A DNA stretch of 64,000 nucleotides, taken from assembly GCA_021204865.1 (NCBI GenBank), contig JAJPYQ010000032.1, positions 12,048-76,047 of the forward strand. The letters are read 5' to 3'. The notes under the pieces are model-generated. The model saw nothing but the letters and a program-made list of their open reading frames with translations, did not search any database and was not told the origin of the DNA. Source of the stretch: Prevotellaceae bacterium (GTDB lineage: Bacteria; Bacteroidota; Bacteroidia; Bacteroidales; Bacteroidaceae). This document shows positions 1 through 64,000 of this stretch, one piece after another; within the stretch, counting starts at the first letter, position 1; the number at the start of each line of letters is the position of its first letter. A program made the position numbers and the translations under genes.

Positions 1-78
1 GCGGTCGCTCCGTCGGACCGTTCGCGGTCGCTCCGTCGGACCGTTCGCGGTCGCTCCGTCGGACCGTTCGCGGTCGCT
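1..78. repeat. 23-bp tandem repeat, 3 full copies plus partial (gcggtcgctccgtcggaccgttc)
   Basis: Units at 1-23, 24-46, 47-69, partial 70-78. Confidence 0.95.
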
Positions 79-107
79 AAGTTAAGGCTCTCTGGTCAAG
101 GCGCAAG

Positions 108-138
108 AAAGGCCACACCCTGCGTGGGCGTGGCCTTT
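108..138. terminator. Intrinsic-terminator-like hairpin downstream of the nitroreductase gene
   Basis: AAGGCCACaCCC-tgcgt-GGGcGTGGCCTT inverted repeat. Confidence 0.6.
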
Positions 139-167
139 GTGCGGCTCAGTTGAAGGCTATGCCAAGC

Positions 168-809
168 CTACTGCCAAGCGTCTCCGTCCCAAGTCTGAAG
201 GCGGATGTTCCCGGGCTTCCACTTGTCCTTCGGCTCAGGCTGCTCGTCGGGGTGGCCGATGGCGATGATGTTGAGCGGCACGAGGTTGGGGGGCAGGCGG
301 AGCAGCTCCCTCATGAACGTGACACGCTCCTCGATAGGGTGCACTCCGCACCACACTGCCCCGAGCCCAAGGGCGTGCGCCGCGAGCAGGAGGTTCTCCG
401 TGGCGGCCGAGGCGTCCTGCACCCAGTAGTCCTGCCCCTCGCCCTCGAAGGTGCTGCCGAGGTCGCCGCACACCACGATGGCGAGAGGGGCAGAGGCGAG
501 CATACGGGCGGTGTCTATCCGCCTCGGCACGCTGTCGAGTATGGCGCGGTCGGTGATTACCACGAAGCGCCAAGGCTGCAGGTTGCCCGCCGTGGGGGCA
601 GCCATGGCGGCGCGGAGAAGGGTCTCCACCGTGTCACGCCCCACCTCCTCGGGGGTGTACGCCCTGACGCTCGTGCGAGTGGCGATGGCTGTGAGCACCT
701 CCCGCCCTTCCTCTGAGGTCTTCACCTTGGGGAAGAGGCAGACCTTAATGAGCAGCGCCGCCACGGCAAGGCACAGCAGCGCGATGATGATGTTCTTCGT
801 CCTTTTCAT
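168..809 (-). CDS. Nitroreductase family protein with N-terminal TM/signal anchor
   Basis: RTSVRAYTPEEV and AAMAAPTAGNLQPWRFVVITD motifs. Confidence 0.85.
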   Translation of the reverse strand: MKRTKNIIIALLCLAVAALLIKVCLFPKVKTSEEGREVLTAIATRTSVRAYTPEEVGRDTVETLLRAAMAAPTAGNLQPWRFVVITDRAILDSVPRRIDTARMLASAPLAIVVCGDLGSTFEGEGQDYWVQDASAATENLLLAAHALGLGAVWCGVHPIEERVTFMRELLRLPPNLVPLNIIAIGHPDEQPEPKDKWKPGNIRLQTWDGDAWQ

Positions 810-853
810 ATCTGTGGGGTTAAGTGTGTTTCTCTTGGCTGCGGGCTATGCTC

Positions 854-1273
854 TCACCAGGTGTTAAGGTGGAACTCCAGCCCTTCGTGCCTGTACCTTG
901 GGAACATCCTGTCCGAGCTTACCAGCATAGTCCTGTCGGAGATAGCCTGCGCTATAATGAGGCGGTCGATGGGGTCTCTGTGATCCTCGTAAAGGGTCAG
1001 CGCCTCCTCCGCCCTGACGTGCTTCTCAGTGACGGGCTCCACCTTTATGCCGAACTCCTCGAGACGGTCGAGCACTCCCTCGTTCTTCCGCCACTCTTTG
1101 CTCCTCTTGATGTTTCCCTTAAGCACAAGGTCGACAAGCTCGTGAGCGCACGCCGCAGACGTGAACAAGACGTTCGCCTCGTCCGTCAGCAGAGCCATTG
1201 TGTCATTGTCAATGCGCCCGTGAACATCGTTAACCAAGAACACAAGGATGTTTGTGTCAAGGTAGAGCCTCAT
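854..1273 (-). CDS. PIN-domain protein, probable VapC-type toxin
   Basis: MRLYLDTNILVFLV start, conserved acidic residues, RDPIDRLIIAQA motif; overlaps the upstream small ORF by 4 bp. Confidence 0.85.
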   Translation of the reverse strand: MRLYLDTNILVFLVNDVHGRIDNDTMALLTDEANVLFTSAACAHELVDLVLKGNIKRSKEWRKNEGVLDRLEEFGIKVEPVTEKHVRAEEALTLYEDHRDPIDRLIIAQAISDRTMLVSSDRMFPRYRHEGLEFHLNTW

Positions 1274-1467
1274 TTCATCACTGCTTTAAGGTTCTTGATT
1301 ATAAAATACTTCTTCTTCGGCTCGTTGCTGAAGATCCACTCCCCAAGCTTGTTCAGCTTTGGCACTCTTGCCCGCAGCTCCGCCCACTCCTCAGGCGTTC
1401 TCTTGTGCGGCTCACGGTTGATGTCGTTCACTTTCTCCTTCTTCATATCGCTCAGGTCTTTAATCAT
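1270..1467 (-). CDS. Small protein, probable antitoxin partner of the PIN toxin
   Basis: 65 aa, 4-bp overlap with PIN gene. Confidence 0.55.
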   Translation of the reverse strand: MIKDLSDMKKEKVNDINREPHKRTPEEWAELRARVPKLNKLGEWIFSNEPKKKYFIIKNLKAVMK

Positions 1468-1515
1468 TTAAGGCAGTACAAGCGCCCCGACCTTTCGTCG
1501 CAGGCGCTTGCCCTT

Positions 1516-1591
1516 GGGTGGTTAGTGGGATTCGAACCCACGACATTCAGAACCACAATCTGACGCTCTAACCAGCTGAACTATAACCACC
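1516..1591 (-). tRNA. tRNA-His (GTG)
   Basis: Reverse complement GGTGGTTATAGTTCAGCTGGTTAGAGCGTCAGATTGTGGTTCTGAATGTCGTGGGTTCGAATCCCACTAACCACCC folds as a cloverleaf, anticodon GTG, extra 5' G. Confidence 0.95.
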
Positions 1592-1654
1592 ATGTCTCTG
1601 GTTGACGGACGCGAAGGTAAGCCTTTAGCTTGAGACCGCCAAGGGAAAGGCGAC

Positions 1655-2533
1655 TTATTTGTAGTACTCCCGCTTGCCCGCGGCGAGGGTGTTGAGCATA
1701 AGCATGCAGATGGTCATCGGCCCCACGCCCCCGGGCACGGGGGTTATGAAGCTGCACAAGGGGGCTACCTCGTCGAACTTCACGTCGCCCGTGAGGCGGT
1801 AGCCTGTCTTGCGTGAAGGGTCGGGCACACGGGTCGTGCCAACGTCGATGACCACGCAGCCGGGCTTCACCATATCAGCCCTAAGGAACTCGGGCTGCCC
1901 TATGGCTGCGATGATGATGTCCGCCCTCTGGCACTCCTCCCTTAGCGTCGGGCTTTGGCTGTGGCAGACGGTGACCGTGGAGTTCCCCCACTGCTTCTGC
2001 ATCATAAGCTGAGCCATCGGCTTGCCAACTATGTTGCTGCGCCCGAGGATGACGCACTTCTTTCCCTTCGTCTCAACGCCGTAGCGGCGCAGCAGGGTGA
2101 GTATGCCCAGAGGCGTGGCGCTGATGAACGCCGGCAAGCCTATTGCCATCCTTCCCACGTTGACGGGGTGGAAGCCGTCCACGTCCTTGCGGTAGTCGAT
2201 AGCCTCGATGACCCGCTGCTCGCTGATGTGCCTTGGCAGGGGCAGCTGCACGATGAAGCCGTCAACGTCCGTGTCGGTGTTAAGCTCGCCTATCTTGCGC
2301 AGCAGCTCCTCCTCCGTTACATCCTCCTCGAAGCGCACCAGCGTGCTCTTAAAGCCACAGACCCCGCAAGCCACCACCTTGTTGCGCACGTAGGTCTCGC
2401 TCCCCCCGTCGTGCCCCACCAGTATGGCCGCCAGATGAGGCTGCTTGCCTCCCTTGGCGACTATCTCGTCCACCTCAGCCCTTATCTCTTCCTTAATCTT
2501 TGCGGCCGTAGCCTTACCGTCTATCAGTTCCAT
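1655..2533 (-). CDS. folD: Methylenetetrahydrofolate dehydrogenase/cyclohydrolase FolD
   Basis: [38 protein letters not shown] motifs. Confidence 0.97.
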
Positions 2534-2551
2534 ATTGTGTGCTTTAGTTAT

Positions 2552-3892
2552 TCAACGCCTTCCCCTTTGCATCTGAGCAGCCTTCTTCATAAACCCAGGG
2601 TCGGTGGCGGTCTTGAGCATCTTCCTCATCTGGTCGAACTGCTTGATAAGGCGGTTCACCTCCTGTATGTCCCTGCCGCTTCCCTTGGCTATGCGCAGGC
2701 GTCGGCTTGAGTTGAGGATGGCGGGGTTCTCCCTCTCCTTAGGTGTCATGCTCAGGATGATGGCTTCCGTTCCCTTGAAGGCGTTGTCGTCTATCTCCAC
2801 GTCCTTCAACGCCTTGCCAACGCCTGGTATCATACTTGCCAGCTCCTTTATGTTACCCATCTTCTTCACCTGCTGTATCTGCTTGTAGAAGTCCCAGAAG
2901 TCGAACTTGTTCCGCTTTATCTTAGCCTCGAGTTTCCTTGCCTCCTTCTCGTCGAACTGCTCCTGCGCCCTCTCAACGAGCGAGACGATGTCTCCCATAC
3001 CGAGGATGCGGTCTGCCATACGCTGGGGGTGGAAGAGGTCTATCGCCTCCATCTTCTCGCCAGTGCCGATGAACTTGATGGGCTTCTGCACGACGGAGCG
3101 GATGGTTATGGCCGCTCCTCCTCGTGTGTCTCCGTCAAGCTTGGTCAGCACCACGCCTGTGTAGTCGAGCCTCTCGTTGAACTCCTTCGCCGTGTTCACA
3201 GCGTCCTGCCCTGTCATTGCGTCTACCACGAAGAGCGTCTCCTCAGGGTTCGTCGCCTCCTTGATGTCGCTTATCTGCCGCATCAGCTCTTCGTCGATGG
3301 CGAGGCGGCCAGCCGTGTCAACGATAACCACGTCGTTAGCCTTCGCCCTTGCCTCCCCGATAGCATTAAGGGCAACCTGCACGGGGTCGGTCGCCCCTTC
3401 CTCAATGTGCACAGGCACGCCCACCTGCTCTGCCAGCACCCTCAGCTGCTCCATAGCCGCCGGGCGGAAGGTGTCGCAGGCGGCAAGCAAGGGTCGCTTT
3501 GCCCGCTTCTCCTTCAGCAGCTTGGCGAGCTTGGCGCTGAACGTAGTCTTGCCAGAGCCGTTCAGCCCAGCCATCAGTATCACCGAAGGGTTGCCCGCCC
3601 TGCCCGTCACCGTTAGCTCGGCAGTCTCGCCTCCCATCAGCGCCGCCAGCTCGTCGTGTACTATCTTCACCATCATCTGCCCTGGCTTGACGGCGGTGAG
3701 CACGTTCTGTCCCAATGCCTTCTGCTTGACGGTGTCGGTGAAGGTCTTAGCCACCTTGTAGCTCACGTCAGCGTCGAGTAGAGAGCGGCGCACCTCCTTC
3801 AGCGTCTCGGCGACGTTTATCTCCGTTATCTTGCCCTCGCCCTTGAGTATCTTGAACGAGCGCTCCAGCCTTTCGCTTAAGTTCTCAAACAT
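2552..3892 (-). CDS. ffh: Signal recognition particle protein Ffh (start likely [13 protein letters not shown])
   Basis: [44 protein letters not shown] motifs. Confidence 0.97.
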
Positions 3893-3968
3893 TTTCCCTT
3901 GCGTCTTACGGTTTACGGCGGCAAAGGTAAGCAGTTTATGTGAGAAATGCCTAACTTTGCCTGCGAAT

Positions 3969-4439
3969 ATGAAGAACGAGAGCAGGAAGGACGAGGGGCT
4001 GCGTGCCTTGGGGAGCAAGACGACGTACCGGCAAGACTATGCCCCCGAGGTGCTTGAGACGTTCGAGAACCGCCACCGTGAGAACGACTACTGGGTAGTG
4101 CTCCGCTGCCCCGAGTTCACCAGCCTTTGCCCGATAACAGGGCAGCCTGACTTCGCGGAGATAGTCATCCGCTACCTGCCCGATGTGCGGATGGTGGAGA
4201 GCAAGAGCCTTAAGCTGTACCTCTTCAGCTACCGCAACCACGGCGACTTCCACGAGGACTGCGTGAACAAGATAATGAAGGACCTCGTCGCCCTGATGCA
4301 GCCACGTTACATCGAGGTGGAGGGGCGCTTCCGCCCTCGGGGAGGGATAAGCATCCACCCCTTCGCCAACTACGGGCAGCCCGGCACCAAGTATGAGGAG
4401 ATGGCTGCCCAGCGGCTGCTTCACTATCAGCTCAACTAA
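3969..4439 (+). CDS. queF: NADPH-dependent 7-cyano-7-deazaguanine reductase QueF
   Basis: [45 protein letters not shown] box just upstream. Confidence 0.95.
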
Positions 4440-4457
4440 GACTAACCACAGAATACC

Positions 4458-5477
4458 ATGGGCATCAACTACAGGAGGAGGATAAGGCTGTTCCCCGGCG
4501 TTACCCTTAACATCAGCAAGCGGGGCATAAGCACCACCGTCGGCAAGAAGGGGATGAGCGTGAACGTCGGCAGCAAGGGGGCTTACCTCAACACGGGGCT
4601 GCCCGGCACGGGCGTCTACAGCAGGAAGAAGCTTTCGGGCGCGGGCAGCGGCAGTCAGCAGAGTACGGGAGGCTGCCTCCCGGGCGTAGGCTGCTGGTCG
4701 GCAGTGGCCTTGTTCATCGGCATCCTCGTCATACTGTACGCCCTCATCCTCATGGGCAGCGGCGTGGACGGACCGCTCCCCCTTGTCCTCACCATCGGCA
4801 TACTGCTCACGCTGCCCTTCTTCGTCAGTCTCATCAGCCACGGCTCAGGGTCATCGGCCGCCGAGGACATCCCCGACCCCCTCTTCCAGCAGATAGTCCT
4901 GGCCGTGGACGAGCTCTTCGAGTTCCTGCGCTCGCTGGCGAGGAAGCGCAAGCTGCTTGGCTCGATAGGCATCAACGTCGCAAGCACTGGCAAGTCCATC
5001 ACGGGCAGGGACAGGGGCTACTCCATCGACATAAGGATCGCCGTCCCAGCCCATACTGACCTGCTGAGGGTGTACAAGGGTCTCGGCTACGATGTCCATA
5101 GTAACACCGCCGAGAGCGTCGCCCTTGCCCTTTTCTCCATCCGGATGTTGAGGGTCAGCAAGGGGTTAGGGGAGGTGACTGAGCAGATGCTCCGTGGGAA
5201 GTTCTGGGAGGCAGCGCAGGGTGTCATCGAATCCACCGAATGCTACAAGTACGAGGGAGCGGACGACGTGCTCATCCTTGCGGATACACTCGAGAAGGCG
5301 GACGTCGACAAGAGCCTCGCGCCGCGGTACCTGACCCTCCTGCGCAACCTCTCGTCACTGCTCGCGCAGGTGAGCCCGGAGGCGACGCCCGAGGAGACAG
5401 CCTACCTCGACAGCTTGCAGCGGCAGATCGACGCGCTCTCAGGCGAAGGGGAGCAGCAGCCGCCAACCGAGGGTTGA
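4458..5477 (+). CDS. DUF4236 domain-containing membrane protein
   Basis: MGINYRRRIRLFPGVTLNISKRGISTTVGKKGMSVN N-terminus, two TM segments. Confidence 0.8.
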   Translation: MGINYRRRIRLFPGVTLNISKRGISTTVGKKGMSVNVGSKGAYLNTGLPGTGVYSRKKLSGAGSGSQQSTGGCLPGVGCWSAVALFIGILVILYALILMGSGVDGPLPLVLTIGILLTLPFFVSLISHGSGSSAAEDIPDPLFQQIVLAVDELFEFLRSLARKRKLLGSIGINVASTGKSITGRDRGYSIDIRIAVPAHTDLLRVYKGLGYDVHSNTAESVALALFSIRMLRVSKGLGEVTEQMLRGKFWEAAQGVIESTECYKYEGADDVLILADTLEKADVDKSLAPRYLTLLRNLSSLLAQVSPEATPEETAYLDSLQRQIDALSGEGEQQPPTEG

Positions 5478-5510
5478 GGGCACGACCCACCGTGGGTTGT
5501 CACGAAAACC

Positions 5511-5600
5511 AGCCGCTCCTTCTTGCAAGAACCAGCCGCTCCTCTTTGTAACAACCAGCCGCTCCTTCTTGCAACAACCAGCCGCTCCTTTTTGGCAAAG
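5511..5600. repeat. 23-bp tandem repeat, 4 imperfect copies (accagccgctccttcttgcaa(c/g)a)
   Basis: Four accagccgctcct cores spaced exactly 23 bp. Confidence 0.95.
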
Positions 5601-5717
5601 GGTACGGGTGGATATTTCCCTGTTTCATGGTGGCTTTTTCCGTCCCCTTGCTGTGCGTATTCAAATATTCCCTACCTTTTCGTCAATGTTCTAATATCGC
5701 ACGAAAATATCACAGCT

Positions 5718-5990
5718 ATGAGTATCAATTTCAGAAAGAGAATGAAGCTGCTACCCCGGCATCACCCTTAACTTCAGCAAGCGAGGTGTAAGCACCACCT
5801 TTGGCAAGAAGGGGATGCTTCTGGTTTAACGGGGGCTGCTGGTCGGCATTGGGATGGACGGCACTGGAGACGCGGAGCTCGACTCCTCCCTCGCGATGCG
5901 GGTAGGAGGGTCGATGTTCTCGGTGGGCGCAGTGATGCTGCTCTTGAGGCTTGTGCTGAGAGGCGGCTCAGGCGCACGTGGCGGGTCAAA
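5718..5990 (+). pseudogene. Decayed partial duplicate of the DUF4236 gene
   Basis: MSINFRKRMKLL then, after a 1-bp shift, PGITLNFSKRGVSTTFGKKGM; matches start of 4458..5477 protein. Confidence 0.8.
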
Positions 5991-6082
5991 AATTCCAGGC
6001 AATTAAGACCACAACCATTAAAGGGTTACGCCAACAACCCCTAAGGGTCTTCCGCGGCTCTTACTATATATATTAAGGAATG

Positions 6083-6790
6083 TCAGCTTAGGCTCTCGAA
6101 GTAGCTCTCAAGGGCTTCTTTCGCCGAGCCGTCCCCGCCCCGGAGGTCTTGGATGAGCCGTCCCCGCTCCATAAGGGCTATGCGCTGGCTGATGTCGACG
6201 GTATGCTGGAGGTTGTGGCTGCTCACGAGGATGGTTGCCCGCCTGTCGCGGTTATACTCCACGAGCAGTCGCTTCAGGGCGATCTGGCTGCCGGGGTCGA
6301 GGAAGTTGAACGGCTCGTCGAGGATGAGCACGCTGGGTCTTTGCAGGAGCGCTGCCACGATGCCTACCTTCTGCTTCAGTCCCGACGAGAGGTCGCGGAT
6401 GTACTTGCCCTCGTCCTCAATCTCCGCCTTGGTGAAGGGTCGCAAGAGGCGCAGCTGTTCACTTAAGTCGCTGTCACTTATGCCCGAGACCCGCGCCACA
6501 AAGCGGAAGAACTCCATCGGGGTTAGGTAGTCGATGAGGAAGCTCTCGTCGAGGAACGCTCCCACGTCTCCCTTCCACGCCTCTGAGCGTGCCACGTCGG
6601 TGCCGCCGATGGTCACCGTGCCTGTGTCCGGCTTCGACAGGTCGAGCATCAGGCGGAAGAGCGTGCTCTTGCCAGCACCGTTGTTCCCGACAAGGCCGAA
6701 CAGCGTGCCGCTCTCTATCTCGAAGTGCGGCACGTCGACGGCGGTCTTCTCCCCATACGTCTTCCTGAGCTGGTCAAGTACTATCTTCAT
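6083..6790 (-). CDS. ABC transporter ATP-binding protein
   Basis: GNNGAGKSTLF, LSSGLKQKVG, LILDEPFNFLDP. Confidence 0.95.
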   Translation of the reverse strand: MKIVLDQLRKTYGEKTAVDVPHFEIESGTLFGLVGNNGAGKSTLFRLMLDLSKPDTGTVTIGGTDVARSEAWKGDVGAFLDESFLIDYLTPMEFFRFVARVSGISDSDLSEQLRLLRPFTKAEIEDEGKYIRDLSSGLKQKVGIVAALLQRPSVLILDEPFNFLDPGSQIALKRLLVEYNRDRRATILVSSHNLQHTVDISQRIALMERGRLIQDLRGGDGSAKEALESYFESLS

Positions 6791-6805
6791 CTTCTGTCTT
6801 GTGTG

Positions 6806-8296
6806 TCAAGCGTTACGGGTAGCCCTGAAGCCCTCCATAATGTAGTGGCGGCGCAGCATGAAGCGTCGGTATACGCTGCGTATCCAGAGGCGGTGCGTGG
6901 CGATGCCGACTACACCGAGGGCGCTCATAACGAGGTACGCCCCCGTCTGGCCAAGGCACAGCACAAGCAGCCTCTCGGCTCCCAGCGAGCCGAAGAAGAC
7001 GCAAAGGCTCGCCACCTGCCTCGAGGCTGTGCCTCGCTGTGCGCTGAGCCCCCCGTTGAGGCGCAGCGTGTGGCGGTTGAAGGCAGCCATCTGGAACGTC
7101 AGGGGGTAGAGGCAGCCCGCGGTGAAGAGCATGAACGAGAGGCTCATAAGCGGGGGCTGCTTGCCCTGCAGCTCGAGGGGGAGCATCACGAGGGCAGGCA
7201 GGAGCAGCAGCGTGCAGTTGAAGTAGTACTTAGCCCTTAGCAGCCACTCCACGCTCTCCCTCCTCACCATCAGACAGTCTATATAGTTGCCCTCGTGGCA
7301 CATTATGTCCAGCAGCGTCACCGCCCCGAGCACGGCATAGGCGTAGAGGCAGATGAAGGAGGTCATGAAGGCGTTGTCGTACAGGTCGGAGAAGTATTGC
7401 ACGAGGGCGAGCACCACCATTGTGCCGATGCCAGCGAGGAAGGTGACGCGCGGGTTCTTGTTCCGTAGCCTGAGCCTGAGCTCCAGCTTAAGGTACTCCC
7501 CAACGATGCCGAGGCGGCCAAGGGCGCTTAGCCTGCTGTGCGTGTGTTCACCTCCCGTGTCCTCCCTTGCCGTCTCAAGGCGGACCATAGGCAGCTGCAC
7601 CCTATAGTTGAGCAGATAGCAAAGGGCAGCCGCCACTGCGAGCGACAGCAGGGGCAGGGGCTGCCACAAGGCGCAGCCGTGCAACAGCTCACGGCAGGGC
7701 ATGACGAGAGGTCTGCCTCCCACGTTTAGCAGCAAGGCTAAGCTGAGGTGCAGGGCAACGGGCAGGAGGCACCATAGCAGACGCTTAAGGCAGAGCGCCC
7801 TCACCAGCAGGTAGAACAGACTGTTGCACACGAAGAGCAGCCACCACCCAAGCAGCCAGCCCGCGAAGCCTACCCACCCGAGCAGGGGCAGGACACCTAT
7901 GACGGCGAACGGCACGAGCAGGAAGCCCCAGAAGAGATTGCCAGGCGAGAGCGCCGCCCGCAAGAGGTGAGTGTGCATGAGGAACGACCGCTTGACTGGC
8001 AGCAGGGCGTACTCTCGTGTCCGTTGCGCCGGTGTGTCCTGCAGGACGAAGCGCAGCCAGAAGTCGACGATAAGGATGTAGGGGAACGCCCCGTCGAGCC
8101 TGTGCATAGCCGCCACACCGCCTCCCCGCCACTCGAGGGGAAGCGCCACGCCCAGCAGCAGGAGCATTGCGGCGTAGTAGGCGAAGAGGAAGAAGAGGAA
8201 GAACTTAGTGAAGCGGTTGCGGGTGAAGAGGGGATGCCTGCGTGAGCGAAGCCTTTCGTTCTGGGCGAGCAGCTTGTAGAGCGCGTAGGCTTTCAT
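6806..8296 (-). CDS. Multi-TM ABC permease-like protein (probably DUF5687 family)
   Basis: Many TM segments, adjacent to ATPase gene. Confidence 0.65.
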   Translation of the reverse strand: MKAYALYKLLAQNERLRSRRHPLFTRNRFTKFFLFFLFAYYAAMLLLLGVALPLEWRGGGVAAMHRLDGAFPYILIVDFWLRFVLQDTPAQRTREYALLPVKRSFLMHTHLLRAALSPGNLFWGFLLVPFAVIGVLPLLGWVGFAGWLLGWWLLFVCNSLFYLLVRALCLKRLLWCLLPVALHLSLALLLNVGGRPLVMPCRELLHGCALWQPLPLLSLAVAAALCYLLNYRVQLPMVRLETAREDTGGEHTHSRLSALGRLGIVGEYLKLELRLRLRNKNPRVTFLAGIGTMVVLALVQYFSDLYDNAFMTSFICLYAYAVLGAVTLLDIMCHEGNYIDCLMVRRESVEWLLRAKYYFNCTLLLLPALVMLPLELQGKQPPLMSLSFMLFTAGCLYPLTFQMAAFNRHTLRLNGGLSAQRGTASRQVASLCVFFGSLGAERLLVLCLGQTGAYLVMSALGVVGIATHRLWIRSVYRRFMLRRHYIMEGFRATRNA

Positions 8297-8306
8297 CTAT
8301 GAGATT

Positions 8307-8375
8307 GCAAGCGTAGCTTGCTTCAAAAAGTGCCGGAGGTACTTAAGATGGATAGCCGTGGGTTGCAACCCACGG
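8307..8375 (-). repeat. Dispersed palindromic element, copy A, overlapping the trxB 3' end
   Basis: ccgtgggttgcaacccacggctatccatcttaagtacctccggcactttttgaagcaagctacgcttgc on minus strand; homologous to 18907-18968. Confidence 0.85.
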
Positions 8376-9303
8376 AGGAGTTGAGGTAACGCTCCGCCTC
8401 TATCGCCGCTATCGCCCCCGAGGAGGCGGCAATCACGGCTTGCCTGTAGCGGGGGTCAGCCACATCCCCGGCGGCGAACACGCCTCCGAGTGAGGTGCGG
8501 GTGGTGCCCCACTCTGTCTGGATGAAGCCCTCACCGTCAGTCGGCAGCCATGGAAGGAATGGCTCGCTGTTGGGCTTGTGCCCTATGGCGAGGAAGAAAC
8601 CATCGATGGGCAGGGTATACTCTCGCTCGTCCTTCTCGCCCTTCCTCTGCACGAGGCGTGCCGCCTCAAGACGCTCCTCTCCAAGGAGTTCAAGGGTGTT
8701 ATGTTCGAACAGCACCTCTATCTTGGGGTTCTCAAGGATGCGTTGCTGCATTATCCTTGAAGCCCTGAGGAATGGCTTCCGCACTATGACGTAGACCTTC
8801 TCGGCAAGCCCTGAGAGGTAGCTGGCTTCCTCGCAGGCTGTGTCTCCTCCCCCTACTACAGCGACGGTCTTGCCACGGTAGAAGAAGCCGTCGCACGTTG
8901 CGCAGGCGCTCACTCCCTTCCCCCTTAGGCGGCTCTCGCCCTCAATGCCGAGGTAGCGGGGCGATGCCCCCGTGGCGATGATAAGGCTGTCGGCAGAGAG
9001 CTCGCCGCCGTCGTCAAGCCAGAGGCGCAGCGGTCGTGCGGAGAGGTCAGTGCGAAGGCAGGTGGCGCTTCGCGTCTCCAGTCCAAGCCTTTCCGCCTGC
9101 TCTCGCATATTGTCCATTAGGTCGAAGCCCTCAACGCCCTCGGGGAAGCCGGGGTAGTTGCCTACGAGCGTGGTCTGTGTGAGCTGACCTCCAGGCAGCG
9201 TACCTTCGAGCAGAAGTGGGCGCAGCCCTGAGCGCAAGGCATAGATGGCGGCTGTGTAGCCCGCCGGTCCTGCGCCTATGATGATTAGCCTTAGGTGTTC
9301 CAT
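8323..9303 (-). CDS. trxB: Thioredoxin-disulfide reductase TrxB (start likely MEHLRLIIIGAGPAG)
   Basis: GAGPAGYTAAIYALRSGL, CATCDG redox motif, GGGDTACEEA. Confidence 0.95.
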   Translation of the reverse strand: MEHLRLIIIGAGPAGYTAAIYALRSGLRPLLLEGTLPGGQLTQTTLVGNYPGFPEGVEGFDLMDNMREQAERLGLETRSATCLRTDLSARPLRLWLDDGGELSADSLIIATGASPRYLGIEGESRLRGKGVSACATCDGFFYRGKTVAVVGGGDTACEEASYLSGLAEKVYVIVRKPFLRASRIMQQRILENPKIEVLFEHNTLELLGEERLEAARLVQRKGEKDEREYTLPIDGFFLAIGHKPNSEPFLPWLPTDGEGFIQTEWGTTRTSLGGVFAAGDVADPRYRQAVIAASSGAIAAIEAERYLNSSVGCNPRLSILSTSGTF

Positions 9304-9317
9304 AAGTAAAAGGGTAG

Positions 9318-9968
9318 CTATCGTAAGTCCACTACAAGGGCGTTGGGGTAGTCCGCTACGTGGAAGGTGAAGAGGCTGTCGTTGAGCTGCTGGTTCGCCT
9401 GTAAGTCGCTCACCACGATGCGTGTCCACTGGTCAGAGCCCTCGCGGAAGCTGAGGCGCACCAGCCGGAAGCCGCTGTCTATCTCAACGAACACCTCCCT
9501 CGGGTCGGCGCTCTTGCTGTTTGCGTTCATGAATATCTTGTAGCCCTTCGCCCCGTTGCTCAGGGTGCCCGCCTTCATCTTGTACTTGAACATCCCCGTC
9601 TGCTTGTACAGTTGCAGGACGTTGCAGGGGTTAGCCGCACGCTGTTCCTCTTCGGTAGGCTCTGTGAGCGACACCTCACGGTCGCCCGTCTGCATAGTCC
9701 ACTGACGTGTGCCGTCGAACCAGGCGAGCATCTGGTCGCTCTTTAGGCAGAAGCGTTTGCCCTTGATGCTAAGGGTGCCGCTCGTCGAGCCCTGCTCCGT
9801 CTTGCCAGAGAGCGAGGTGAGCGTGAACTTGAGGGTAGTGCCGCTTGTAGAGAAGATGTGCGAGTAGGCTTTGTCCATCACATCCTGTGCTGTGAGGTCT
9901 TGCGCCCGTGCCTCCGTGGAGAAGCATAGGGCGAGGAGAGCTGCCGTTATATAATAGGAAAGGGCCAT
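9318..9968 (-). CDS. LolA-like outer membrane lipoprotein carrier protein
   Basis: Signal peptide, LolA-like fold signature (MQTGDREVSLTEPTEEE). Confidence 0.8.
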   Translation of the reverse strand: MALSYYITAALLALCFSTEARAQDLTAQDVMDKAYSHIFSTSGTTLKFTLTSLSGKTEQGSTSGTLSIKGKRFCLKSDQMLAWFDGTRQWTMQTGDREVSLTEPTEEEQRAANPCNVLQLYKQTGMFKYKMKAGTLSNGAKGYKIFMNANSKSADPREVFVEIDSGFRLVRLSFREGSDQWTRIVVSDLQANQQLNDSLFTFHVADYPNALVVDLR

Positions 9969-9972
9969 CGTG

Positions 9973-12414
9973 CTACCTTAGGTTGCTGAGTATGTAGTCT
10001 AAGTCCGCGTCGCTGTGGCACAGCACCTCGCGGGGCTTGCTGCCCCTTGCCGGACCCACGATGCCCGCCTTCTCCAGCTGGTCCATCAGTCTGCCAGCGC
10101 GGTTGTAGCCCACGGAGAACTCACGCTGTATACGGCTGGTGCTGCCCTCCTGACTGCCTACTATGAGGCGAGCCACCTTCTCGAACATCGGGTCAATCGG
10201 TCCAACGTCTGCACTCTCCTTGCCGCCCGCGTCATCAGTGTCCTCCACCACCTCAGGCAGCAGGAAAGGGTGAGGGTAGCTCTGTTGCGAGGCTATATAG
10301 TTGCAGATGCTCTCCACCTCGGGCGTGTCCACAAAGGCGCACTGTACACGCACGGGCTCGTTGCCTGCGAGGAAGAGCATGTCTCCCTTGCCCACCAGTC
10401 GGTTAGCCCCGGGACGGTCGAGGATGATGCGAGACTCAATCATCTGCGACACCTTGAACGCCATTCTCGCTGGGAAGTTAGCCCTTATCGCCCCCGTTAT
10501 GATGTTGGCTGCTGGTCGCTGCGTGGCGATGATCATGTGGATGCCCACCGCCCTTGCGAGCTGCGCTATCCTCGCTATGGGCAGTTCTATCTCCTTGCCC
10601 GCGGTCATAATCAGGTCACCGAACTCGTCGATAATCACCACTATGTAAGGCATGAAGCGATGCCCGTTCTCGGGGTTCAGCTGCCTTGCCTTGAACTTGG
10701 CGTTGTACTCCTTCACGTTGCGGGCACGAGCGCGCTTAAGCAGGTCGTAGCGTGAGTCCATCTCTTGGCAAAGGCTTCTGAGGGTCTGCACCACCTTCTT
10801 CACGTCCGTTATAATCGGCTCGTCGGTGTCCTCCGTCCCTTCCACCTGCGCGAGGAAATGGTTGACGATGGGGTAGTAGACGCTGAACTCCACCTTCTTC
10901 GGGTCTACCATCACCAGCTTCAGCTCGGCTGGGTGCTTCTTGTAGAGCAGTGAGGTGATTATGGCGTTCAAGCCCACGCTCTTGCCCTGCCCCGTGGCTC
11001 CCGCCACCAGCAAGTGAGGCATCTTGGCAAGGTCAACCATGAATATCTCGTTGGTTATCGTCTTGCCCAGAGCCATTGGCAGTTCGTAGTCCGTCTCCTG
11101 AAACTTGCGGCTGTTGATGACACTCTCCATGCTCACCATCTGCGGCTTGGCGTTAGGCACCTCGATGCCCACCGTTCCCTTGCCGGGTATCGGGGCTATG
11201 ATGCGGATGCCGAGGGCGCAGAGGCGCAAGGCAATCTCGTCCTCAAGATTGCGTATCTTCGAGATGCGGACGCCCGGGGCGGGAGTGACCTCGTAGAGCG
11301 TGACGGTGGGCCCCACGGTTGCCTTGATGGCGCTTATCTCCACGCCGAAGTTAGCGAAGAGGCTGAGTATCTGGTCTTTGTTCTTATGCTGCTCGGCGAG
11401 ATCCACGGAAGTGCCGTGTGTGTCATACTTCTTAAGCAGGTCGATGGTGGGGTAGTGGTAGTTCTCAAGGTCGAGCTTAGGGTCATACGGCTCGAGAGTG
11501 CGCTCGTCAGTCAGATTCGCTTGAGGCTCGTCTGTGCCGATGGTTAGCTTGTCTCCGCCAGTTTCCTGCGTGACTTGCGGCTCTTCACCTTCGGGCACCT
11601 CTATCTCCATATCTTGAGGGGTGGATGGCAGTTCACGCTCTTCGTCGCCCATTTTGCCAGCCTCCGGCTCGCTGTGGGGAGCGTCGCCTTCCGGCGAGCC
11701 AGCGAACTCAATGGTAGTGGCGGTGGCGTGGTCTGCCTCATCGCTCGCTTGCTCCTCTTCTGCCTCAGGCTGTGCGGCTTCGTTGGTCTCGAGTAGTTCT
11801 TCGATGGACTTAGCGTTAGCGTGTTTGTCAGCTTGGCGTTTCGCTGCCTCAATGGCACGCCTGATGCTGCGTATGAGCTCGCCGCTGGCATAGAGGATGT
11901 ACACGAGGGCGGAGATGCAGAGGATTAGGAAAGTGCCTACTGTGCCTATTGTGCTCAGCAGGTACTGCAATGCGCTAATGCCGTGGATGCCGCCCGCGAG
12001 GAAGAACGACTTCAACGGGGGAAGCTGCTGAAGCCATGCGCCAGCCACGGAGAGCCACACCATAAGGAAGGCACAGTTGAGGAACCACACCCACAGCCTC
12101 ACCCTGCCAATGCCCAGTATGCGCACCGAGACCGCAAGCAGGAAGACGGGGATGAGGTAGGAGGCCACGCCGAAGCCGCTCTCGAACATCGTCTGGCTGA
12201 GCCACACCCCTATGCCTCCGAGCCAATTGTGAGAAGGCTGCATAGAATTGCCCGCGCCAGCCAGAAGGAAGGAGGTGTAGGCGAGCAGCATTGCGAGGGC
12301 GGTGAGGAAGAGTGCGACGGCTATGGCCCAGCGGAAGCCTTCCCAGAAGGTCAGAGCCTCGGTGTCCTTGTGCATCTTGCGGGTTCGTGGTTTGCGCGTC
12401 TTAGCCTTTGCCAT
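9973..12414 (-). CDS. ftsK: DNA translocase FtsK
   Basis: N-terminal TMs, GATGQGKSVGLN, VIIDEFGDLIM, C-terminal winged-helix gamma domain. Confidence 0.96.
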   Translation of the reverse strand: MAKAKTRKPRTRKMHKDTEALTFWEGFRWAIAVALFLTALAMLLAYTSFLLAGAGNSMQPSHNWLGGIGVWLSQTMFESGFGVASYLIPVFLLAVSVRILGIGRVRLWVWFLNCAFLMVWLSVAGAWLQQLPPLKSFFLAGGIHGISALQYLLSTIGTVGTFLILCISALVYILYASGELIRSIRRAIEAAKRQADKHANAKSIEELLETNEAAQPEAEEEQASDEADHATATTIEFAGSPEGDAPHSEPEAGKMGDEERELPSTPQDMEIEVPEGEEPQVTQETGGDKLTIGTDEPQANLTDERTLEPYDPKLDLENYHYPTIDLLKKYDTHGTSVDLAEQHKNKDQILSLFANFGVEISAIKATVGPTVTLYEVTPAPGVRISKIRNLEDEIALRLCALGIRIIAPIPGKGTVGIEVPNAKPQMVSMESVINSRKFQETDYELPMALGKTITNEIFMVDLAKMPHLLVAGATGQGKSVGLNAIITSLLYKKHPAELKLVMVDPKKVEFSVYYPIVNHFLAQVEGTEDTDEPIITDVKKVVQTLRSLCQEMDSRYDLLKRARARNVKEYNAKFKARQLNPENGHRFMPYIVVIIDEFGDLIMTAGKEIELPIARIAQLARAVGIHMIIATQRPAANIITGAIRANFPARMAFKVSQMIESRIILDRPGANRLVGKGDMLFLAGNEPVRVQCAFVDTPEVESICNYIASQQSYPHPFLLPEVVEDTDDAGGKESADVGPIDPMFEKVARLIVGSQEGSTSRIQREFSVGYNRAGRLMDQLEKAGIVGPARGSKPREVLCHSDADLDYILSNLR

Positions 12415-12531
12415 CGTTTTGATTTATGTGCAAAGTTAAGAAAAAAGGGGGAATTAAACCACGATTGGCGGTGTTTTTTGCCCGGGGGTGTAGGGTTGGC
12501 CGTGAATAAAGCAATAGTTTATTGGCGTATT

Positions 12532-12560
12532 GAATGGCGTTAGAATTATCACTATCTTTG
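12532..12560 (+). promoter_or_regulatory. Candidate Bacteroidota promoter (TTG ... TATCTTTG)
   Basis: TATCTTTG at 12553-12560 with upstream TTG at roughly 19-20 bp. Confidence 0.5.
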
Positions 12561-12642
12561 CTGCGTGTTTCAGCACAGCTTGCTCGCATCGCCCCGGCAA
12601 GCCCCTTCTCCTGTTGAAGCACCCCGCCGTGGGGGGACGCTC

Positions 12643-12798
12643 ACGCATAGTTAGGCACCCGTCCACGCATAGTTAGGCACCCGTCCACGCATAGTTAGGC
12701 ACCCGTCCAAGCCTAATTAGGCATCCGTCCGAGCCTAATTAGGCGAAGGCTCACACAGCACTCAGTGTAAGCTCACACAGCACTCTGCGAAGGCTCAC
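12643..12798. repeat. 22-bp-period tandem array with two unit families
   Basis: acgcatagttaggcacccgtcc x3, then (a/g)agcctaattaggc..., then a(g/a)gctcacacagcact... x2; period stays 22 bp. Confidence 0.92.
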
Positions 12799-13014
12799 GA
12801 ACGCCGTTGCGTAAGGCCATAGAGCACGCTGCCCTTCCCCGCAGTGTGCTGTGTGTTGCGTATGCGGCGGTGTTTGTCGTGGTTCACACGTCCGAAGAGA
12901 GGGGCAGGGAAGGTGCGGCGTTGGCGCGGATTTCACCATTCGAGGTCAATCGTTGGCTCTTCTGCCGTTTGTGCAAGCAGCGAACGGGAAACTTTTGTAA
13001 ATTCGCGCTGAGTT

Positions 13015-13656
13015 ATGGTTAAGACGTTAAGAGACAAGTTCGAGCGGGAGGCGATAAGCAGCCTGCCGAGGGCCTTGTTCGAGGGCGCGGTGGAGGTTGT
13101 TGACAGCGAGGAGGATGCTGAGCGAGCCGTTGAGCGGTTGCTTGCCGAGCCTCTGCTTGGCTTCGACACTGAGACACGACCCTCATTCCGCAAGGGCATA
13201 CACAATGATGTCGCCCTCTTGCAGGTCGCTTCCCCCGAGCATTGCTATCTGTTCCGCCTCTCGAAGATGGGTCTGCCGCCTTGCCTCGTCCGATTCCTTA
13301 GCGCGGAGAGCGGCGTGCGCGTGGCTCTTTCGTGGACAGATGACCTTCACCAGCTGCATAGAAGAGCTGATTTCGAGTGCGCGCCGATGGTTGAGCTTCA
13401 GGACTATGCCGCCCAGCTCGGCATTGAGGACAGGAGCTTGCAGAAACTTTACGCCAACATCGTGGGCGGCCAGATATCGAAGAGGCAGCGTCTGTCGAAC
13501 TGGGAGCGCCCCGTCCTGACCACAGCGCAGCAGCTGTATGCGGCGACGGACGCGTGGGCTTGCGTCGTGCTTTACAGGGAGATAAAGCGGCTGCTCGACA
13601 CAGGAGAATACGTTTTGATGAAGTGCGACGATGGCAGTGAGGACGTTGAGGCTTAA
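13015..13656 (+). CDS. 3'-5' exonuclease, RNase D-like (DEDD)
   Basis: LLGFDTETRPSF, ATDAWACVVLYREI. Confidence 0.88.
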   Translation: MVKTLRDKFEREAISSLPRALFEGAVEVVDSEEDAERAVERLLAEPLLGFDTETRPSFRKGIHNDVALLQVASPEHCYLFRLSKMGLPPCLVRFLSAESGVRVALSWTDDLHQLHRRADFECAPMVELQDYAAQLGIEDRSLQKLYANIVGGQISKRQRLSNWERPVLTTAQQLYAATDAWACVVLYREIKRLLDTGEYVLMKCDDGSEDVEA

Positions 13657-14800
13657 GCGGGGCAAGGAGGCAAGTCTGCGGCGCTTCCATCCCTGGGTGT
13701 TCAGCGGAGCGGTGGCCGACGCGGAAGGCGGCTTGGATGACGGTGATGTGGTGCGTGTGCTCAGCTCAGAGGGTGAGTTCCTTGGCGTCGGGCATTGGCA
13801 GCGGGGCTCGATTGCCGTTCGTCTTCTTTCGTTCGATGAAGAGGGGATAGACGCAGACTTCTGGTCAGGTCGCTTGAAGAGAGCCTATGCCATGCGCCTC
13901 AGTCTTGGCTTGGCTGAAGCGGGGACGCTCTTCAGGCTTGTCCACGGCGAGGGCGATGGCCTGCCGGGACTGGTGATAGACATATACAACGATATGGCGG
14001 TGTGCCAAGCGCACAGCGTGGGGATGCACCGCAGCAGGCGGGAGATTGCAACAGCTCTCACGGCGGTCTTGGGCGAGAGGTTGAGCAGCATATACTATAA
14101 GAGTGAGGGCACGCTGGGCGTTGAGGACGAGTTCCTTTGCGGAGGGGGAGAGACGGAGGTGACGGCTACGGAGAACGGACTGCGCTTCGTCATCGATGTG
14201 AGGCGGGGGCAGAAGACGGGCTTCTTCATCGACCAGCGTGACAACAGAGCGTTGCTTGAACGCTACGCCAAGGGCAGGAGGTGTCTGAACCTGTTCAGCT
14301 ATACGGGGGGCTTCAGCGTCTATGCCTTGAGAGGGGGAGCGGCGGAGGTGTGCTCGGTGGACAGCAGCGCGAGGGCGATGGACTTGGCGAGGCGTAACGT
14401 GGAGCTTAACACGGGGGACGCTGGGCAGAGACACGTCCCGATGGTCAGCGACGCGTTCGACTTCCTCGACGAGACGGAGACGGGGCGATATGACCTGATG
14501 GTGCTCGACCCTCCAGCGTTCGCCAAGCACCTGAGCGGCGTGAGGAGAGCCTTGCACGGCTACACGAAGCTGAACGCCAAGGCTCTCTCGAAGATAGCCT
14601 CGGGGGGCATCCTCTTCACCTTCAGTTGCTCGCAGGCGGTCGCTAAGGAGCAGTTCCGCGAGGCGGTGTTCACGGCAGCCGCGCTGGCACGGAGGCGTGT
14701 GAGGATACTCCACCAGCTTCATCAGGCTGCCGACCACCCCGTTAACATCTACCACCCCGAGGGCGAGTACCTCAAAGGCTTGGTGCTTTATGTGGAATAG
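13631..14800 (+). CDS. Class I SAM-dependent rRNA methyltransferase, RlmI-like
   Basis: PUA-like N-terminus, GQKTGFFIDQRDNR, LNLFSYTGGFSVYAL, LDPPAFAK. Confidence 0.93.
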   Translation: MAVRTLRLKRGKEASLRRFHPWVFSGAVADAEGGLDDGDVVRVLSSEGEFLGVGHWQRGSIAVRLLSFDEEGIDADFWSGRLKRAYAMRLSLGLAEAGTLFRLVHGEGDGLPGLVIDIYNDMAVCQAHSVGMHRSRREIATALTAVLGERLSSIYYKSEGTLGVEDEFLCGGGETEVTATENGLRFVIDVRRGQKTGFFIDQRDNRALLERYAKGRRCLNLFSYTGGFSVYALRGGAAEVCSVDSSARAMDLARRNVELNTGDAGQRHVPMVSDAFDFLDETETGRYDLMVLDPPAFAKHLSGVRRALHGYTKLNAKALSKIASGGILFTFSCSQAVAKEQFREAVFTAAALARRRVRILHQLHQAADHPVNIYHPEGEYLKGLVLYVE

Positions 14801-15980
14801 GACTGCCGCCATAGGAATGCGCCTCTCTGTGATGAGCTTCCTTGAGTACGCCGTGTGGGGGGCTTACCTGTGCAGCATGGGCGGTTACCTTGCGAGCGTT
14901 GGCTTGGGCGGCGAGATAAGGTGGTTCTACTGCGTGCAAGGGGTGGTCGCCTTGTTTATGCCTGCGCTGGTCGGGGCGGTGGCGGACAGGTGGATGGAGG
15001 GGCGGAGCTTGCTTTCGCTCCTGCACGTGCTTTCAGGAGGCTTGATGATGGCTATGTGCTGTTACGGTATGCGAAGCCCCGTCTCTTTCCCTGTGCTTTG
15101 GGTGCTGTACGCCTTGAGCGTGGTGTGCTTCCTGCCCACGATAGCCCTCTCTAACGCTGTGTCCTTCGCTGTGCTTGGGCTTGAGGGAAGGGACATAAGG
15201 AGCTCGTTCCCGCCCATAAGGGTATGGGGGACGGTGGGCTTCGTCGTCTCGATGTGGGTCGTTGACCTTGCGGGCTGGCAGCTAAGCTCTCTTCAGTTCG
15301 GCCTGGGCGGCTTGCTGGGCTTGGTGCTGGCAGCGTATGCGCTTACGCTTCCGAGGTGCAGTCTTGGGAAGGAGCGTAGGCAGACGGGAGCGCTATATAT
15401 TAAAGGTAAGATGCTGACCTTCCTGCTCTTCTCCATCCTTGTAGGCTTCTGCCTTCACGTCTCCAACGCCTACGCCAGTCCCTTCCTCCTCTCCTTCGGT
15501 TTAAGCCACGCCAACCTGCTCATCTCTCTCAGTCAGGTGAGCGAGGCTCTGTGCCTGCTGCTCATACCCCTCTGCTTCAGGCGATGGGGCATCAAGGCGA
15601 TGGTGCTTATAGCCCTGACGGCTTGGGCGCTGCGCTTCGCCCTTTTCGCCACGGGGAGCGTGTGGCTCTTTGCCTTAAGCATGTTGGTCTACGGCGTGGC
15701 GTTCGACTTCTTCAATGTCTGCGGCTCGATGTACGTGGCGGAGCAGGCGGGCGAGCGCAATGGAGGCAGGATGCAGGGCTTGTTCATGCTTGCCACCAGC
15801 GGTGCGGGGGCTTCACTCGGGATGTTGGCGGCAGGCTCTGTGGTTAATCATTGGACCGTCAACGAGGGCGGTGTGCAGGCAGCGGCAGAGGGCACGTGGG
15901 GCTGGGCGGCTATCTGGCTCGTCTTCGCCCTATACGCAGTCGTCGTTGCCGTTGCTTTCGCATTATTGTTTAGAGCGTGA
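14790..15980 (+). CDS. MFS nucleoside/H+ symporter-like transporter
   Basis: 12-TM pattern, RVWGTVGFVVSMW. Confidence 0.85.
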   Translation: MWNRTAAIGMRLSVMSFLEYAVWGAYLCSMGGYLASVGLGGEIRWFYCVQGVVALFMPALVGAVADRWMEGRSLLSLLHVLSGGLMMAMCCYGMRSPVSFPVLWVLYALSVVCFLPTIALSNAVSFAVLGLEGRDIRSSFPPIRVWGTVGFVVSMWVVDLAGWQLSSLQFGLGGLLGLVLAAYALTLPRCSLGKERRQTGALYIKGKMLTFLLFSILVGFCLHVSNAYASPFLLSFGLSHANLLISLSQVSEALCLLLIPLCFRRWGIKAMVLIALTAWALRFALFATGSVWLFALSMLVYGVAFDFFNVCGSMYVAEQAGERNGGRMQGLFMLATSGAGASLGMLAAGSVVNHWTVNEGGVQAAAEGTWGWAAIWLVFALYAVVVAVAFALLFRA

Positions 15981-16738
15981 GGGAGGTGCATTACCTGTAC
16001 GACCCCGACCTAAGGGGCGAGCTTCCTGAGGAGGAGGCTCGCCACGCCCTGCGTGTCTTGCGCCTCGGGGAGGGCGACGAGATAAGGCTCGTCGACGGCA
16101 AAGGCGGACTATACGAGGCGGAGATAACGGAGGCAAGGGGGCGAAGGGTGTCGTATAAGGTGCTGACCGAGGAGCACACGGAGCCTTTGCGGCAAGGCAG
16201 GCTGCATCTGGCGGTAGCGCCCACAAAGAACTCGGAGAGGATGGAGTGGCTGGTGGAGAAGGCCACGGAGATAGGCTTCGACGAGCTGACCTTCCTGCTT
16301 TGCCGCCACTCCGAGCGAAGGACGCTGAATATGGAGAGGCTCGAGAGGATAGTGGTTGCCGCCATGAAGCAGAGCCAGAAGGCGTGGAAGCCGCGGCTTA
16401 ATCCCTTGATGGACTTCAGCGAGTTCTTGCAGGGTGAGAGGGTAGGAGGGAAGTACATCTGCCACTGCCACGAGGGTCTTTCCCTCAAGCCTCACCTGCT
16501 TGAGGTTTTGAGGGCGGGCGAGGACGCTACGGTGCTCGTAGGTCCAGAGGGGGACTTCTCCTTGGAGGAGGTGCAAGAGGCAGAGCGACGCGGCTACGTC
16601 GGCGTGAGCCTCGGGCGGAGCAGGCTGCGGACGGAGACGGCAGCCTTGGCGGCTCTGCTTTGGATGTCCTGCCCCTACCAGCCGCAAGACGTAGCCCTAC
16701 GAGTTGCGAAGGGTAGCAAGAGAGAGTATAATATATAA
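15977..16738 (+). CDS. rsmE: 16S rRNA (uracil-1498-N3)-methyltransferase RsmE
   Basis: VAPTKNSERMEWLVEKATEIG, VGPEGDFSLEEV, RLRTETAALAAL. Confidence 0.96.
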   Translation: MREVHYLYDPDLRGELPEEEARHALRVLRLGEGDEIRLVDGKGGLYEAEITEARGRRVSYKVLTEEHTEPLRQGRLHLAVAPTKNSERMEWLVEKATEIGFDELTFLLCRHSERRTLNMERLERIVVAAMKQSQKAWKPRLNPLMDFSEFLQGERVGGKYICHCHEGLSLKPHLLEVLRAGEDATVLVGPEGDFSLEEVQEAERRGYVGVSLGRSRLRTETAALAALLWMSCPYQPQDVALRVAKGSKREYNI

Positions 16739-16740
16739 AG

Positions 16741-18120
16741 GTGAATATGAGAAGGAAGTGGTATTACGTTGGTGGCGGCTGTGCCGCTGTGGCTGCCGTG
16801 TGCTTGGTGCTTTGGCTGTGCCTGCGCCCTCGGGGAGGGGACTGCTCCTCGGCGTTGCCCAAGGAGGCGACGCTTGTGGCGAGGATTGACCTCAGGGGGC
16901 TGCTCGAGCAAGGAGGCATTAGCGAGAAGGGCTTGCCACTGATGGCGGACAAGGAGCTTGCTACGGGGGGTATTGACCTCTGTCGCCCCTCGTACGGCTT
17001 CGTGTGCCGAGGCTACTGCGGGGCGGTCGTCCCTCTGAGCGACAGGGACGCCTTCCTCAGGCAGACGGCCGAGCTTCACGGCAAGGTCTCGAGGCAGGGA
17101 GGCTTGCGCTGGACGGTGTTCGGGGGCAGCTGGCTGGTGGCGTTGGACAGGGAGAAGCTCGTCGCCATAGGTCCCGCCACGACGCAGGAGCAAGAGGGGC
17201 TGCGTGAGCTGCTCGCCAGCTGCATGAGGCAGAAGAGCACCGAAGTGGATGGGGAGCTGCTTAAGGCTCTCGGGCAGAGGCAGGAGCCTGTCTGCTTCGC
17301 AACCAACGGGGAGATGCTGCCAGAGAGCCTGACCGCTTGCCTCAAGGCAGCCTTGCCCGAGGGCGTGACGCTCGGCGACTTCGCCCTTAGCGCAGGCTTG
17401 CGGGCGGAGGACGGAGCCTTGACCCTTAGGCTCAACGTGGACGGCAGAAGCAAGAAGGCGAGGGCGTTCCTCACCGAGCTCGACAGCGTGCTGCGCCCTA
17501 TTGACACCTATATGCCCGCCTGCGAGCAGCCTTTTCTGCACCTTGAGGCGGGGCTTAGCGGGGAGAGGCTGCTGGAGCTGCTGCGAGGCAACCCGAGGAC
17601 ACGCACCGCCCTCTTGGCAGCCAACATGGCGGTGGACTTGGACATGGCGGTGAAGAGCATTGATGGAGACATCTCGCTCACGATGCCCACGTTCGCCCTC
17701 TTCGAGGCGCAGGTGGCGGTGCAGGCGGAGCTGAGGGACAGCGCCTTTATGGGCAACATCAAGGACTGGACGGGCTTGAAGATAGTCCCCGCCCGCAACG
17801 ACTTCTACCTCTGCTCCTACCGTGGCGCGGCTTGCTACTTCGGCTTGCTCGGGGGCAGGCTCGTCGTTACCAACGCCGAGAGGTATACCCTCGCCCCCGC
17901 CTTAGCCTCGCCCTTGCCCAAGGAGGCGCAAGGGCAAAAGGTGTACGCAGCCTTGGACTTCTCGGGCATCTCCGAGCTGCTCACCTTCCTGCCCGGGCAG
18001 AGAAGCCTTAGCAAGATAGAGACGCTGACGCTTAGCTCCAAGGACGTGCGGGAGTGGACACTGACGCTGAGGGCTGGGCAAGGCGAGGACTTGCTGCGCT
18101 ATCTCTTAAAGGGGGAGTGA
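16741..18120 (+). CDS. Exported/anchored hypothetical protein (DUF4836-like at best)
   Basis: N-terminal TM, 459 aa, GTG start. Confidence 0.6.
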   Translation: MNMRRKWYYVGGGCAAVAAVCLVLWLCLRPRGGDCSSALPKEATLVARIDLRGLLEQGGISEKGLPLMADKELATGGIDLCRPSYGFVCRGYCGAVVPLSDRDAFLRQTAELHGKVSRQGGLRWTVFGGSWLVALDREKLVAIGPATTQEQEGLRELLASCMRQKSTEVDGELLKALGQRQEPVCFATNGEMLPESLTACLKAALPEGVTLGDFALSAGLRAEDGALTLRLNVDGRSKKARAFLTELDSVLRPIDTYMPACEQPFLHLEAGLSGERLLELLRGNPRTRTALLAANMAVDLDMAVKSIDGDISLTMPTFALFEAQVAVQAELRDSAFMGNIKDWTGLKIVPARNDFYLCSYRGAACYFGLLGGRLVVTNAERYTLAPALASPLPKEAQGQKVYAALDFSGISELLTFLPGQRSLSKIETLTLSSKDVREWTLTLRAGQGEDLLRYLLKGE

Positions 18121-18124
18121 GGCG

Positions 18125-20317
18125 ATGGAGAGGCTTCTGCAACTGTTCGAGGCTTACACAGGCAAGCCCGCCCTCTCCCATAAGGCTCTGAACGAGGGCG
18201 GGGGGAGCAACCGAAGGTACTACAGGCTCGAGGCGGAAGGCGTCTCGCTTGTGGGAGTGATAGGCTCTGACGTGGAGGAGAACGCCGCCTTCATCTATCT
18301 CTCACGGCACTTCCTCTCGAAGGGCTTGCCCGTGCCTCGGGTGCTCGCACGGGACGAGACGGGGCTGCGCTACCTTCAGGACGACCTTGGCGACCTCACG
18401 CTCTACGACGCACTGGCCAAGGGCAGGGCGAGCGGCGACTACTCCGAGGAGGAGAAGGCTCTGCTCCGCAAGGCGATGGAGCTGCTGCCACGGGTGCAGA
18501 TGCTGGGGGGCGAGGGCTTGGACTACTCAAGGTGCTACCCGCAGGCGGCGCTGGACGAGACGAGCGTGATGTTCGACCTCAACTACTTCAAGTACTGCTT
18601 CCTAAAGACCTCGGGGCTCGAGTTCAACGAGCTACGCCTCGAAGAGGACTTCCGCAGGCTGGCGAAGGACATCACCGCCGAGTGCCCGCTCCAAAGCCAC
18701 TCGGGCACGTTTATGTACCGCGACTACCAGGCGCGCAACATCATGCTTAGCCCCTCGGGGGAGCTTGCTTTGATAGATTATCAAGGCGGCAGGCGGGGAC
18801 CCTTGCAGTACGACGTGGCGAGCTTCCTCTTTCAAGCCTCGGCACGATACTCGGACGAGCTTAGGGAGGAGCTGCTCGAGGTCTACCTCAAGAGCCTCTC
18901 CAAGCAACCGAGGGTTGAAACCCACGGCTATCCCTCCGAAGCACCTCCGGCGCTTTTTGAGGCAGCCTTCCGCCAGCGCCTGCGCCTCTTCGTCCTCTTC
19001 CGCCTGCTTCAGGTGCTGGGGGCTTACGGCTTCCGTGGGCGCTTCGAGCGCAAGCAGTACTTCCTCCTTAGCATCCCTCCCGCCCTCGAGAGCCTGCGCT
19101 CGCTGCTTAAGCGTGGGGCATGCCCTTACCCCTACCTCGCCGAGCTGCTTACCCAGCTCTCTGCGGATAAACCCCAGGCAAAGCCCGACGACGGCTTGAC
19201 GGTGCGCATAACCAGCTTCTCTTATAAGAAGGGAATACCGACGGATGATAGCGGACACGGCGGAGGCTACGTCTTCGACTGCCGAGGGACGCACAACCCC
19301 GCGAAGCTCCCACAATACCAACATCTCACGGGCCTGGACGAGCCTGTCATCCGCTTCCTCGAGCAGGACGGGGAGATGCCGCGCCTGCTCGAGCCAGTCT
19401 TCCAGCTTGCCGACGCTCACGTTGAGCGTTACCTCGAGCGGGGCTTCACCAGCCTCTCCTTCTCGTTCGGCTGCACGGGCGGGCAGCACCGCAGCGTATA
19501 CGCCGCCCAGCGCCTTGCCGAGCATCTCAACCGCAAGTACGGCATCCGCGTGGAGCTTCTGCACCGAGAGCAAGGCTTGCACAACGTCCTTCAGCCCGAG
19601 AGGCGCACCGCCATGGTCCTCGCCGCGGGTCTCGGCACGCGTCTGCTCCCACTGACGCTCACCCGCCCCAAGGCTCTCGTCGAGGTAGGCGGCAAGCCCC
19701 TCATAGAGATTGTCACAGGCAAGCTCCGCCGCGCAGGCTTCCGTGACATCGTGGTCAACACCCACCACCTCGCCCCCATGCTCGAGCGTTGGCTCCAGGG
19801 GAGGCAAGGCTTCAAGGTAAGCCGCGAAGAGCCGCGGCTGCTCGGCACTGGCGGAGCCGTCCGTCAAGCCATCCCCCTCTTCGGACGAGCCGAGAGGGTG
19901 CTCTTCCACAACGTCGACATACTCTCCGACGCCTCGCTCACCCGCTTCTGGCAGGCGGGCGAAGGGGCGGACGCGACGCTCCTCGTCAGCCAACGCAAGA
20001 CACGCCGCTACCTGCTCCTCAGCCAAGACCTCCGCCTCCGGGGATGGACGGACAGCGAGACGGGAGAGCTTCGCACGCCTTATCCCGACCTCCAGCCCGG
20101 GCAATGCCTGAGGCTCGCCTTCAGCGGCATACACCAGATGAGGCGCGCGCTTTGGCAGGAGATGGCGGACTGGCCCGAGAGCTTCAGCGTCATCGACTTC
20201 TACCTCCAACGCTGCCAACGCTTTGTCATCAAAGGCTACATCCAGCCCGACCTCAAGCTGCTCGACGCGGGAAAACACGAGGCGCTCCAACAAGCCGAAC
20301 GCTTCCTCTCACGTTAA
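18125..20317 (+). CDS. Three-domain fusion: AmgK-like phosphotransferase, RapZ C-terminal domain, MurU-like nucleotidyltransferase
   Basis: YRDYQARNIMLSP/LALIDYQGG; GHGGGYVFDCRGTHNP...FGCTGGQHRSVYAA; MVLAAGLGTRLLPLTLTRPKALVEVGGKPLIE. Confidence 0.93.
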   Translation: MERLLQLFEAYTGKPALSHKALNEGGGSNRRYYRLEAEGVSLVGVIGSDVEENAAFIYLSRHFLSKGLPVPRVLARDETGLRYLQDDLGDLTLYDALAKGRASGDYSEEEKALLRKAMELLPRVQMLGGEGLDYSRCYPQAALDETSVMFDLNYFKYCFLKTSGLEFNELRLEEDFRRLAKDITAECPLQSHSGTFMYRDYQARNIMLSPSGELALIDYQGGRRGPLQYDVASFLFQASARYSDELREELLEVYLKSLSKQPRVETHGYPSEAPPALFEAAFRQRLRLFVLFRLLQVLGAYGFRGRFERKQYFLLSIPPALESLRSLLKRGACPYPYLAELLTQLSADKPQAKPDDGLTVRITSFSYKKGIPTDDSGHGGGYVFDCRGTHNPAKLPQYQHLTGLDEPVIRFLEQDGEMPRLLEPVFQLADAHVERYLERGFTSLSFSFGCTGGQHRSVYAAQRLAEHLNRKYGIRVELLHREQGLHNVLQPERRTAMVLAAGLGTRLLPLTLTRPKALVEVGGKPLIEIVTGKLRRAGFRDIVVNTHHLAPMLERWLQGRQGFKVSREEPRLLGTGGAVRQAIPLFGRAERVLFHNVDILSDASLTRFWQAGEGADATLLVSQRKTRRYLLLSQDLRLRGWTDSETGELRTPYPDLQPGQCLRLAFSGIHQMRRALWQEMADWPESFSVIDFYLQRCQRFVIKGYIQPDLKLLDAGKHEALQQAERFLSR
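18907..18968 (+). repeat. Dispersed palindromic element, copy B, inside an ORF
   Basis: ccgagggttgaaacccacggctatccctccgaagcacctccggcgctttttgaggca aligns with copy A at 8307-8375. Confidence 0.82.
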
Positions 20318-20360
20318 GCCTGTATAGCACCCTTCGTGGCGACTGTATAACACCCTTGAG
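20314..20360 (+). repeat. Dispersed 3'-flanking repeat, copy 1
   Basis: ttaagcctgtatagcacccttcgtggcgactgtataacaccctt, homologous to reverse complement of 32371-32419. Confidence 0.8.
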
Positions 20361-20362
20361 AC

Positions 20363-20436
20363 AACCCCTCGCAAGGGGCTCGACTGAACCCCTCGCAAGG
20401 GGCTCGACCGGACCCCTCGCAAGGGGTTCCCTGGCG
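20363..20436. repeat. 24-bp tandem repeat of a perfect hairpin, 3 copies (cccctcgcaagggg)
   Basis: aacccctcgcaaggggctcgac(t/c)g x2 and gacccctcgcaaggggttccctgg. Confidence 0.95.
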
Positions 20437-20566
20437 ACTCATATACAGTCGCAACGGCTCCCCAAGGCTGGGGACAAAAATAGTCAGCCCGTGGCCGCCG
20501 CGGAGCTTGTATTATACTTAACTTCGCGCTTGCCCCGCCAACGCCGCGGCGAGGGTATCGGAATCG

Positions 20567-21523
20567 ATGAAGCACTACGTGCCACTAAGTTTGCATCTCC
20601 CCATCCCAAACCCTTCCCCAGGAAAGGGCTTAGTCGCTTCGCTCCGAACACACTATCGCAACAATCCCCTAAGGCTATGCCTCACGGTGGCGCTGCTTGC
20701 ACTGGCATCGCTCTCAGCGGCTCAGCAGAGGCACGCCCTCGTGATAGGTCTTGGCGAGCAGCAGGACGAGGCTTGGGGCAAGGTGAACGGCGACCGCGAC
20801 GTCCCCCTCGTCAGAGGCATGCTCCAAGAGGCTGGCTTCGGGGACATCGCCGAGCTGGTTAACGCCCAAGCCACCAAGGAGGGCATAGTGAAGGCGATGG
20901 AGGCTCTCTGCGGGAGGTGCAAGCGGGGGGACATCGTCTACGTGCACTTCTCGGGGCACGGGCAGCAGATGACTGACCTCGACGGCGACGAGGCGGACGG
21001 CCTTGACGAGACGTGGGTGCCCTACGACGCCTGCCGCAAGCCCTGCGAGCAGGACCAAGGGGAGAGGCATCTCAGCGACGACGAGGTGTACCTGCTGCTC
21101 TCCTCTATAAGGAAGGCAATAGGCGAGGAGGGGAAGCTGCTGGTGGTGATAGACGCCTGCCACAGCGGCGACGCTTCCCGTGGCCAGGAGCAGGACGACG
21201 GGGCTGCGGTGAGAGGGGCGTGGGAGGTGTTCCGCTTAGACCAAGGCGGCACGGTAGCCAAGACCCTCGGGCAAAGGCAGGAGCAGTGGGTGACGGTGAG
21301 CGCCTGCAAGAGCTACCAGAACAACGAGGAGCTCAGGGGCAAGAGGGTAGGGAAGCTCACCTACGCCCTCTCGGAGCTTGCCAAGGGAGGCAAGAGGAGC
21401 AACGAGGAGGTGGAGGCGCGGCTGCAAGCCTTCATGCAGGACAATCCCGGCAGGCTGCCCCAGACCCCCGAGGTCACGGGCTTGAAGGGAGAGATGAACA
21501 TCACGGACGTTATATGTAACTGA
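20567..21523 (+). CDS. Caspase-family (C14) peptidase, exported
   Basis: HFSGHGQQ (His) and VVIDACHSGDASRG (Cys); hydrophobic export segment LCLTVALLALASLSAAQ. Confidence 0.92.
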   Translation: MKHYVPLSLHLPIPNPSPGKGLVASLRTHYRNNPLRLCLTVALLALASLSAAQQRHALVIGLGEQQDEAWGKVNGDRDVPLVRGMLQEAGFGDIAELVNAQATKEGIVKAMEALCGRCKRGDIVYVHFSGHGQQMTDLDGDEADGLDETWVPYDACRKPCEQDQGERHLSDDEVYLLLSSIRKAIGEEGKLLVVIDACHSGDASRGQEQDDGAAVRGAWEVFRLDQGGTVAKTLGQRQEQWVTVSACKSYQNNEELRGKRVGKLTYALSELAKGGKRSNEEVEARLQAFMQDNPGRLPQTPEVTGLKGEMNITDVICN

Positions 21524-21525
21524 AG

Positions 21526-22164
21526 ATGCCTAAGTCAATTTCATTCTGGCCTAAGCACGCCTACGAGGGGGAGACGGTGTACACGGACACGGAGTACGTC
21601 AACGGTCTCCTCAAGGACGAGAAGGTGCAGGCTGCCCTCTACAAGAACTGGCGAAGCTACTTCGAGGAGCACGCGGGCGGCGTGTTCTTCAACCTTGGGG
21701 GAAGGGAGAGGGACATCGTGCAAGACACCTTCGTCATCCTCTGGAAGAAGGTGCAGCACGGGCAGATAAGCGTAAAGGAGGGAAGGCTGTGCGGCAGGGG
21801 AGGCAAGCCCTTCACCAGCACCTTGTCTACCTATATGATGGCTATAGCCAAGCGCAACAACCTGGAGAACGTGAAGCAGACGACGGGCAACCTCTCCCTC
21901 GACGAGACGATAGCCAAGGAGACCGCCGACGAGCAGGAGGACACGAAGATGAAGCTGAGGGAGATAGTGGCGAGCCTGCTGGTGACGATGTCCCCCGTCT
22001 GCAAGCAGATACTCACCCTCTTCTATTACAACGGCCTCAGGCTCGACGAGATAATGTGGCGTCTGAACTCTTACCGCAGCAAGGACGCTCTGAAGACACA
22101 GAAGAACAAGTGCCTCAACCGCCTCCGCAAGCTTGCCACTGAGCAATACAATAAGCAGCTATGA
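21526..22164 (+). CDS. RNA polymerase ECF-type sigma-70 factor
   Basis: RDIVQDTFVILWKK (sigma2) and ILTLFYYNGLRLDEIMWRL...LKTQKNKCLNRLRK (sigma4). Confidence 0.88.
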   Translation: MPKSISFWPKHAYEGETVYTDTEYVNGLLKDEKVQAALYKNWRSYFEEHAGGVFFNLGGRERDIVQDTFVILWKKVQHGQISVKEGRLCGRGGKPFTSTLSTYMMAIAKRNNLENVKQTTGNLSLDETIAKETADEQEDTKMKLREIVASLLVTMSPVCKQILTLFYYNGLRLDEIMWRLNSYRSKDALKTQKNKCLNRLRKLATEQYNKQL

Positions 22165-22820
22165 ACACGGACTATCAGGACTACATAGACGACTACCTGC
22201 TCGGACGTATGACCGACGAGCAGAAGGCGCGCTTCGAGGCTATGCTCGACGAGGACACGGAGCTGCGTGAGAGCCTGCGGCTGACGAGGATGGTGAGCGA
22301 GGAGCTGCGGACTGAGATGGAGCTGAGGGAGAGGATGCGAAGGTGGGACAGAGAGGCTGCCCCAAGGAGGAAGAGGCGCAGGCGGTGGCAGTGGCTGGGG
22401 GGCATAGCCGCCGTGCTTGTGGTAGGCTTAGTTATAAGCACCCTCGTGGTGGGAAGGAGGGGAAGCGTCAGCGCCCCCGAGCCTGAGGCTGCCCTGAGGG
22501 GAAGCGACGACCTCGAGGAGATAAGGCTCTTGATGGAGGCAGGCAAGTGGGAGGAGGCACTGGCGCAGATTGACTTGGGATTGCTTGAGGCAAGGGACGG
22601 GCTCGAGAACGTATGCGCTGCCGAAGGGGAGGAGGAAGACTACGCAAGGGAGGAGTGCAAGCTTCGCCTGAGCCTGCTTTCGTGGCTAAGGGTGCAGGCA
22701 CTGCTCGGGCTGGGCAGGAGGGACGAGGCGCTTCAGCTGCTCGACAGCCTACGCACGAGCGACGACGAGGATGCCCCGAGGGCTGATTCCATATACCTTT
22801 ATATAAAGGCTAACCAATAA
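22161..22820 (+). CDS. Single-TM anti-sigma-factor-like protein with helical C-terminus
   Basis: DYIDDYLLGRMTDEQKARFEAMLDEDTELRESL, one TM at WLGGIAAVLVVGLVISTLVV; 4-bp overlap with sigma gene. Confidence 0.8.
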   Translation: MNTDYQDYIDDYLLGRMTDEQKARFEAMLDEDTELRESLRLTRMVSEELRTEMELRERMRRWDREAAPRRKRRRRWQWLGGIAAVLVVGLVISTLVVGRRGSVSAPEPEAALRGSDDLEEIRLLMEAGKWEEALAQIDLGLLEARDGLENVCAAEGEEEDYAREECKLRLSLLSWLRVQALLGLGRRDEALQLLDSLRTSDDEDAPRADSIYLYIKANQ

Positions 22821-22828
22821 CCAATGAT

Positions 22829-25800
22829 ATGAGAAGCATAAGGATCATCGCCGCCATAGCCTTGGCGGCATTGCTCTCGCTCCCAGCCTTCGGGCAGATA
22901 CAGGAGACTATGAACAACGCCTTCGCCCTGAGCAAGGCGAAGCAGTACACCGAGGCTGCCGATGCCTTCCGCTCCGTGAGGGAGGCGACCAGCCACAAGC
23001 GCACTGCCGACGAGCGCACGCTCTTCGGCATCAGCAGCCTTATGCTAAGCACGTGCTGCTACCACTCCAACCAGTACGAGGAGGGATACCTCGTGGCTAA
23101 AGCCTTGCTCACGGACGTGCCCGAGGGGGTGGACAAGGCGACGGTGGTGCAGTACTACGAGCTTAACGGCTACTGTGTCGCCCTCGACCTGATGAAGAAC
23201 GAGAGCAGGAGGTACGACGAGGCGAGGCAGCTGCTCGAGGAACTGCTGCCCCTCGCCGACGCTGATATGCAGGAGCGCATAGCCAAGCGGCTGCCCTTGG
23301 CTTGGTATATGCAGGGGAGTACGCTGAGCATTGGGCTTAGTGACAGCGAGGCGCTGGAGTGCTTCCTTAAGGCGGCGAAGGGCTTCCACGAGATAGGAGA
23401 CACGGAGGACGAGCTGTCTGCCTTGGCGAGGATAGCAAGCATTAAGAGGAGCCAGAACGACTTCGGCGGGGCGCTTGAGGCTTATCGTCAAGGGGCTTCG
23501 TTAGCCTCCTCGACGGGCAGCGCTGAGAAGCTTATGACGATGCTCGATGGTATGAGCGACGTGTACTCCTCGCTGTGCAGCGCCGAGGGGATGGCTGCCG
23601 TTGAGAGTGAGATGGACTCAGTGGCAAGGGCTAACACGGGCAACGCCAAGCTTCAGTACGCCTATAATAAAAGGAAGGGCGACGAGGCTCGAGGGCAGGG
23701 GCAGCTCCAGCTTGCGGAGCTGTGGTACCGCAAGAACGACGCTCTCGCCCCCGAGGCTGACATGGAAGGCGTGCAGACGATAGCTCTCAGAGACCTCTAC
23801 CAGCAGATGGGGCAGTATGACCTTGCCCTCCGCTATGCCGAGGAGGACGTGAGGCGGATGGAAGGCGTAAGCTTGGAGAAGCCCACGGCTGTGGCTCTCG
23901 CTTACTCCGACGTGGCTTACATCTACCGTCTGATGGGGGACAGCCTCAACTGCTTCAGGACCTTGGACAAGATGTTCGGCTACCTTAACGAGATTGACGA
24001 GCCTCGAACGCAGCACGTGCTTTACGACGCTCGGGGGCTGGCTTACGCCTACTTCAAGAACTACGAGGCGGCGTTGAAGGACTATCAGAAGGGCGACGCT
24101 ATTATGGCAACGAAGTACGGGGAGGACGACGGCGACCGCGTCACCCTGCTTGCCCTTATGGGCGGAGCGCAGGGCAAGCTGGGCAACTACGAGGAGTCGA
24201 GGGAGCTTTACGTCAAGTACGCCCAGCGGGTGAAGGCGGTGTACGGGGAGAACAGCATAAGCTACGTCTGCGCCCTCTACTACCTTGCCAACGCCGAGGC
24301 CTTGGCTGGCGACTTGGAGAGGGGAAGCCAAGACTACGAGACGGCCATCGCCTTGCTGAGGGGCGTAGTCAAGAGCCAGCTGCCTTACACCACCCCCGCC
24401 GAGAGGGAGGCGCTCTGGGCTAACTTCACCGACATGCTCTCCTCTATGGCGCCCTTCGCCCTCGAGATGGGGGCTACCAACGACAGCTTCACACGCTCCT
24501 GCTACGACGCCCTCGTGCTGCTCAAGGCGTTCCTCTTGGAGACGGAGCGCACCGCCTACGACATCATCAAGCGAAGCGGAACGGAGGCTGACCTCGAGGC
24601 GTTCCAGGAGGCGGCGGCACTCGAGAGCCGCATCAAGGACTTGCAGAAGAGCTACAGCGACAACGCCGACGAGATACTCACGCTCTCCCAAGAGCTCGAG
24701 CAGAAGAACAAGGCACTCGCCGCACGCTGTAGGGCTTACGGCGACATCACCTCCCCGATGGACGTGGACTACTCTCAGGTCAGGGAGGCTCTCCGCGAGG
24801 GCGACGTGCTGATAGACTTCACGGACTACGTCTCGGAGACCAGAGGCAGGAAGTACGCCGCCTTCGTCGTAAGCCCGGGGCAGGAGTACCCACGGCTGCT
24901 CCCCCTCTTCGCCGAGGCGCAGATAGACTCGCTCGGGGCGAGGAAGCCTGACAACTACTACCTCGAGCCCGTCGCCTCCAGCCTGCGCCAGCTCCTGTGG
25001 CAGCCCCTCGAGCCTTACGCCACGGAGGGCAAGACGGTCTACTACGTGCCATCGCAGCTGCTCTTCAACGTCGCCCTCGAGGCCATCCCGCTTGAGGACG
25101 GCAGCATCCTCGGCGACCACTACAACTTCGTGCGCCTCTCGTCTGCACGTGAGGTGGCTCGCTACGGGCAGAGCCTCGCCTTGACGAGGGGAGGGGAGAG
25201 GGCAGTGCTCTACGGAGGCTTGCACTACGACGTTGACGCGCAGGAGATGGCTCGGGAGGCCGCCAAGTACGACCTCAGCCCTCTTCTGGCTATGCGCGGG
25301 GCAGCGGGCGGCGGCACGAAGCCCTTCGAAGACCTCTCAGGCACGAAGGCGGAGATAGAGGAGGTCGGCAGGATACTCACCGAGGGGAGCGTCGAGGTGA
25401 CCACCTACAGCGGGGCGGACGGCACGGCGGAGTCGTTCCTCAGCCTCGACGGCCAAGCCCCCGCCATCCTGCACCTTGCGACGCACGGCTTCTACTACAC
25501 CCCTCAGGCTGCCCAGAGCGTTGACTACCTTAAGGGGCAGACGGACGCGATGCGGCTCTCGGGACTTGTCTTCAGCGGAGGCAACGCCGCATGGCTCGGC
25601 AAGGAGCTGCCCGAGGGCGTGCTGGGAGGCATACTGACAGCCGACGACATCTCCCGCCTCGACCTTCAGGGTGCGGAGCTCGTGGTGCTATCCGCCTGCC
25701 AGACCGGGCAAGGCGAGGCGACCTCCGAGGGCTTGTACGGCCTTCAGCGAGCCTTCAAGAAGGCGGGGGCAAGGGCGATGGTGATGACGCTCTGGAGCGT

Positions 25801-25960
25801 GAGCGACCAGGTGACAAGGGAGTTCATGGCGGCGTTCCATCGCCAGTTGACCTCCGACGGCACGTGGGACAAGCGCCGGGCGTTCGAGGCTGCCCGAGCC
25901 CTCGTTAGGCAGAAGTACCCCGAGCCGTTCTACTGGGCGCCCTTCGTGATGCTCGACTGA
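22829..25960 (+). CDS. Exported TPR-CHAT domain protease
   Basis: Signal peptide; TPR-rich N-half; ILHLATHGFYY (His) and LVVLSACQTGQGEATSEGLYGLQRAFKKAGARAMVMTLW (Cys). Confidence 0.95.
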   Translation: MRSIRIIAAIALAALLSLPAFGQIQETMNNAFALSKAKQYTEAADAFRSVREATSHKRTADERTLFGISSLMLSTCCYHSNQYEEGYLVAKALLTDVPEGVDKATVVQYYELNGYCVALDLMKNESRRYDEARQLLEELLPLADADMQERIAKRLPLAWYMQGSTLSIGLSDSEALECFLKAAKGFHEIGDTEDELSALARIASIKRSQNDFGGALEAYRQGASLASSTGSAEKLMTMLDGMSDVYSSLCSAEGMAAVESEMDSVARANTGNAKLQYAYNKRKGDEARGQGQLQLAELWYRKNDALAPEADMEGVQTIALRDLYQQMGQYDLALRYAEEDVRRMEGVSLEKPTAVALAYSDVAYIYRLMGDSLNCFRTLDKMFGYLNEIDEPRTQHVLYDARGLAYAYFKNYEAALKDYQKGDAIMATKYGEDDGDRVTLLALMGGAQGKLGNYEESRELYVKYAQRVKAVYGENSISYVCALYYLANAEALAGDLERGSQDYETAIALLRGVVKSQLPYTTPAEREALWANFTDMLSSMAPFALEMGATNDSFTRSCYDALVLLKAFLLETERTAYDIIKRSGTEADLEAFQEAAALESRIKDLQKSYSDNADEILTLSQELEQKNKALAARCRAYGDITSPMDVDYSQVREALREGDVLIDFTDYVSETRGRKYAAFVVSPGQEYPRLLPLFAEAQIDSLGARKPDNYYLEPVASSLRQLLWQPLEPYATEGKTVYYVPSQLLFNVALEAIPLEDGSILGDHYNFVRLSSAREVARYGQSLALTRGGERAVLYGGLHYDVDAQEMAREAAKYDLSPLLAMRGAAGGGTKPFEDLSGTKAEIEEVGRILTEGSVEVTTYSGADGTAESFLSLDGQAPAILHLATHGFYYTPQAAQSVDYLKGQTDAMRLSGLVFSGGNAAWLGKELPEGVLGGILTADDISRLDLQGAELVVLSACQTGQGEATSEGLYGLQRAFKKAGARAMVMTLWSVSDQVTREFMAAFHRQLTSDGTWDKRRAFEAARALVRQKYPEPFYWAPFVMLD

Positions 25961-26060
25961 GGCGGCTGCGACTCGTAGGGCTACAGCCCGAAACTCCTTC
26001 ATTGGACAAGTCGTGGTTCCTTCATTGGACAAGTTCCAACTTGTGTATTGGACAAGTTGG

Positions 26061-26129
26061 AAGAGTTCCGTCGGAGGAGTTGCAAGAGTTCCGTCGGAGG
26101 AGTTGCAAGAGTTCCGTCGGAGGAGTTGG
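26061..26129. repeat. 23-bp tandem repeat x3 (aagagttccgtcggaggagttgc), preceded by ccttcattggacaagt-like repeats
   Basis: Units 26061-26083, 26084-26106, 26107-26129. Confidence 0.95.
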
Positions 26130-26230
26130 AAGAGGTCAGGCGAACGGGTTTTGGTCCGTCGTACGTCTCGTTGAGGCTTCTAAGCTCGAGGCTTTGCGGT
26201 CGCTAAGACTGGGCGGGTTCAGACCTCTCT

Positions 26231-27094
26231 CTACAGATAGTCCCTCAGCTGCTCCTTCCCTTGGCTAAGCCTGAGGCGTGTGGCTGCCTTCTCCTTTATC
26301 TGCCTGACGCGCTCGCGGGTGAGCGCAAGCGTCAGGCTTATCTCGTCGAGAGACATTGGCTTGCAGCCTATTCCGTAGTAGAGCCTCAAGACCCTTTGCT
26401 CCCGCTCGGGCAGCGTGGAGAGCACCGCGTCCACTTCCCGCTGGAGCGACTCGCGCTCGAGCCTTTGGTCGGTGGCTGGCTGGTCGCGGTTGGGCAAAAG
26501 CTCTGAGAGCGTTGTGTCCTCGCCGTTGGGCAGAGGTGAGTCGATGCTGGCGTGCCTGAGGTTCACTCCCAAGAGCTGCGTCACCCGCTCGGGCGGCATC
26601 TCGAGGGCCTCGCCAATCTGGTAGACCGACGGTGTGTGCTCATTCAGCTGCTCGAACTCGGCTATGTACTGGTATATCTTGTGCTGCTCCCCGAGCTTGT
26701 TCAGTGGCACTCGCACCATCCGCCCGTGGTCGGCAATGGCCTGCATGATGCTCTGCCTTACCCACCACACGGCGTAGGATATGAACTTGAAGCCTCTGGT
26801 CTCGTCGAAGCGCTCGGCGGCCTTCAACAGTCCCACGTTGCCCTCGCTGATGAGGTCCATGAGGTCCATGCCTTGCGAGGGGTATTGCTTGGCGACGGAG
26901 ACGACGAAGCGCAGGTTGCTGTTCACCATCTTGTCCCTCGCGTCTGTGTCCCCCAGGTGTATGCGCCGGGCAAGCTCGGTCTCCTCGTCGGGCGAGAGCA
27001 GGGGGTAGCGGTCGATCTCGCGGAGATATGCGTTCACGCTCTGAGTGTCCCTGAGCGTTATGCTTGGGTTCATCTTGATTTGTCGCATTGCCAT
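26231..27094 (-). CDS. rpoD: Primary sigma factor RpoD/SigA, short Bacteroidota form
   Basis: GNVGLLKAAERFDETRGFKFISYAVWWVRQSIMQAI; ALTRERVRQIKEKA. Confidence 0.95.
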   Translation of the reverse strand: MAMRQIKMNPSITLRDTQSVNAYLREIDRYPLLSPDEETELARRIHLGDTDARDKMVNSNLRFVVSVAKQYPSQGMDLMDLISEGNVGLLKAAERFDETRGFKFISYAVWWVRQSIMQAIADHGRMVRVPLNKLGEQHKIYQYIAEFEQLNEHTPSVYQIGEALEMPPERVTQLLGVNLRHASIDSPLPNGEDTTLSELLPNRDQPATDQRLERESLQREVDAVLSTLPEREQRVLRLYYGIGCKPMSLDEISLTLALTRERVRQIKEKAATRLRLSQGKEQLRDYL

Positions 27095-27187
27095 TGTGTC
27101 AGGGTGGTTTAAGGGTTGTTCTTTAGATGCAAATGTAAGGCTTAATATGGGTTCGCTTGAAGCTCGTCGCTGACTAATTGACCTGCT

Positions 27188-28729
27188 TTATTCCCACTCG
27201 ATGGTCGCCGGGGGCTTGGAGGAGATGTCGTAGCACACCCGGTTGACGCCCCTCACCTTGTTGATGATGTCGTTGGAGACGCGGGCGAGGAAGTCTTGGG
27301 GCAGGCGCGCCCAGTCGGCTGTCATGGCGTCGGTGCTGGTCACCGCCCGCAGTGCCACGGGCCACTCGTACGTCCTCTCGTCGCCCATCACGCCCACGCT
27401 GCGGATGTCGCTCAAGAGTATCGCTCCCGCCTGCCACACTTGGTCGTAGAGCGCGACGCCGTCCTGCTTGTACGAGCGAAGGGCCCGGATGAAGATGTCG
27501 TCCGCCTCCTGAAGCACCCGTATCTTCTCCCTCGTGACGCTCCCGAGGATGCGCACGGCAAGCCCCGGTCCAGGGAAGGGGTGGCGGGTGATGAGATGCT
27601 CGGGCATTCCCAGCTGCCGCCCGACGCGCCTTACCTCGTCCTTGAACAGCCACTTGAGGGGCTCTGAGAGCCTGAGGTTCATCTCCTTTGGCAGCCCGCC
27701 GACGTTGTGGTGGCTCTTTATGACCTTGCCCGTTATGTTGAGGCTCTCGATGCGGTCGGGGTAGATGGTGCCTTGCGCAAGCCACTTGGCGTCCCCTATC
27801 TTCCTTGCCTCCTCTGTGAACACCTCGACGAAGTCCCGCCCGATTATCTTGCGCTTACGCTCAGGCTCGCTGACGCCCTCGAGGTCGCTTAGGAACTTCT
27901 CGCTCGCGTCCACGCCTATGACGTTCAGACCGAGGCACTCGTAGTCTCGCATCACGCTGGTGAACTCGTCCTTTCGCAGCATGCCGTGGTCTACGAAGAT
28001 GCACGTGAGCTGCCTCCCTATGGCTCGGTTAAGCAGCACCGCGGAGACTGAGCTGTCCACACCGCCCGAAAGCCCGAGGATGACCCTGTCCTCGCCTATC
28101 TCGGAGCGCAGCTGAGCGACGGTGGTCTCGATGTAATTGGCAGCCGACCAGTCTTGCCTGCCCCCGCAGACACTGACCACGAAGTTGCGCAGGAGACGGC
28201 TTCCCTCCTCTGTGTGGAAGACCTCAGGGTGGAACTGCACGCCCCATACGGGCATGTCGTCTGCCGCGAAGGCTGCGTTCCTGACGCGGGCGGTGCTTGC
28301 AATGGCGTGGAACTTAGGCGGCAGGGAGGTTATCGTGTCCCCGTGGCTCATCCACACCTGACTGCCTGTATGGAAGCCTTGGAAGAGTGGGTTGGCGGTG
28401 TCGATGACGGAGAGGTTAGCCCGCCCGTACTCTCGGCTCGCGGCGGGCTCGACCGTGCCTCCAAGCTCGTGGCTGATGTATTGCGCCCCGTAGCAGATGC
28501 CAAGCACGGGCAGTTTGCCGAGCAGCTGCCCGAGGTCCATGCGGAAAGCCTGAGGGTCGCAGACGCTCAGAGGGCTGCCCGAGAGTATCACGCCAATAAC
28601 GTCAGGGTCGTCGGCGGGGAACTTATTATAAGGAAGTATCTCGCAGAAGGTGTCGAGCTCCCTGAGGCGACGTGCGATAAGCTGCGTCGTCTGGCTCCCG
28701 AAGTCGAGGATGATTATCTTTTGCTGCAC
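27188..28729 (-). CDS. guaA: GMP synthase (glutamine-hydrolysing)
   Basis: [39 protein letters not shown]. Confidence 0.97.
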
Positions 28730-28731
28730 CT

Positions 28732-29499
28732 TTAGAACCTGTAGCCCAGGGTGATGCTGATGCAGAAGTTCTTGAGCTTGTCAGCGTTGTACTGATATTC
28801 TGTCCCGAAAGCATCGCGATACTCTCCACGGAGCATATCCGTCAAGCCCCAGTCGCAGCCCACGTTAACTGAATAGTGCTTCAGGTATTCCGCTCCGACA
28901 CGGAAGCCGATGCCCGTGTCGAAACGCTGGAAGCCCCAGCAAGCCATGTCGGCGTCCCCATTCTCCTTGAATGTGGCGTATTTGAAATTGGCTGTGTTGG
29001 CAGGGTAGCCTTCACGTTCTGTGTCGAACCGGTTGTGTCCTGCCACGCCAATCGCGAAGTATGGACCGAACTCACCGAAGATTCCCCAGTCGTCGCTGAA
29101 GTTGTAACGGAAGCCCACGTGGATGGGGATGGAGATGTAATGCTCGGTTACCTTGTGGGTTCCGGGGTACGGCACATTGTCTTCCTCGTCGTCAAAACGG
29201 CTTGGGTACTCCAGACCTTTCCGCTTTCCTCCTTTTTGCGTCCACTCCAGACCAAGGCTGATGTAGGTTCCGTGTGCGTCGGGCAGATAATACTCGCCTT
29301 TTATCGCGATGTCCACACCCGCTTTGTTGTTCATCTTGAAGCTGGTGCCGTCGATGATGTCGAAATAGCCGTGTATCTTTGACACATTCATCCCGAACTG
29401 TGCCTGCCACGAAAGCCCTTCCTCAGGCTCATGGTCGAGGGCTCTTGCGCTTGCAGCCCCGAGAAGGAGGACGATTGCCGCCAATAATGCTTTCTTCAT
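28732..29499 (-). CDS. Outer-membrane beta-barrel (porin-family) protein
   Basis: Signal peptide, alternating beta strands, C-terminal YRF. Confidence 0.75.
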
Positions 29500-29618
29500 A
29501 ATGGTGTTCTTTATGCTTTTGTTCTTGTTCCGCCAACAAAATTAATGGATTTCCTGCGCACATACAAAAGAATTCTGTAACTTTGCACCGCAATGAGGCA
29601 AAAAAGTCTAATCTCTAA

Positions 29619-30647
<1,029 letters not shown>

Positions 30648-30676
30648 CACGACTGGAGACCACACCTTAATAGCTA

Positions 30677-30712
30677 TAACCTCCTGACTGCCTTGCCAGG
30701 AGGTTATTTCTT
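30677..30712 (+). terminator. Intrinsic terminator after gapA
   Basis: AACCTCCTG...CAGGAGGTT followed by ATTTCTT. Confidence 0.7.
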
Positions 30713-30723
30713 ACCTCTCCCGT

Positions 30724-31470
30724 ATGCCCTACGACCTCCTTACCATCCTCGGACCCACCGCCTCGGGCAAGACCAAGCTCGCCGTAAGGGTTGCCCGCAG
30801 GCTCGGGGCTGAGATAATCAGCGCCGACAGCCGTATGGTGTACCGGGGAATGGACATCGGCACGGGGAAGGACTTGCAGGATTATATGCTCGAGGGGGAG
30901 CAGGTGCCCTATCACGTCATAGACATAGCCGAGGCTGGCTACCGCTTCAACCTCTATGAGTTCCAGTGCGCCTTCCAGACAGCCTATATGGACATCCGAG
31001 AGCGGGGGCGCATCCCTCTTATGTGCGGCGGCACGGGCTTGTACATCGAGGCGGTGCTCAAGGGCTATAGGCTTGGGGCGGTGACCTTCCCCGAGAGGAA
31101 GAGCCTGACGATAGGCTTGCTCACCGACCGCGAGAAGCGCAGGGCGAGGATAACGGAGAGGCTTAAGCTGCGGCTTGAGCAGGGGATGGTGGACGAGGTG
31201 AGGCGGCTGCTCGAGACCGTGCCGGCAGAGCGCCTCCTTCGCTACGGGCTTGAGTACAAGTACGTCACGCTCTACCTCACGGGCGAGCTCTCCTTCGAGG
31301 AGATGCAGCGTAGGCTTGAGGTCGCCATCCACCAGTTCGCCAAGCGGCAGATGACGTGGTTCAGGGGGATGGAGGAGAGAAGGGGAGTGCCCATCCGCTG
31401 GCTCGACGCTGAGAGGGACGTGGAGGAGAACGCGGAAGAGATAGAGAGCCTATGGACCGCTGGGGCATAA
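30724..31470 (+). CDS. miaA: tRNA dimethylallyltransferase MiaA-like, shortened
   Basis: LGPTASGKTKLAV, ISADSRMVYRGMDIGTGK, GGTGLYI. Confidence 0.88.
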   Translation: MPYDLLTILGPTASGKTKLAVRVARRLGAEIISADSRMVYRGMDIGTGKDLQDYMLEGEQVPYHVIDIAEAGYRFNLYEFQCAFQTAYMDIRERGRIPLMCGGTGLYIEAVLKGYRLGAVTFPERKSLTIGLLTDREKRRARITERLKLRLEQGMVDEVRRLLETVPAERLLRYGLEYKYVTLYLTGELSFEEMQRRLEVAIHQFAKRQMTWFRGMEERRGVPIRWLDAERDVEENAEEIESLWTAGA

Positions 31471-32363
31471 TCTACAGCCCGAAGTCGGGCATCAAGCGCA
31501 CCCACCGCCGCTGGGAGGAGATACGCCTGCTGCTCGAAGAGAGGGGCGTACGTTACGACTTCGTGCAGAGCGAGGGCAGCGGCTCGGAGCGCAGGCTTGC
31601 GGCTATGCTCGCCCAGAACGGCTATGAGACGATAGTGATGGTTGGAGGGGACATAGCCCTGAGCCACGCAGTCAACGGCATAGCCTCCGTCGATGTTGGT
31701 CTGCTCAGTAAGCTGAGGCTCGGTGTCATCCCGAACGGGCACGTCAACGACTTCGCCTCCTACTGGGGCTTAAGGGACGATGACCCGCGGCTCTCGGTGG
31801 AGACGCTCGTCGGGGGCAGGGTGCGGAGGGTTGACCTCGGAGTAGTGGAAGGGGAGGCGGGCAGGCAGTTCTTCCTCAATTGCGTGAACGTGGGGCTCGT
31901 CGCCAGCATAGCCGACCTAAGGCACAAGACTTACCGCTTCTGGGGCTTGTCAAGTCTTAGCTACCTGAGCAGCATGTTCCTGCTCCTCTTCCAGCGGATG
32001 GAGACGAGGATGAAGCTCGCCGTCAACCACGAGACTATCGAGGAGCGACTGATGTCAGTGTGCATAAGCAACTGCCGCGGCTACGGGCAGACACCCAACG
32101 CAGTGCCTTATAACGGGATGCTCGACGTGTCCGTCATCTCCTGCCCGCAGGTGAGGCAGCTGTTCGTCGGCTTGTCGCTGCTCCAGCAGAGGCGTTTCCT
32201 CGCCTTCCGCCACGTGCGTCCCTTCCGCTCCGGGAAGCCCGTGCGTGTCCTCGAGACTGGGCAGGCCCGTGTGAGCGTCGACGGCTTGGTGTGCCCGCAG
32301 CTCAAGGCTCCCTTCCGCGTCAGCGTGCAGAGGGAGGCCGTCAACTTCATTATACCGGCTTAA
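31452..32363 (+). CDS. Diacylglycerol kinase catalytic-domain protein
   Basis: GGDIALSHAVNG, GVIPNGHVNDFA. Confidence 0.82.
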   Translation: MDRWGIIYSPKSGIKRTHRRWEEIRLLLEERGVRYDFVQSEGSGSERRLAAMLAQNGYETIVMVGGDIALSHAVNGIASVDVGLLSKLRLGVIPNGHVNDFASYWGLRDDDPRLSVETLVGGRVRRVDLGVVEGEAGRQFFLNCVNVGLVASIADLRHKTYRFWGLSSLSYLSSMFLLLFQRMETRMKLAVNHETIEERLMSVCISNCRGYGQTPNAVPYNGMLDVSVISCPQVRQLFVGLSLLQQRRFLAFRHVRPFRSGKPVRVLETGQARVSVDGLVCPQLKAPFRVSVQREAVNFIIPA

Positions 32364-32370
32364 TCGCGAG

Positions 32371-32419
32371 TGCTATAGCCTGTTATACAGGCGTTACGAA
32401 GGGTGTATAAGAGGCTTAA
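32371..32419 (-). repeat. Dispersed 3'-flanking repeat, copy 2
   Basis: Reverse complement ttaagcctcttatacacccttcgtaacgcctgtataacaggc; see 20314-20360. Confidence 0.8.
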
Positions 32420-34869
32420 CGCGTCTCCAGTTTGAGTGTCTTCTTGAGCGAGGGCGTGCTGAGGTTGAGCGTCACCTTGCCCGCCTCGCGCTTGGAGCGC
32501 AGGATGACCTGCATGTAGCCTTGGCGCATGTTCTTCGTCGTAACGTCGTGGAAGAGATCGTCGGTATAGTGGTCGGCGTTGTCCATGGCGAGGAAGGTCG
32601 CCGCCCCCGACACGGTGACGGTCATCGGCTCTGAGAACGAGGGCACTTGCCTGCCCTTGCTGTCCACAGCGTAGACGTTGATGTACTGAAGGTCCATCCC
32701 GTCCGCCTTCCAGCCGTCAGGGGTCTCCGCCTCCACACGCAGCCCCGCTGCCTTGCCTGCCGTCTCTATCTGGTGACGTGCCACCTCCTCCCCTCCGTTG
32801 TAGGCCACAGCCAAGAGCGTGCCTCCCTTGCCGTAAGGCACGTCCTTCCACGTGATTATGCCTCGCTTGAACACGTCCGTCGTGTCGTTCGCTTGCCTCC
32901 CGAGGCTCTCGCCGTTGTCGATGAGTTCAACCTCCTCTGCGTTGGTGAAGGTGGTGACGTCCACGAGGCTGCCCTCTCGGCAGTTCCAGAAGGAGGTGTA
33001 CGTCTTCTGTCCTACGCTAACATCGTTCCAGTCCTGGCTCTCCTCGCCCGTCTTGATGCCTATTCTGACCACGGGCTCCTCGGGCTGGAACGCTCCCTTG
33101 ATGAGGTAAGCCTGAGGGTAGGGCTGGAGGGTGTGGGAGAAGAAGCTGTAGTTCCAGCCCTTCTTCGGCCACTTGTCCGCCTCCCCCCAGTATTCTATCG
33201 CTCCCCAGTAAGCCAGCCCTACGGTGCGGTCTCTGTCCATGCCGTAGAAGGGCGCTTGCAGCTGGTTGGTCACCGCCTCGCTCTGGTAGAGGATGAGGTC
33301 GGGCTTGTACTCGAAGTACTTGGGGTAGCAGTCCCATTGGTAGTTGAAGCTGTTAACCTCCGTGGCGCAGCCAAGCTCGGGAGGGGCGAAGTAGGTCTTG
33401 AACTCCTTCTCCTCACGGATTGCGCCTGCCCTTGCCGGGAACTGGGCGACGGTTGTCTTGCGTGTGGGGTCGTAGCGCTTCACCATCTCATTGAAGATGC
33501 GGTAGGTGGTTATGCCCCAGTCGTTGGTGTCGTAGCCGTTCCAGCCGTCTCTCGTCTGAAGCTCGTTGCCCAAGCTCCAGAGGACGACGCTCGGGCAGTT
33601 GCGGTCTCTCGTCACCCACTCTCGGATAAGGCTTGGCCAAAGCTGCATGAAGGGCTCTCTGCCTCCCCAGTATTCGTTGTCGCTCCACTTGTCTATAAGC
33701 TCGTCGACCACCAGTATGCCAAGCCTGTCGCAGAGGCGTGTCAGGCTCTCGCTGTAAGGATTGTGGCTGCAGCGTATGCTGTTGTAGCCGAACGCCTTCA
33801 TCTGCCTTAGCTGCCGCTCCAAACCCTTGTCGAAGGCGGCCGCCCCGAGCGCCCCGAGGTCGTGGTGGTTGGCAATGCCCTTGAGGAACACCTTCCTGCC
33901 GTTGAGCCTGAAGCCGAACTCGGGGGAGAACTCAAGGGTGCGAACGCCAAAGCTTTCCTGCCTGCGGTCTACAAGCACAGAGTCGGCGAAGACCTCAACG
34001 TCGACGGTGTAGAGATAGGGCGTGTCCAAGTCCCACCGCTTGGGAGTGGGTATGGTCATCAGGGGCAGGCGTAGCTCGTCGTGGGTGTGCTTGGTCAATT
34101 GGTTCATAGTGTCCTGCACCGAGGAGATGGCGTAGCCCTCAGCGTTCCACAGGGTAGCCCTGACGAGGGTGTTGTGCCTCTTGAAGCCGCACACGTCCAC
34201 TTGCACTTGCACTGTCGCCTCCTCGTCGCTAACCTCGGGGGTAGTGACGTAGATGCCGTGCCTGCCGATGTGCGTCGGGTTCTGAAGCAACAAGTAGACA
34301 TCACGGAAGATGCCTCCTCCCGTATACCAACGGCTGCCGTTCCTCTTGCCAGTGCTGGCGTAGACGGCGACCACGTTGTCCTCCCCGTAGGCGAGGTACT
34401 TGCTTATCTCCGCCTCGAAGCCGCAGTAGCCGTATTCGCTTGAGGCTACCTTCTGCCCGTTGACGTACACGTCGCTGTAGTACATCACGCCCCCGAAGTC
34501 AAGCACGACCTCCTTTCCTTGCCACGAGGTCTCTGCCTTGAAGGTCTTCCTGTACCAGCCTTCGCACATAGGCTTGAAGCCACGTGCGCCGCCAGCCTCC
34601 TCGTCCCAAGGCTGCTCGAACTGGAAGTCGTGGGGAAGGTCGAGCGTTCGCCACGCCGTGTCGTCGAAGTCCCTCTCGCTTGCCCCCTCGGGGTTGCCAA
34701 GCTGGAAGCGCCAGTCGAAGTTGAAGAGTGTCTTCTGCTGCTTGGCGAAGGAGGAGAAGTCCACGTTGGTCTCGGCGGCTTGCTCCGCCTGCCTCTCGTA
34801 TTGCTGCGCCCTTGCGCTTAGGGGCAGCAGGCAAGACACTAATAATAAGGTAAGGGTATGCTTGTTCAT
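32416..34869 (-). CDS. Glycoside hydrolase family 2 (beta-galactosidase-like), exported
   Basis: Signal peptide, LPHDFQFEQPWDEEAGG, IRCSHNPYSE, VVLWSLGNELQTRDG. Confidence 0.93.
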   Translation of the reverse strand: MNKHTLTLLLVSCLLPLSARAQQYERQAEQAAETNVDFSSFAKQQKTLFNFDWRFQLGNPEGASERDFDDTAWRTLDLPHDFQFEQPWDEEAGGARGFKPMCEGWYRKTFKAETSWQGKEVVLDFGGVMYYSDVYVNGQKVASSEYGYCGFEAEISKYLAYGEDNVVAVYASTGKRNGSRWYTGGGIFRDVYLLLQNPTHIGRHGIYVTTPEVSDEEATVQVQVDVCGFKRHNTLVRATLWNAEGYAISSVQDTMNQLTKHTHDELRLPLMTIPTPKRWDLDTPYLYTVDVEVFADSVLVDRRQESFGVRTLEFSPEFGFRLNGRKVFLKGIANHHDLGALGAAAFDKGLERQLRQMKAFGYNSIRCSHNPYSESLTRLCDRLGILVVDELIDKWSDNEYWGGREPFMQLWPSLIREWVTRDRNCPSVVLWSLGNELQTRDGWNGYDTNDWGITTYRIFNEMVKRYDPTRKTTVAQFPARAGAIREEKEFKTYFAPPELGCATEVNSFNYQWDCYPKYFEYKPDLILYQSEAVTNQLQAPFYGMDRDRTVGLAYWGAIEYWGEADKWPKKGWNYSFFSHTLQPYPQAYLIKGAFQPEEPVVRIGIKTGEESQDWNDVSVGQKTYTSFWNCREGSLVDVTTFTNAEEVELIDNGESLGRQANDTTDVFKRGIITWKDVPYGKGGTLLAVAYNGGEEVARHQIETAGKAAGLRVEAETPDGWKADGMDLQYINVYAVDSKGRQVPSFSEPMTVTVSGAATFLAMDNADHYTDDLFHDVTTKNMRQGYMQVILRSKREAGKVTLNLSTPSLKKTLKLETR

Positions 34870-36344
34870 TTCGCCTTGATTGAGTCGTTGTTAACCACTG
34901 CCGCCAGCTCCTGCGGGCGCACCTTGACGGGTCCCTTCATAAACTCAGGTATGTTGTAGGACCGAAGTAGCTCACGGTGGTACTCGGGGTACTTAGAGGG
35001 AAGCTCGAAGGGCTTCGTGCCTCTGCCCTCTGCGTCTATGTGGGCGATGAAGGGGCGAGTGTAGTTGCCGTCCGTGCGCCTGCTGCTGAAGATGACCCAC
35101 CGTCCGTTGCTGCTCCACGTGTGGTAGCTCTCCACGTTGTCGGAGTTAAGCTCCTTCATCGGGCGCACCTCCTTCGTCGCAAGGTTCATAAGGTAAAGGT
35201 CAGCGTCGGTGTGCCATATATGGAAGACACCGAAGCGCCCCATCGTGAACATCAGCCATCGCCCGTCGGGACTTACCCTTGGCAGCGTGGCGCTCATAGA
35301 GTCGGCGGCAGCGTCGTACACCAGTTCCCGCTCTCCGAAGGAGCGTGTCTTGAGGTCGAAGGGGCGGCGGTAGAGGCTGTAGCGCACCTGCTGGTAGTTC
35401 ACTATCATATCGAACTCCTTGCTCACGCCCTCCGTCGTGTCCGCCCTCTCGTAGTGGGCGGAGCAGTAGTACAGCCACTTGCCGTCGGGGCTCCAGTGTG
35501 GGAAGCAGTCGAGGTTGTTGGTGTCCTTCTCCAAGGGCAGCACCTCGTGTCGGTCGATGTCATAGAGCATAAGGTCGCTGTACGTGTCCTGCACCTCAAT
35601 CTTCTGCACGTCGTTGGTGTGGAACGACTGCCCTGTATGGTTGGTGGAGTAGGCTATGAGCTTCTCCGTCGGGTGCCAAGCAGGGTAGACGCCAGCGCTC
35701 ACCGTCTTGCCCGTCACGAGGTCAATGCGCTCCGTCTTGCCGTCGTAGCTTATGATGGTGCCGCCCTTAGCCTGACGTACGTGGAACTGCATACGGTCAG
35801 GGTTGTAGTTCTGATAGGCGTGGCAGTTGATGCACTGCCCGTCCTTCTCGTTGCTGTTAATCATATTGCCGTAGATGACGCTCTCGTCGTACGTCTCGAG
35901 GCAGCGTTGGCAGATGGTCAGGTCCTCGTAGGTGACGTAGGAGGGGGCGATGAGGCGGTAGGAGATGTAGGGGTCTATGCTGTCGGGGGAGATGACGATG
36001 CTGAACGGCTTCATCCGTGTCCACCTGCCTTGGTTCTTAAGGAACACCTCGGCTGTCACCGTCCCCTTAAGCTGCCTCCACTGCTTCTCCTTAGGGCAGA
36101 TGTCAGGGCCGCTAAGCACTATCTCCGTCTCGCCGTCGCTTAGGCGGCAGAGGCTTTGCTCCGCCTCGCTGTCGATGTGGAAGGTTAGGGGAGCGATGTT
36201 CACAGGCACGGTCACGTCCCTGTAGTCAGGGTAGATCATTGCCTCCTGCCTGCTTTGGGTGTAGTCGTGAGGCACGCTTGCCCTCTTGCACGAGAGGGGT
36301 AGGGCAGAGAGCAGGATAATATATAAGGTGTGAGATGCTTTCAT
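34866..36344 (-). CDS. TolB-like/PD40 lipoprotein with a CXXCH motif
   Basis: Lipobox ALPLSC; PD40-like repeats; CQRC and QCINCHAYQ. Confidence 0.75.
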   Translation of the reverse strand: MKASHTLYIILLSALPLSCKRASVPHDYTQSRQEAMIYPDYRDVTVPVNIAPLTFHIDSEAEQSLCRLSDGETEIVLSGPDICPKEKQWRQLKGTVTAEVFLKNQGRWTRMKPFSIVISPDSIDPYISYRLIAPSYVTYEDLTICQRCLETYDESVIYGNMINSNEKDGQCINCHAYQNYNPDRMQFHVRQAKGGTIISYDGKTERIDLVTGKTVSAGVYPAWHPTEKLIAYSTNHTGQSFHTNDVQKIEVQDTYSDLMLYDIDRHEVLPLEKDTNNLDCFPHWSPDGKWLYYCSAHYERADTTEGVSKEFDMIVNYQQVRYSLYRRPFDLKTRSFGERELVYDAAADSMSATLPRVSPDGRWLMFTMGRFGVFHIWHTDADLYLMNLATKEVRPMKELNSDNVESYHTWSSNGRWVIFSSRRTDGNYTRPFIAHIDAEGRGTKPFELPSKYPEYHRELLRSYNIPEFMKGPVKVRPQELAAVVNNDSIKAK

Positions 36345-36358
36345 AGTGGTGTATGGCT

Positions 36359-38350
36359 TCAGTTAGTCTTTTGGTCGCGCTCAAGGAAGTAGAAGTAGAA
36401 GAAGGTGTCTCCGAACTGTGGGTAGAAGGCGCGCTTCTTTTGCTCGTCCGTCATGCTGCCGCACTGGGTGTTGAAGTTCATAAAGTCTTGGTAGCGCTGC
36501 TTAACGTTAGGGTCGAAGGGTATCTTCTCGAGGGCTTGGGCGTTGGTCAGCCCTGGCCACAGCTCGCTCTCACGCTGGGGCTCGAGCATAGAGTAGAGGT
36601 AGGCTGCCTCCTGGTAGTGGGTAGGCACTCGGAAGCCGTCCTCCGTCTGGTGCATCCCGATGTACTGGTGGAAGCGTGGCCAGAAGAGGGAGATGTCCTT
36701 CATCAGCATAGCGCAGATGAGCGTCATCTCTTGGTAATAGGGGTCTGCGCCTTGCCCTGAGGAGAAGGTGCGAAGCAGGTATAGCTCCACCAGCGTCTTG
36801 TCCCCGTCGAGACGGTCGGTGAAGACGGACATCGGCATTATCGGCTTGAACTCCTCGTCCTCTGCCATCAGCTCGGGCCTTCCGAGGTACTGCTCGTAGT
36901 GCCGTGCCCAAGCCTTATGGTTGCGTGTCATCTCGAGCAGGCGCAGGTACTTGCGGGCCACCTCCCACTCCTTCGAGACGAGGCTGCTCTTAGCCATGTA
37001 CTTAAGCACGTTGGCGTTCCACCCGTACTCTACGCCGTCCTCCATGCACCATCGGTAGCAGAACTGCTCCTTGCCGTAGAAGTAGTAGAGCATCTTGCCG
37101 CCCACCTGCGTTATGTGGATGGGCGACACCTGATGGCTGAAGTGCTTGTCGAGGGGCAGGTGCACCACGGTGTCACGTCCCTCCGCCTTCGTCACTGTGC
37201 AGTGGTAGCCGCAAAGGCAGTATTGCTCCGAGCCCTCAGGGTAGCGGAACATCTCGTCTCCCGCCCTTCCGAGGCGGAAGAGGGCGAGGTTCTTCTCCAT
37301 CACCATAAGCCTCGACGGGGGCATCTGCTCCCCTATGGTGTTGTCACGCATAGCGCGGAGCACCCCCTCCCAGTCCATACGCTCTATGCAGTTCATCATA
37401 CGCGCCTCCTTCAGGAAGTTAGTGTCCATGTACCAGCGCGACAGCAGTCCCCAGCCGCCAAGGCAGACGAGCACCACCGCCGCTGCCCACGCCAAGGCTT
37501 GGCGGCGGCGCATAGGGCGCATCCACGAGAAGACCAGCGGAGGCAGGAAGGAGAGGGCAAGGGCGTAGTAGGCAAGTCGGAACTCAGGGAAGTCGGTCTG
37601 GGCAAGGCTCATGCACGGCATCGCCGCACGGTACACCTCCGTCCTCATCACCTGCGTGTAAGCCCACTGGTAGTACAGCTGCGGCACTATCAGCACAAGG
37701 GCGACGGCGAGGCAGGCGTACGTTATCTGCTGCCCGCGACTGGCGTTGGGGTAGCGCTTAAGCCCCAGCAGCAGCACGGCGAGGAAGCTCCAAGCCCCCA
37801 TCAAGGGATAGCCTGCCCCCGCCACCACCGCGATATATAGGCAGCGCCACCAGCCACGGGTGTGCTTCGCGGGAGGTTGCAGCAGCAGGGACACGAGCAC
37901 GCCTAACGTCGGCACCCAAGCCCAGCCCTGAAGCTTGGAGTGGTATATCCAGTAGCCCGACTGCACGAGAGCCGTCTCTATCGCCAAGAGGGGCAGCAGG
38001 GCGAACAGGACCCTCGCCCCTCTGAGGCGGAACGCGCAGCAGAGCAGGGCGGCCGTCAAGAGCCAAGCCACGCAGAGCAGCAGCACCCCTAAGCCCGGCT
38101 GCTGGAAGTATTGGGTCATGAGGGCGGCCAGCCAAGTGAGCGTGCCGCCGGGGTACTTGCAGCTTGTCTCATAGAACAGGCGGGTGGGCAGGAAGAGCGA
38201 CAGCTCCTCGACGCGGACGAGCACCTCGCCCCAGCGCCTCAGCAGCATAATGCCCATCGCGGCGACTGACAGCGCGACGAGGAGGTAGGGAAAGGCTTTC
38301 GAGAGTAGGCGTTTCATGTCTTCGGTTAAGGTGATGAACAGTTGGCGCAA
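36359..38350 (-). CDS. Multi-TM membrane protein with soluble C-terminal half (possibly DUF6057)
   Basis: Multiple TM segments in first ~300 aa; conserved context with PD40 gene. Confidence 0.6.
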   Translation of the reverse strand: MRQLFITLTEDMKRLLSKAFPYLLVALSVAAMGIMLLRRWGEVLVRVEELSLFLPTRLFYETSCKYPGGTLTWLAALMTQYFQQPGLGVLLLCVAWLLTAALLCCAFRLRGARVLFALLPLLAIETALVQSGYWIYHSKLQGWAWVPTLGVLVSLLLQPPAKHTRGWWRCLYIAVVAGAGYPLMGAWSFLAVLLLGLKRYPNASRGQQITYACLAVALVLIVPQLYYQWAYTQVMRTEVYRAAMPCMSLAQTDFPEFRLAYYALALSFLPPLVFSWMRPMRRRQALAWAAAVVLVCLGGWGLLSRWYMDTNFLKEARMMNCIERMDWEGVLRAMRDNTIGEQMPPSRLMVMEKNLALFRLGRAGDEMFRYPEGSEQYCLCGYHCTVTKAEGRDTVVHLPLDKHFSHQVSPIHITQVGGKMLYYFYGKEQFCYRWCMEDGVEYGWNANVLKYMAKSSLVSKEWEVARKYLRLLEMTRNHKAWARHYEQYLGRPELMAEDEEFKPIMPMSVFTDRLDGDKTLVELYLLRTFSSGQGADPYYQEMTLICAMLMKDISLFWPRFHQYIGMHQTEDGFRVPTHYQEAAYLYSMLEPQRESELWPGLTNAQALEKIPFDPNVKQRYQDFMNFNTQCGSMTDEQKKRAFYPQFGDTFFYFYFLERDQKTN

Positions 38351-38397
38351 AGGTAGGCAATTCCTCCTTCAATGGCAAGACTGACAGCAAGTTTCCG

Positions 38398-38466
38398 CGA
38401 AGAGGAGCGGCTGGTCGTCGCGAAGAGGAGCGGCTGGTCGTCGCGAAGAGGAGCGGCTGGTCTTTT
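38398..38466. repeat. 23-bp tandem repeat x3 (gcgaagaggagcggctggtcgtc)
   Basis: Shares core aggagcggctggt with the reverse complement of the 5511-5600 array. Confidence 0.95.
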
Positions 38467-38487
38467 GCGGCTTATACCTTATATATA

Positions 38488-39249
38488 TTAGGGACGCTGC
38501 CTGCGCCTGAACTCAGCGCAGACTATCGCCGCGGCCATCGCCACATTGAGGCTTTCCACCGTAGGGGACTGGGCAGGGTAGGGCGGGATGACGAGCCGGC
38601 GGCTGACCAGGCGACTGAGGCCCGGGCGGATGCCCCTCCCCTCGTTGCCAAGGAGGATGACGCCCGTCCCGCCCAGCTCCGCGCTGTAGATGTCCTCGCC
38701 GCTGAGGAAGGTGCCGTAGATGTCTCCACCGAAGGCTCGCAACTGCGCCTCAAGGTCGATGTACTGGACGCGCACCCGTGCCAAAGCACCCATGGTGGCT
38801 TGAACGGCCTTGGGGCTGAACACGTCGGCGGTGTCCGTGGAGCAGAACACGCGCCTCAGCCCGAACCAGTCCGCCAGCCTGACGATGGTACCGAGGTTGC
38901 CGGGGTCTTGCACGCAGTCCAGCGCCAGCGTCAGCTCGTGGGTTGCCACGTCCTCGAGCCGCTCCTGCCACCGGGGGAGACTGAAGATGGCGATGACCTC
39001 CTGCGGGTGCTGCTGCAAGGAGGCACGGCGCAGCTCCTCAGGGCTTACTATGACGGGCGTGACCCCAGGGGGCAGCAGGGCGGCGTTGCGCTCAGCCCAC
39101 CCCTCGAGGCAGATGACACGGTGGAGGGTGAACGAGGGCATAAGCTCTCCCACGAGCTTGCCGCCCTCCGCGAGGAACAGCCCCTCCTTGAGGCGACACT
39201 TGCGCCCCTCGAGGCTCTTGATGGTACGCACAAGGCTCTTGCTGATCAT
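38488..39249 (-). CDS. TrmH/SpoU-family RNA 2'-O-methyltransferase (start likely MISKSLVRT)
   Basis: CVQDPGNLGTIVRLADWFG, ILLGNEGRGI, IPPYPAQSPTVESLNVAMAAAI. Confidence 0.92.
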   Translation of the reverse strand: MISKSLVRTIKSLEGRKCRLKEGLFLAEGGKLVGELMPSFTLHRVICLEGWAERNAALLPPGVTPVIVSPEELRRASLQQHPQEVIAIFSLPRWQERLEDVATHELTLALDCVQDPGNLGTIVRLADWFGLRRVFCSTDTADVFSPKAVQATMGALARVRVQYIDLEAQLRAFGGDIYGTFLSGEDIYSAELGGTGVILLGNEGRGIRPGLSRLVSRRLVIPPYPAQSPTVESLNVAMAAAIVCAEFRRRQRP

Positions 39250-39302
39250 CGCCTGCAAAGGTAGCGAATAAAGGCAAGCGGGTACACTAATCAGGCGAAA
39301 GC

Positions 39303-39334
39303 TTTGGACTAATGCCCCTTTCTCCTTACCTTTG
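39303..39334 (+). promoter_or_regulatory. Candidate serC promoter (TTTGG ... TACCTTTG)
   Basis: Matches Bacteroidota -33/-7 consensus with ~20 bp spacing. Confidence 0.6.
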
Positions 39335-39373
39335 CCACCGGAAACACCTAACACAATAAGCAACTACACACAA

Positions 39374-40444
39374 ATGATGAAGCACAATTTCAACGCAGGC
39401 CCCTCGAAGCTGCCCATCGACGTGATGAGGGCGGTGAGCGCGGCCTGTCTCGACTTCGAGAACAGTGGCCTCTCCCTGATGGAGATGAGCCACAGGGCGA
39501 AGAACTTCCAGCCAGTGGTCGACGAGGCGGTACAGCTCTTCCGTGAGCTGCTCAGCATACCAGAGGGGTACAGCGTGCTGTTCCTCGGCGGCGGGGCGAG
39601 CCTCGAGTTCTGCATGGTGCCCTATAACTTCCTCGAGCATAAGGCAGCCTACCTCAACACCGGCGTGTGGGCTAAGAAGGCGATGGCGGAGGCCAAGCTC
39701 TTCGGGGAGACGGTGGAGGTGGCAAGCAGCGCCGACACCACTTACAACTACATCCCGAAGGGCTACACCGTGCCCTCGGACGCGGACTACTTCCACGTGA
39801 CGACCAACAACACCATCTACGGCACGGAGCTGCACCGTGACCTCGACTCCCCCGTGCCTATGATAGCCGACATGAGCAGCGACATCTTCTCACGCCCCGT
39901 GGACGTTAGCAAGTACAACTGCATATACGGCGGGGCGCAGAAGAACCTCTCGATGGCAGGCGTGACCTTCGTCATCGTCAAGGACGACGCACTGGGCAAG
40001 GTGACAAGACCCATTCCCACGATGCTCGACTACCGCACGCACGTGAAAGGCGGCTCTATGTTCAACACGCCCCCGACGGTGCCCATCTACTGCGCCCTTC
40101 AGACGCTAAGGTGGATTAAGCGTGAGGGCGGCGTCGAGGAGATGCAGCGCAGGGCGGAGGCTAAGGCAGCCCTGCTGTACGGCGAGATAGAGCGCAACAA
40201 GCTGTTCCGCCCGACGGTCCTCAACCCCGACGACCGCTCCTATATGAACATCTGCTTCGTGATGAGCGAGGAGTACAAGGAATTGGAGGCAGGTTTCCTC
40301 AGCTTCGCCACAGAGCGAGGGATGGTGGGCGTGAAGGGTCACCGAAGCGTGGGAGGCTTCCGCGCCAGCTGCTACAACGCGGTAACCATCGACGACGTGA
40401 AGGCCCTTGTGGAGTGTATGCAGGAGTTCGAGAGGCAACATTAA
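39374..40444 (+). CDS. serC: Phosphoserine aminotransferase
   Basis: [29 protein letters not shown]. Confidence 0.96.
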
Positions 40445-40469
40445 GACTAACTAAAGGAGACAACGAGAC

Positions 40470-41393
40470 ATGACTAAGGTGCTTGTGGCGACAGAGAAGC
40501 CTTTCAGTAGGGTAGCTGTCGAAGGGATAAAGGAAGTGACCGACGCTGCCGGCTATGAGCTGGCTCTGCTGGAGAAGTACACGGACAAGGGGCAGCTGCT
40601 CCAGGCGGTGGCAGACGCTGACGCATTGATTGTGCGGTCGGACAAGGTGGACGCTGACGTACTGGCGGCTGCCAAGAAGCTTAAGATAGTAGTACGAGCC
40701 GGGGCAGGGTTCGACAACCTCGACCTTAAGGCTTGCACGGCGCACAACGTGGTGGCGATGAACACCCCTGGGCAGAACGCCAACAGCGTGGCTGAGCTTG
40801 TGTTCGGTCTGCTGGTCTTCTGCGTGCGCAACTTCTTCAACGGTAGCAGCGGCACGGAGCTTAAGGGCAAGAAGCTGGGCATCCTCGCCTTCGGCAACGT
40901 GGGCAGGAACGTGGCGCGCATTGCCAAGGGCTTCGGCATGGAGGTATGCGCCTTCGACGCTTACTGCCCCGCCAGCGTCATAGAGGAGGCCGGGGTGAAG
41001 GCAGTGCCTGACCAGGAGACTCTCTTCGACGAGTGTGACATCGTGAGCCTGCACATACCGGCGACACCCGAGACCCTCAAGAGCATCAACAAGGCTCTGG
41101 TGGGAAGGATGAGGAAAGGCGGCATCCTGGTGAACACCGCCCGCAAGGAGGTGGTCGACGAGGAGGGGCTGCTCAGCCTTATGCAGGAGCGCGCCGACCT
41201 CAGGTACCTTACAGACATCAAGCCCGACACTGACGCTGCTTTCTCGGAGAAGTGCGCAGGCCGCTACTTCGCCACGCCTAAGAAGATGGGGGCGCAGACA
41301 GCCGAGGCTAACGCCAACGCAGGGGTTGCCGCCGCAAAGCAGATAGTGGGCTTCCTTAAGGAAGGCATAACCAAGTATCAGCTTAACAAGTAG
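40470..41393 (+). CDS. serA: D-3-phosphoglycerate dehydrogenase (short, no ACT domain)
   Basis: VRAGAGFDNLDLKAC, LAFGNVGRNVARI, NTARKEVVDE. Confidence 0.92.
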   Translation: MTKVLVATEKPFSRVAVEGIKEVTDAAGYELALLEKYTDKGQLLQAVADADALIVRSDKVDADVLAAAKKLKIVVRAGAGFDNLDLKACTAHNVVAMNTPGQNANSVAELVFGLLVFCVRNFFNGSSGTELKGKKLGILAFGNVGRNVARIAKGFGMEVCAFDAYCPASVIEEAGVKAVPDQETLFDECDIVSLHIPATPETLKSINKALVGRMRKGGILVNTARKEVVDEEGLLSLMQERADLRYLTDIKPDTDAAFSEKCAGRYFATPKKMGAQTAEANANAGVAAAKQIVGFLKEGITKYQLNK

Positions 41394-42647
41394 ATGGCAA
41401 CGATAAGACCATTCCGTGGCTTGCGTCCGCCTAAAGACTTGGTGGAGCAGGTGGAGAGCCGCCCCTACGATGTGCTTTCCAGCGAGGAGGCAAGGCAGGA
41501 GGCTGGCGACAACGAGAAGTCTCTCTACCACATCATCAAGCCTGAGATAGACTTCCCCGTGGGCACAAGCGAGTACGACCCCCGTGTGTACGAGCAGGCT
41601 GCCCTGAACTTCCGCAAGTTCCAGCAGGAGGGCTGGCTGGTGCAGGACACTCAGGACATGTACTACATCTATGCCCAGACGATGCAGGGCAGAACGCAGT
41701 ACGGGCTTGTCGTGGCTGCTGCCGTCAGGGACTATATGACGGGCGTAATCAAGAAGCACGAGCTCACGCGCAGGGACAAGGAGGAGGACCGCATGAAGCA
41801 CGTGAGGGCTACGCAGGCCAACATGGAGCCTGTCTTCTTCGCCTACCCCGACAACGAGGTGATTGACCGCCTCGTCGCTTCGTACGTCAGGCAAGCCCCC
41901 GAATACGACTTCATCGCACCCGTCGACGGCTTCCGCCATCAGCTCTGGCTCATCAGCAGCGAGGACGACCAGAGGCTCATCACAGAGACCTTCGCCTCCA
42001 TACCTTTCTTGTATATAGCCGACGGGCATCACCGCAGTGCCGCCGCCGCACTCGTGGGGGCGGAGATGGCTAAGCGCAACCCCGACCAGACGGGCCAGGA
42101 GGAGTACAACTACTTCATGGCGGTCTGCTTCCCAGCGGGGCAGCTAACAATCCTCGACTACAACCGTGTGCTGAGAGACCTGAACGGAATGACGGGGCAG
42201 CAGTTCCTCGCCCGGCTTGCCGAGAGCTTCGACATTGAGATTGCCGAGGGCAGGCAGGAGGCTCGCCCACAGCGGAAGCACCAGTTCGCACTTTATCTCG
42301 AGGGGTCGTGGTACCGCCTCACGCTTCACGAGGGGAAGGTGGACGAGAGCGACACGATAGAGAGCCTCGACGTTAGCGTAAGCAGCAAGCTGATACTGGA
42401 TAACCTGCTCAATATCACCGATTTACGCAGCGACAAGCGAATAGACTTCGTGGGTGGTCTTCGTGGCTACGAGGAGCTGGAGAAGAGGGTGGACAGCGGG
42501 GAGATGAAGATGGCTCTCGCACTCTATCCCGTGTCGATGGCGGAGATCATGAGCATTGCGGACAGCGGCGCCATCATGCCCCCGAAAGCCACTTGGTTCG
42601 AGCCTAAGCTGCGCAGCGGGCTGGTGGTGCATAAGCTCAGCTCTTGA
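41394..42647 (+). CDS. DUF1015 domain-containing protein
   Basis: IRPFRGLRPPKDLVEQVESRPYDVLSSEEAR, ADGHHRSAAA. Confidence 0.93.
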   Translation: MATIRPFRGLRPPKDLVEQVESRPYDVLSSEEARQEAGDNEKSLYHIIKPEIDFPVGTSEYDPRVYEQAALNFRKFQQEGWLVQDTQDMYYIYAQTMQGRTQYGLVVAAAVRDYMTGVIKKHELTRRDKEEDRMKHVRATQANMEPVFFAYPDNEVIDRLVASYVRQAPEYDFIAPVDGFRHQLWLISSEDDQRLITETFASIPFLYIADGHHRSAAAALVGAEMAKRNPDQTGQEEYNYFMAVCFPAGQLTILDYNRVLRDLNGMTGQQFLARLAESFDIEIAEGRQEARPQRKHQFALYLEGSWYRLTLHEGKVDESDTIESLDVSVSSKLILDNLLNITDLRSDKRIDFVGGLRGYEELEKRVDSGEMKMALALYPVSMAEIMSIADSGAIMPPKATWFEPKLRSGLVVHKLSS

Positions 42648-42665
42648 GGCTGACGCACTGCCGCT

Positions 42666-43268
42666 ATGGACGACACGTATCTCACTCTGGCTGGTCCCTC
42701 TGAAGGCGAGTACTCCGAGAAGGGCAGCCGCTTCTTGGCGTTCGCGACGCACGTGTCGACCCTCGACGACTGCCGTGTTCTTGTCAATCAACACGGCAGA
42801 AGATTCCACGATGCACGGCACTTGTGCTACGCTTACATGCTAGGTCCCGAGCGTGCGACATACAGGGCTGTGGACGACGGCGAGCCGAGCGGAACAGCGG
42901 GACGGCCCATCCTGGGGCAGATAAACAGCCGAGGACTGACGGACGTGCTCGTGATCGTTGTGCGCTATTTCGGGGGGACTAAGCTGGGGACAAGCGGACT
43001 GATACGGGCTTACAAGACTGCCGCAGCGGCTGCTCTTAATGAAGCTAACATCGAGGAGCGAATGGTGTGCGACACCGTGACCGCGACTTTCGAGTATCCT
43101 TTACTCAGCCAAGTGATGCGGATAGTGAAAGACGAGGACTTGACCATCCTGAGGCAGGACTTCCAGCTCGAATGCGAGATGGTGCTGAAGGTGAGGAAGT
43201 CCGCCTCCAGCCACCTCGCTGAAAGGCTCCGTCAGGTGAGGGGCGTGGAAATACGAGTGAACGATTAA
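42666..43268 (+). CDS. YigZ/IMPACT family protein
   Basis: DDGEPSGTAGRPIL, VVRYFGGTKLGTSGL. Confidence 0.95.
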   Translation: MDDTYLTLAGPSEGEYSEKGSRFLAFATHVSTLDDCRVLVNQHGRRFHDARHLCYAYMLGPERATYRAVDDGEPSGTAGRPILGQINSRGLTDVLVIVVRYFGGTKLGTSGLIRAYKTAAAAALNEANIEERMVCDTVTATFEYPLLSQVMRIVKDEDLTILRQDFQLECEMVLKVRKSASSHLAERLRQVRGVEIRVND

Positions 43269-43292
43269 ACATAACGTCCATTATAAGTTGAA

Positions 43293-44219
43293 ATGAGCAG
43301 GCAACTAAGCGGTGCCGAGTACGCCGCCTCGAAATACAACGAATACCAGGTGCGCGAGGCTTCGACGCTCACAGAATTTCTAAGCAAGCAGATGTCAGGC
43401 ATCAGCCGCACCAGGCTGAAGAACATCCTGCAAGGTCGCGGCGTGCAGGTGGACAGATGTGTCGTCACACAGTTCGACTTTCCGCTGCGTCCCGGCATGC
43501 TGGTGCGCGTGAGCAAGCACCGCGGCAAGACCGACCTCCGTAGCCGCTGGATACAGCTAATATACGAGGACAAGGACATCGTCGTCGTTAACAAAGAGCC
43601 CGGAATACTGAGCATGGCAGCCACTCCAAGGCAGTTCTGCATAAAGAACATACTGGACGGATACTTTGACAAGCGCAACTTCAAGTGCCATGCACACGTC
43701 GTTCACCGCCTCGACAAGGAGACAAGCGGCCTGCTGGTCTACGCCAAGACAATCGAGGCCGCAAGAACGCTGCAAACTGACTGGAAGTCATACTGTTACG
43801 ACCGCCGATATCTCGCAGTGCTTGAAGGCAGGATGGAACGCGAGGGAGGCACCCTTCAGAGCTGGCTTAAGGACGACAAGAACTACTACACGCACAGTAG
43901 CCCCTTTGACAACGGAGGAAAACTTGCCATAACCCACTACCACACGCTGCAATGCTCGGACAATTTCTCACTCGTAGAGATGCGCCTCGAGACTGGCAGA
44001 AAGAACCAGATACGTGTGCAGATGGCAGACATCGGGCATCCCGTCGTCGGCGACATCAAGTACGGCAGCGGACCTGGCCCCTTGGACAGGCTTTGCCTCC
44101 ACGCCTTCCGCCTTTTCCTCACCCATCCCACGACGGGCGAACGCCTCCAGTTCGAGACACCCTACCCCGCCAGCTTCGTGAAGTTGACGAAAGCAAATGC
44201 TGTAATGCAAGACTTTTAG
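43293..44219 (+). CDS. RluA-family pseudouridine synthase
   Basis: S4-like N-terminus; VVHRLDKETSGLLVYAKT; GRKNQIRVQMADIGHPVVGD. Confidence 0.94.
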   Translation: MSRQLSGAEYAASKYNEYQVREASTLTEFLSKQMSGISRTRLKNILQGRGVQVDRCVVTQFDFPLRPGMLVRVSKHRGKTDLRSRWIQLIYEDKDIVVVNKEPGILSMAATPRQFCIKNILDGYFDKRNFKCHAHVVHRLDKETSGLLVYAKTIEAARTLQTDWKSYCYDRRYLAVLEGRMEREGGTLQSWLKDDKNYYTHSSPFDNGGKLAITHYHTLQCSDNFSLVEMRLETGRKNQIRVQMADIGHPVVGDIKYGSGPGPLDRLCLHAFRLFLTHPTTGERLQFETPYPASFVKLTKANAVMQDF

Positions 44220-44228
44220 GCTGATTTG

Positions 44229-44260
44229 TTTTGCGATACAAGATAAATCACTAACTTTGC
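44229..44260 (+). promoter_or_regulatory. Promoter of higBA (TTTTG ... TAACTTTG)
   Basis: Bacteroidota consensus boxes directly upstream of HigB start. Confidence 0.65.
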
Positions 44261-44276
44261 AGGTGAGAATGACAGC

Positions 44277-44576
44277 ATGAGGATTATATCACACAGAAGA
44301 CTGCGTGAATACTATGAGGCGGAAGGACACGAGGACGCACGTGTGGCTTTGGAGCGATGGTACGAGATAGCCGAGAATGCCGAATGGAAAAGCCTGTCGG
44401 ACATAAAAGTTGACTTCCGCTCCACGGATTATGCCGGTAACCAGCACTATGTTTTTAACATTAGAGGTAATCGCTATCGCCTGGTCGTAGTCATCAAGTT
44501 TGTTATGGGGAGTATATACGTGCGATGGGTCGGCACACATAAAGAATATGACAAGATAGATTGTTCAACGATATAA
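44277..44576 (+). CDS. higB: HigB-type toxin (RelE superfamily)
   Basis: NQHYVFNIRGNRYRLVVVIKF; followed by XRE antitoxin. Confidence 0.9.
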   Translation: MRIISHRRLREYYEAEGHEDARVALERWYEIAENAEWKSLSDIKVDFRSTDYAGNQHYVFNIRGNRYRLVVVIKFVMGSIYVRWVGTHKEYDKIDCSTI

Positions 44577-44588
44577 GAGCATGAAGTT

Positions 44589-44951
44589 ATGGAAGAGATC
44601 TCTAAAGAACAGTATGAGTATGCGGAGGCAAGGATTGAGGAGCTTCTGCCTCTGGTGGATGACAACACCCCGGCTGACGACAGGAATGCGGTTGAGCTGT
44701 CAATAGTCTCTGACATTGTGGTGGCGTACGAGAAGAAGCACTACCCCATCGCAAAGCCCACCGTTGCTGAACTGATAGAGCTTTCCCTTGAGGAAAAGGG
44801 AATGACACAAAGACAACTCGCCTCAGAGATTGGGGTAAGCCCTTCACGTGTGAACGACTATGTGGCTGGTCGCTCGGAGCCCACCCTGAAGATAGCAAGG
44901 CTACTGTGCCGGGTACTCGGCATCCAGCCGACATTGATGCTCGGAATGTGA
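44589..44951 (+). CDS. higA: HigA-type antitoxin, XRE HTH
   Basis: MTQRQLASEIGVSPSRVNDYVAGRSEPTL. Confidence 0.9.
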   Translation: MEEISKEQYEYAEARIEELLPLVDDNTPADDRNAVELSIVSDIVVAYEKKHYPIAKPTVAELIELSLEEKGMTQRQLASEIGVSPSRVNDYVAGRSEPTLKIARLLCRVLGIQPTLMLGM

Positions 44952-45005
44952 AGTGCTTGGTGTGACGCTTGAATTCACCAATTCCAAGTCTACCCAGTTG
45001 TTAAT

Positions 45006-45137
45006 AATCCGGGCAACGGTCACCACCCCCAAACACATACCTACCAACCCCTATATATAAGGGGTTGGTAGGTATATGTTTGAGGGGTGTATGTACCCGT
45101 ATTGCCAAGATTATTTGTATGACATTATATATAATGA
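45006..45137. repeat. ~130-bp direct repeat, copy 1
   Basis: Nearly identical to 56526-56657. Confidence 0.95.
45021..45090. repeat. Hairpin repeat H1 (~70-bp palindrome, TATATA loop)
   Basis: accccCAAACAcATACCTACCAACCCCTatatatAAGGGGTTGGTAGGTATatgTTTGaggggt. Confidence 0.95.
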
Positions 45138-45149
45138 GAGTAGCACCTG

Positions 45150-45202
45150 AAAGACCACCTACCTAACCGGAGCATATAGGGAATGGTTGGTAGGTAGTCT
45201 TA
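45150..45202. repeat. Hairpin repeat H2
   Basis: aagaccacctacctaaccggagcatatagggaatggttggtaggtagtctta. Confidence 0.85.
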
Positions 45203-45219
45203 GTTCCTATGGCTGCCAT

Positions 45220-45271
45220 CAAACACCACCCACCATACCTTAGTATATATAGGCAGGTTGGTGGGTGTTTC
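45220..45271. repeat. Hairpin repeat H3
   Basis: aaacaccacccaccataccttagtatatataggcaggttggtgggtgttt. Confidence 0.88.
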
Positions 45272-45326
45272 CATTTGCCCGTGCGATTTTCCCCGCCCAC
45301 ATGCGGTGCGAATGCGAAGAATTGCC

Positions 45327-45334
45327 TATCTTTG
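45327..45334 (+). promoter_or_regulatory. Candidate -7 box (TATCTTTG) of the structured RNA, copy 1
   Basis: Same position relative to the RNA as TACCTTCG at 59707-59714 (minus) and 63973-63980. Confidence 0.6.
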
Positions 45335-45336
45335 CG

Positions 45337-45577
45337 ACACAAACCGTAAACCAAACCGATATGTAAAGACCAAGAGTAGGACACTTAGATAAAGCGTTAG
45401 CTTACGTTCTTGTCTTCTGTAAATAGCCAGTTTACGAGGCAGTCAAGGGTTTAAGCCGATGCTCACGCGGAACGCGTGGGCTTTTACTCGTATATGACTG
45501 CAATGGTTTTGGCTATACCTCAGAAGACGTAGACGAAGAATCGGTCCACGTTTTTTTGTTGCCCAAGCTCCAGGCCA
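45337..45577 (+). ncRNA. Candidate ~210-240 nt structured RNA/leader, copy 1
   Basis: Near-identical inverted copy at 59465-59707; stems 45412-45419/45521-45528, 45423-45428/45511-45516, 45439-45445/45495-45501, 45461-45469/45473-45481; terminator hairpin plus T7 at 45527-45557. Confidence 0.65.
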
Positions 45578-45607
45578 TAGATAAACTGACCACTAAAAAC
45601 TACAGCT

Positions 45608-46099
45608 GTGACAAGGAAATCATTAGTATTAGCATTGATGGCAGCTATGCTTCTGCTCGCCACCCCCGCCTTCGCCCAGAAACCCATCCAGAAACCGCAG
45701 AAGCCACAGAAGACAACCACCACAACTGCCCCAAGCAGACCTGCCGCCCCAAAACCTCCGAAGGTAAATGCCCAGTCGTCCGACAGCCCCGTTTCCGAGC
45801 TGGACGAGCTGAGAAGGGCTGCCGAGCAAGGAGATGCCGATGCCCAAACCAACCTGGGTTTTCGCTATTACAACGGAGACGGCGTGACACAAAGCTACAC
45901 AGAGGCAGTCAAGTGGTGGAGGAAGGCTGCCGAGCAGGGTAACGCTGACGCTCAATACAATCTGGGATGTTGCTATGCCAATGGAGAAGGTGTTGCCCAA
46001 AGCGATGAGGAGGCATTAAAGTGGTTTCGCAAGGCTGCTATACAAGGGGACGCTGCCGCGATAAAAATTCTGGAGGAGTTGGGTGAAACAGCCAACTAA
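45608..46099 (+). CDS. Exported Sel1-repeat protein
   Basis: Signal peptide, K/P/T-rich linker, Sel1 repeats (GDADAQTNLGFRYYNGDGVTQSYTEAVKWWRKAAEQG). Confidence 0.92.
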   Translation: MTRKSLVLALMAAMLLLATPAFAQKPIQKPQKPQKTTTTTAPSRPAAPKPPKVNAQSSDSPVSELDELRRAAEQGDADAQTNLGFRYYNGDGVTQSYTEAVKWWRKAAEQGNADAQYNLGCCYANGEGVAQSDEEALKWFRKAAIQGDAAAIKILEELGETAN

Positions 46100-46179
46100 A
46101 CAGGCGGCAGGATAATAGCCATGAGCGAACACATAAGAACTGCGACACTATATTTTCTAACCATAAAAAGTAAGACACT

Positions 46180-48276
46180 ATGAAGAAGCTCTTTTTTACA
46201 CTGACTCTATTGACGCTCGTGTTGCCCATGGCCGCACAGATAAGTGTGTCTCCATCGGACGAGCAAAGCGGGAAACTACTTATGGAGGCTTTCCAGGCGG
46301 TAGAGGCGCAGGAATATGACACGGCTATTGAACTCGCTCTGGAGGGGCTTAAACACACGACAAACTCGCAACTAAGGTCGTATCTCTACAGTGAGCTCGC
46401 CTCCGCCTATCACGACTCAGGGGAGAAGACAAAAGCCGTGGAAGCAGCCTACAAGGGATTGGCTGAAGACTACACCAACTCCATACTGCAATACAATCTT
46501 GAGGTGTTTCTTTATGAGTTGGAACAGTATGACAACGCCGAGAGAGCCTTCTTGCAATTGCTGGAACTCAACAAAAGGACTCCCGTGGACAAACAGTGGC
46601 TTTGCGGAGCATACGCATATATGGGTCTTATACAGCAGAAGAGAGGGCAATACCTTCCGGCGGAAGACTCGTTCAAGAAAGCGATAGACTTAGCGCCGAA
46701 CAAATACTCTGTCCAGATGCAAGGTGCTTACAATGGTCTTGGCGATGCCTGCTTTGAGCAAAAGAAATACCAAGAGGCAATAGAGCCGTATGAAGTGGCC
46801 GCGTCCTTGCAAGTGGACAACCTGAACGGAAGGCACTACAAACTGGCTGTATGCTACTTTAACACAGGCAATACGGACAAGGCGATAGAGAACTTCAAGA
46901 AATACATCGAGATCTTCAACTCTAATTTGGAGACTTTATTGTTAGCCAGTGAAGACGAGGAAGAGAAGAAGATACTTGCCGAAATGGACATAGACGCAAC
47001 CGAGTTGGTGGCGATGTGTATCGACACGTACCGCTACTTGGGCATGATATACTACGGAAAAAGGGATTACGCCTCCGCCACCTCATACGCCAACACTTTT
47101 ATGCTCAATGGCAGCGACGACGGCGGTGTCAACAAAAAGTTATTAGGGTATTCCTCACTAACAGACTTCTTGTGGCTTATCGACTTGTACCTCAACAGAA
47201 ACAAAGACACTGAGACAGGGCAGGCACTGTTCGAGGTAGGTATGGAGAACTACCCTGACAACCCAGACATCTTGTTTATCAAGGCCATTTCGGATGGAGA
47301 TGGAGCTGCGGAGGAAGATGTGGAAATTTATAAGGAGATAATCAGGCAGGAACAAACATACTCGCCTATACAGTTCGACTATGCCACCGCCTATAACAAC
47401 CTGGCGTGGGCTTACTACAATCTGGGACAAGCGGAAGCGGGACTGCCCTATGCGGAGAAGTCTGTCAGGATGAACGCCAAGCACGATTATAGCTGGGACA
47501 CGCTTGGGAGAATATACTACGACTTGGGACGTTATGAGGACTGCATCACCGCTATGACCAAATGCGCGGCGATACCCAACTGCTCCACCCTGCAAATAGC
47601 CTACGAGTACATCGGCAACTCTTACAATAAGTTAGGTAACGAAGACGAGGGAAGTCAATGGCTCGAAAAGGCGAAAATGCCAGTAGCTTCTACTTCTGAA
47701 CAGACGAGCCAGCAATCGGATTCCCCTCTGGTTTCTGGGATGATAAACGGTTACGAGTATGTCGACCTTGGACTGAGCGTCAAGTGGGCGGTGTTCAACA
47801 TAGGGGCTAACGCCCCGTGGGAATACGGAGACTACTACGCCTGGGGCGAGACACAGACGAAGTCATCGTACACTGAGAGTAACAGCGTAACATACAAGAA
47901 GAAAATTAGCGACATAGCAGGCTGGGTGGACTACGATGCCGCCTGCGCCAACTGGGGAGGCTCGTGGCGTTTGCCCACAGCAGACGAGATAGACGAGCTG
48001 GTGAAGAAATGCAAATGGGAAGGAGGCGTGTGGCACGACCATAGCGGCTATATGGTGACAGGTCCTAACGGTAACTGCTTATTCCTTCCTACGGCTGGCT
48101 ACCGCAGCGGCACGGAGCTTAACAAGGTCGGAGAGTTCGGAGATTACTGGACTTCCACACCTTATGAGGGCGACTCTCAGAATGCATACTATCTCTACTT
48201 CAACATAGAAAGCTATTGCAAGGACTGGCACGACCCTCGCATCACAGGGCAGACCATACGCCCAGTCTCTGACTGA
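46180..48276 (+). CDS. Exported TPR protein with C-terminal FISUMP (Fibrobacter succinogenes major paralogous) domain
   Basis: TPR array; NGYEYVDLGLSVKWAVFNIGANAPWEYGDYYAWGETQTKSSYT ... TIRPVSD. Confidence 0.9.
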   Translation: MKKLFFTLTLLTLVLPMAAQISVSPSDEQSGKLLMEAFQAVEAQEYDTAIELALEGLKHTTNSQLRSYLYSELASAYHDSGEKTKAVEAAYKGLAEDYTNSILQYNLEVFLYELEQYDNAERAFLQLLELNKRTPVDKQWLCGAYAYMGLIQQKRGQYLPAEDSFKKAIDLAPNKYSVQMQGAYNGLGDACFEQKKYQEAIEPYEVAASLQVDNLNGRHYKLAVCYFNTGNTDKAIENFKKYIEIFNSNLETLLLASEDEEEKKILAEMDIDATELVAMCIDTYRYLGMIYYGKRDYASATSYANTFMLNGSDDGGVNKKLLGYSSLTDFLWLIDLYLNRNKDTETGQALFEVGMENYPDNPDILFIKAISDGDGAAEEDVEIYKEIIRQEQTYSPIQFDYATAYNNLAWAYYNLGQAEAGLPYAEKSVRMNAKHDYSWDTLGRIYYDLGRYEDCITAMTKCAAIPNCSTLQIAYEYIGNSYNKLGNEDEGSQWLEKAKMPVASTSEQTSQQSDSPLVSGMINGYEYVDLGLSVKWAVFNIGANAPWEYGDYYAWGETQTKSSYTESNSVTYKKKISDIAGWVDYDAACANWGGSWRLPTADEIDELVKKCKWEGGVWHDHSGYMVTGPNGNCLFLPTAGYRSGTELNKVGEFGDYWTSTPYEGDSQNAYYLYFNIESYCKDWHDPRITGQTIRPVSD

Positions 48277-48330
48277 AAGGAGAAGCATATCCCATAGACA
48301 GCATCGATGACAGGCATCAACATACAGACG

Positions 48331-48996
48331 ATGAGAAGTTTTCTTCTGCTTGCAGGGCTGCTTCTGTTTGCCTCCCCTAATTTCGGGCAGAAACCTATAA
48401 AGAAGCCAGTGCTGCCGAACAAAAACACAACAACCACTACGCCAAGCAAGCCTTCTCGCAGTTACATAAACGGTCATGAATATGTTGACATTGGCTTGAG
48501 CGTCAAATGGGCAACCTGCAACGTCGGTGCCTCTTCTCCTTCGGAGTATGGCGACTACTTCGCCTGGGGTGAGACTCAAACGAAGTCGTTGTTCGTTGAA
48601 GATAACAGTGCCATAAGCAATAGGAGAATGCCAGACATAGCAGGCAACGCGAAATACGATGCGGCACGCTCCAACTGGGGAGGCTCGTGGAGGCTGCCAA
48701 CATCTGACGAATTGGACGAGCTGATAAGCAAATGCAAGAGAGAGTGGACGGCTATGGGCGGTGTGAACGGCTACAAGGTGACAGGACCTAACGGGAAAAG
48801 CATCTTCCTCCCTGCCTCTGGCTGCTATAAGAGCAATACGCTCGGTTTCGCAGGAGGCTGTGCTGTCTATTGGACTTCCACCCCCTATGAGAAAGGCACA
48901 CAGAATGCATACGGTCTCATCATCGTTAGCGACGGTTTTGAAAGGAGCGATGTCCCACGTTACTGCGGCGTGTCCGTTCGCCCCGTGTCAGACTGA
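48331..48996 (+). CDS. Exported FISUMP-domain protein (start likely MRSFLLLAG)
   Basis: NGHEYVDIGLSVKWATCNVGASSPSEYGDYFAWGETQTKS ... SVRPVSD. Confidence 0.9.
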   Translation: MRSFLLLAGLLLFASPNFGQKPIKKPVLPNKNTTTTTPSKPSRSYINGHEYVDIGLSVKWATCNVGASSPSEYGDYFAWGETQTKSLFVEDNSAISNRRMPDIAGNAKYDAARSNWGGSWRLPTSDELDELISKCKREWTAMGGVNGYKVTGPNGKSIFLPASGCYKSNTLGFAGGCAVYWTSTPYEKGTQNAYGLIIVSDGFERSDVPRYCGVSVRPVSD

Positions 48997-49108
48997 TATG
49001 CGACACAAGGTCAATGTGCATCATACGTTTGCCAGCAATGATTGGGCAGGAATGACGCAATGACAATAATATGGAGCATGCTGTTGTTGGTGGAATATAG
49101 CTGCCCAC

Positions 49109-49160
49109 GAAACACCACCCACCTCACCTCTCCCTATATATAAAGGTAGGTAGGTGTTTG
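49109..49160. repeat. Hairpin repeat H4
   Basis: gaaacaccacccacctcacctctccctatatataaaggtaggtaggtgttt. Confidence 0.85.
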
Positions 49161-49256
49161 CCGCTGGCATGGGGACGGAGAACACGCCTGTCGGGAGGCC
49201 TGGGCCGCTGCGGTCGGGTGCCTTCGGCCGCCGCGCTCGGTGTGCCGCGAGACGTG

Positions 49257-49315
49257 GGCTCTACTTGTACTCCGCCCAGCTCTTTATGGCGAGGTCCTCG
49301 AGCCTCAGTGTGCAG
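49257..49315 (-). repeat. 59-bp duplicate of the carB 3' end
   Basis: Identical to 50098-50156 over 59 bp. Confidence 0.95.
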
Positions 49316-49373
49316 CATCTATTGCAGGGGCAGCGGTGAAGTGAAGCGCCTATATGTGGTCGCGCTTCACTTC

Positions 49374-50090
49374 ACCTTGCGTTGGCGTGAAGTCGCTTGC
49401 TTCCTGAGTTTTTCCTGCTCCTTGTCGAAACTCTCCAGGAAATGAGCCTCGACAGGCGAGAGGGCGTTCAGGCTTCTTTCCTTGTATTTGTCAAACTCCG
49501 TGTCGGCTTTCCACTTTGCCATCTCCCGCGGAAATCCTGCCCGTATGAGCAAGAAGCTCCTTCCCTGTCAGCTTTAGGAAATCATCCAGTTTCTCTATCC
49601 AGTCCTTCATGTACATCGGCTTGTGCGACTTAGCCTGTAGCTCAGCGAAATCCAGATAAAGGCTGACGATGTGGTTCAGCGTGTCCAGTTCGTCGGGAGA
49701 AAGGTAGTTCTTCGCTACTTCAGCGTCTGTCCGTTTTGGCGTCGCCCAGACGCGGAACTGCACGCCCCTATGGGAATTGACGCGATAGCCCACGCTTATA
49801 ATCATGTCAAGGTTATAGTATGCTGTCTGATGGGTTTGTGTCTTCCCCTCAATCGCGCCATGCCGAGTGGTTGTTGCATAAAACGCAACTACCATATCCG
49901 CCCGTAGTTCCCCAGTCTCAAAGATGTTCTTTATGTGCCGTGAGATGGTGGACTTATTTCTCTGGAACAGTTCCGCCATCTGGTCGGCTGTGAGCCACAC
50001 CGTGTCGTCAGACAGTGTGACCTCAATCCTCGTCCTCCCGTCAGAGGTCTGATAAAGGATGATATTCCCTTTGCCCGTCTCCTCGCTCAT
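49374..50090 (-). pseudogene. RhuM-family gene with C-terminal frameshift
   Basis: Frame 1 (49491..50090) WLTADQMAELFQRNKSTISRHI...YYNLDMIISVGYRVNSHRGVQFRVWAT; continuation in another frame at 49367..49552 REMAKWKADTEFDKYKERSLNALSPVEAHFLESFDKEQEKLRK. Confidence 0.85.
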
Positions 50091-50101
50091 GTCTTACGGC
50101 T

Positions 50102-53100
50102 CTACTTGTACTCCGCCCAGCTCTTTATGGCGAGGTCCTCGAGCCTCAGTGTGCAGAACGCCTGCACGAAGGCGGCGGCCAGACGGGCGTTGGTTATCAG
50201 CGGGATGTTGAGGTCCACGGCGGCGCGCCGTATCTTGTAGCCGTTCGACAGCTCGCCCGCCGAGAGGTCCTTCGGGATGTTCACCACCATGTCTATCTGG
50301 TGCTGGTGCATAAGGTCGAGAGCCTGTGGGCGGCCCTCCGTCTCGCTTGGCCAGTAGACAAGCGTGCTGTCAATATCATTCGCCTTGAGATAGCGGTGCG
50401 TCCCGCCAGTGGCGTAGAGCTGGTAGCCGTGTTCCAGAAGCAGTCGTGAGGTGTCGAGCAGGTCCGCCTTCTGCTTGGCGTCGCCCGTCGACAGTAAGAT
50501 GTTTTTCGCAGGTATGCGCTGCCCCACCGATAGCATCGCCTTAAGCAAGGCACTGTTCACGTCGTCTCCCAGACAGCCCACCTCGCCAGTCGAGCTCATG
50601 TCAACCCCAAGCACAGGGTCAGCATTCTGCAGGCGGTTGAAGGAGAACTGCGAGGCCTTGATGCCGACGTAGTCGAAGTCGAAGAAAGACTTGTGCGGCT
50701 TCTCCGCTCTGAGGCCAAGCATAATCTTGGTGGCAAGCTCTATAAGGTTGATTTTCAGTATCTTACTTACGAACGGGAACGAGCGTGAGGCGCGCAGGTT
50801 GCACTCGATCACCTTGATCTCGTTCTCCTTGGCGAGGTACTGGATGTTGAAGGGGCCCGAGATGCACAGCTCACGAGCTATCTGTGTGCTTATTTTCTTA
50901 ATGCGCCTGACTGTTTCAACGTAAAGTTTCTGAGCGGGGTACTGTATGGTTGCGTCGCCTGAGTGAACCCCCGCGAACTCGATGTGCTCCGATATGGCGT
51001 ATGCGATGATTTCCCCGTTGGAGGCGACAGCGTCCATCTCCACCTCCTTGGTGTTCTGCATGAACTTGCTGATGACCACTGGGTGCTTCTGCGAGACATT
51101 CGCCGCAACGGTGAGGAAACGCTCCAGCTCGTCCTGATTGCTGCACACGTTCATCGCGGCTCCAGACAAGACATAGCTTGGGCGAACCAGCACGGGGAAG
51201 CCCACACGCTGTATGAACTTGTTCACATCCTCCATAGAGGTCAGCGCACTCCATTCAGGCTGGTCAACCCCGATCCTGTCGAGCATGGCGGAGAACTTGT
51301 CACGGTCCTCAGCGTTGTCTATGTACTTGGCTTGCGTCCCCAGTATAGGCACTCGCTGAGCGTCCAGCTTCATTGCGAGATTGTTGGGGATTTGTCCGCC
51401 AGTGCTTACCACCACACCCTTCGGCTGCTCCAGCTCCACGATGTCCATCACACGCTCGAAGGTCAGCTCGTCGAAGTAAAGGCGGTCGCACATGTCATAG
51501 TCCGTAGACACCGTCTCGGGGTTGTAGTTAATCATTACAGAGCGGTAGCCCTCACGTCTTATAGTGTTTATAGCCTGCACACCGCACCAGTCGAATTCCA
51601 CGCTGCTCCCGATGCGGTAAGCACCGCTGCCAAGCACCACGATGGAGCGTTTGTCACGGTCAAAATGTATGTCATGCGCCACTGCCTTATAAGTCAGGTA
51701 AAGGTAGTTGGTCTGTGCGGGATACTCGGCGGCAAGAGTGTCGATCTGCTTCACGTACGGCAGTATGCCAGCCTGCTTGCGCTTTCGCCTCACCACCAGG
51801 ACAGCGTCGTCGATGTCCATATCCTTTTCCATCCCCAAGGCACGTGCAATCTGGAAGTCTGTGAAGCCGTACACCTTCGCCTTGCGGATGAGGGCGCTGT
51901 CCACCGTGTTGATGTTCTTCGAGCGAAGTTCCTTGTTGATGTTGTAGATATGGAGCAGTTTCCGGAGAAACCACTTGTCAATCTTTGTCAGCTCGTGTAT
52001 CTCGTCGATTGAGTAGCCAGCGAAGAACGCCTTCTCTATGACGCAGATGCGCTTGTCCGTCGGCGCTTCCAGCTCGGCAGCTATGTCGCTGATGGTAAGC
52101 TCCTTGTTGCCGACAAATCCGTGCATCCCCTGCCCTATCATCCGCAAGCCCTTCTGTATCGCCTCCTCGAATGTGGAGCCTATCGCCATCACCTCGCCCA
52201 CCGACTTCATGCTGCTGCCGAGCTCACGGTCAACGCCACGGAATTTTCCCAAGTCCCAACGTGGAATTTTGCAGACAACATAGTCAAGCGCAGGCTCAAA
52301 GAACGCGCTGGTGGTCTTTGTCACGGAGTTTTTAAGCTCGAACAAGCCGTAGCCCAAGCCCAGCTTGGCTGCCACGAACGCCAGCGGATAGCCCGTCGCC
52401 TTCGACGCGAGAGCCGAGCTGCGAGACAGGCGGGCGTTCACCTCAATCACACGATAGTCCTCGCTTTCGGGGTCGAGAGCGTACTGGACGTTGCACTCGC
52501 CCACTATCCCGATGTGGCGGATGATGCTGATTGACAGCGCGCGAAGCTTGTGATACTCGCTGTTCGTCAGCGTCTGGCTGGGCGCGATCACGATGCTCTC
52601 TCCAGTGTGGATGCCCAGCGGGTCGAGGTTCTCCATGTTGCAGACCGTGATGCAGTTGTCGTAGCTGTCACGGACCACCTCGTATTCAATTTCTTTCCAC
52701 CCCTTCAAGCTCTTCTCGACAAGCACCTGAGGCGAGAAGGAGAACGCCTTCTCCGCCACTGCCTCAAGCTCGTTGTCATCGGAGCAGAAGCCGCTTCCCA
52801 GCCCACCCAGGGCGTAAGCCGCGCGGATGATGACGGGATAGCCAAGATCCTCTGCCGCTTGTCTTGCTTCTTCTATGTTCTCGCAGGCGTGGCTCTTTAT
52901 GGTCTTCACCCCGATCTCGCTCAGTCGCTCCACGAAAAGCTCACGGTCCTCCGTGTCGATGATTGCCTGCACGGGCGTGCCAAGCACCTCAACCCCATAC
53001 CGCTCAAGCACTCCGCTCTTGTAAAGTTCCACTCCGCAGTTGAGGGCGGTCTGCCCGCCGAACGAGAGTAATATTCCTTGAGGCCGTTCCTTCTCTATGA

Positions 53101-53336
53101 CACGCTCCACGAACCATGGCATCACGGGCAGGAAGTATATCTGGTCAGCCACCCCGTCGGAGGTCTGCACCGTGGCTATGTTCGGGTTGATGAGCACTGT
53201 CTCCACGCCCTCTTCCCTGAGAGCCTTCAGTGCCTGCGAGCCAGAGTAGTCGAACTCGCCCGCCTCGCCTATCTTCAGCGCTCCTGAGCCGAGCAGTAGA
53301 ACCTTCTTTATGTTGGGATTTATCATAGTCTTTATA
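50102..53336 (-). CDS. carB: Carbamoyl-phosphate synthase large subunit
   Basis: MINPNIKKVLLLGSGALKIGEAGEFDYSGSQALKAL; two ATP-grasp halves. Confidence 0.97.
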
Positions 53337-53342
53337 AAGGAT

Positions 53343-54425
53343 TTAACGTGTGAGCAATTCAATAAATCTGTCGAAGAGGAACTCAGTGTCCACTGGACCT
53401 GCGCAAGCCTCTGGGTGGAACTGAGCCGAGAACCAAGGCAATTCCTCGTGGCGTATCCCCTCGTTGCTGCCGTCGTTCATGTTGGTGAATAGCGGCTTCC
53501 ATCCCTTGCCGAGGGTTGATGCGTCCACGGCGTAACCGTGGTTCTGCGTGGTGATGAAGCAGACGTTCGTGCCCTCCTGCCTCACTGGCTGGTTGTGGCT
53601 GCGGTGTCCGTATTTCAGTTTATAAATAGAAGCTCCCGAGGCTTTCGCCAAAAGCTGGTTGCCCATACATATTCCCATACAAGGACGCACGGGATTTGTC
53701 GCAAGAAATCGGCTTATGTTCTTAACTGTTTGCCCGCACGTGTCGGGGTCTCCCGGGCCGTTCGCAAGGAAGAGAGCGTCGAATTGAAGTTGGTTGAAGT
53801 CATAGTCCCACGGCACTCTCACCACCTCAACGCCACGCCTGAGGAGGCAGCGGATGATGTTGTTCTTCACGCCGCAGTCGACAAGCACCACTTTCTTGTC
53901 AATCGGTGTGGAAAGAGGTTGATAGTTGATGACTTCCTTGCACGACACTTGCGAGACGAAGTTGACACCCTCGTACTCAGCCTCGGGGGCTGCGTCGCCC
54001 TCCATCACGATGCTTCCCATCATCACCCCGTGCTCTCGCAGAACCTTGGTGAGCTGGCGCGTGTCGATGCCCGTGATTGCGGGGACGCGCTCACGTCTCA
54101 GCCACGAGGCAAGGCTCTCCGCCGCGTTCCAGTGGCTGTACTCCTCGCTGTAGTCGCCCACCACAAGCCCGCGGACGTATATCCTGTCGCTCTCCATGAA
54201 GGTGGCGATGCCGTTGTCCTCTATGGAGAAGGGAGGCACGCCGTAGTTGCCCACGAGCGGATATGTCAGCACCATTATCTGCCCCGCGTACGAGGGGTCG
54301 GTGAGGCTCTCGGGGTAGCCGGTCATCGCCGTGTTGAACACCACCTCGCCAGCCACTGAGCTTTCAAAGCCGAAGCTCTCGCCTTGGAACTCGGTGCCGT
54401 CTTGAAGTCTAAGTGTAGCTTTCAT
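53343..54425 (-). CDS. carA: Carbamoyl-phosphate synthase small subunit
   Basis: Class I GATase, PCMGICMGNQLLAKASGA, FSAQFHPEACAGPVDTEFLFD. Confidence 0.97.
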   Translation of the reverse strand: MKATLRLQDGTEFQGESFGFESSVAGEVVFNTAMTGYPESLTDPSYAGQIMVLTYPLVGNYGVPPFSIEDNGIATFMESDRIYVRGLVVGDYSEEYSHWNAAESLASWLRRERVPAITGIDTRQLTKVLREHGVMMGSIVMEGDAAPEAEYEGVNFVSQVSCKEVINYQPLSTPIDKKVVLVDCGVKNNIIRCLLRRGVEVVRVPWDYDFNQLQFDALFLANGPGDPDTCGQTVKNISRFLATNPVRPCMGICMGNQLLAKASGASIYKLKYGHRSHNQPVRQEGTNVCFITTQNHGYAVDASTLGKGWKPLFTNMNDGSNEGIRHEELPWFSAQFHPEACAGPVDTEFLFDRFIELLTR

Positions 54426-56321
54426 TTATCTTGAGTAAATCTGTTCGTAATAGTTGACAAAGGCGTGGCAGAGCAGCTTCAGTCCGCCAGGCGTGGGGTA
54501 GTCGCCGCTGAAATACCAGTCGCCCTTGAAGTCGGGGCAGGCGCGGCGCAGCCCCTCGAGGCTCTGGTACACGATGTCGATGGGTGTGGTCACACCTTTC
54601 GGGCGGAGCATCTCCACCATCTTGTGTGAGATCTCCTCGTCGGTGAACGGCTCGTACACTGCCTTCACGTGGTTCACCCGCTGGAGCTGGCGAGGCAGAT
54701 CCATGTCACGTTTGCAAAGGCTGTACACCTCGTCGATGATGTCTCTTCTGTCCGTGTCTTTCAGCAGCTCGATGGTGGCTCTGAACGCTATGAACTCCTC
54801 CATTCGAGCCATATCGATGCCGTAGTAATCAGGGTAGCGCACCTGCGGACAACTGCTGACAAGTACGATTTTTTTCGGGTGCAAGCGGTCAAGTATTCGT
54901 ATGATGCTCTCTTTAAGAGTGGTGCCACGGACAATGCTGTCGTCAATAATCACGAGGTTGTCCACGTAGGGTTCCAGACTGCCGTAGGTGATGTCGTAGA
55001 CGTGAGTGGCAAGGTCGTTGCGGCTGGCTCCCTCTGTAATGAATGTTCGTAGCTTGATGTCCTTGAGTGCAACCTTCTCGCTTCTGACGTACTGCCCGCC
55101 GATGATGCGGTTTATCTCGTCGAGCGTCGGCTGATGGTCCTGCACAAGCTCGTAAATCTGTTTTACCTTCTGGCGGTTCATCTGCTTCTTGAAGCCCGTG
55201 AGCATGCCGTAGAACGCCACCTCCGCAGTGTTGGGGATGAAGGAGAAAACGGTGTGCATTATGTCGCCGCTGACTGACTCCGTGATGCGCTCCGTGAGCT
55301 GCTCGCCGAGAGCCTTGCGCTCCTTGTAAATGTCTCTGTCGCTACCTCTGCTAAAATATATTCGCTCGAAGCTGCAAGCCCGCTTCTCCTCCGCCTTGAT
55401 GATCTGCTGGAAACTGATCTCTCCGTTCTGCCTCACGCTGAGAGCCTGCCCAGCTTGCAGCTCGCTTATCTGATGCGTCTCCAGGTCGAACACGGTCTGT
55501 ATCACTGGCCTCTCGCTGGCGACTACCACGACCTCGTCGTCCTTGTACCAATACGCTGGACGGATGCCCCAAGGGTCGCGCATGCAGAACATCTCCCCGC
55601 TGCCCGTCATGCCGCAGACAACGTAGCCACCGTCCCAGAGCGGAGCGCTTGTGCGAAGAACGTTGCACACGTCTATCCTCTTCTCTATGAAGCGTGTGAT
55701 GTCCTCGCCCTCCAGGCCCTGACGCTGCGCAAGGTTGAACAGTCGCTCGCTCTCACGGTCGAGCCTGTGGCCCATCTGCTCGAGCATGATGTATGTGTCG
55801 CTGTAGACGCGGGGGTGCTGCCCGTGCCTGACGATGCTGCTGAACACCTCGTCAACATTTGTGAGATTAAAGTTGCCGCAGAGGCAAAGGTTTTTCGCCC
55901 TCCAGTTGTTGCGCCTCATGAACGGGTGGACATAAGAAAGGCCACTCTTGCCTGTTGTTGAATAGCGAAGGTGGCCCATGTAAATCTCTGCGGCGAACGG
56001 CAGATGTCTCGAGGCGTAGGCGGCGTCGCTTAGCTGCTGCTCGGGAAAAGCCGAGAGCCTTTGCCGCGCGCTCTGGAAGATCTCACTTATCGCGTCGCCG
56101 CCAAGCGCCCGCTCGCGGAACATGTACTCCTCACCAGCACGGGCGTTCATCTTCACGCAAGCCATGCCAGCTCCCTCCTGCCCTCGGTTGTGCTGCTTCT
56201 CCATCAGCAGGTAAAGCTTGTTGAGGCCGTACATCCACGTGCCGTAACGCTGCTGGTAGTAGCTCAAAGGCTTTAGCAGCCTTATCATCGCCACACCGCA
56301 CTCGTGCTTCAGTTGCTCCAT
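54426..56321 (-). CDS. Amidophosphoribosyltransferase-like class II glutamine amidotransferase
   Basis: HECGVAMIRL, HNRGQEGAGMACV, PRTase motif LVIIDDSIVRGTTL. Confidence 0.9.
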   Translation of the reverse strand: MEQLKHECGVAMIRLLKPLSYYQQRYGTWMYGLNKLYLLMEKQHNRGQEGAGMACVKMNARAGEEYMFRERALGGDAISEIFQSARQRLSAFPEQQLSDAAYASRHLPFAAEIYMGHLRYSTTGKSGLSYVHPFMRRNNWRAKNLCLCGNFNLTNVDEVFSSIVRHGQHPRVYSDTYIMLEQMGHRLDRESERLFNLAQRQGLEGEDITRFIEKRIDVCNVLRTSAPLWDGGYVVCGMTGSGEMFCMRDPWGIRPAYWYKDDEVVVVASERPVIQTVFDLETHQISELQAGQALSVRQNGEISFQQIIKAEEKRACSFERIYFSRGSDRDIYKERKALGEQLTERITESVSGDIMHTVFSFIPNTAEVAFYGMLTGFKKQMNRQKVKQIYELVQDHQPTLDEINRIIGGQYVRSEKVALKDIKLRTFITEGASRNDLATHVYDITYGSLEPYVDNLVIIDDSIVRGTTLKESIIRILDRLHPKKIVLVSSCPQVRYPDYYGIDMARMEEFIAFRATIELLKDTDRRDIIDEVYSLCKRDMDLPRQLQRVNHVKAVYEPFTDEEISHKMVEMLRPKGVTTPIDIVYQSLEGLRRACPDFKGDWYFSGDYPTPGGLKLLCHAFVNYYEQIYSR

Positions 56322-56525
56322 CCGCTCCTCTGCCGTTGCTTTCAGCGACACTCGGCCGCGCTCGTGAGAGTCTGCGAGCAGCTCTCCTCTCGCTTGCACG
56401 AGTGTTCGGGGTACAAAGATAAGGCTTATTGGCGGAACCGCCAAAGGGAGAGCGAGCGATTTTCTGCTTCGTCAGCCCTTTGCCTCCACTTCCCCAAACA
56501 TTACACACTTCCCTCAACTGTCATC

Positions 56526-56657
56526 AATCCGGGCATCGGTCACCACCCCCAAACACATACCTACCAACCCCTATATATAAGGGGTTGGTAGGTATATGTT
56601 TGAGGGGTGTCTGTACCCGTATTGCCAAGATTATTTGTATGACATTATAGATAAAGA
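56526..56657. repeat. ~130-bp direct repeat, copy 2 (contains hairpin H5, 56541-56610)
   Basis: Nearly identical to 45006-45137. Confidence 0.95.
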
Positions 56658-56663
56658 GGGAGC

Positions 56664-56712
56664 AAACACATACCATACCTGGGCATATAGGGAATGGTTG
56701 GTAGGTAGTCTT
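56664..56712. repeat. Hairpin repeat H6
   Basis: aaacacataccatacctgggcatatagggaatggttggtaggtagtcttt. Confidence 0.8.
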
Positions 56713-56728
56713 TAAAGGTCAGAATACG

Positions 56729-56778
56729 GAAACACATACCATACCTGGGCATATATGGGGAAGTGTGGTAGGTGTTTC
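56729..56778. repeat. Hairpin repeat H7
   Basis: aaacacataccatacctgggcatatatggggaagtgtggtaggtgttt, abutting the FISUMP stop codon. Confidence 0.8.
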
Positions 56779-57211
56779 ATTCTGAAACGGTGCGGACGGA
56801 GAAGCCGTAGCAGCGGTAGTTCCAATACCGGTAGAAGTAGCCACTGAAGAAGCTGAGGTAGTACGCGCCCTGCGTATCGCTCTCGTCGGGTGTGGCACTC
56901 CAATAGTCGCCGCCCTGTCCAGCGCTGAGAAGCGACGTCCCGAAACGCCAGCCTGCGGCGGGAAGGAAGATGCTGTTGCCGCTCGGTCCCGTCACCTTGT
57001 AGCCCGCATGTCCGCCCATAGTTGTCCACGTGCGCTGGCACTTGTTTATCAGTTCGTCTATCTCGTTCGCTGTGGGCAGCCTCCACGAGCGCTGGCACTT
57101 GTTTATAAGCTCGTCTATCTCACTCCACGTGGGCATTCTCCACGAGCTGCCCCAGTTGGCGCGGGCGGCATCGTAGTCCACCCAGCCTGATATTTCGCCT
57201 TTTCGAGCCAT
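56777..57211 (-). pseudogene. FISUMP-domain fragment, out of frame with the upstream Sel1 ORF
   Basis: ISGWVDYDAARANWGSSWRMPT...GYKVTGPSGNSIFLPAAGWRFG...SVRTVSE; no signal peptide; 57-bp internal tandem duplication. Confidence 0.75.
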
Positions 57212-58161
57212 TGACTTCCCTCGTCTTCGTTACCTAACTTATTGTAAGAGTTGCCGATGTACTCGTAGGCTATTTGCAGGGTGGAGCAGTTGGGTATCGC
57301 CGCGCATTTGGTCATAGCCGTGATGCAGTCCTCATAACGTCCCAAGTCGTAGTATATTCTCCCAAGTGTGTCCCAGCTGGCCTCGTTTGCATCTGTTTTG
57401 ACTGACTGCTCCGCATAAGGTAAGCCCAATTCTGGCTTGCCCTGTTCGTAGTAATACCACCCCAGACTGTTCTGCGCACCAGCATGTCCTTGCTCAGCTG
57501 CCTTGCGATACCACTTCGCAGCTTCCTCCTTGTTCTGGGGAACTCCTTTGCCATTGTCATAGCACACTCCCAGATTGTTTTGAGCCCACTTGTTACCTTG
57601 CTCAGCTGCCTTGCGGTACCACTTCACGGCTTCCTCTAAGTTCTGTTCAACACCTTCGCCATTGTCATAGCTATATCCCAGATTGTACTGAGCGACAGCA
57701 TTCCCCTGCTCGGCAGCCTTGCGGTACCACTTCACGGCTTCCTCTAAGTTCTGTGGTACGCCTTCGCCATTGTCATAGCACACTCCCAGATTATTCAATG
57801 CCTCGGCGAATTGTGGGGAAGAGAATCCTTGTTCGGCTGCCATTGAGTACCATCTGGTGGCTTCCTCGTAGTCTTGCGTCACGCCAGTGCCGTTGTAGTA
57901 GCACTGTCCCAGTTTGTATTGAGAATATGCGTCCCCAAACATAGCGGCTTTCCTGTAGGAGCGGAACTTGGATTTATTTTGGATTGATTCTATGGCTGAA
58001 CCTATACCATAAACGATACCATAATAGATACCACCGATGATAACGGCGGTAAAACAATAGGAAGCTATCTCTATGATAGTATCACCCACATTGCACGCAG
58101 TCACGGATAGGGACAACGCCATTATCAGCAGAGCCTTACATGTTAGCCTTATCGCTTTCAT
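57115..58161 (-). CDS. Exported Sel1-repeat protein, C-terminus frameshifted at FISUMP junction
   Basis: Four or more Sel1 repeats; ITAMTKCAAIPNCSTLQIAYEYIGNSYNKLGNEDEGSQWLEKAK shared with 46180..48276. Confidence 0.88.
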   Translation of the reverse strand: MKAIRLTCKALLIMALSLSVTACNVGDTIIEIASYCFTAVIIGGIYYGIVYGIGSAIESIQNKSKFRSYRKAAMFGDAYSQYKLGQCYYNGTGVTQDYEEATRWYSMAAEQGFSSPQFAEALNNLGVCYDNGEGVPQNLEEAVKWYRKAAEQGNAVAQYNLGYSYDNGEGVEQNLEEAVKWYRKAAEQGNKWAQNNLGVCYDNGKGVPQNKEEAAKWYRKAAEQGHAGAQNSLGWYYYEQGKPELGLPYAEQSVKTDANEASWDTLGRIYYDLGRYEDCITAMTKCAAIPNCSTLQIAYEYIGNSYNKLGNEDEGSQWLEKAKYQAGWTTMPPAPTGAARGECPRGVR

Positions 58162-58177
58162 AGTCTTGAATCGGTTG

Positions 58178-58471
58178 TCAACGTTCGTCGTACTTCTTGA
58201 TCTTCTTCGCCATTCCGAACGTGTCGAGCTTCGCCTTGAACACTTGGCAGCAATCCTTGCAGAAGTACTGGTGGTAGCCAGTCTCCAGGGCGAGCTTTCT
58301 CACCAGCAGTCCGGATAACGACACCCCAGCCGCGCCCACCAACGTCGAGACAACCGCCCCTCCCAGCACACCGCCCACCTGAGCGATGCCACGGGTGAGC
58401 TTTCCTTTCGCGGTCTTCTTCACGTTGAGACTGCCGCAGTAAGGACATTGAACAGTTACACTACTACTCAT
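58178..58471 (-). CDS. Small membrane protein with zinc-ribbon-like CPYC/CKDC pairs
   Basis: QCPYCGSLNV ... YFCKDCCQVF; Gly-rich hydrophobic middle. Confidence 0.65.
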   Translation of the reverse strand: MSSSVTVQCPYCGSLNVKKTAKGKLTRGIAQVGGVLGGAVVSTLVGAAGVSLSGLLVRKLALETGYHQYFCKDCCQVFKAKLDTFGMAKKIKKYDER

Positions 58472-58496
58472 TTTGATCTGTCTTTTGATGATTTAA

Positions 58497-58754
58497 CTAT
58501 AGCTTTCCCTTGATTTCTTTCTCCAGCTTGACAAGCTCTGAGTAGTTGAAGCGGTTGTCGTTGACACGCCTCATCAGCTCCTCAGCCAGTTTCTTCTCGT
58601 CGGGGTTCTCATAGTGGTCGGGATGCACACTGTTCGCCAGCCTCTTGTATAGCGAGCGTGCCCGCACGATGCCGTCCACCACATTCGCGCTCTCGTCACG
58701 CCTTGTCTTTCTCCTCAACCTCAGGCGGTTGATGTATCTCATCAGGATGTTCAT
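58497..58754 (-). CDS. Short protein with HPD-containing J-domain-like segment
   Basis: ARSLYKRLANSVHPDHYENPDEKKLAEELMRRVNDNRFNYSELVKLE. Confidence 0.6.
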   Translation of the reverse strand: MNILMRYINRLRLRRKTRRDESANVVDGIVRARSLYKRLANSVHPDHYENPDEKKLAEELMRRVNDNRFNYSELVKLEKEIKGKL

Positions 58755-59170
58755 GACGGCTTGCCTATGAAGTAGTTGCTAAGGTTGGCGAACTTCGCCA
58801 GAGGGTAGAGTTGCTTCATTCCCGTCGTCTTGCCCTTTATCACGAGTGTGTCGAAGCCCATCGCCATCAGCTGGCGCACGAACTGGGCGTTCCCCGTCAC
58901 GTACGAGGCAAGCTCCTTCATCTCCCCTGAGGTCAGGCGGAAGTCGTTCTCGATGCTGATCTTGAAGCCGCTCCTGAGCCACATTGCGCTCATCTCGTGG
59001 CGGAAGTCGCTCACACCCTGGGTGATTGACACCTTGCACAGCCTGCCGAACTCTCCGCTTGTGAAGTACTCCATAAATGCCGTGTTCATCTGGCTGATTA
59101 TTCTCACACGCTCGAACGAGCCGTCCATAATGACGTTGATAATGTTGGTGATCAGTGTTTTTAAGGTCAT
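58751..59170 (-). CDS. Hypothetical protein
   Basis: 139 aa ORF overlapping the J-like gene by 4 bp. Confidence 0.55.
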   Translation of the reverse strand: MTLKTLITNIINVIMDGSFERVRIISQMNTAFMEYFTSGEFGRLCKVSITQGVSDFRHEMSAMWLRSGFKISIENDFRLTSGEMKELASYVTGNAQFVRQLMAMGFDTLVIKGKTTGMKQLYPLAKFANLSNYFIGKPS

Positions 59171-59200
59171 AGTCTTGATATAGTTTGATTGATAATGTGC

Positions 59201-59404
59201 CTACCCGAAAAGGAACTTGAACAGCCAGATGACGATGAATATGCCAAGGCCTGCCAGCAGTATGCGCCACACGCAACCCGCCGCCAATAATCCGCCTCCG
59301 AGGCATCCTCCCAAAGTGTCTCCCACTTTGTCTTTCCCGTCAGAGAGCAGGAAGCCCAGCACTCCGCCTATAACGGCGATGATTACTACAACCCAGAACC
59401 ACAT
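59201..59404 (-). CDS. Small two-TM membrane protein
   Basis: 67 aa, MWFWVVVIIAVIGGVLGFLLSDGKD ... AGLGIFIVIWLFKFLFG. Confidence 0.6.
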   Translation of the reverse strand: MWFWVVVIIAVIGGVLGFLLSDGKDKVGDTLGGCLGGGLLAAGCVWRILLAGLGIFIVIWLFKFLFG

Positions 59405-59464
59405 AGTTCCCTCCTTTCCGTTGTTTTCATGTCTTCTATTGTTTTGTCGGTATCAGTGTCTGTG

Positions 59465-59707
59465 TGGCCTGGAGCTTGGGCAACAAAAAACGTGGACCGA
59501 TTCTTCGTCTACGTCTTCTGAGGTATAGCCAAAACCATTGCAGTCATATACGAGTAAAAGCCCACGCGTTCCGCGTGAGCATCGGCTTAAACCCTTGACT
59601 GCCTCGTAAACTGGCTATTTACAGAAGACAAGAACGTAAGCTAACGCTTTATCTAAGTGTCCTACTCTTGGTCTTTACATATCGGTGCGGTTTACGGTTT
59701 GTGTCGC
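59465..59707 (-). ncRNA. Candidate structured RNA/leader, copy 2 (inverted)
   Basis: Near-identical reverse complement of 45337-45577; upstream TACCTTCG at 59707-59714 (minus). Confidence 0.65.
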
Positions 59708-59769
59708 GAAGGTAGGCAATTATCCGCATTCGCACCGCATGTGGTCGGGGAAAAACTTGCGGCAATCTG

Positions 59770-59820
59770 GAAACACCCACCTGTCCTGGGCATATAGGGA
59801 ATGGTATGGTGGGTGGTCTT
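59770..59820. repeat. Hairpin repeat H8
   Basis: aaacacccacctgtcctgggcatatagggaatggtatggtgggtggtctt. Confidence 0.82.
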
Positions 59821-59841
59821 TCGTGGCGGGGAGGGGCATAA

Positions 59842-59893
59842 GAAAACACCTACCAACCTCTCCGTATAGGCGGGGGGATTGGTAGGTGGTTTT
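59842..59893. repeat. Hairpin repeat H9
   Basis: aaaacacctaccaacctctccgtataggcggggggattggtaggtggtttt. Confidence 0.85.
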
Positions 59894-59913
59894 AGAGAGT
59901 AAGCTCAGAGGGC

Positions 59914-60156
59914 TTACAGCAACTTGTACATTTTGCCGTCGCGCTTGAGCTTGCGGGCCTCGACGAGAGAGTTGATGATCAGGTCGGCGAGCTCGTTGTC
60001 CTCGCTGTTGGTGCGCTCCCTTCGGAAGTTGAACGTGTAGCCGAGCTCCAGCTTGACGTTGGCTCTCAGGTAGCGGTGGTCGAGCCACTGCTTGCCTGAG
60101 TTCCCGAAGACGCGGGAGACTATCTCCCGCGACTTCTCGAGCCCGCGGCGCGTCAT
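59914..60156 (-). CDS. Hypothetical protein
   Basis: 80 aa, overlaps 60153..60560 by 4 bp. Confidence 0.5.
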   Translation of the reverse strand: MTRRGLEKSREIVSRVFGNSGKQWLDHRYLRANVKLELGYTFNFRRERTNSEDNELADLIINSLVEARKLKRDGKMYKLL

Positions 60157-60560
60157 CGCAGCACCTCCTTCCTTTTTGAGGTGATCAGTCTCATCATCCC
60201 CACAGCAGCCAGTGTGTGGCGCGCGCTGAGGTCGAGGTTGACTGTCGGCCGCAGCTTACTGTCGATGCCGTAGCGGAGCACGTCCTGGTCCACAAGGTAG
60301 TCGATGACGTTCAGGATGAAGATCCTCTCCTTCGGCAGGTTGTCCTTTGTCACCTCTGCATTGTAGCCACGGTAGTACTGAAGGGGGTCTTTTGTGAGTT
60401 CCGACATCAGGACACCCTTGGGGCGGTTGTGCTGGAAGTACTCGTCCCACAGGTAGGATAGCACAGCGTAGGTGCTTTCCACGCTCTTCACGCCCCATCC
60501 GAGGCAGTTAGTCACTGCGGCGCAGTTAGGATCGCGCCAGAAAATTTTCTTTTTTGTCAT
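60153..60560 (-). CDS. Hypothetical protein
   Basis: 135 aa, operon context with the ATPase gene. Confidence 0.55.
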   Translation of the reverse strand: MTKKKIFWRDPNCAAVTNCLGWGVKSVESTYAVLSYLWDEYFQHNRPKGVLMSELTKDPLQYYRGYNAEVTKDNLPKERIFILNVIDYLVDQDVLRYGIDSKLRPTVNLDLSARHTLAAVGMMRLITSKRKEVLR

Positions 60561-60572
60561 ATTAATTGAACA

Positions 60573-61856
60573 TTAAAGGTTAAACACAATAGGCTCGTCG
60601 CCTTCTACTTTACACTCAATGAACGCGTCAACCATACGGTCGACCTCCTCATCGTCGATCTGCTCAAACACGGCGTCTTCCGCGTCCGCGCCGTCGTCCT
60701 CGCCGGGTGGCGGCAGGAGGTATTGCTGCCCTTTGCGGACGATCAGTCCCTCCTTTACCATCGTGGTGATCTTCCTGTCGACGGTCACCTCCGCCTTCTG
60801 CCCGAGGTCCATGATGCCGTCGAGCAGCTCGCGTCTGGTCATAGCGTCCGCCCCTTTCCTGGTGAACGCCTGCCTTGCCCAGTCGAAGTACCTCTTCAGG
60901 GTCTCCTCTGCCTGCGAGAGGGTCTCCACCTTGTCGCAAGCCACGGGCAGGGCGAGTCCGTCCCGGGTCTTCCGGATGGTGTAGGCGAAGGGGGCGAAGG
61001 GCTCCCCGCGTGTCCCCCTCTCGTGGGGCTTCACGGTGTTCCTTCCGTCCCTGCCGCTCACCATCAGGGAGCTGTACCCCTTCTGCAGGAGGAACCTGCC
61101 GATGTGGCCTCGCGCCTGGTCGGTGCCCATGTTGGTATGCAAGACGAGCAGGATGGCGCACTGGTAGCGGTCGCAGAGCTTGCGGAGCCAGCATATTGCG
61201 CGCTTGCTGCCGACCTCGTCGTTCATGGAGGGCACGAGGTCAATCAAGCCGTCCACCACGGCAAGGTCAGGACGCTCCGCCTTGATCCACCTTGCTATGC
61301 GCTCGCGCCTGAGGCTCTCGGAGTCGAGCAGGCCGCTCCGCTCGTCCTCAGCGTCCAGCAGGTCGATGTAGCGCAGGCGTGGGTTGCTCTGAGCGTCGGC
61401 GGTGCCGCTGAGACGCTTGATCTTCCACATCAGGGTGACGCCGCCCTCGCTCTTGCCCTGCTCCGTGTCGAAGTAGATCACCCTCAGGTCATCCCTCGCG
61501 GCGGCCAGCCCCAGCTGCGCCTGGCCCAGTGTGGCGGCTGCCAAGGCGGCGCATAGGGTGGACTTGCCCACCTTCGAGTCGCCGATGACGCTGGTCATGC
61601 CGCCACGGATGAGTATGGGCACGCCCGTCTCCTGCTGCACCATGAGTGGCTGCACCCCCGCCAGCCGGGCAGTCTGGCTGAGCTCGTCCTTGCGGATGTC
61701 GTGCCCCGTGGAGTCGATGTAGACCCTCTCGTCCACTGTCTTCGTGGAGTTTGCTTCGTTGGAAGCGTTGTCTTGGCTTTCGCCGGCCTTCTGAGCAGCG
61801 GCCTCCTTGAGGTCCTGCTCTGCCTGCCGAGGCAGGTCGTTAGTTTGATTATTCAT
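60573..61856 (-). CDS. RecA/RepA-like AAA ATPase (AAA_25-type), start likely MNNQTNDLPRQ
   Basis: Walker A SVIGDSKVGKSTLCAALAAA; Walker B PDLAVVDGLIDLV. Confidence 0.85.
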   Translation of the reverse strand: MNNQTNDLPRQAEQDLKEAAAQKAGESQDNASNEANSTKTVDERVYIDSTGHDIRKDELSQTARLAGVQPLMVQQETGVPILIRGGMTSVIGDSKVGKSTLCAALAAATLGQAQLGLAAARDDLRVIYFDTEQGKSEGGVTLMWKIKRLSGTADAQSNPRLRYIDLLDAEDERSGLLDSESLRRERIARWIKAERPDLAVVDGLIDLVPSMNDEVGSKRAICWLRKLCDRYQCAILLVLHTNMGTDQARGHIGRFLLQKGYSSLMVSGRDGRNTVKPHERGTRGEPFAPFAYTIRKTRDGLALPVACDKVETLSQAEETLKRYFDWARQAFTRKGADAMTRRELLDGIMDLGQKAEVTVDRKITTMVKEGLIVRKGQQYLLPPPGEDDGADAEDAVFEQIDDEEVDRMVDAFIECKVEGDEPIVFNL

Positions 61857-61942
61857 AGTCTTGCTTTTTAAAGACATCGACAAAGGTAGAGGGGTTCTCA
61901 GGGGCTGCATATAGTGCGGTATTGCGGCACAATATGGCGCAA

Positions 61943-61981
61943 TAAAAAAAGGCGCCCTCCTCATCTTTGGAGAGTGCCTCT
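61943..61981 (-). terminator. Intrinsic terminator downstream of 62010..62900
   Basis: AGGCACTCTCCaaagatGAGGAGGGCGCCTTTTTTTATT on minus strand. Confidence 0.8.
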
Positions 61982-62009
61982 TGTGGCTTAGGTTATGCCC
62001 TGGTAAGGT

Positions 62010-62900
62010 CTAATCCTCGCCGTAGAGCAGGTCGTCGATCCCGCTCCTCCACTTCTGGGGCTTGTTGTGGGGGACGTCCTGTATCTGGGAGTACGAGGAG
62101 TGGAGGCCCTTCTTTCCGAACACCTCTTCCAGCTCCTTCCACGGCGGGGCGACCGTTTCCTTTTGGCGGTACAGCTCGCTGAGGAAATACGCCAGGCTGG
62201 CATTGGAGCCTTTCCACTTGTAGTGGTCGCCGTCCGTCTCGTCCATGAAGCCCTCCTCGACGGCTCTCTTGAAGAACTTGAGTGCCGTGTCGGTCTTCCA
62301 CGACTGCCGCGGTCGAGTGCCTTCGACAGGCGTGTCGCTGAGCCGCGACAGCCTATGAACTACACGTGCCACCCCGAGGCACAGCCTCTCCAGCCACCCG
62401 GCGTTGTCCCACTCCTCGTCTTGAGGCTCGAGAGGCTCCCGCTCCTCCGTTATCCTCCTGAGCAGCCCTGTGTCAAGCTGCCTCGTCTCATGGCCGTCAC
62501 TCACAGAGTACCCCTCGAGCGTGGACAGGAGGCGAACCCCGCCGAAGAACCACTGCCTGTTCTCGAACCAGCGCATGCCCAGGCAGCCGAGAGCCTCGTC
62601 AACGGCCGCCCTCCTCTGCTCGGCGCTCATCTTCCTCGCCATCGCCTCCAGCTGCTCCAGCGCCTCGTCCTCCTGCCGTCGGTTGAGCTCACTGTACCAA
62701 GGCACTCCTGGCCAGCCCCCAGCCTCCGCCACTTCCTCCCGAGCGGGCAGATACTCGACAAGCCTCTCCCCCGGGTCCACCAACAGCCTCAGGCGCGCCT
62801 GGCCCTCGCCCGACCAGTACAGCGACACTATGATGTCCGCAAACTCCTTGGTCGCCTTAAGGCGGCTCTTCACATAGTCCATACTTTCCATGGTCTTCAT
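62010..62900 (-). CDS. Hypothetical protein
   Basis: 296 aa; divergent from the HU-like gene. Confidence 0.6.
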   Translation of the reverse strand: MKTMESMDYVKSRLKATKEFADIIVSLYWSGEGQARLRLLVDPGERLVEYLPAREEVAEAGGWPGVPWYSELNRRQEDEALEQLEAMARKMSAEQRRAAVDEALGCLGMRWFENRQWFFGGVRLLSTLEGYSVSDGHETRQLDTGLLRRITEEREPLEPQDEEWDNAGWLERLCLGVARVVHRLSRLSDTPVEGTRPRQSWKTDTALKFFKRAVEEGFMDETDGDHYKWKGSNASLAYFLSELYRQKETVAPPWKELEEVFGKKGLHSSYSQIQDVPHNKPQKWRSGIDDLLYGED

Positions 62901-63080
62901 AAGCTGTCCTCCTGCGCGAAGTTACGCGTTTCTCCCCGACATACCGCAAGGGTGTGGCAAATTCGTCATCCCGCGCCCTCGGATTTGGCCTCGCCTCATA
63001 CCTTATATATAATTGCCTTAAAGGGAGCTCTTGCAAGAGAGAAGCAGATAAGGAATCACAAACAAAACAACATCACGCTT

Positions 63081-63599
63081 ATGGCAATCAATTACTCAAA
63101 GGTACTCAAGCAAGTGCCCGTCGGCTCCGGCACCTACAAGGTGTACGCCCAGGCGCAGACCACCCAGATCTGGGGTCTCGACGAGTTCGCCCAGCACATC
63201 CACGACCACAACTCCGTCGCCTCGAAGGGCATGATACTGCTCATCCTGACCGACATGGTGACCTGCCTCAAGGAGAAACTTCTTGACGGGGTGAAGGTAA
63301 GGCTCGGCGACTTCGGCTCGTTCTGGCTCTCGCTCCACAGCCACGGCGAGGACAACGCCGACGACTTCACCGCACAGGACATCACAGGCATCACCCTCAG
63401 CTTCACCGCGGGCAGCTCAATGACGAGCGACGAGCTGATGAAGGACGCGACGTTCGAGTTCGTCGGCACCCGCGCGCAGCAAGCCGAGACCAGGGCGCAG
63501 CGCAACGCCGACCTCAACGAGCAGGCCGGCGGCTCCAGCTCCAGCTCGCAGAGCGGCTCAGGCTCGCAGAGCGGCGCAGGCGGCGAAGGAGATGACTAA
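63081..63599 (+). CDS. HU-family-like DNA-binding protein with Ser/Gly-rich tail
   Basis: LDGVKVRLGDFGSFWLSLHS; start MAINYSKVLKQVPVGSG. Confidence 0.82.
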   Translation: MAINYSKVLKQVPVGSGTYKVYAQAQTTQIWGLDEFAQHIHDHNSVASKGMILLILTDMVTCLKEKLLDGVKVRLGDFGSFWLSLHSHGEDNADDFTAQDITGITLSFTAGSSMTSDELMKDATFEFVGTRAQQAETRAQRNADLNEQAGGSSSSSQSGSGSQSGAGGEGDD

Positions 63600-63706
63600 T
63601 GGCCGAGATGACAAGGAAGACGTGGCTTCAGGTCCTGCTGCAAGTGCTCTCCGCGCTTGTCGGGGCGTTGACCGCAGCGATAACGAACTCCTGCATAGGG
63701 GCTTGA
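63599..63706 (+). CDS. Smalltalk protein (35 aa)
   Basis: MAEMTRKTWLQVLLQVLSALVGALTAAITNSCIGA directly after the HU-like gene (TAATG overlap). Confidence 0.75.
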   Translation: MAEMTRKTWLQVLLQVLSALVGALTAAITNSCIGA

Positions 63707-63794
63707 CGAGACACACAAGACGCTGACACGAGGACACGTGGGAGAGGCGCGACCCCTCCCTCGTTTTACGGAGAAGAAAAAGCATGAACAGCCC

Positions 63795-63838
63795 GCGGGG
63801 GAGAAGCTTTGAGAGCCGACCCTGTCGCGGGCTTTTTC
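63795..63838 (+). terminator. Intrinsic terminator
   Basis: AGCCCGCG ... CGCGGGCTTTTTCG. Confidence 0.7.
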
Positions 63839-63866
63839 GTGCCCTCAAGGCAGAGACACCTGTCTT

Positions 63867-63917
63867 AAACACCACCTACCAACCTTTCCCTATATAGGCA
63901 GGACAGGTGGGTGTTTC
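63867..63917. repeat. Hairpin repeat H10
   Basis: aaacaccacctaccaacctttccctatataggcaggacaggtgggtgttt. Confidence 0.88.
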
Positions 63918-63972
63918 CTGTCCCCCGCATAATTTTACCCGCCCGCTTGCCGTGTGTTTGCGGATTATTGCC

Positions 63973-63980
63973 TACCTTCG
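63973..63980 (+). promoter_or_regulatory. Candidate -7 box (TACCTTCG), possible third structured-RNA locus running off the window
   Basis: attgcctaccttcgcgcc...acataaagac resembles 45321-45370. Confidence 0.5.
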
Positions 63981-64000
63981 CGCCAGACGAACATAAAGAC

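Follow-up and report, generated by a model that had tools for sequence, protein, structure and literature searches.

A family of pseudoknotted leader RNAs in Bacteroidota with shared pairing strands ahead of exported-looking genes: a candidate transcription attenuator

Our computational analysis of a stretch of Prevotellaceae DNA (the window, which means the whole 64-kb stretch) and of its relatives reveals a family of leader RNAs with conserved helices and pseudoknots, strands shared between alternative pairings, a minimal 5' ORF with a frame bias, a promoter box, a U-tract and a gene in the same orientation behind it. We lean towards the reading that this RNA acts in cis as an attenuation leader that gates the transcription of the following gene. 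The copy studied here lies at 45327-45557 on the plus strand of the window. A preliminary description of this locus had proposed a long rod, and all of the pairings that it named could be located, including that of ATAGCC (45423-45428) with GGCTAT (45511-45516), the core of P2. The two bases that it had assigned to both the outer stem and the terminator are the AC at 45527-45528, and the 31 bp that it gave as the distance to the Sel1 gene separate its own end at 45577 from the GTG at 45608. The segment 45405-45535 has a minimum free energy of -53.8 kcal/mol (z = -5.7), and none of 200 shuffles was equally stable. The sole ARAGORN call in the window is a tRNA-His at 1516-1590, i.e. the leader carries no tRNA or tmRNA call. 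The parts of the locus are as follows.

45327-45334, plus strand: -7 box TAnnTTTG of the Bacteroidota primary sigma, TATCTTTG (direct reading)
45361-45366, plus strand: putative 5' minimal ORF, start-stop ATG TAA (ATG-stop frame bias in the family)
45379-45384, plus strand: (G/A)GACA(T/C) segment ahead of the first hairpin (nearly invariant in genus alignment A1)
45392-45403, plus strand: P0 hairpin AAGC-GTTA-GCTT (98.9% of cells paired in A3, few double changes)
45407-45412, plus strand: PK1 5' strand TTCTTG, partner 45444-45449 (permutation z = -7.6, scan -6.9)
45412-45419, plus strand: P1 5' strand GTCTTCTG, partner CAGAAGAC at 45521-45528 (95.4% of cells paired, double changes at every pair)
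45423-45429, plus strand: P2 5' strand ATAGCCA, partner 45510-45516 (92.9% paired, double changes at 8 of 8 pairs)
45439-45445, plus strand: P3 5' strand GCAGTCA, partner TGACTGC at 45495-45501 (96.5% paired, double changes at 6 of 6 pairs)
45444-45449, plus strand: PK1 3' strand CAAGGG (same evidence as the PK1 5' strand)
45461-45481, plus strand: P5 apical hairpin GCTCACGCG-GAA-CGCGTGGGC, proposed switch strands 1 and 2 (-15.4 kcal/mol; 96.4% paired in the family, some double change at 9 of 9 pairs)
45495-45528, plus strand: 3' strands of P3 (45495-45501), P2 (45510-45516) and P1 (45521-45528) (covariation, direct reading)
45528-45550, plus strand: weak local hairpin CGTAGAC...GTCCACG, ACGTAGAC...GTCCACGT (-4.0 kcal/mol; A.C mismatch, retained in most genus copies)
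45543-45550, plus strand: strand 3, before the U-tract, GGTCCACG (partners: the P5 3' strand at 45474-45480 in PK2 or, in many members, downstream strand 4 in P6)
45551-45557, plus strand: U-tract T7, abutting strand 3 (direct reading)
45608-46099, plus strand: Sel1-repeat gene, GTG start 50 nt past the U-tract (PF08238, E = 5e-26; signal peptide read from the sequence)
59484-59705, minus strand: second leader copy, 99% identical, ATGTAA at 59675-59680, before a small membrane-protein ORF (genome DNA search)

Covariation among homologues, to which the preliminary description had looked for support of its rod, was found at both depths of comparison. In the genus alignment (41 sequences), 92% of the cells were paired and 187 cells carried double changes, compared with 55 after shuffling. 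The phylum alignment A3 (95 distinct rows) had 93% of its cells paired, double changes at 47 of its 49 pairs, and 900 double-change cells against 257 after shuffling and at most 187 in controls with a slid partner. Since the phylum alignment was fitted to the model, pairings outside the model were tested as well, by permuting raw sequence windows among members. This supported PK1, which joins the strand before P1 to the strand after P3 (z = -7.6), PK2, which joins the P5 3' strand to strand 3 ahead of the U-tract (z = -12.7), and P6, which joins strand 3 to strand 4 further downstream (z = -6.5); these permutations ignore relatedness, but the eight control pairings carry the same relatedness and all stayed at |z| < 1.6. 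An unbiased scan of 136 window pairs (median z -0.06) placed the modelled helices on top, with P1 at -27.6, P3/P4 at -20.7, P2 at -15.6 and PK1 at -6.9, and gave -5.9 for PK2, -4.0 for P5 and -3.6 for P6.

The 3' strand of P2 is flanked by GG(U/C)...(A/G)CC in all 99 members (window 45505-45519). These flanks covary as well, with U-A in 88, C-G in 7 and U-G in 4 of the 99 and C-A in none, and their pairing is hard to reconcile with a full P2 at the same time. This covariation suggests a further alternative hairpin that would compete with P2. Two other candidate helices were rejected. Relatives keep the ATG-stop spacing of the mini-ORF but not the palindrome GCCTATGTAGCATAGC that surrounds it, and the overall closing helix AAAAAGCG/CGCUUUUU, which RNAalifold drew for the genus copies, is lost outside Bacteroidales and unsupported in the pair scan.

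Several strands of the leader serve more than one partner. The 3' strand of P5 (strand 2) pairs with strand 1 in P5 and with strand 3 in PK2, both pairings being maintained by compensation, and strand 3 is in turn shared between PK2 and P6. Eleven members have a diverged P5 3' strand, and in each of them this strand pairs over 7-11 bp with the member's own strand 3 while P5 is retained; against the consensus strand 3, the same 11 strands reach just 4-7 bp. The covariation of PK2 rests on about a dozen such diverged members, as the strands of P5 and PK2 are otherwise highly conserved. Across 99 sequences, the median energies were -16.3 kcal/mol for P5, -14.8 for PK2 and -4.8 for the local hairpin, and P5 and PK2 differed by no more than 4 kcal/mol in 78 of them. 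For the window copy the corresponding values are -15.4, up to -14.1 and -4.0 kcal/mol, and here GTCCACG pairs more strongly with the apical strand CGTGGGC, in PK2, than within the local hairpin. The intrinsic terminator of the preliminary description holds up as far as its U-tract is concerned, but the local hairpin proposed with it is probably not the main helix: it contributes about -4 kcal/mol, and PK2 outweighs it beside the U-tract in 98 of the 99 sequences. P6 is weak or absent in several copies, including the window copy at 45327-45557 and its twin at 59484-59705.

The promoter-like sequence and the U-tract (TAnnTTTG at 45327-45334 and T7 at 45551-45557), which the preliminary description had regarded as the element's own, are both enriched in the family. 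Of 207 members, 145 have TAnnTTTG in the 110 nt upstream, but downstream of the element it occurs in only 16 of 200, while control stretches gave 13/189 and 12/169, i.e. a background of 7-8%. Between the RNA and the gene, a scan of family members for the same box found it at background level only. In 159 of 211 members, 6 or more of the 8 U-tract positions are T, against 2 of 211 at the control position.

The leaders also carry a minimal ORF. ATG followed by 0-2 codons and a stop was found in 92 of 138 leaders, compared with 33.4 +/- 4.8 in dinucleotide shuffles. An in-frame stop within 3 codons follows 106 of 158 ATGs, compared with 24 and 35 for the other two frames, and the nearest stop trinucleotide lies 0, 3, 6 or 9 nt past the ATG in 113 of 149 cases; the frame bias is unchanged when each locus contributes one leader. 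Where promoter box and mini-ORF are both present, the ATG lies at a median of 26 nt past the box and 36 nt ahead of P0. The commonest forms are ATGTAA, ATGTAG, ATGACATAA and ATGGCATAA, and ATGAACAGATAA and ATGATATAA occur as well; because the sequences vary in this way, it is the frame that is kept, and not a single fixed motif. No sign of an amino-acid-sensing leader peptide emerged from the mini-ORFs, which have too few codons for any enrichment. While a start-stop ORF is unable to sense an amino acid, it might serve as a readout of ribosome loading or termination, or make the 5' end more stable.

The preliminary description had treated the element as a single locus. This view does not hold, as a DNA search found 17 copies in the source genome at 71-100% identity, and the covariance model recovers the same 17. 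Aligned, these copies share one order: TAnnTTTG, a short ATG-stop, GGACAT, AAGC-GTTA-GCTT, TTCTTG, the rod, CGTAGACGAAG..GTCCACG-TTTTTTT, and a gene 50-80 nt further on. Model R1, built from 41 genus-level sequences, had matches in 104 of the 295 genomes sampled from the order and in 28 of the 299 in a phylum-wide sample. Model R2, built from 99 sequences, matched 39 of the 299 phylum genomes and 35 of the 37 genomes sampled in the genus. Copy numbers in these large samples are lower bounds, as 8-9 candidates were scored per genome. Carriers include Prevotella disiens, Hoylesella buccalis, Paraprevotella clara, Bacteroides muris, Alistipes muris, Dysgonomonas, Sunxiuqinia and Pedobacter. The leader is also present on a contig labelled as a Sulfurospirillaceae MAG (L172), probably a mis-binned Bacteroidota contig. 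The twin copies in the window are 99% identical and precede different genes, with flanking similarity that fades, which indicates that the promoter-leader module does duplicate. Searches of phage and plasmid collections for the leader family gave no match.

In line with the preliminary description, which had called the RNA unannotated, no Rfam family matches the element. Rfam 15 gave the tRNA as its sole match in the window; with the E-value limit relaxed to 10, no credible hit on the element emerged, Bacteroidales-1 and 6S included, and no hit to a riboswitch. Among 20 relatives there was no match at gathering scores. Matches to microRNA families at 45020-45090 and at positions 738-824 of locus L061 were far below gathering scores and were dismissed as artefacts of perfect hairpins. 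Like Flavo-1 (RF01705), Bacteroidales-1 (RF01693) and 6S-Flavo (RF01685), the leader is a structured RNA of Bacteroidota, but none of these three scores on any element (Weinberg 2010, PMC2864571). The literature searched, with the supplements that hold candidate lists outside the comparison, yielded no description of the leader RNA. Many uncharacterised structured RNAs of Bacteroidota are listed by Fremin & Bhatt (2021; PMC8040213) and in PMC9723704, the latter with 64 structured 5' regions. Two human-microbiome candidates of the former, HMP2_4205 (132 bp, Bacteroidetes, near TPR genes) and HMP2_1032, resemble the leader by their descriptions in taxa, palindromic character and terminator-like call, and may cover part of it. 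Compared at the level of these descriptions, the candidates are presented as palindromic or as terminators and not as a pseudoknotted leader with a mini-ORF. Hence, a partial overlap of the leader with candidates on the two lists is possible.

The genes behind the leader share their orientation with it, and in 79 of 180 members they start 50-69 nt past the U-tract. By a simple heuristic based on hydrophobicity and a lipobox, 139 of these 180 genes (77%) look exported, compared with 158 of 591 other ORFs in the same loci (27%). Their Pfam domains include TonB plug/CarbopepD_reg_2 (SusC-like), BspA-type LRR, BACON, WG repeat, OMP barrel and Sel1, among others, and show no shared enzymatic pathway. 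The Flavobacteria-like members differ from this pattern: they lie about 180-380 nt or more ahead of susC-like genes, are without a mini-ORF and are found beside a divergent HTH gene, and may work by a different mechanism. In seven of them (L084, L085, L088, L092, L094, L108 and L111), a second conserved hairpin, GGCCCTCTA...CCAAACTAG...TAGAGGACC, directly precedes the susC-like start codon.

Some further features of these loci were observed. The second window copy (59484-59705, minus strand) and the copy of locus L010 (G000:C29) precede the same type of small membrane protein (MWFWVVVIIAVIGG...), and at both loci Sel1-repeat genes follow about 2 kb further on, so that these are paralogous sets of leader-led genes. 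A pair of a HigB-like toxin (PF09907) and an HTH antitoxin (PF01381) occupies 44277-44951 of the window, just 5' of the leader. Near-perfect palindromes of the type ACCTACCAACCCC-TATATATA-GGGGTTGGTAGG and ACCACCCACC...GGTGGGTG occur at 45027-45085, at 45151-45262 and on the minus strand at 59780-59900, and hence recur ahead of both window copies, a repetition that is unusual. They are probably strong terminators of the preceding genes.

The attenuation reading accounts for the order of promoter, RNA, U-tract and gene, for the sharing of strands and for the energy balance between them. It had been offered in the preliminary description as one option, an attenuator for the gene behind, and the promoter-RNA-U-tract-gene order and the shared strands appear to support it. 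Features expected of a cis-acting leader are found in its position between promoter and gene in the same orientation and in its covarying conserved structure. As judged from sequence, PK2 would provide the GC-rich helix that leads straight into the U-tract, and P5 the mutually exclusive antiterminator pairing. We infer transcription of the leader, its termination, the direction of switching and the trigger as follows. Transcription would begin at the TAnnTTTG promoter and produce in turn the minimal ORF, P0 and a pseudoknotted domain (PK1, P1-P4) that bears P5. Strands 1-2 (P5), 2-3 (PK2) and 3-4 (P6) would then be alternative pairings, with the U-tract placed after strand 3. In the ON state, P5 would retain strand 2, so that strand 3 forms no GC-rich helix at the U-tract and the polymerase reads through; P6, if present, would later sequester strand 3. 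In the OFF state, strand 3 would capture strand 2, and the GC-rich helix of PK2, possibly assisted by the weak local hairpin, would abut the U-tract and stop transcription. The balance between P5 and PK2 might be tipped by a ligand or protein that binds the PK1/P1-P4 domain, or by ribosomes at the mini-ORF. Some features speak against attenuation. The strands of PK2 enclose a long structured loop, which is not the layout of an ordinary intrinsic terminator, and the local hairpin has little stability. Moreover, P6 is missing or weak in several copies, that of the window among them, the covariation of PK2 comes from few members, and the Flavobacteria-like members deviate in position and in the mini-ORF.

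An alternative explanation might be that the leader acts in cis on translation or mRNA stability. The pseudoknotted domain and a ribosome on the start-stop ORF would then expose or hide the start region, and the U-rich stretch would be a landing site for a ribosome or protein. This would suit the fairly fixed distance between U-tract and gene start, the fact that P6 can form only after read-through, and the frame periodicity of the mini-ORF, which points to ribosomes at the 5' end. However, the 136-pair scan found no compensatory pairing of the start region to leader segments apart from a weak signal between neighbours, and the U-tract follows a GC-rich strand without a gap, as it does in terminators; we consider this explanation possible but unlikely. 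A free small RNA that acts in trans and ends at the U-tract, with the adjacent gene fed by leakage only, appears improbable to us. Although its own promoter, compact fold and U-tract would fit, as would the lack of a promoter between RNA and gene, which means that some leakage must feed the gene, such an RNA would not explain why the gene start is kept at 50-70 nt in the same orientation, nor the excess of exported-looking products. It is also at odds with the many near-redundant copies per genome and with strand 4, which lies downstream of the U-tract and would be absent from the terminated product. The Bacteroidota sRNA suggested in the preliminary description could at most arise as a by-product when transcription terminates at the U-tract.

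The many copies, with the 99% identical pair before different genes and its fading flanks, would also be expected of a selfish palindromic repeat, MITE- or REP-like, whose folding is incidental. Yet compensatory evolution extends across the phylum, the promoter, mini-ORF, U-tract and strand 4 are strand-specific, orientation and distance to the genes are constant, and the phage and plasmid searches gave no match, which makes this origin very improbable. The idea of a 6S-like regulator, likewise raised in the preliminary description, draws on the long rod with internal loops, and we regard a polymerase-binding RNA of this kind as scarcely credible. Neither the window nor 20 relatives gave a match to 6S or 6S-Flavo in Rfam near the element, even at lax thresholds; a direct 6S-Flavo search of the source genome was silent, but so were its controls, which leaves it without weight here. 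Furthermore, 17 copies in one genome that always lead into genes at a fixed place, with no promoter between RNA and gene, are not what one expects of 6S RNA, conserved pseudoknots and switch strands are foreign to it, and B. thetaiotaomicron owns a separate 6S RNA (PMC7366714).

If the leader is an attenuator, it resembles the trp type in its chain of strands 1-2-3-4, with exclusive neighbouring pairings before a gene, a U-tract and a short 5' ORF. It differs in that its ORF usually has 0-3 codons after the ATG and cannot read an amino acid, that the U-tract follows strand 3 and not strand 4, and that strands 2 and 3 pair as a pseudoknot which spans a structured domain. The compact, conserved pseudoknotted domain with an apparent expression platform is reminiscent of the preQ1, SAM-II and c-di-GMP-II riboswitches. 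Like the leader family, c-di-GMP riboswitches occur in many copies upstream of diverse genes. In contrast to known pseudoknotted riboswitches, the leader has no sequence or covariance match in Rfam, and its exported-protein gene set suggests no metabolite. The succession of a short 5' ORF, a long stable rod, an unstructured U-rich stretch and a main ORF also recalls ribosome shunt leaders of the cauliflower mosaic virus type, although shunting of this type is a eukaryotic viral mechanism. Possibly, the family is a phylum-wide switch that senses ribosome initiation and termination: the contentless start-stop ORF would load a ribosome onto the leader's 5' end and, via the pseudoknotted domain or a bacterial shunting-like bypass of the rod, set the expression of exported-protein genes. 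We regard this proposal as speculative and rather unlikely, and the exported-protein regulon might equally be linked to a ligand or protein.

Our results describe a large, strongly covarying, many-copy candidate regulatory RNA without an Rfam entry in a dominant gut phylum. Its carriers include cultured strains (Prevotella disiens, Hoylesella buccalis, Paraprevotella clara, Bacteroides muris, Alistipes muris and Pedobacter), which makes it directly testable. The in-frame start-stop mini-ORF would offer a rare and countable example of an ORF that is under selection although it has hardly any codons, and one RNA switch would control a regulon of exported and surface proteins that comprises BspA-type LRR and Sel1 proteins, lipoproteins and SusC-like receptors.
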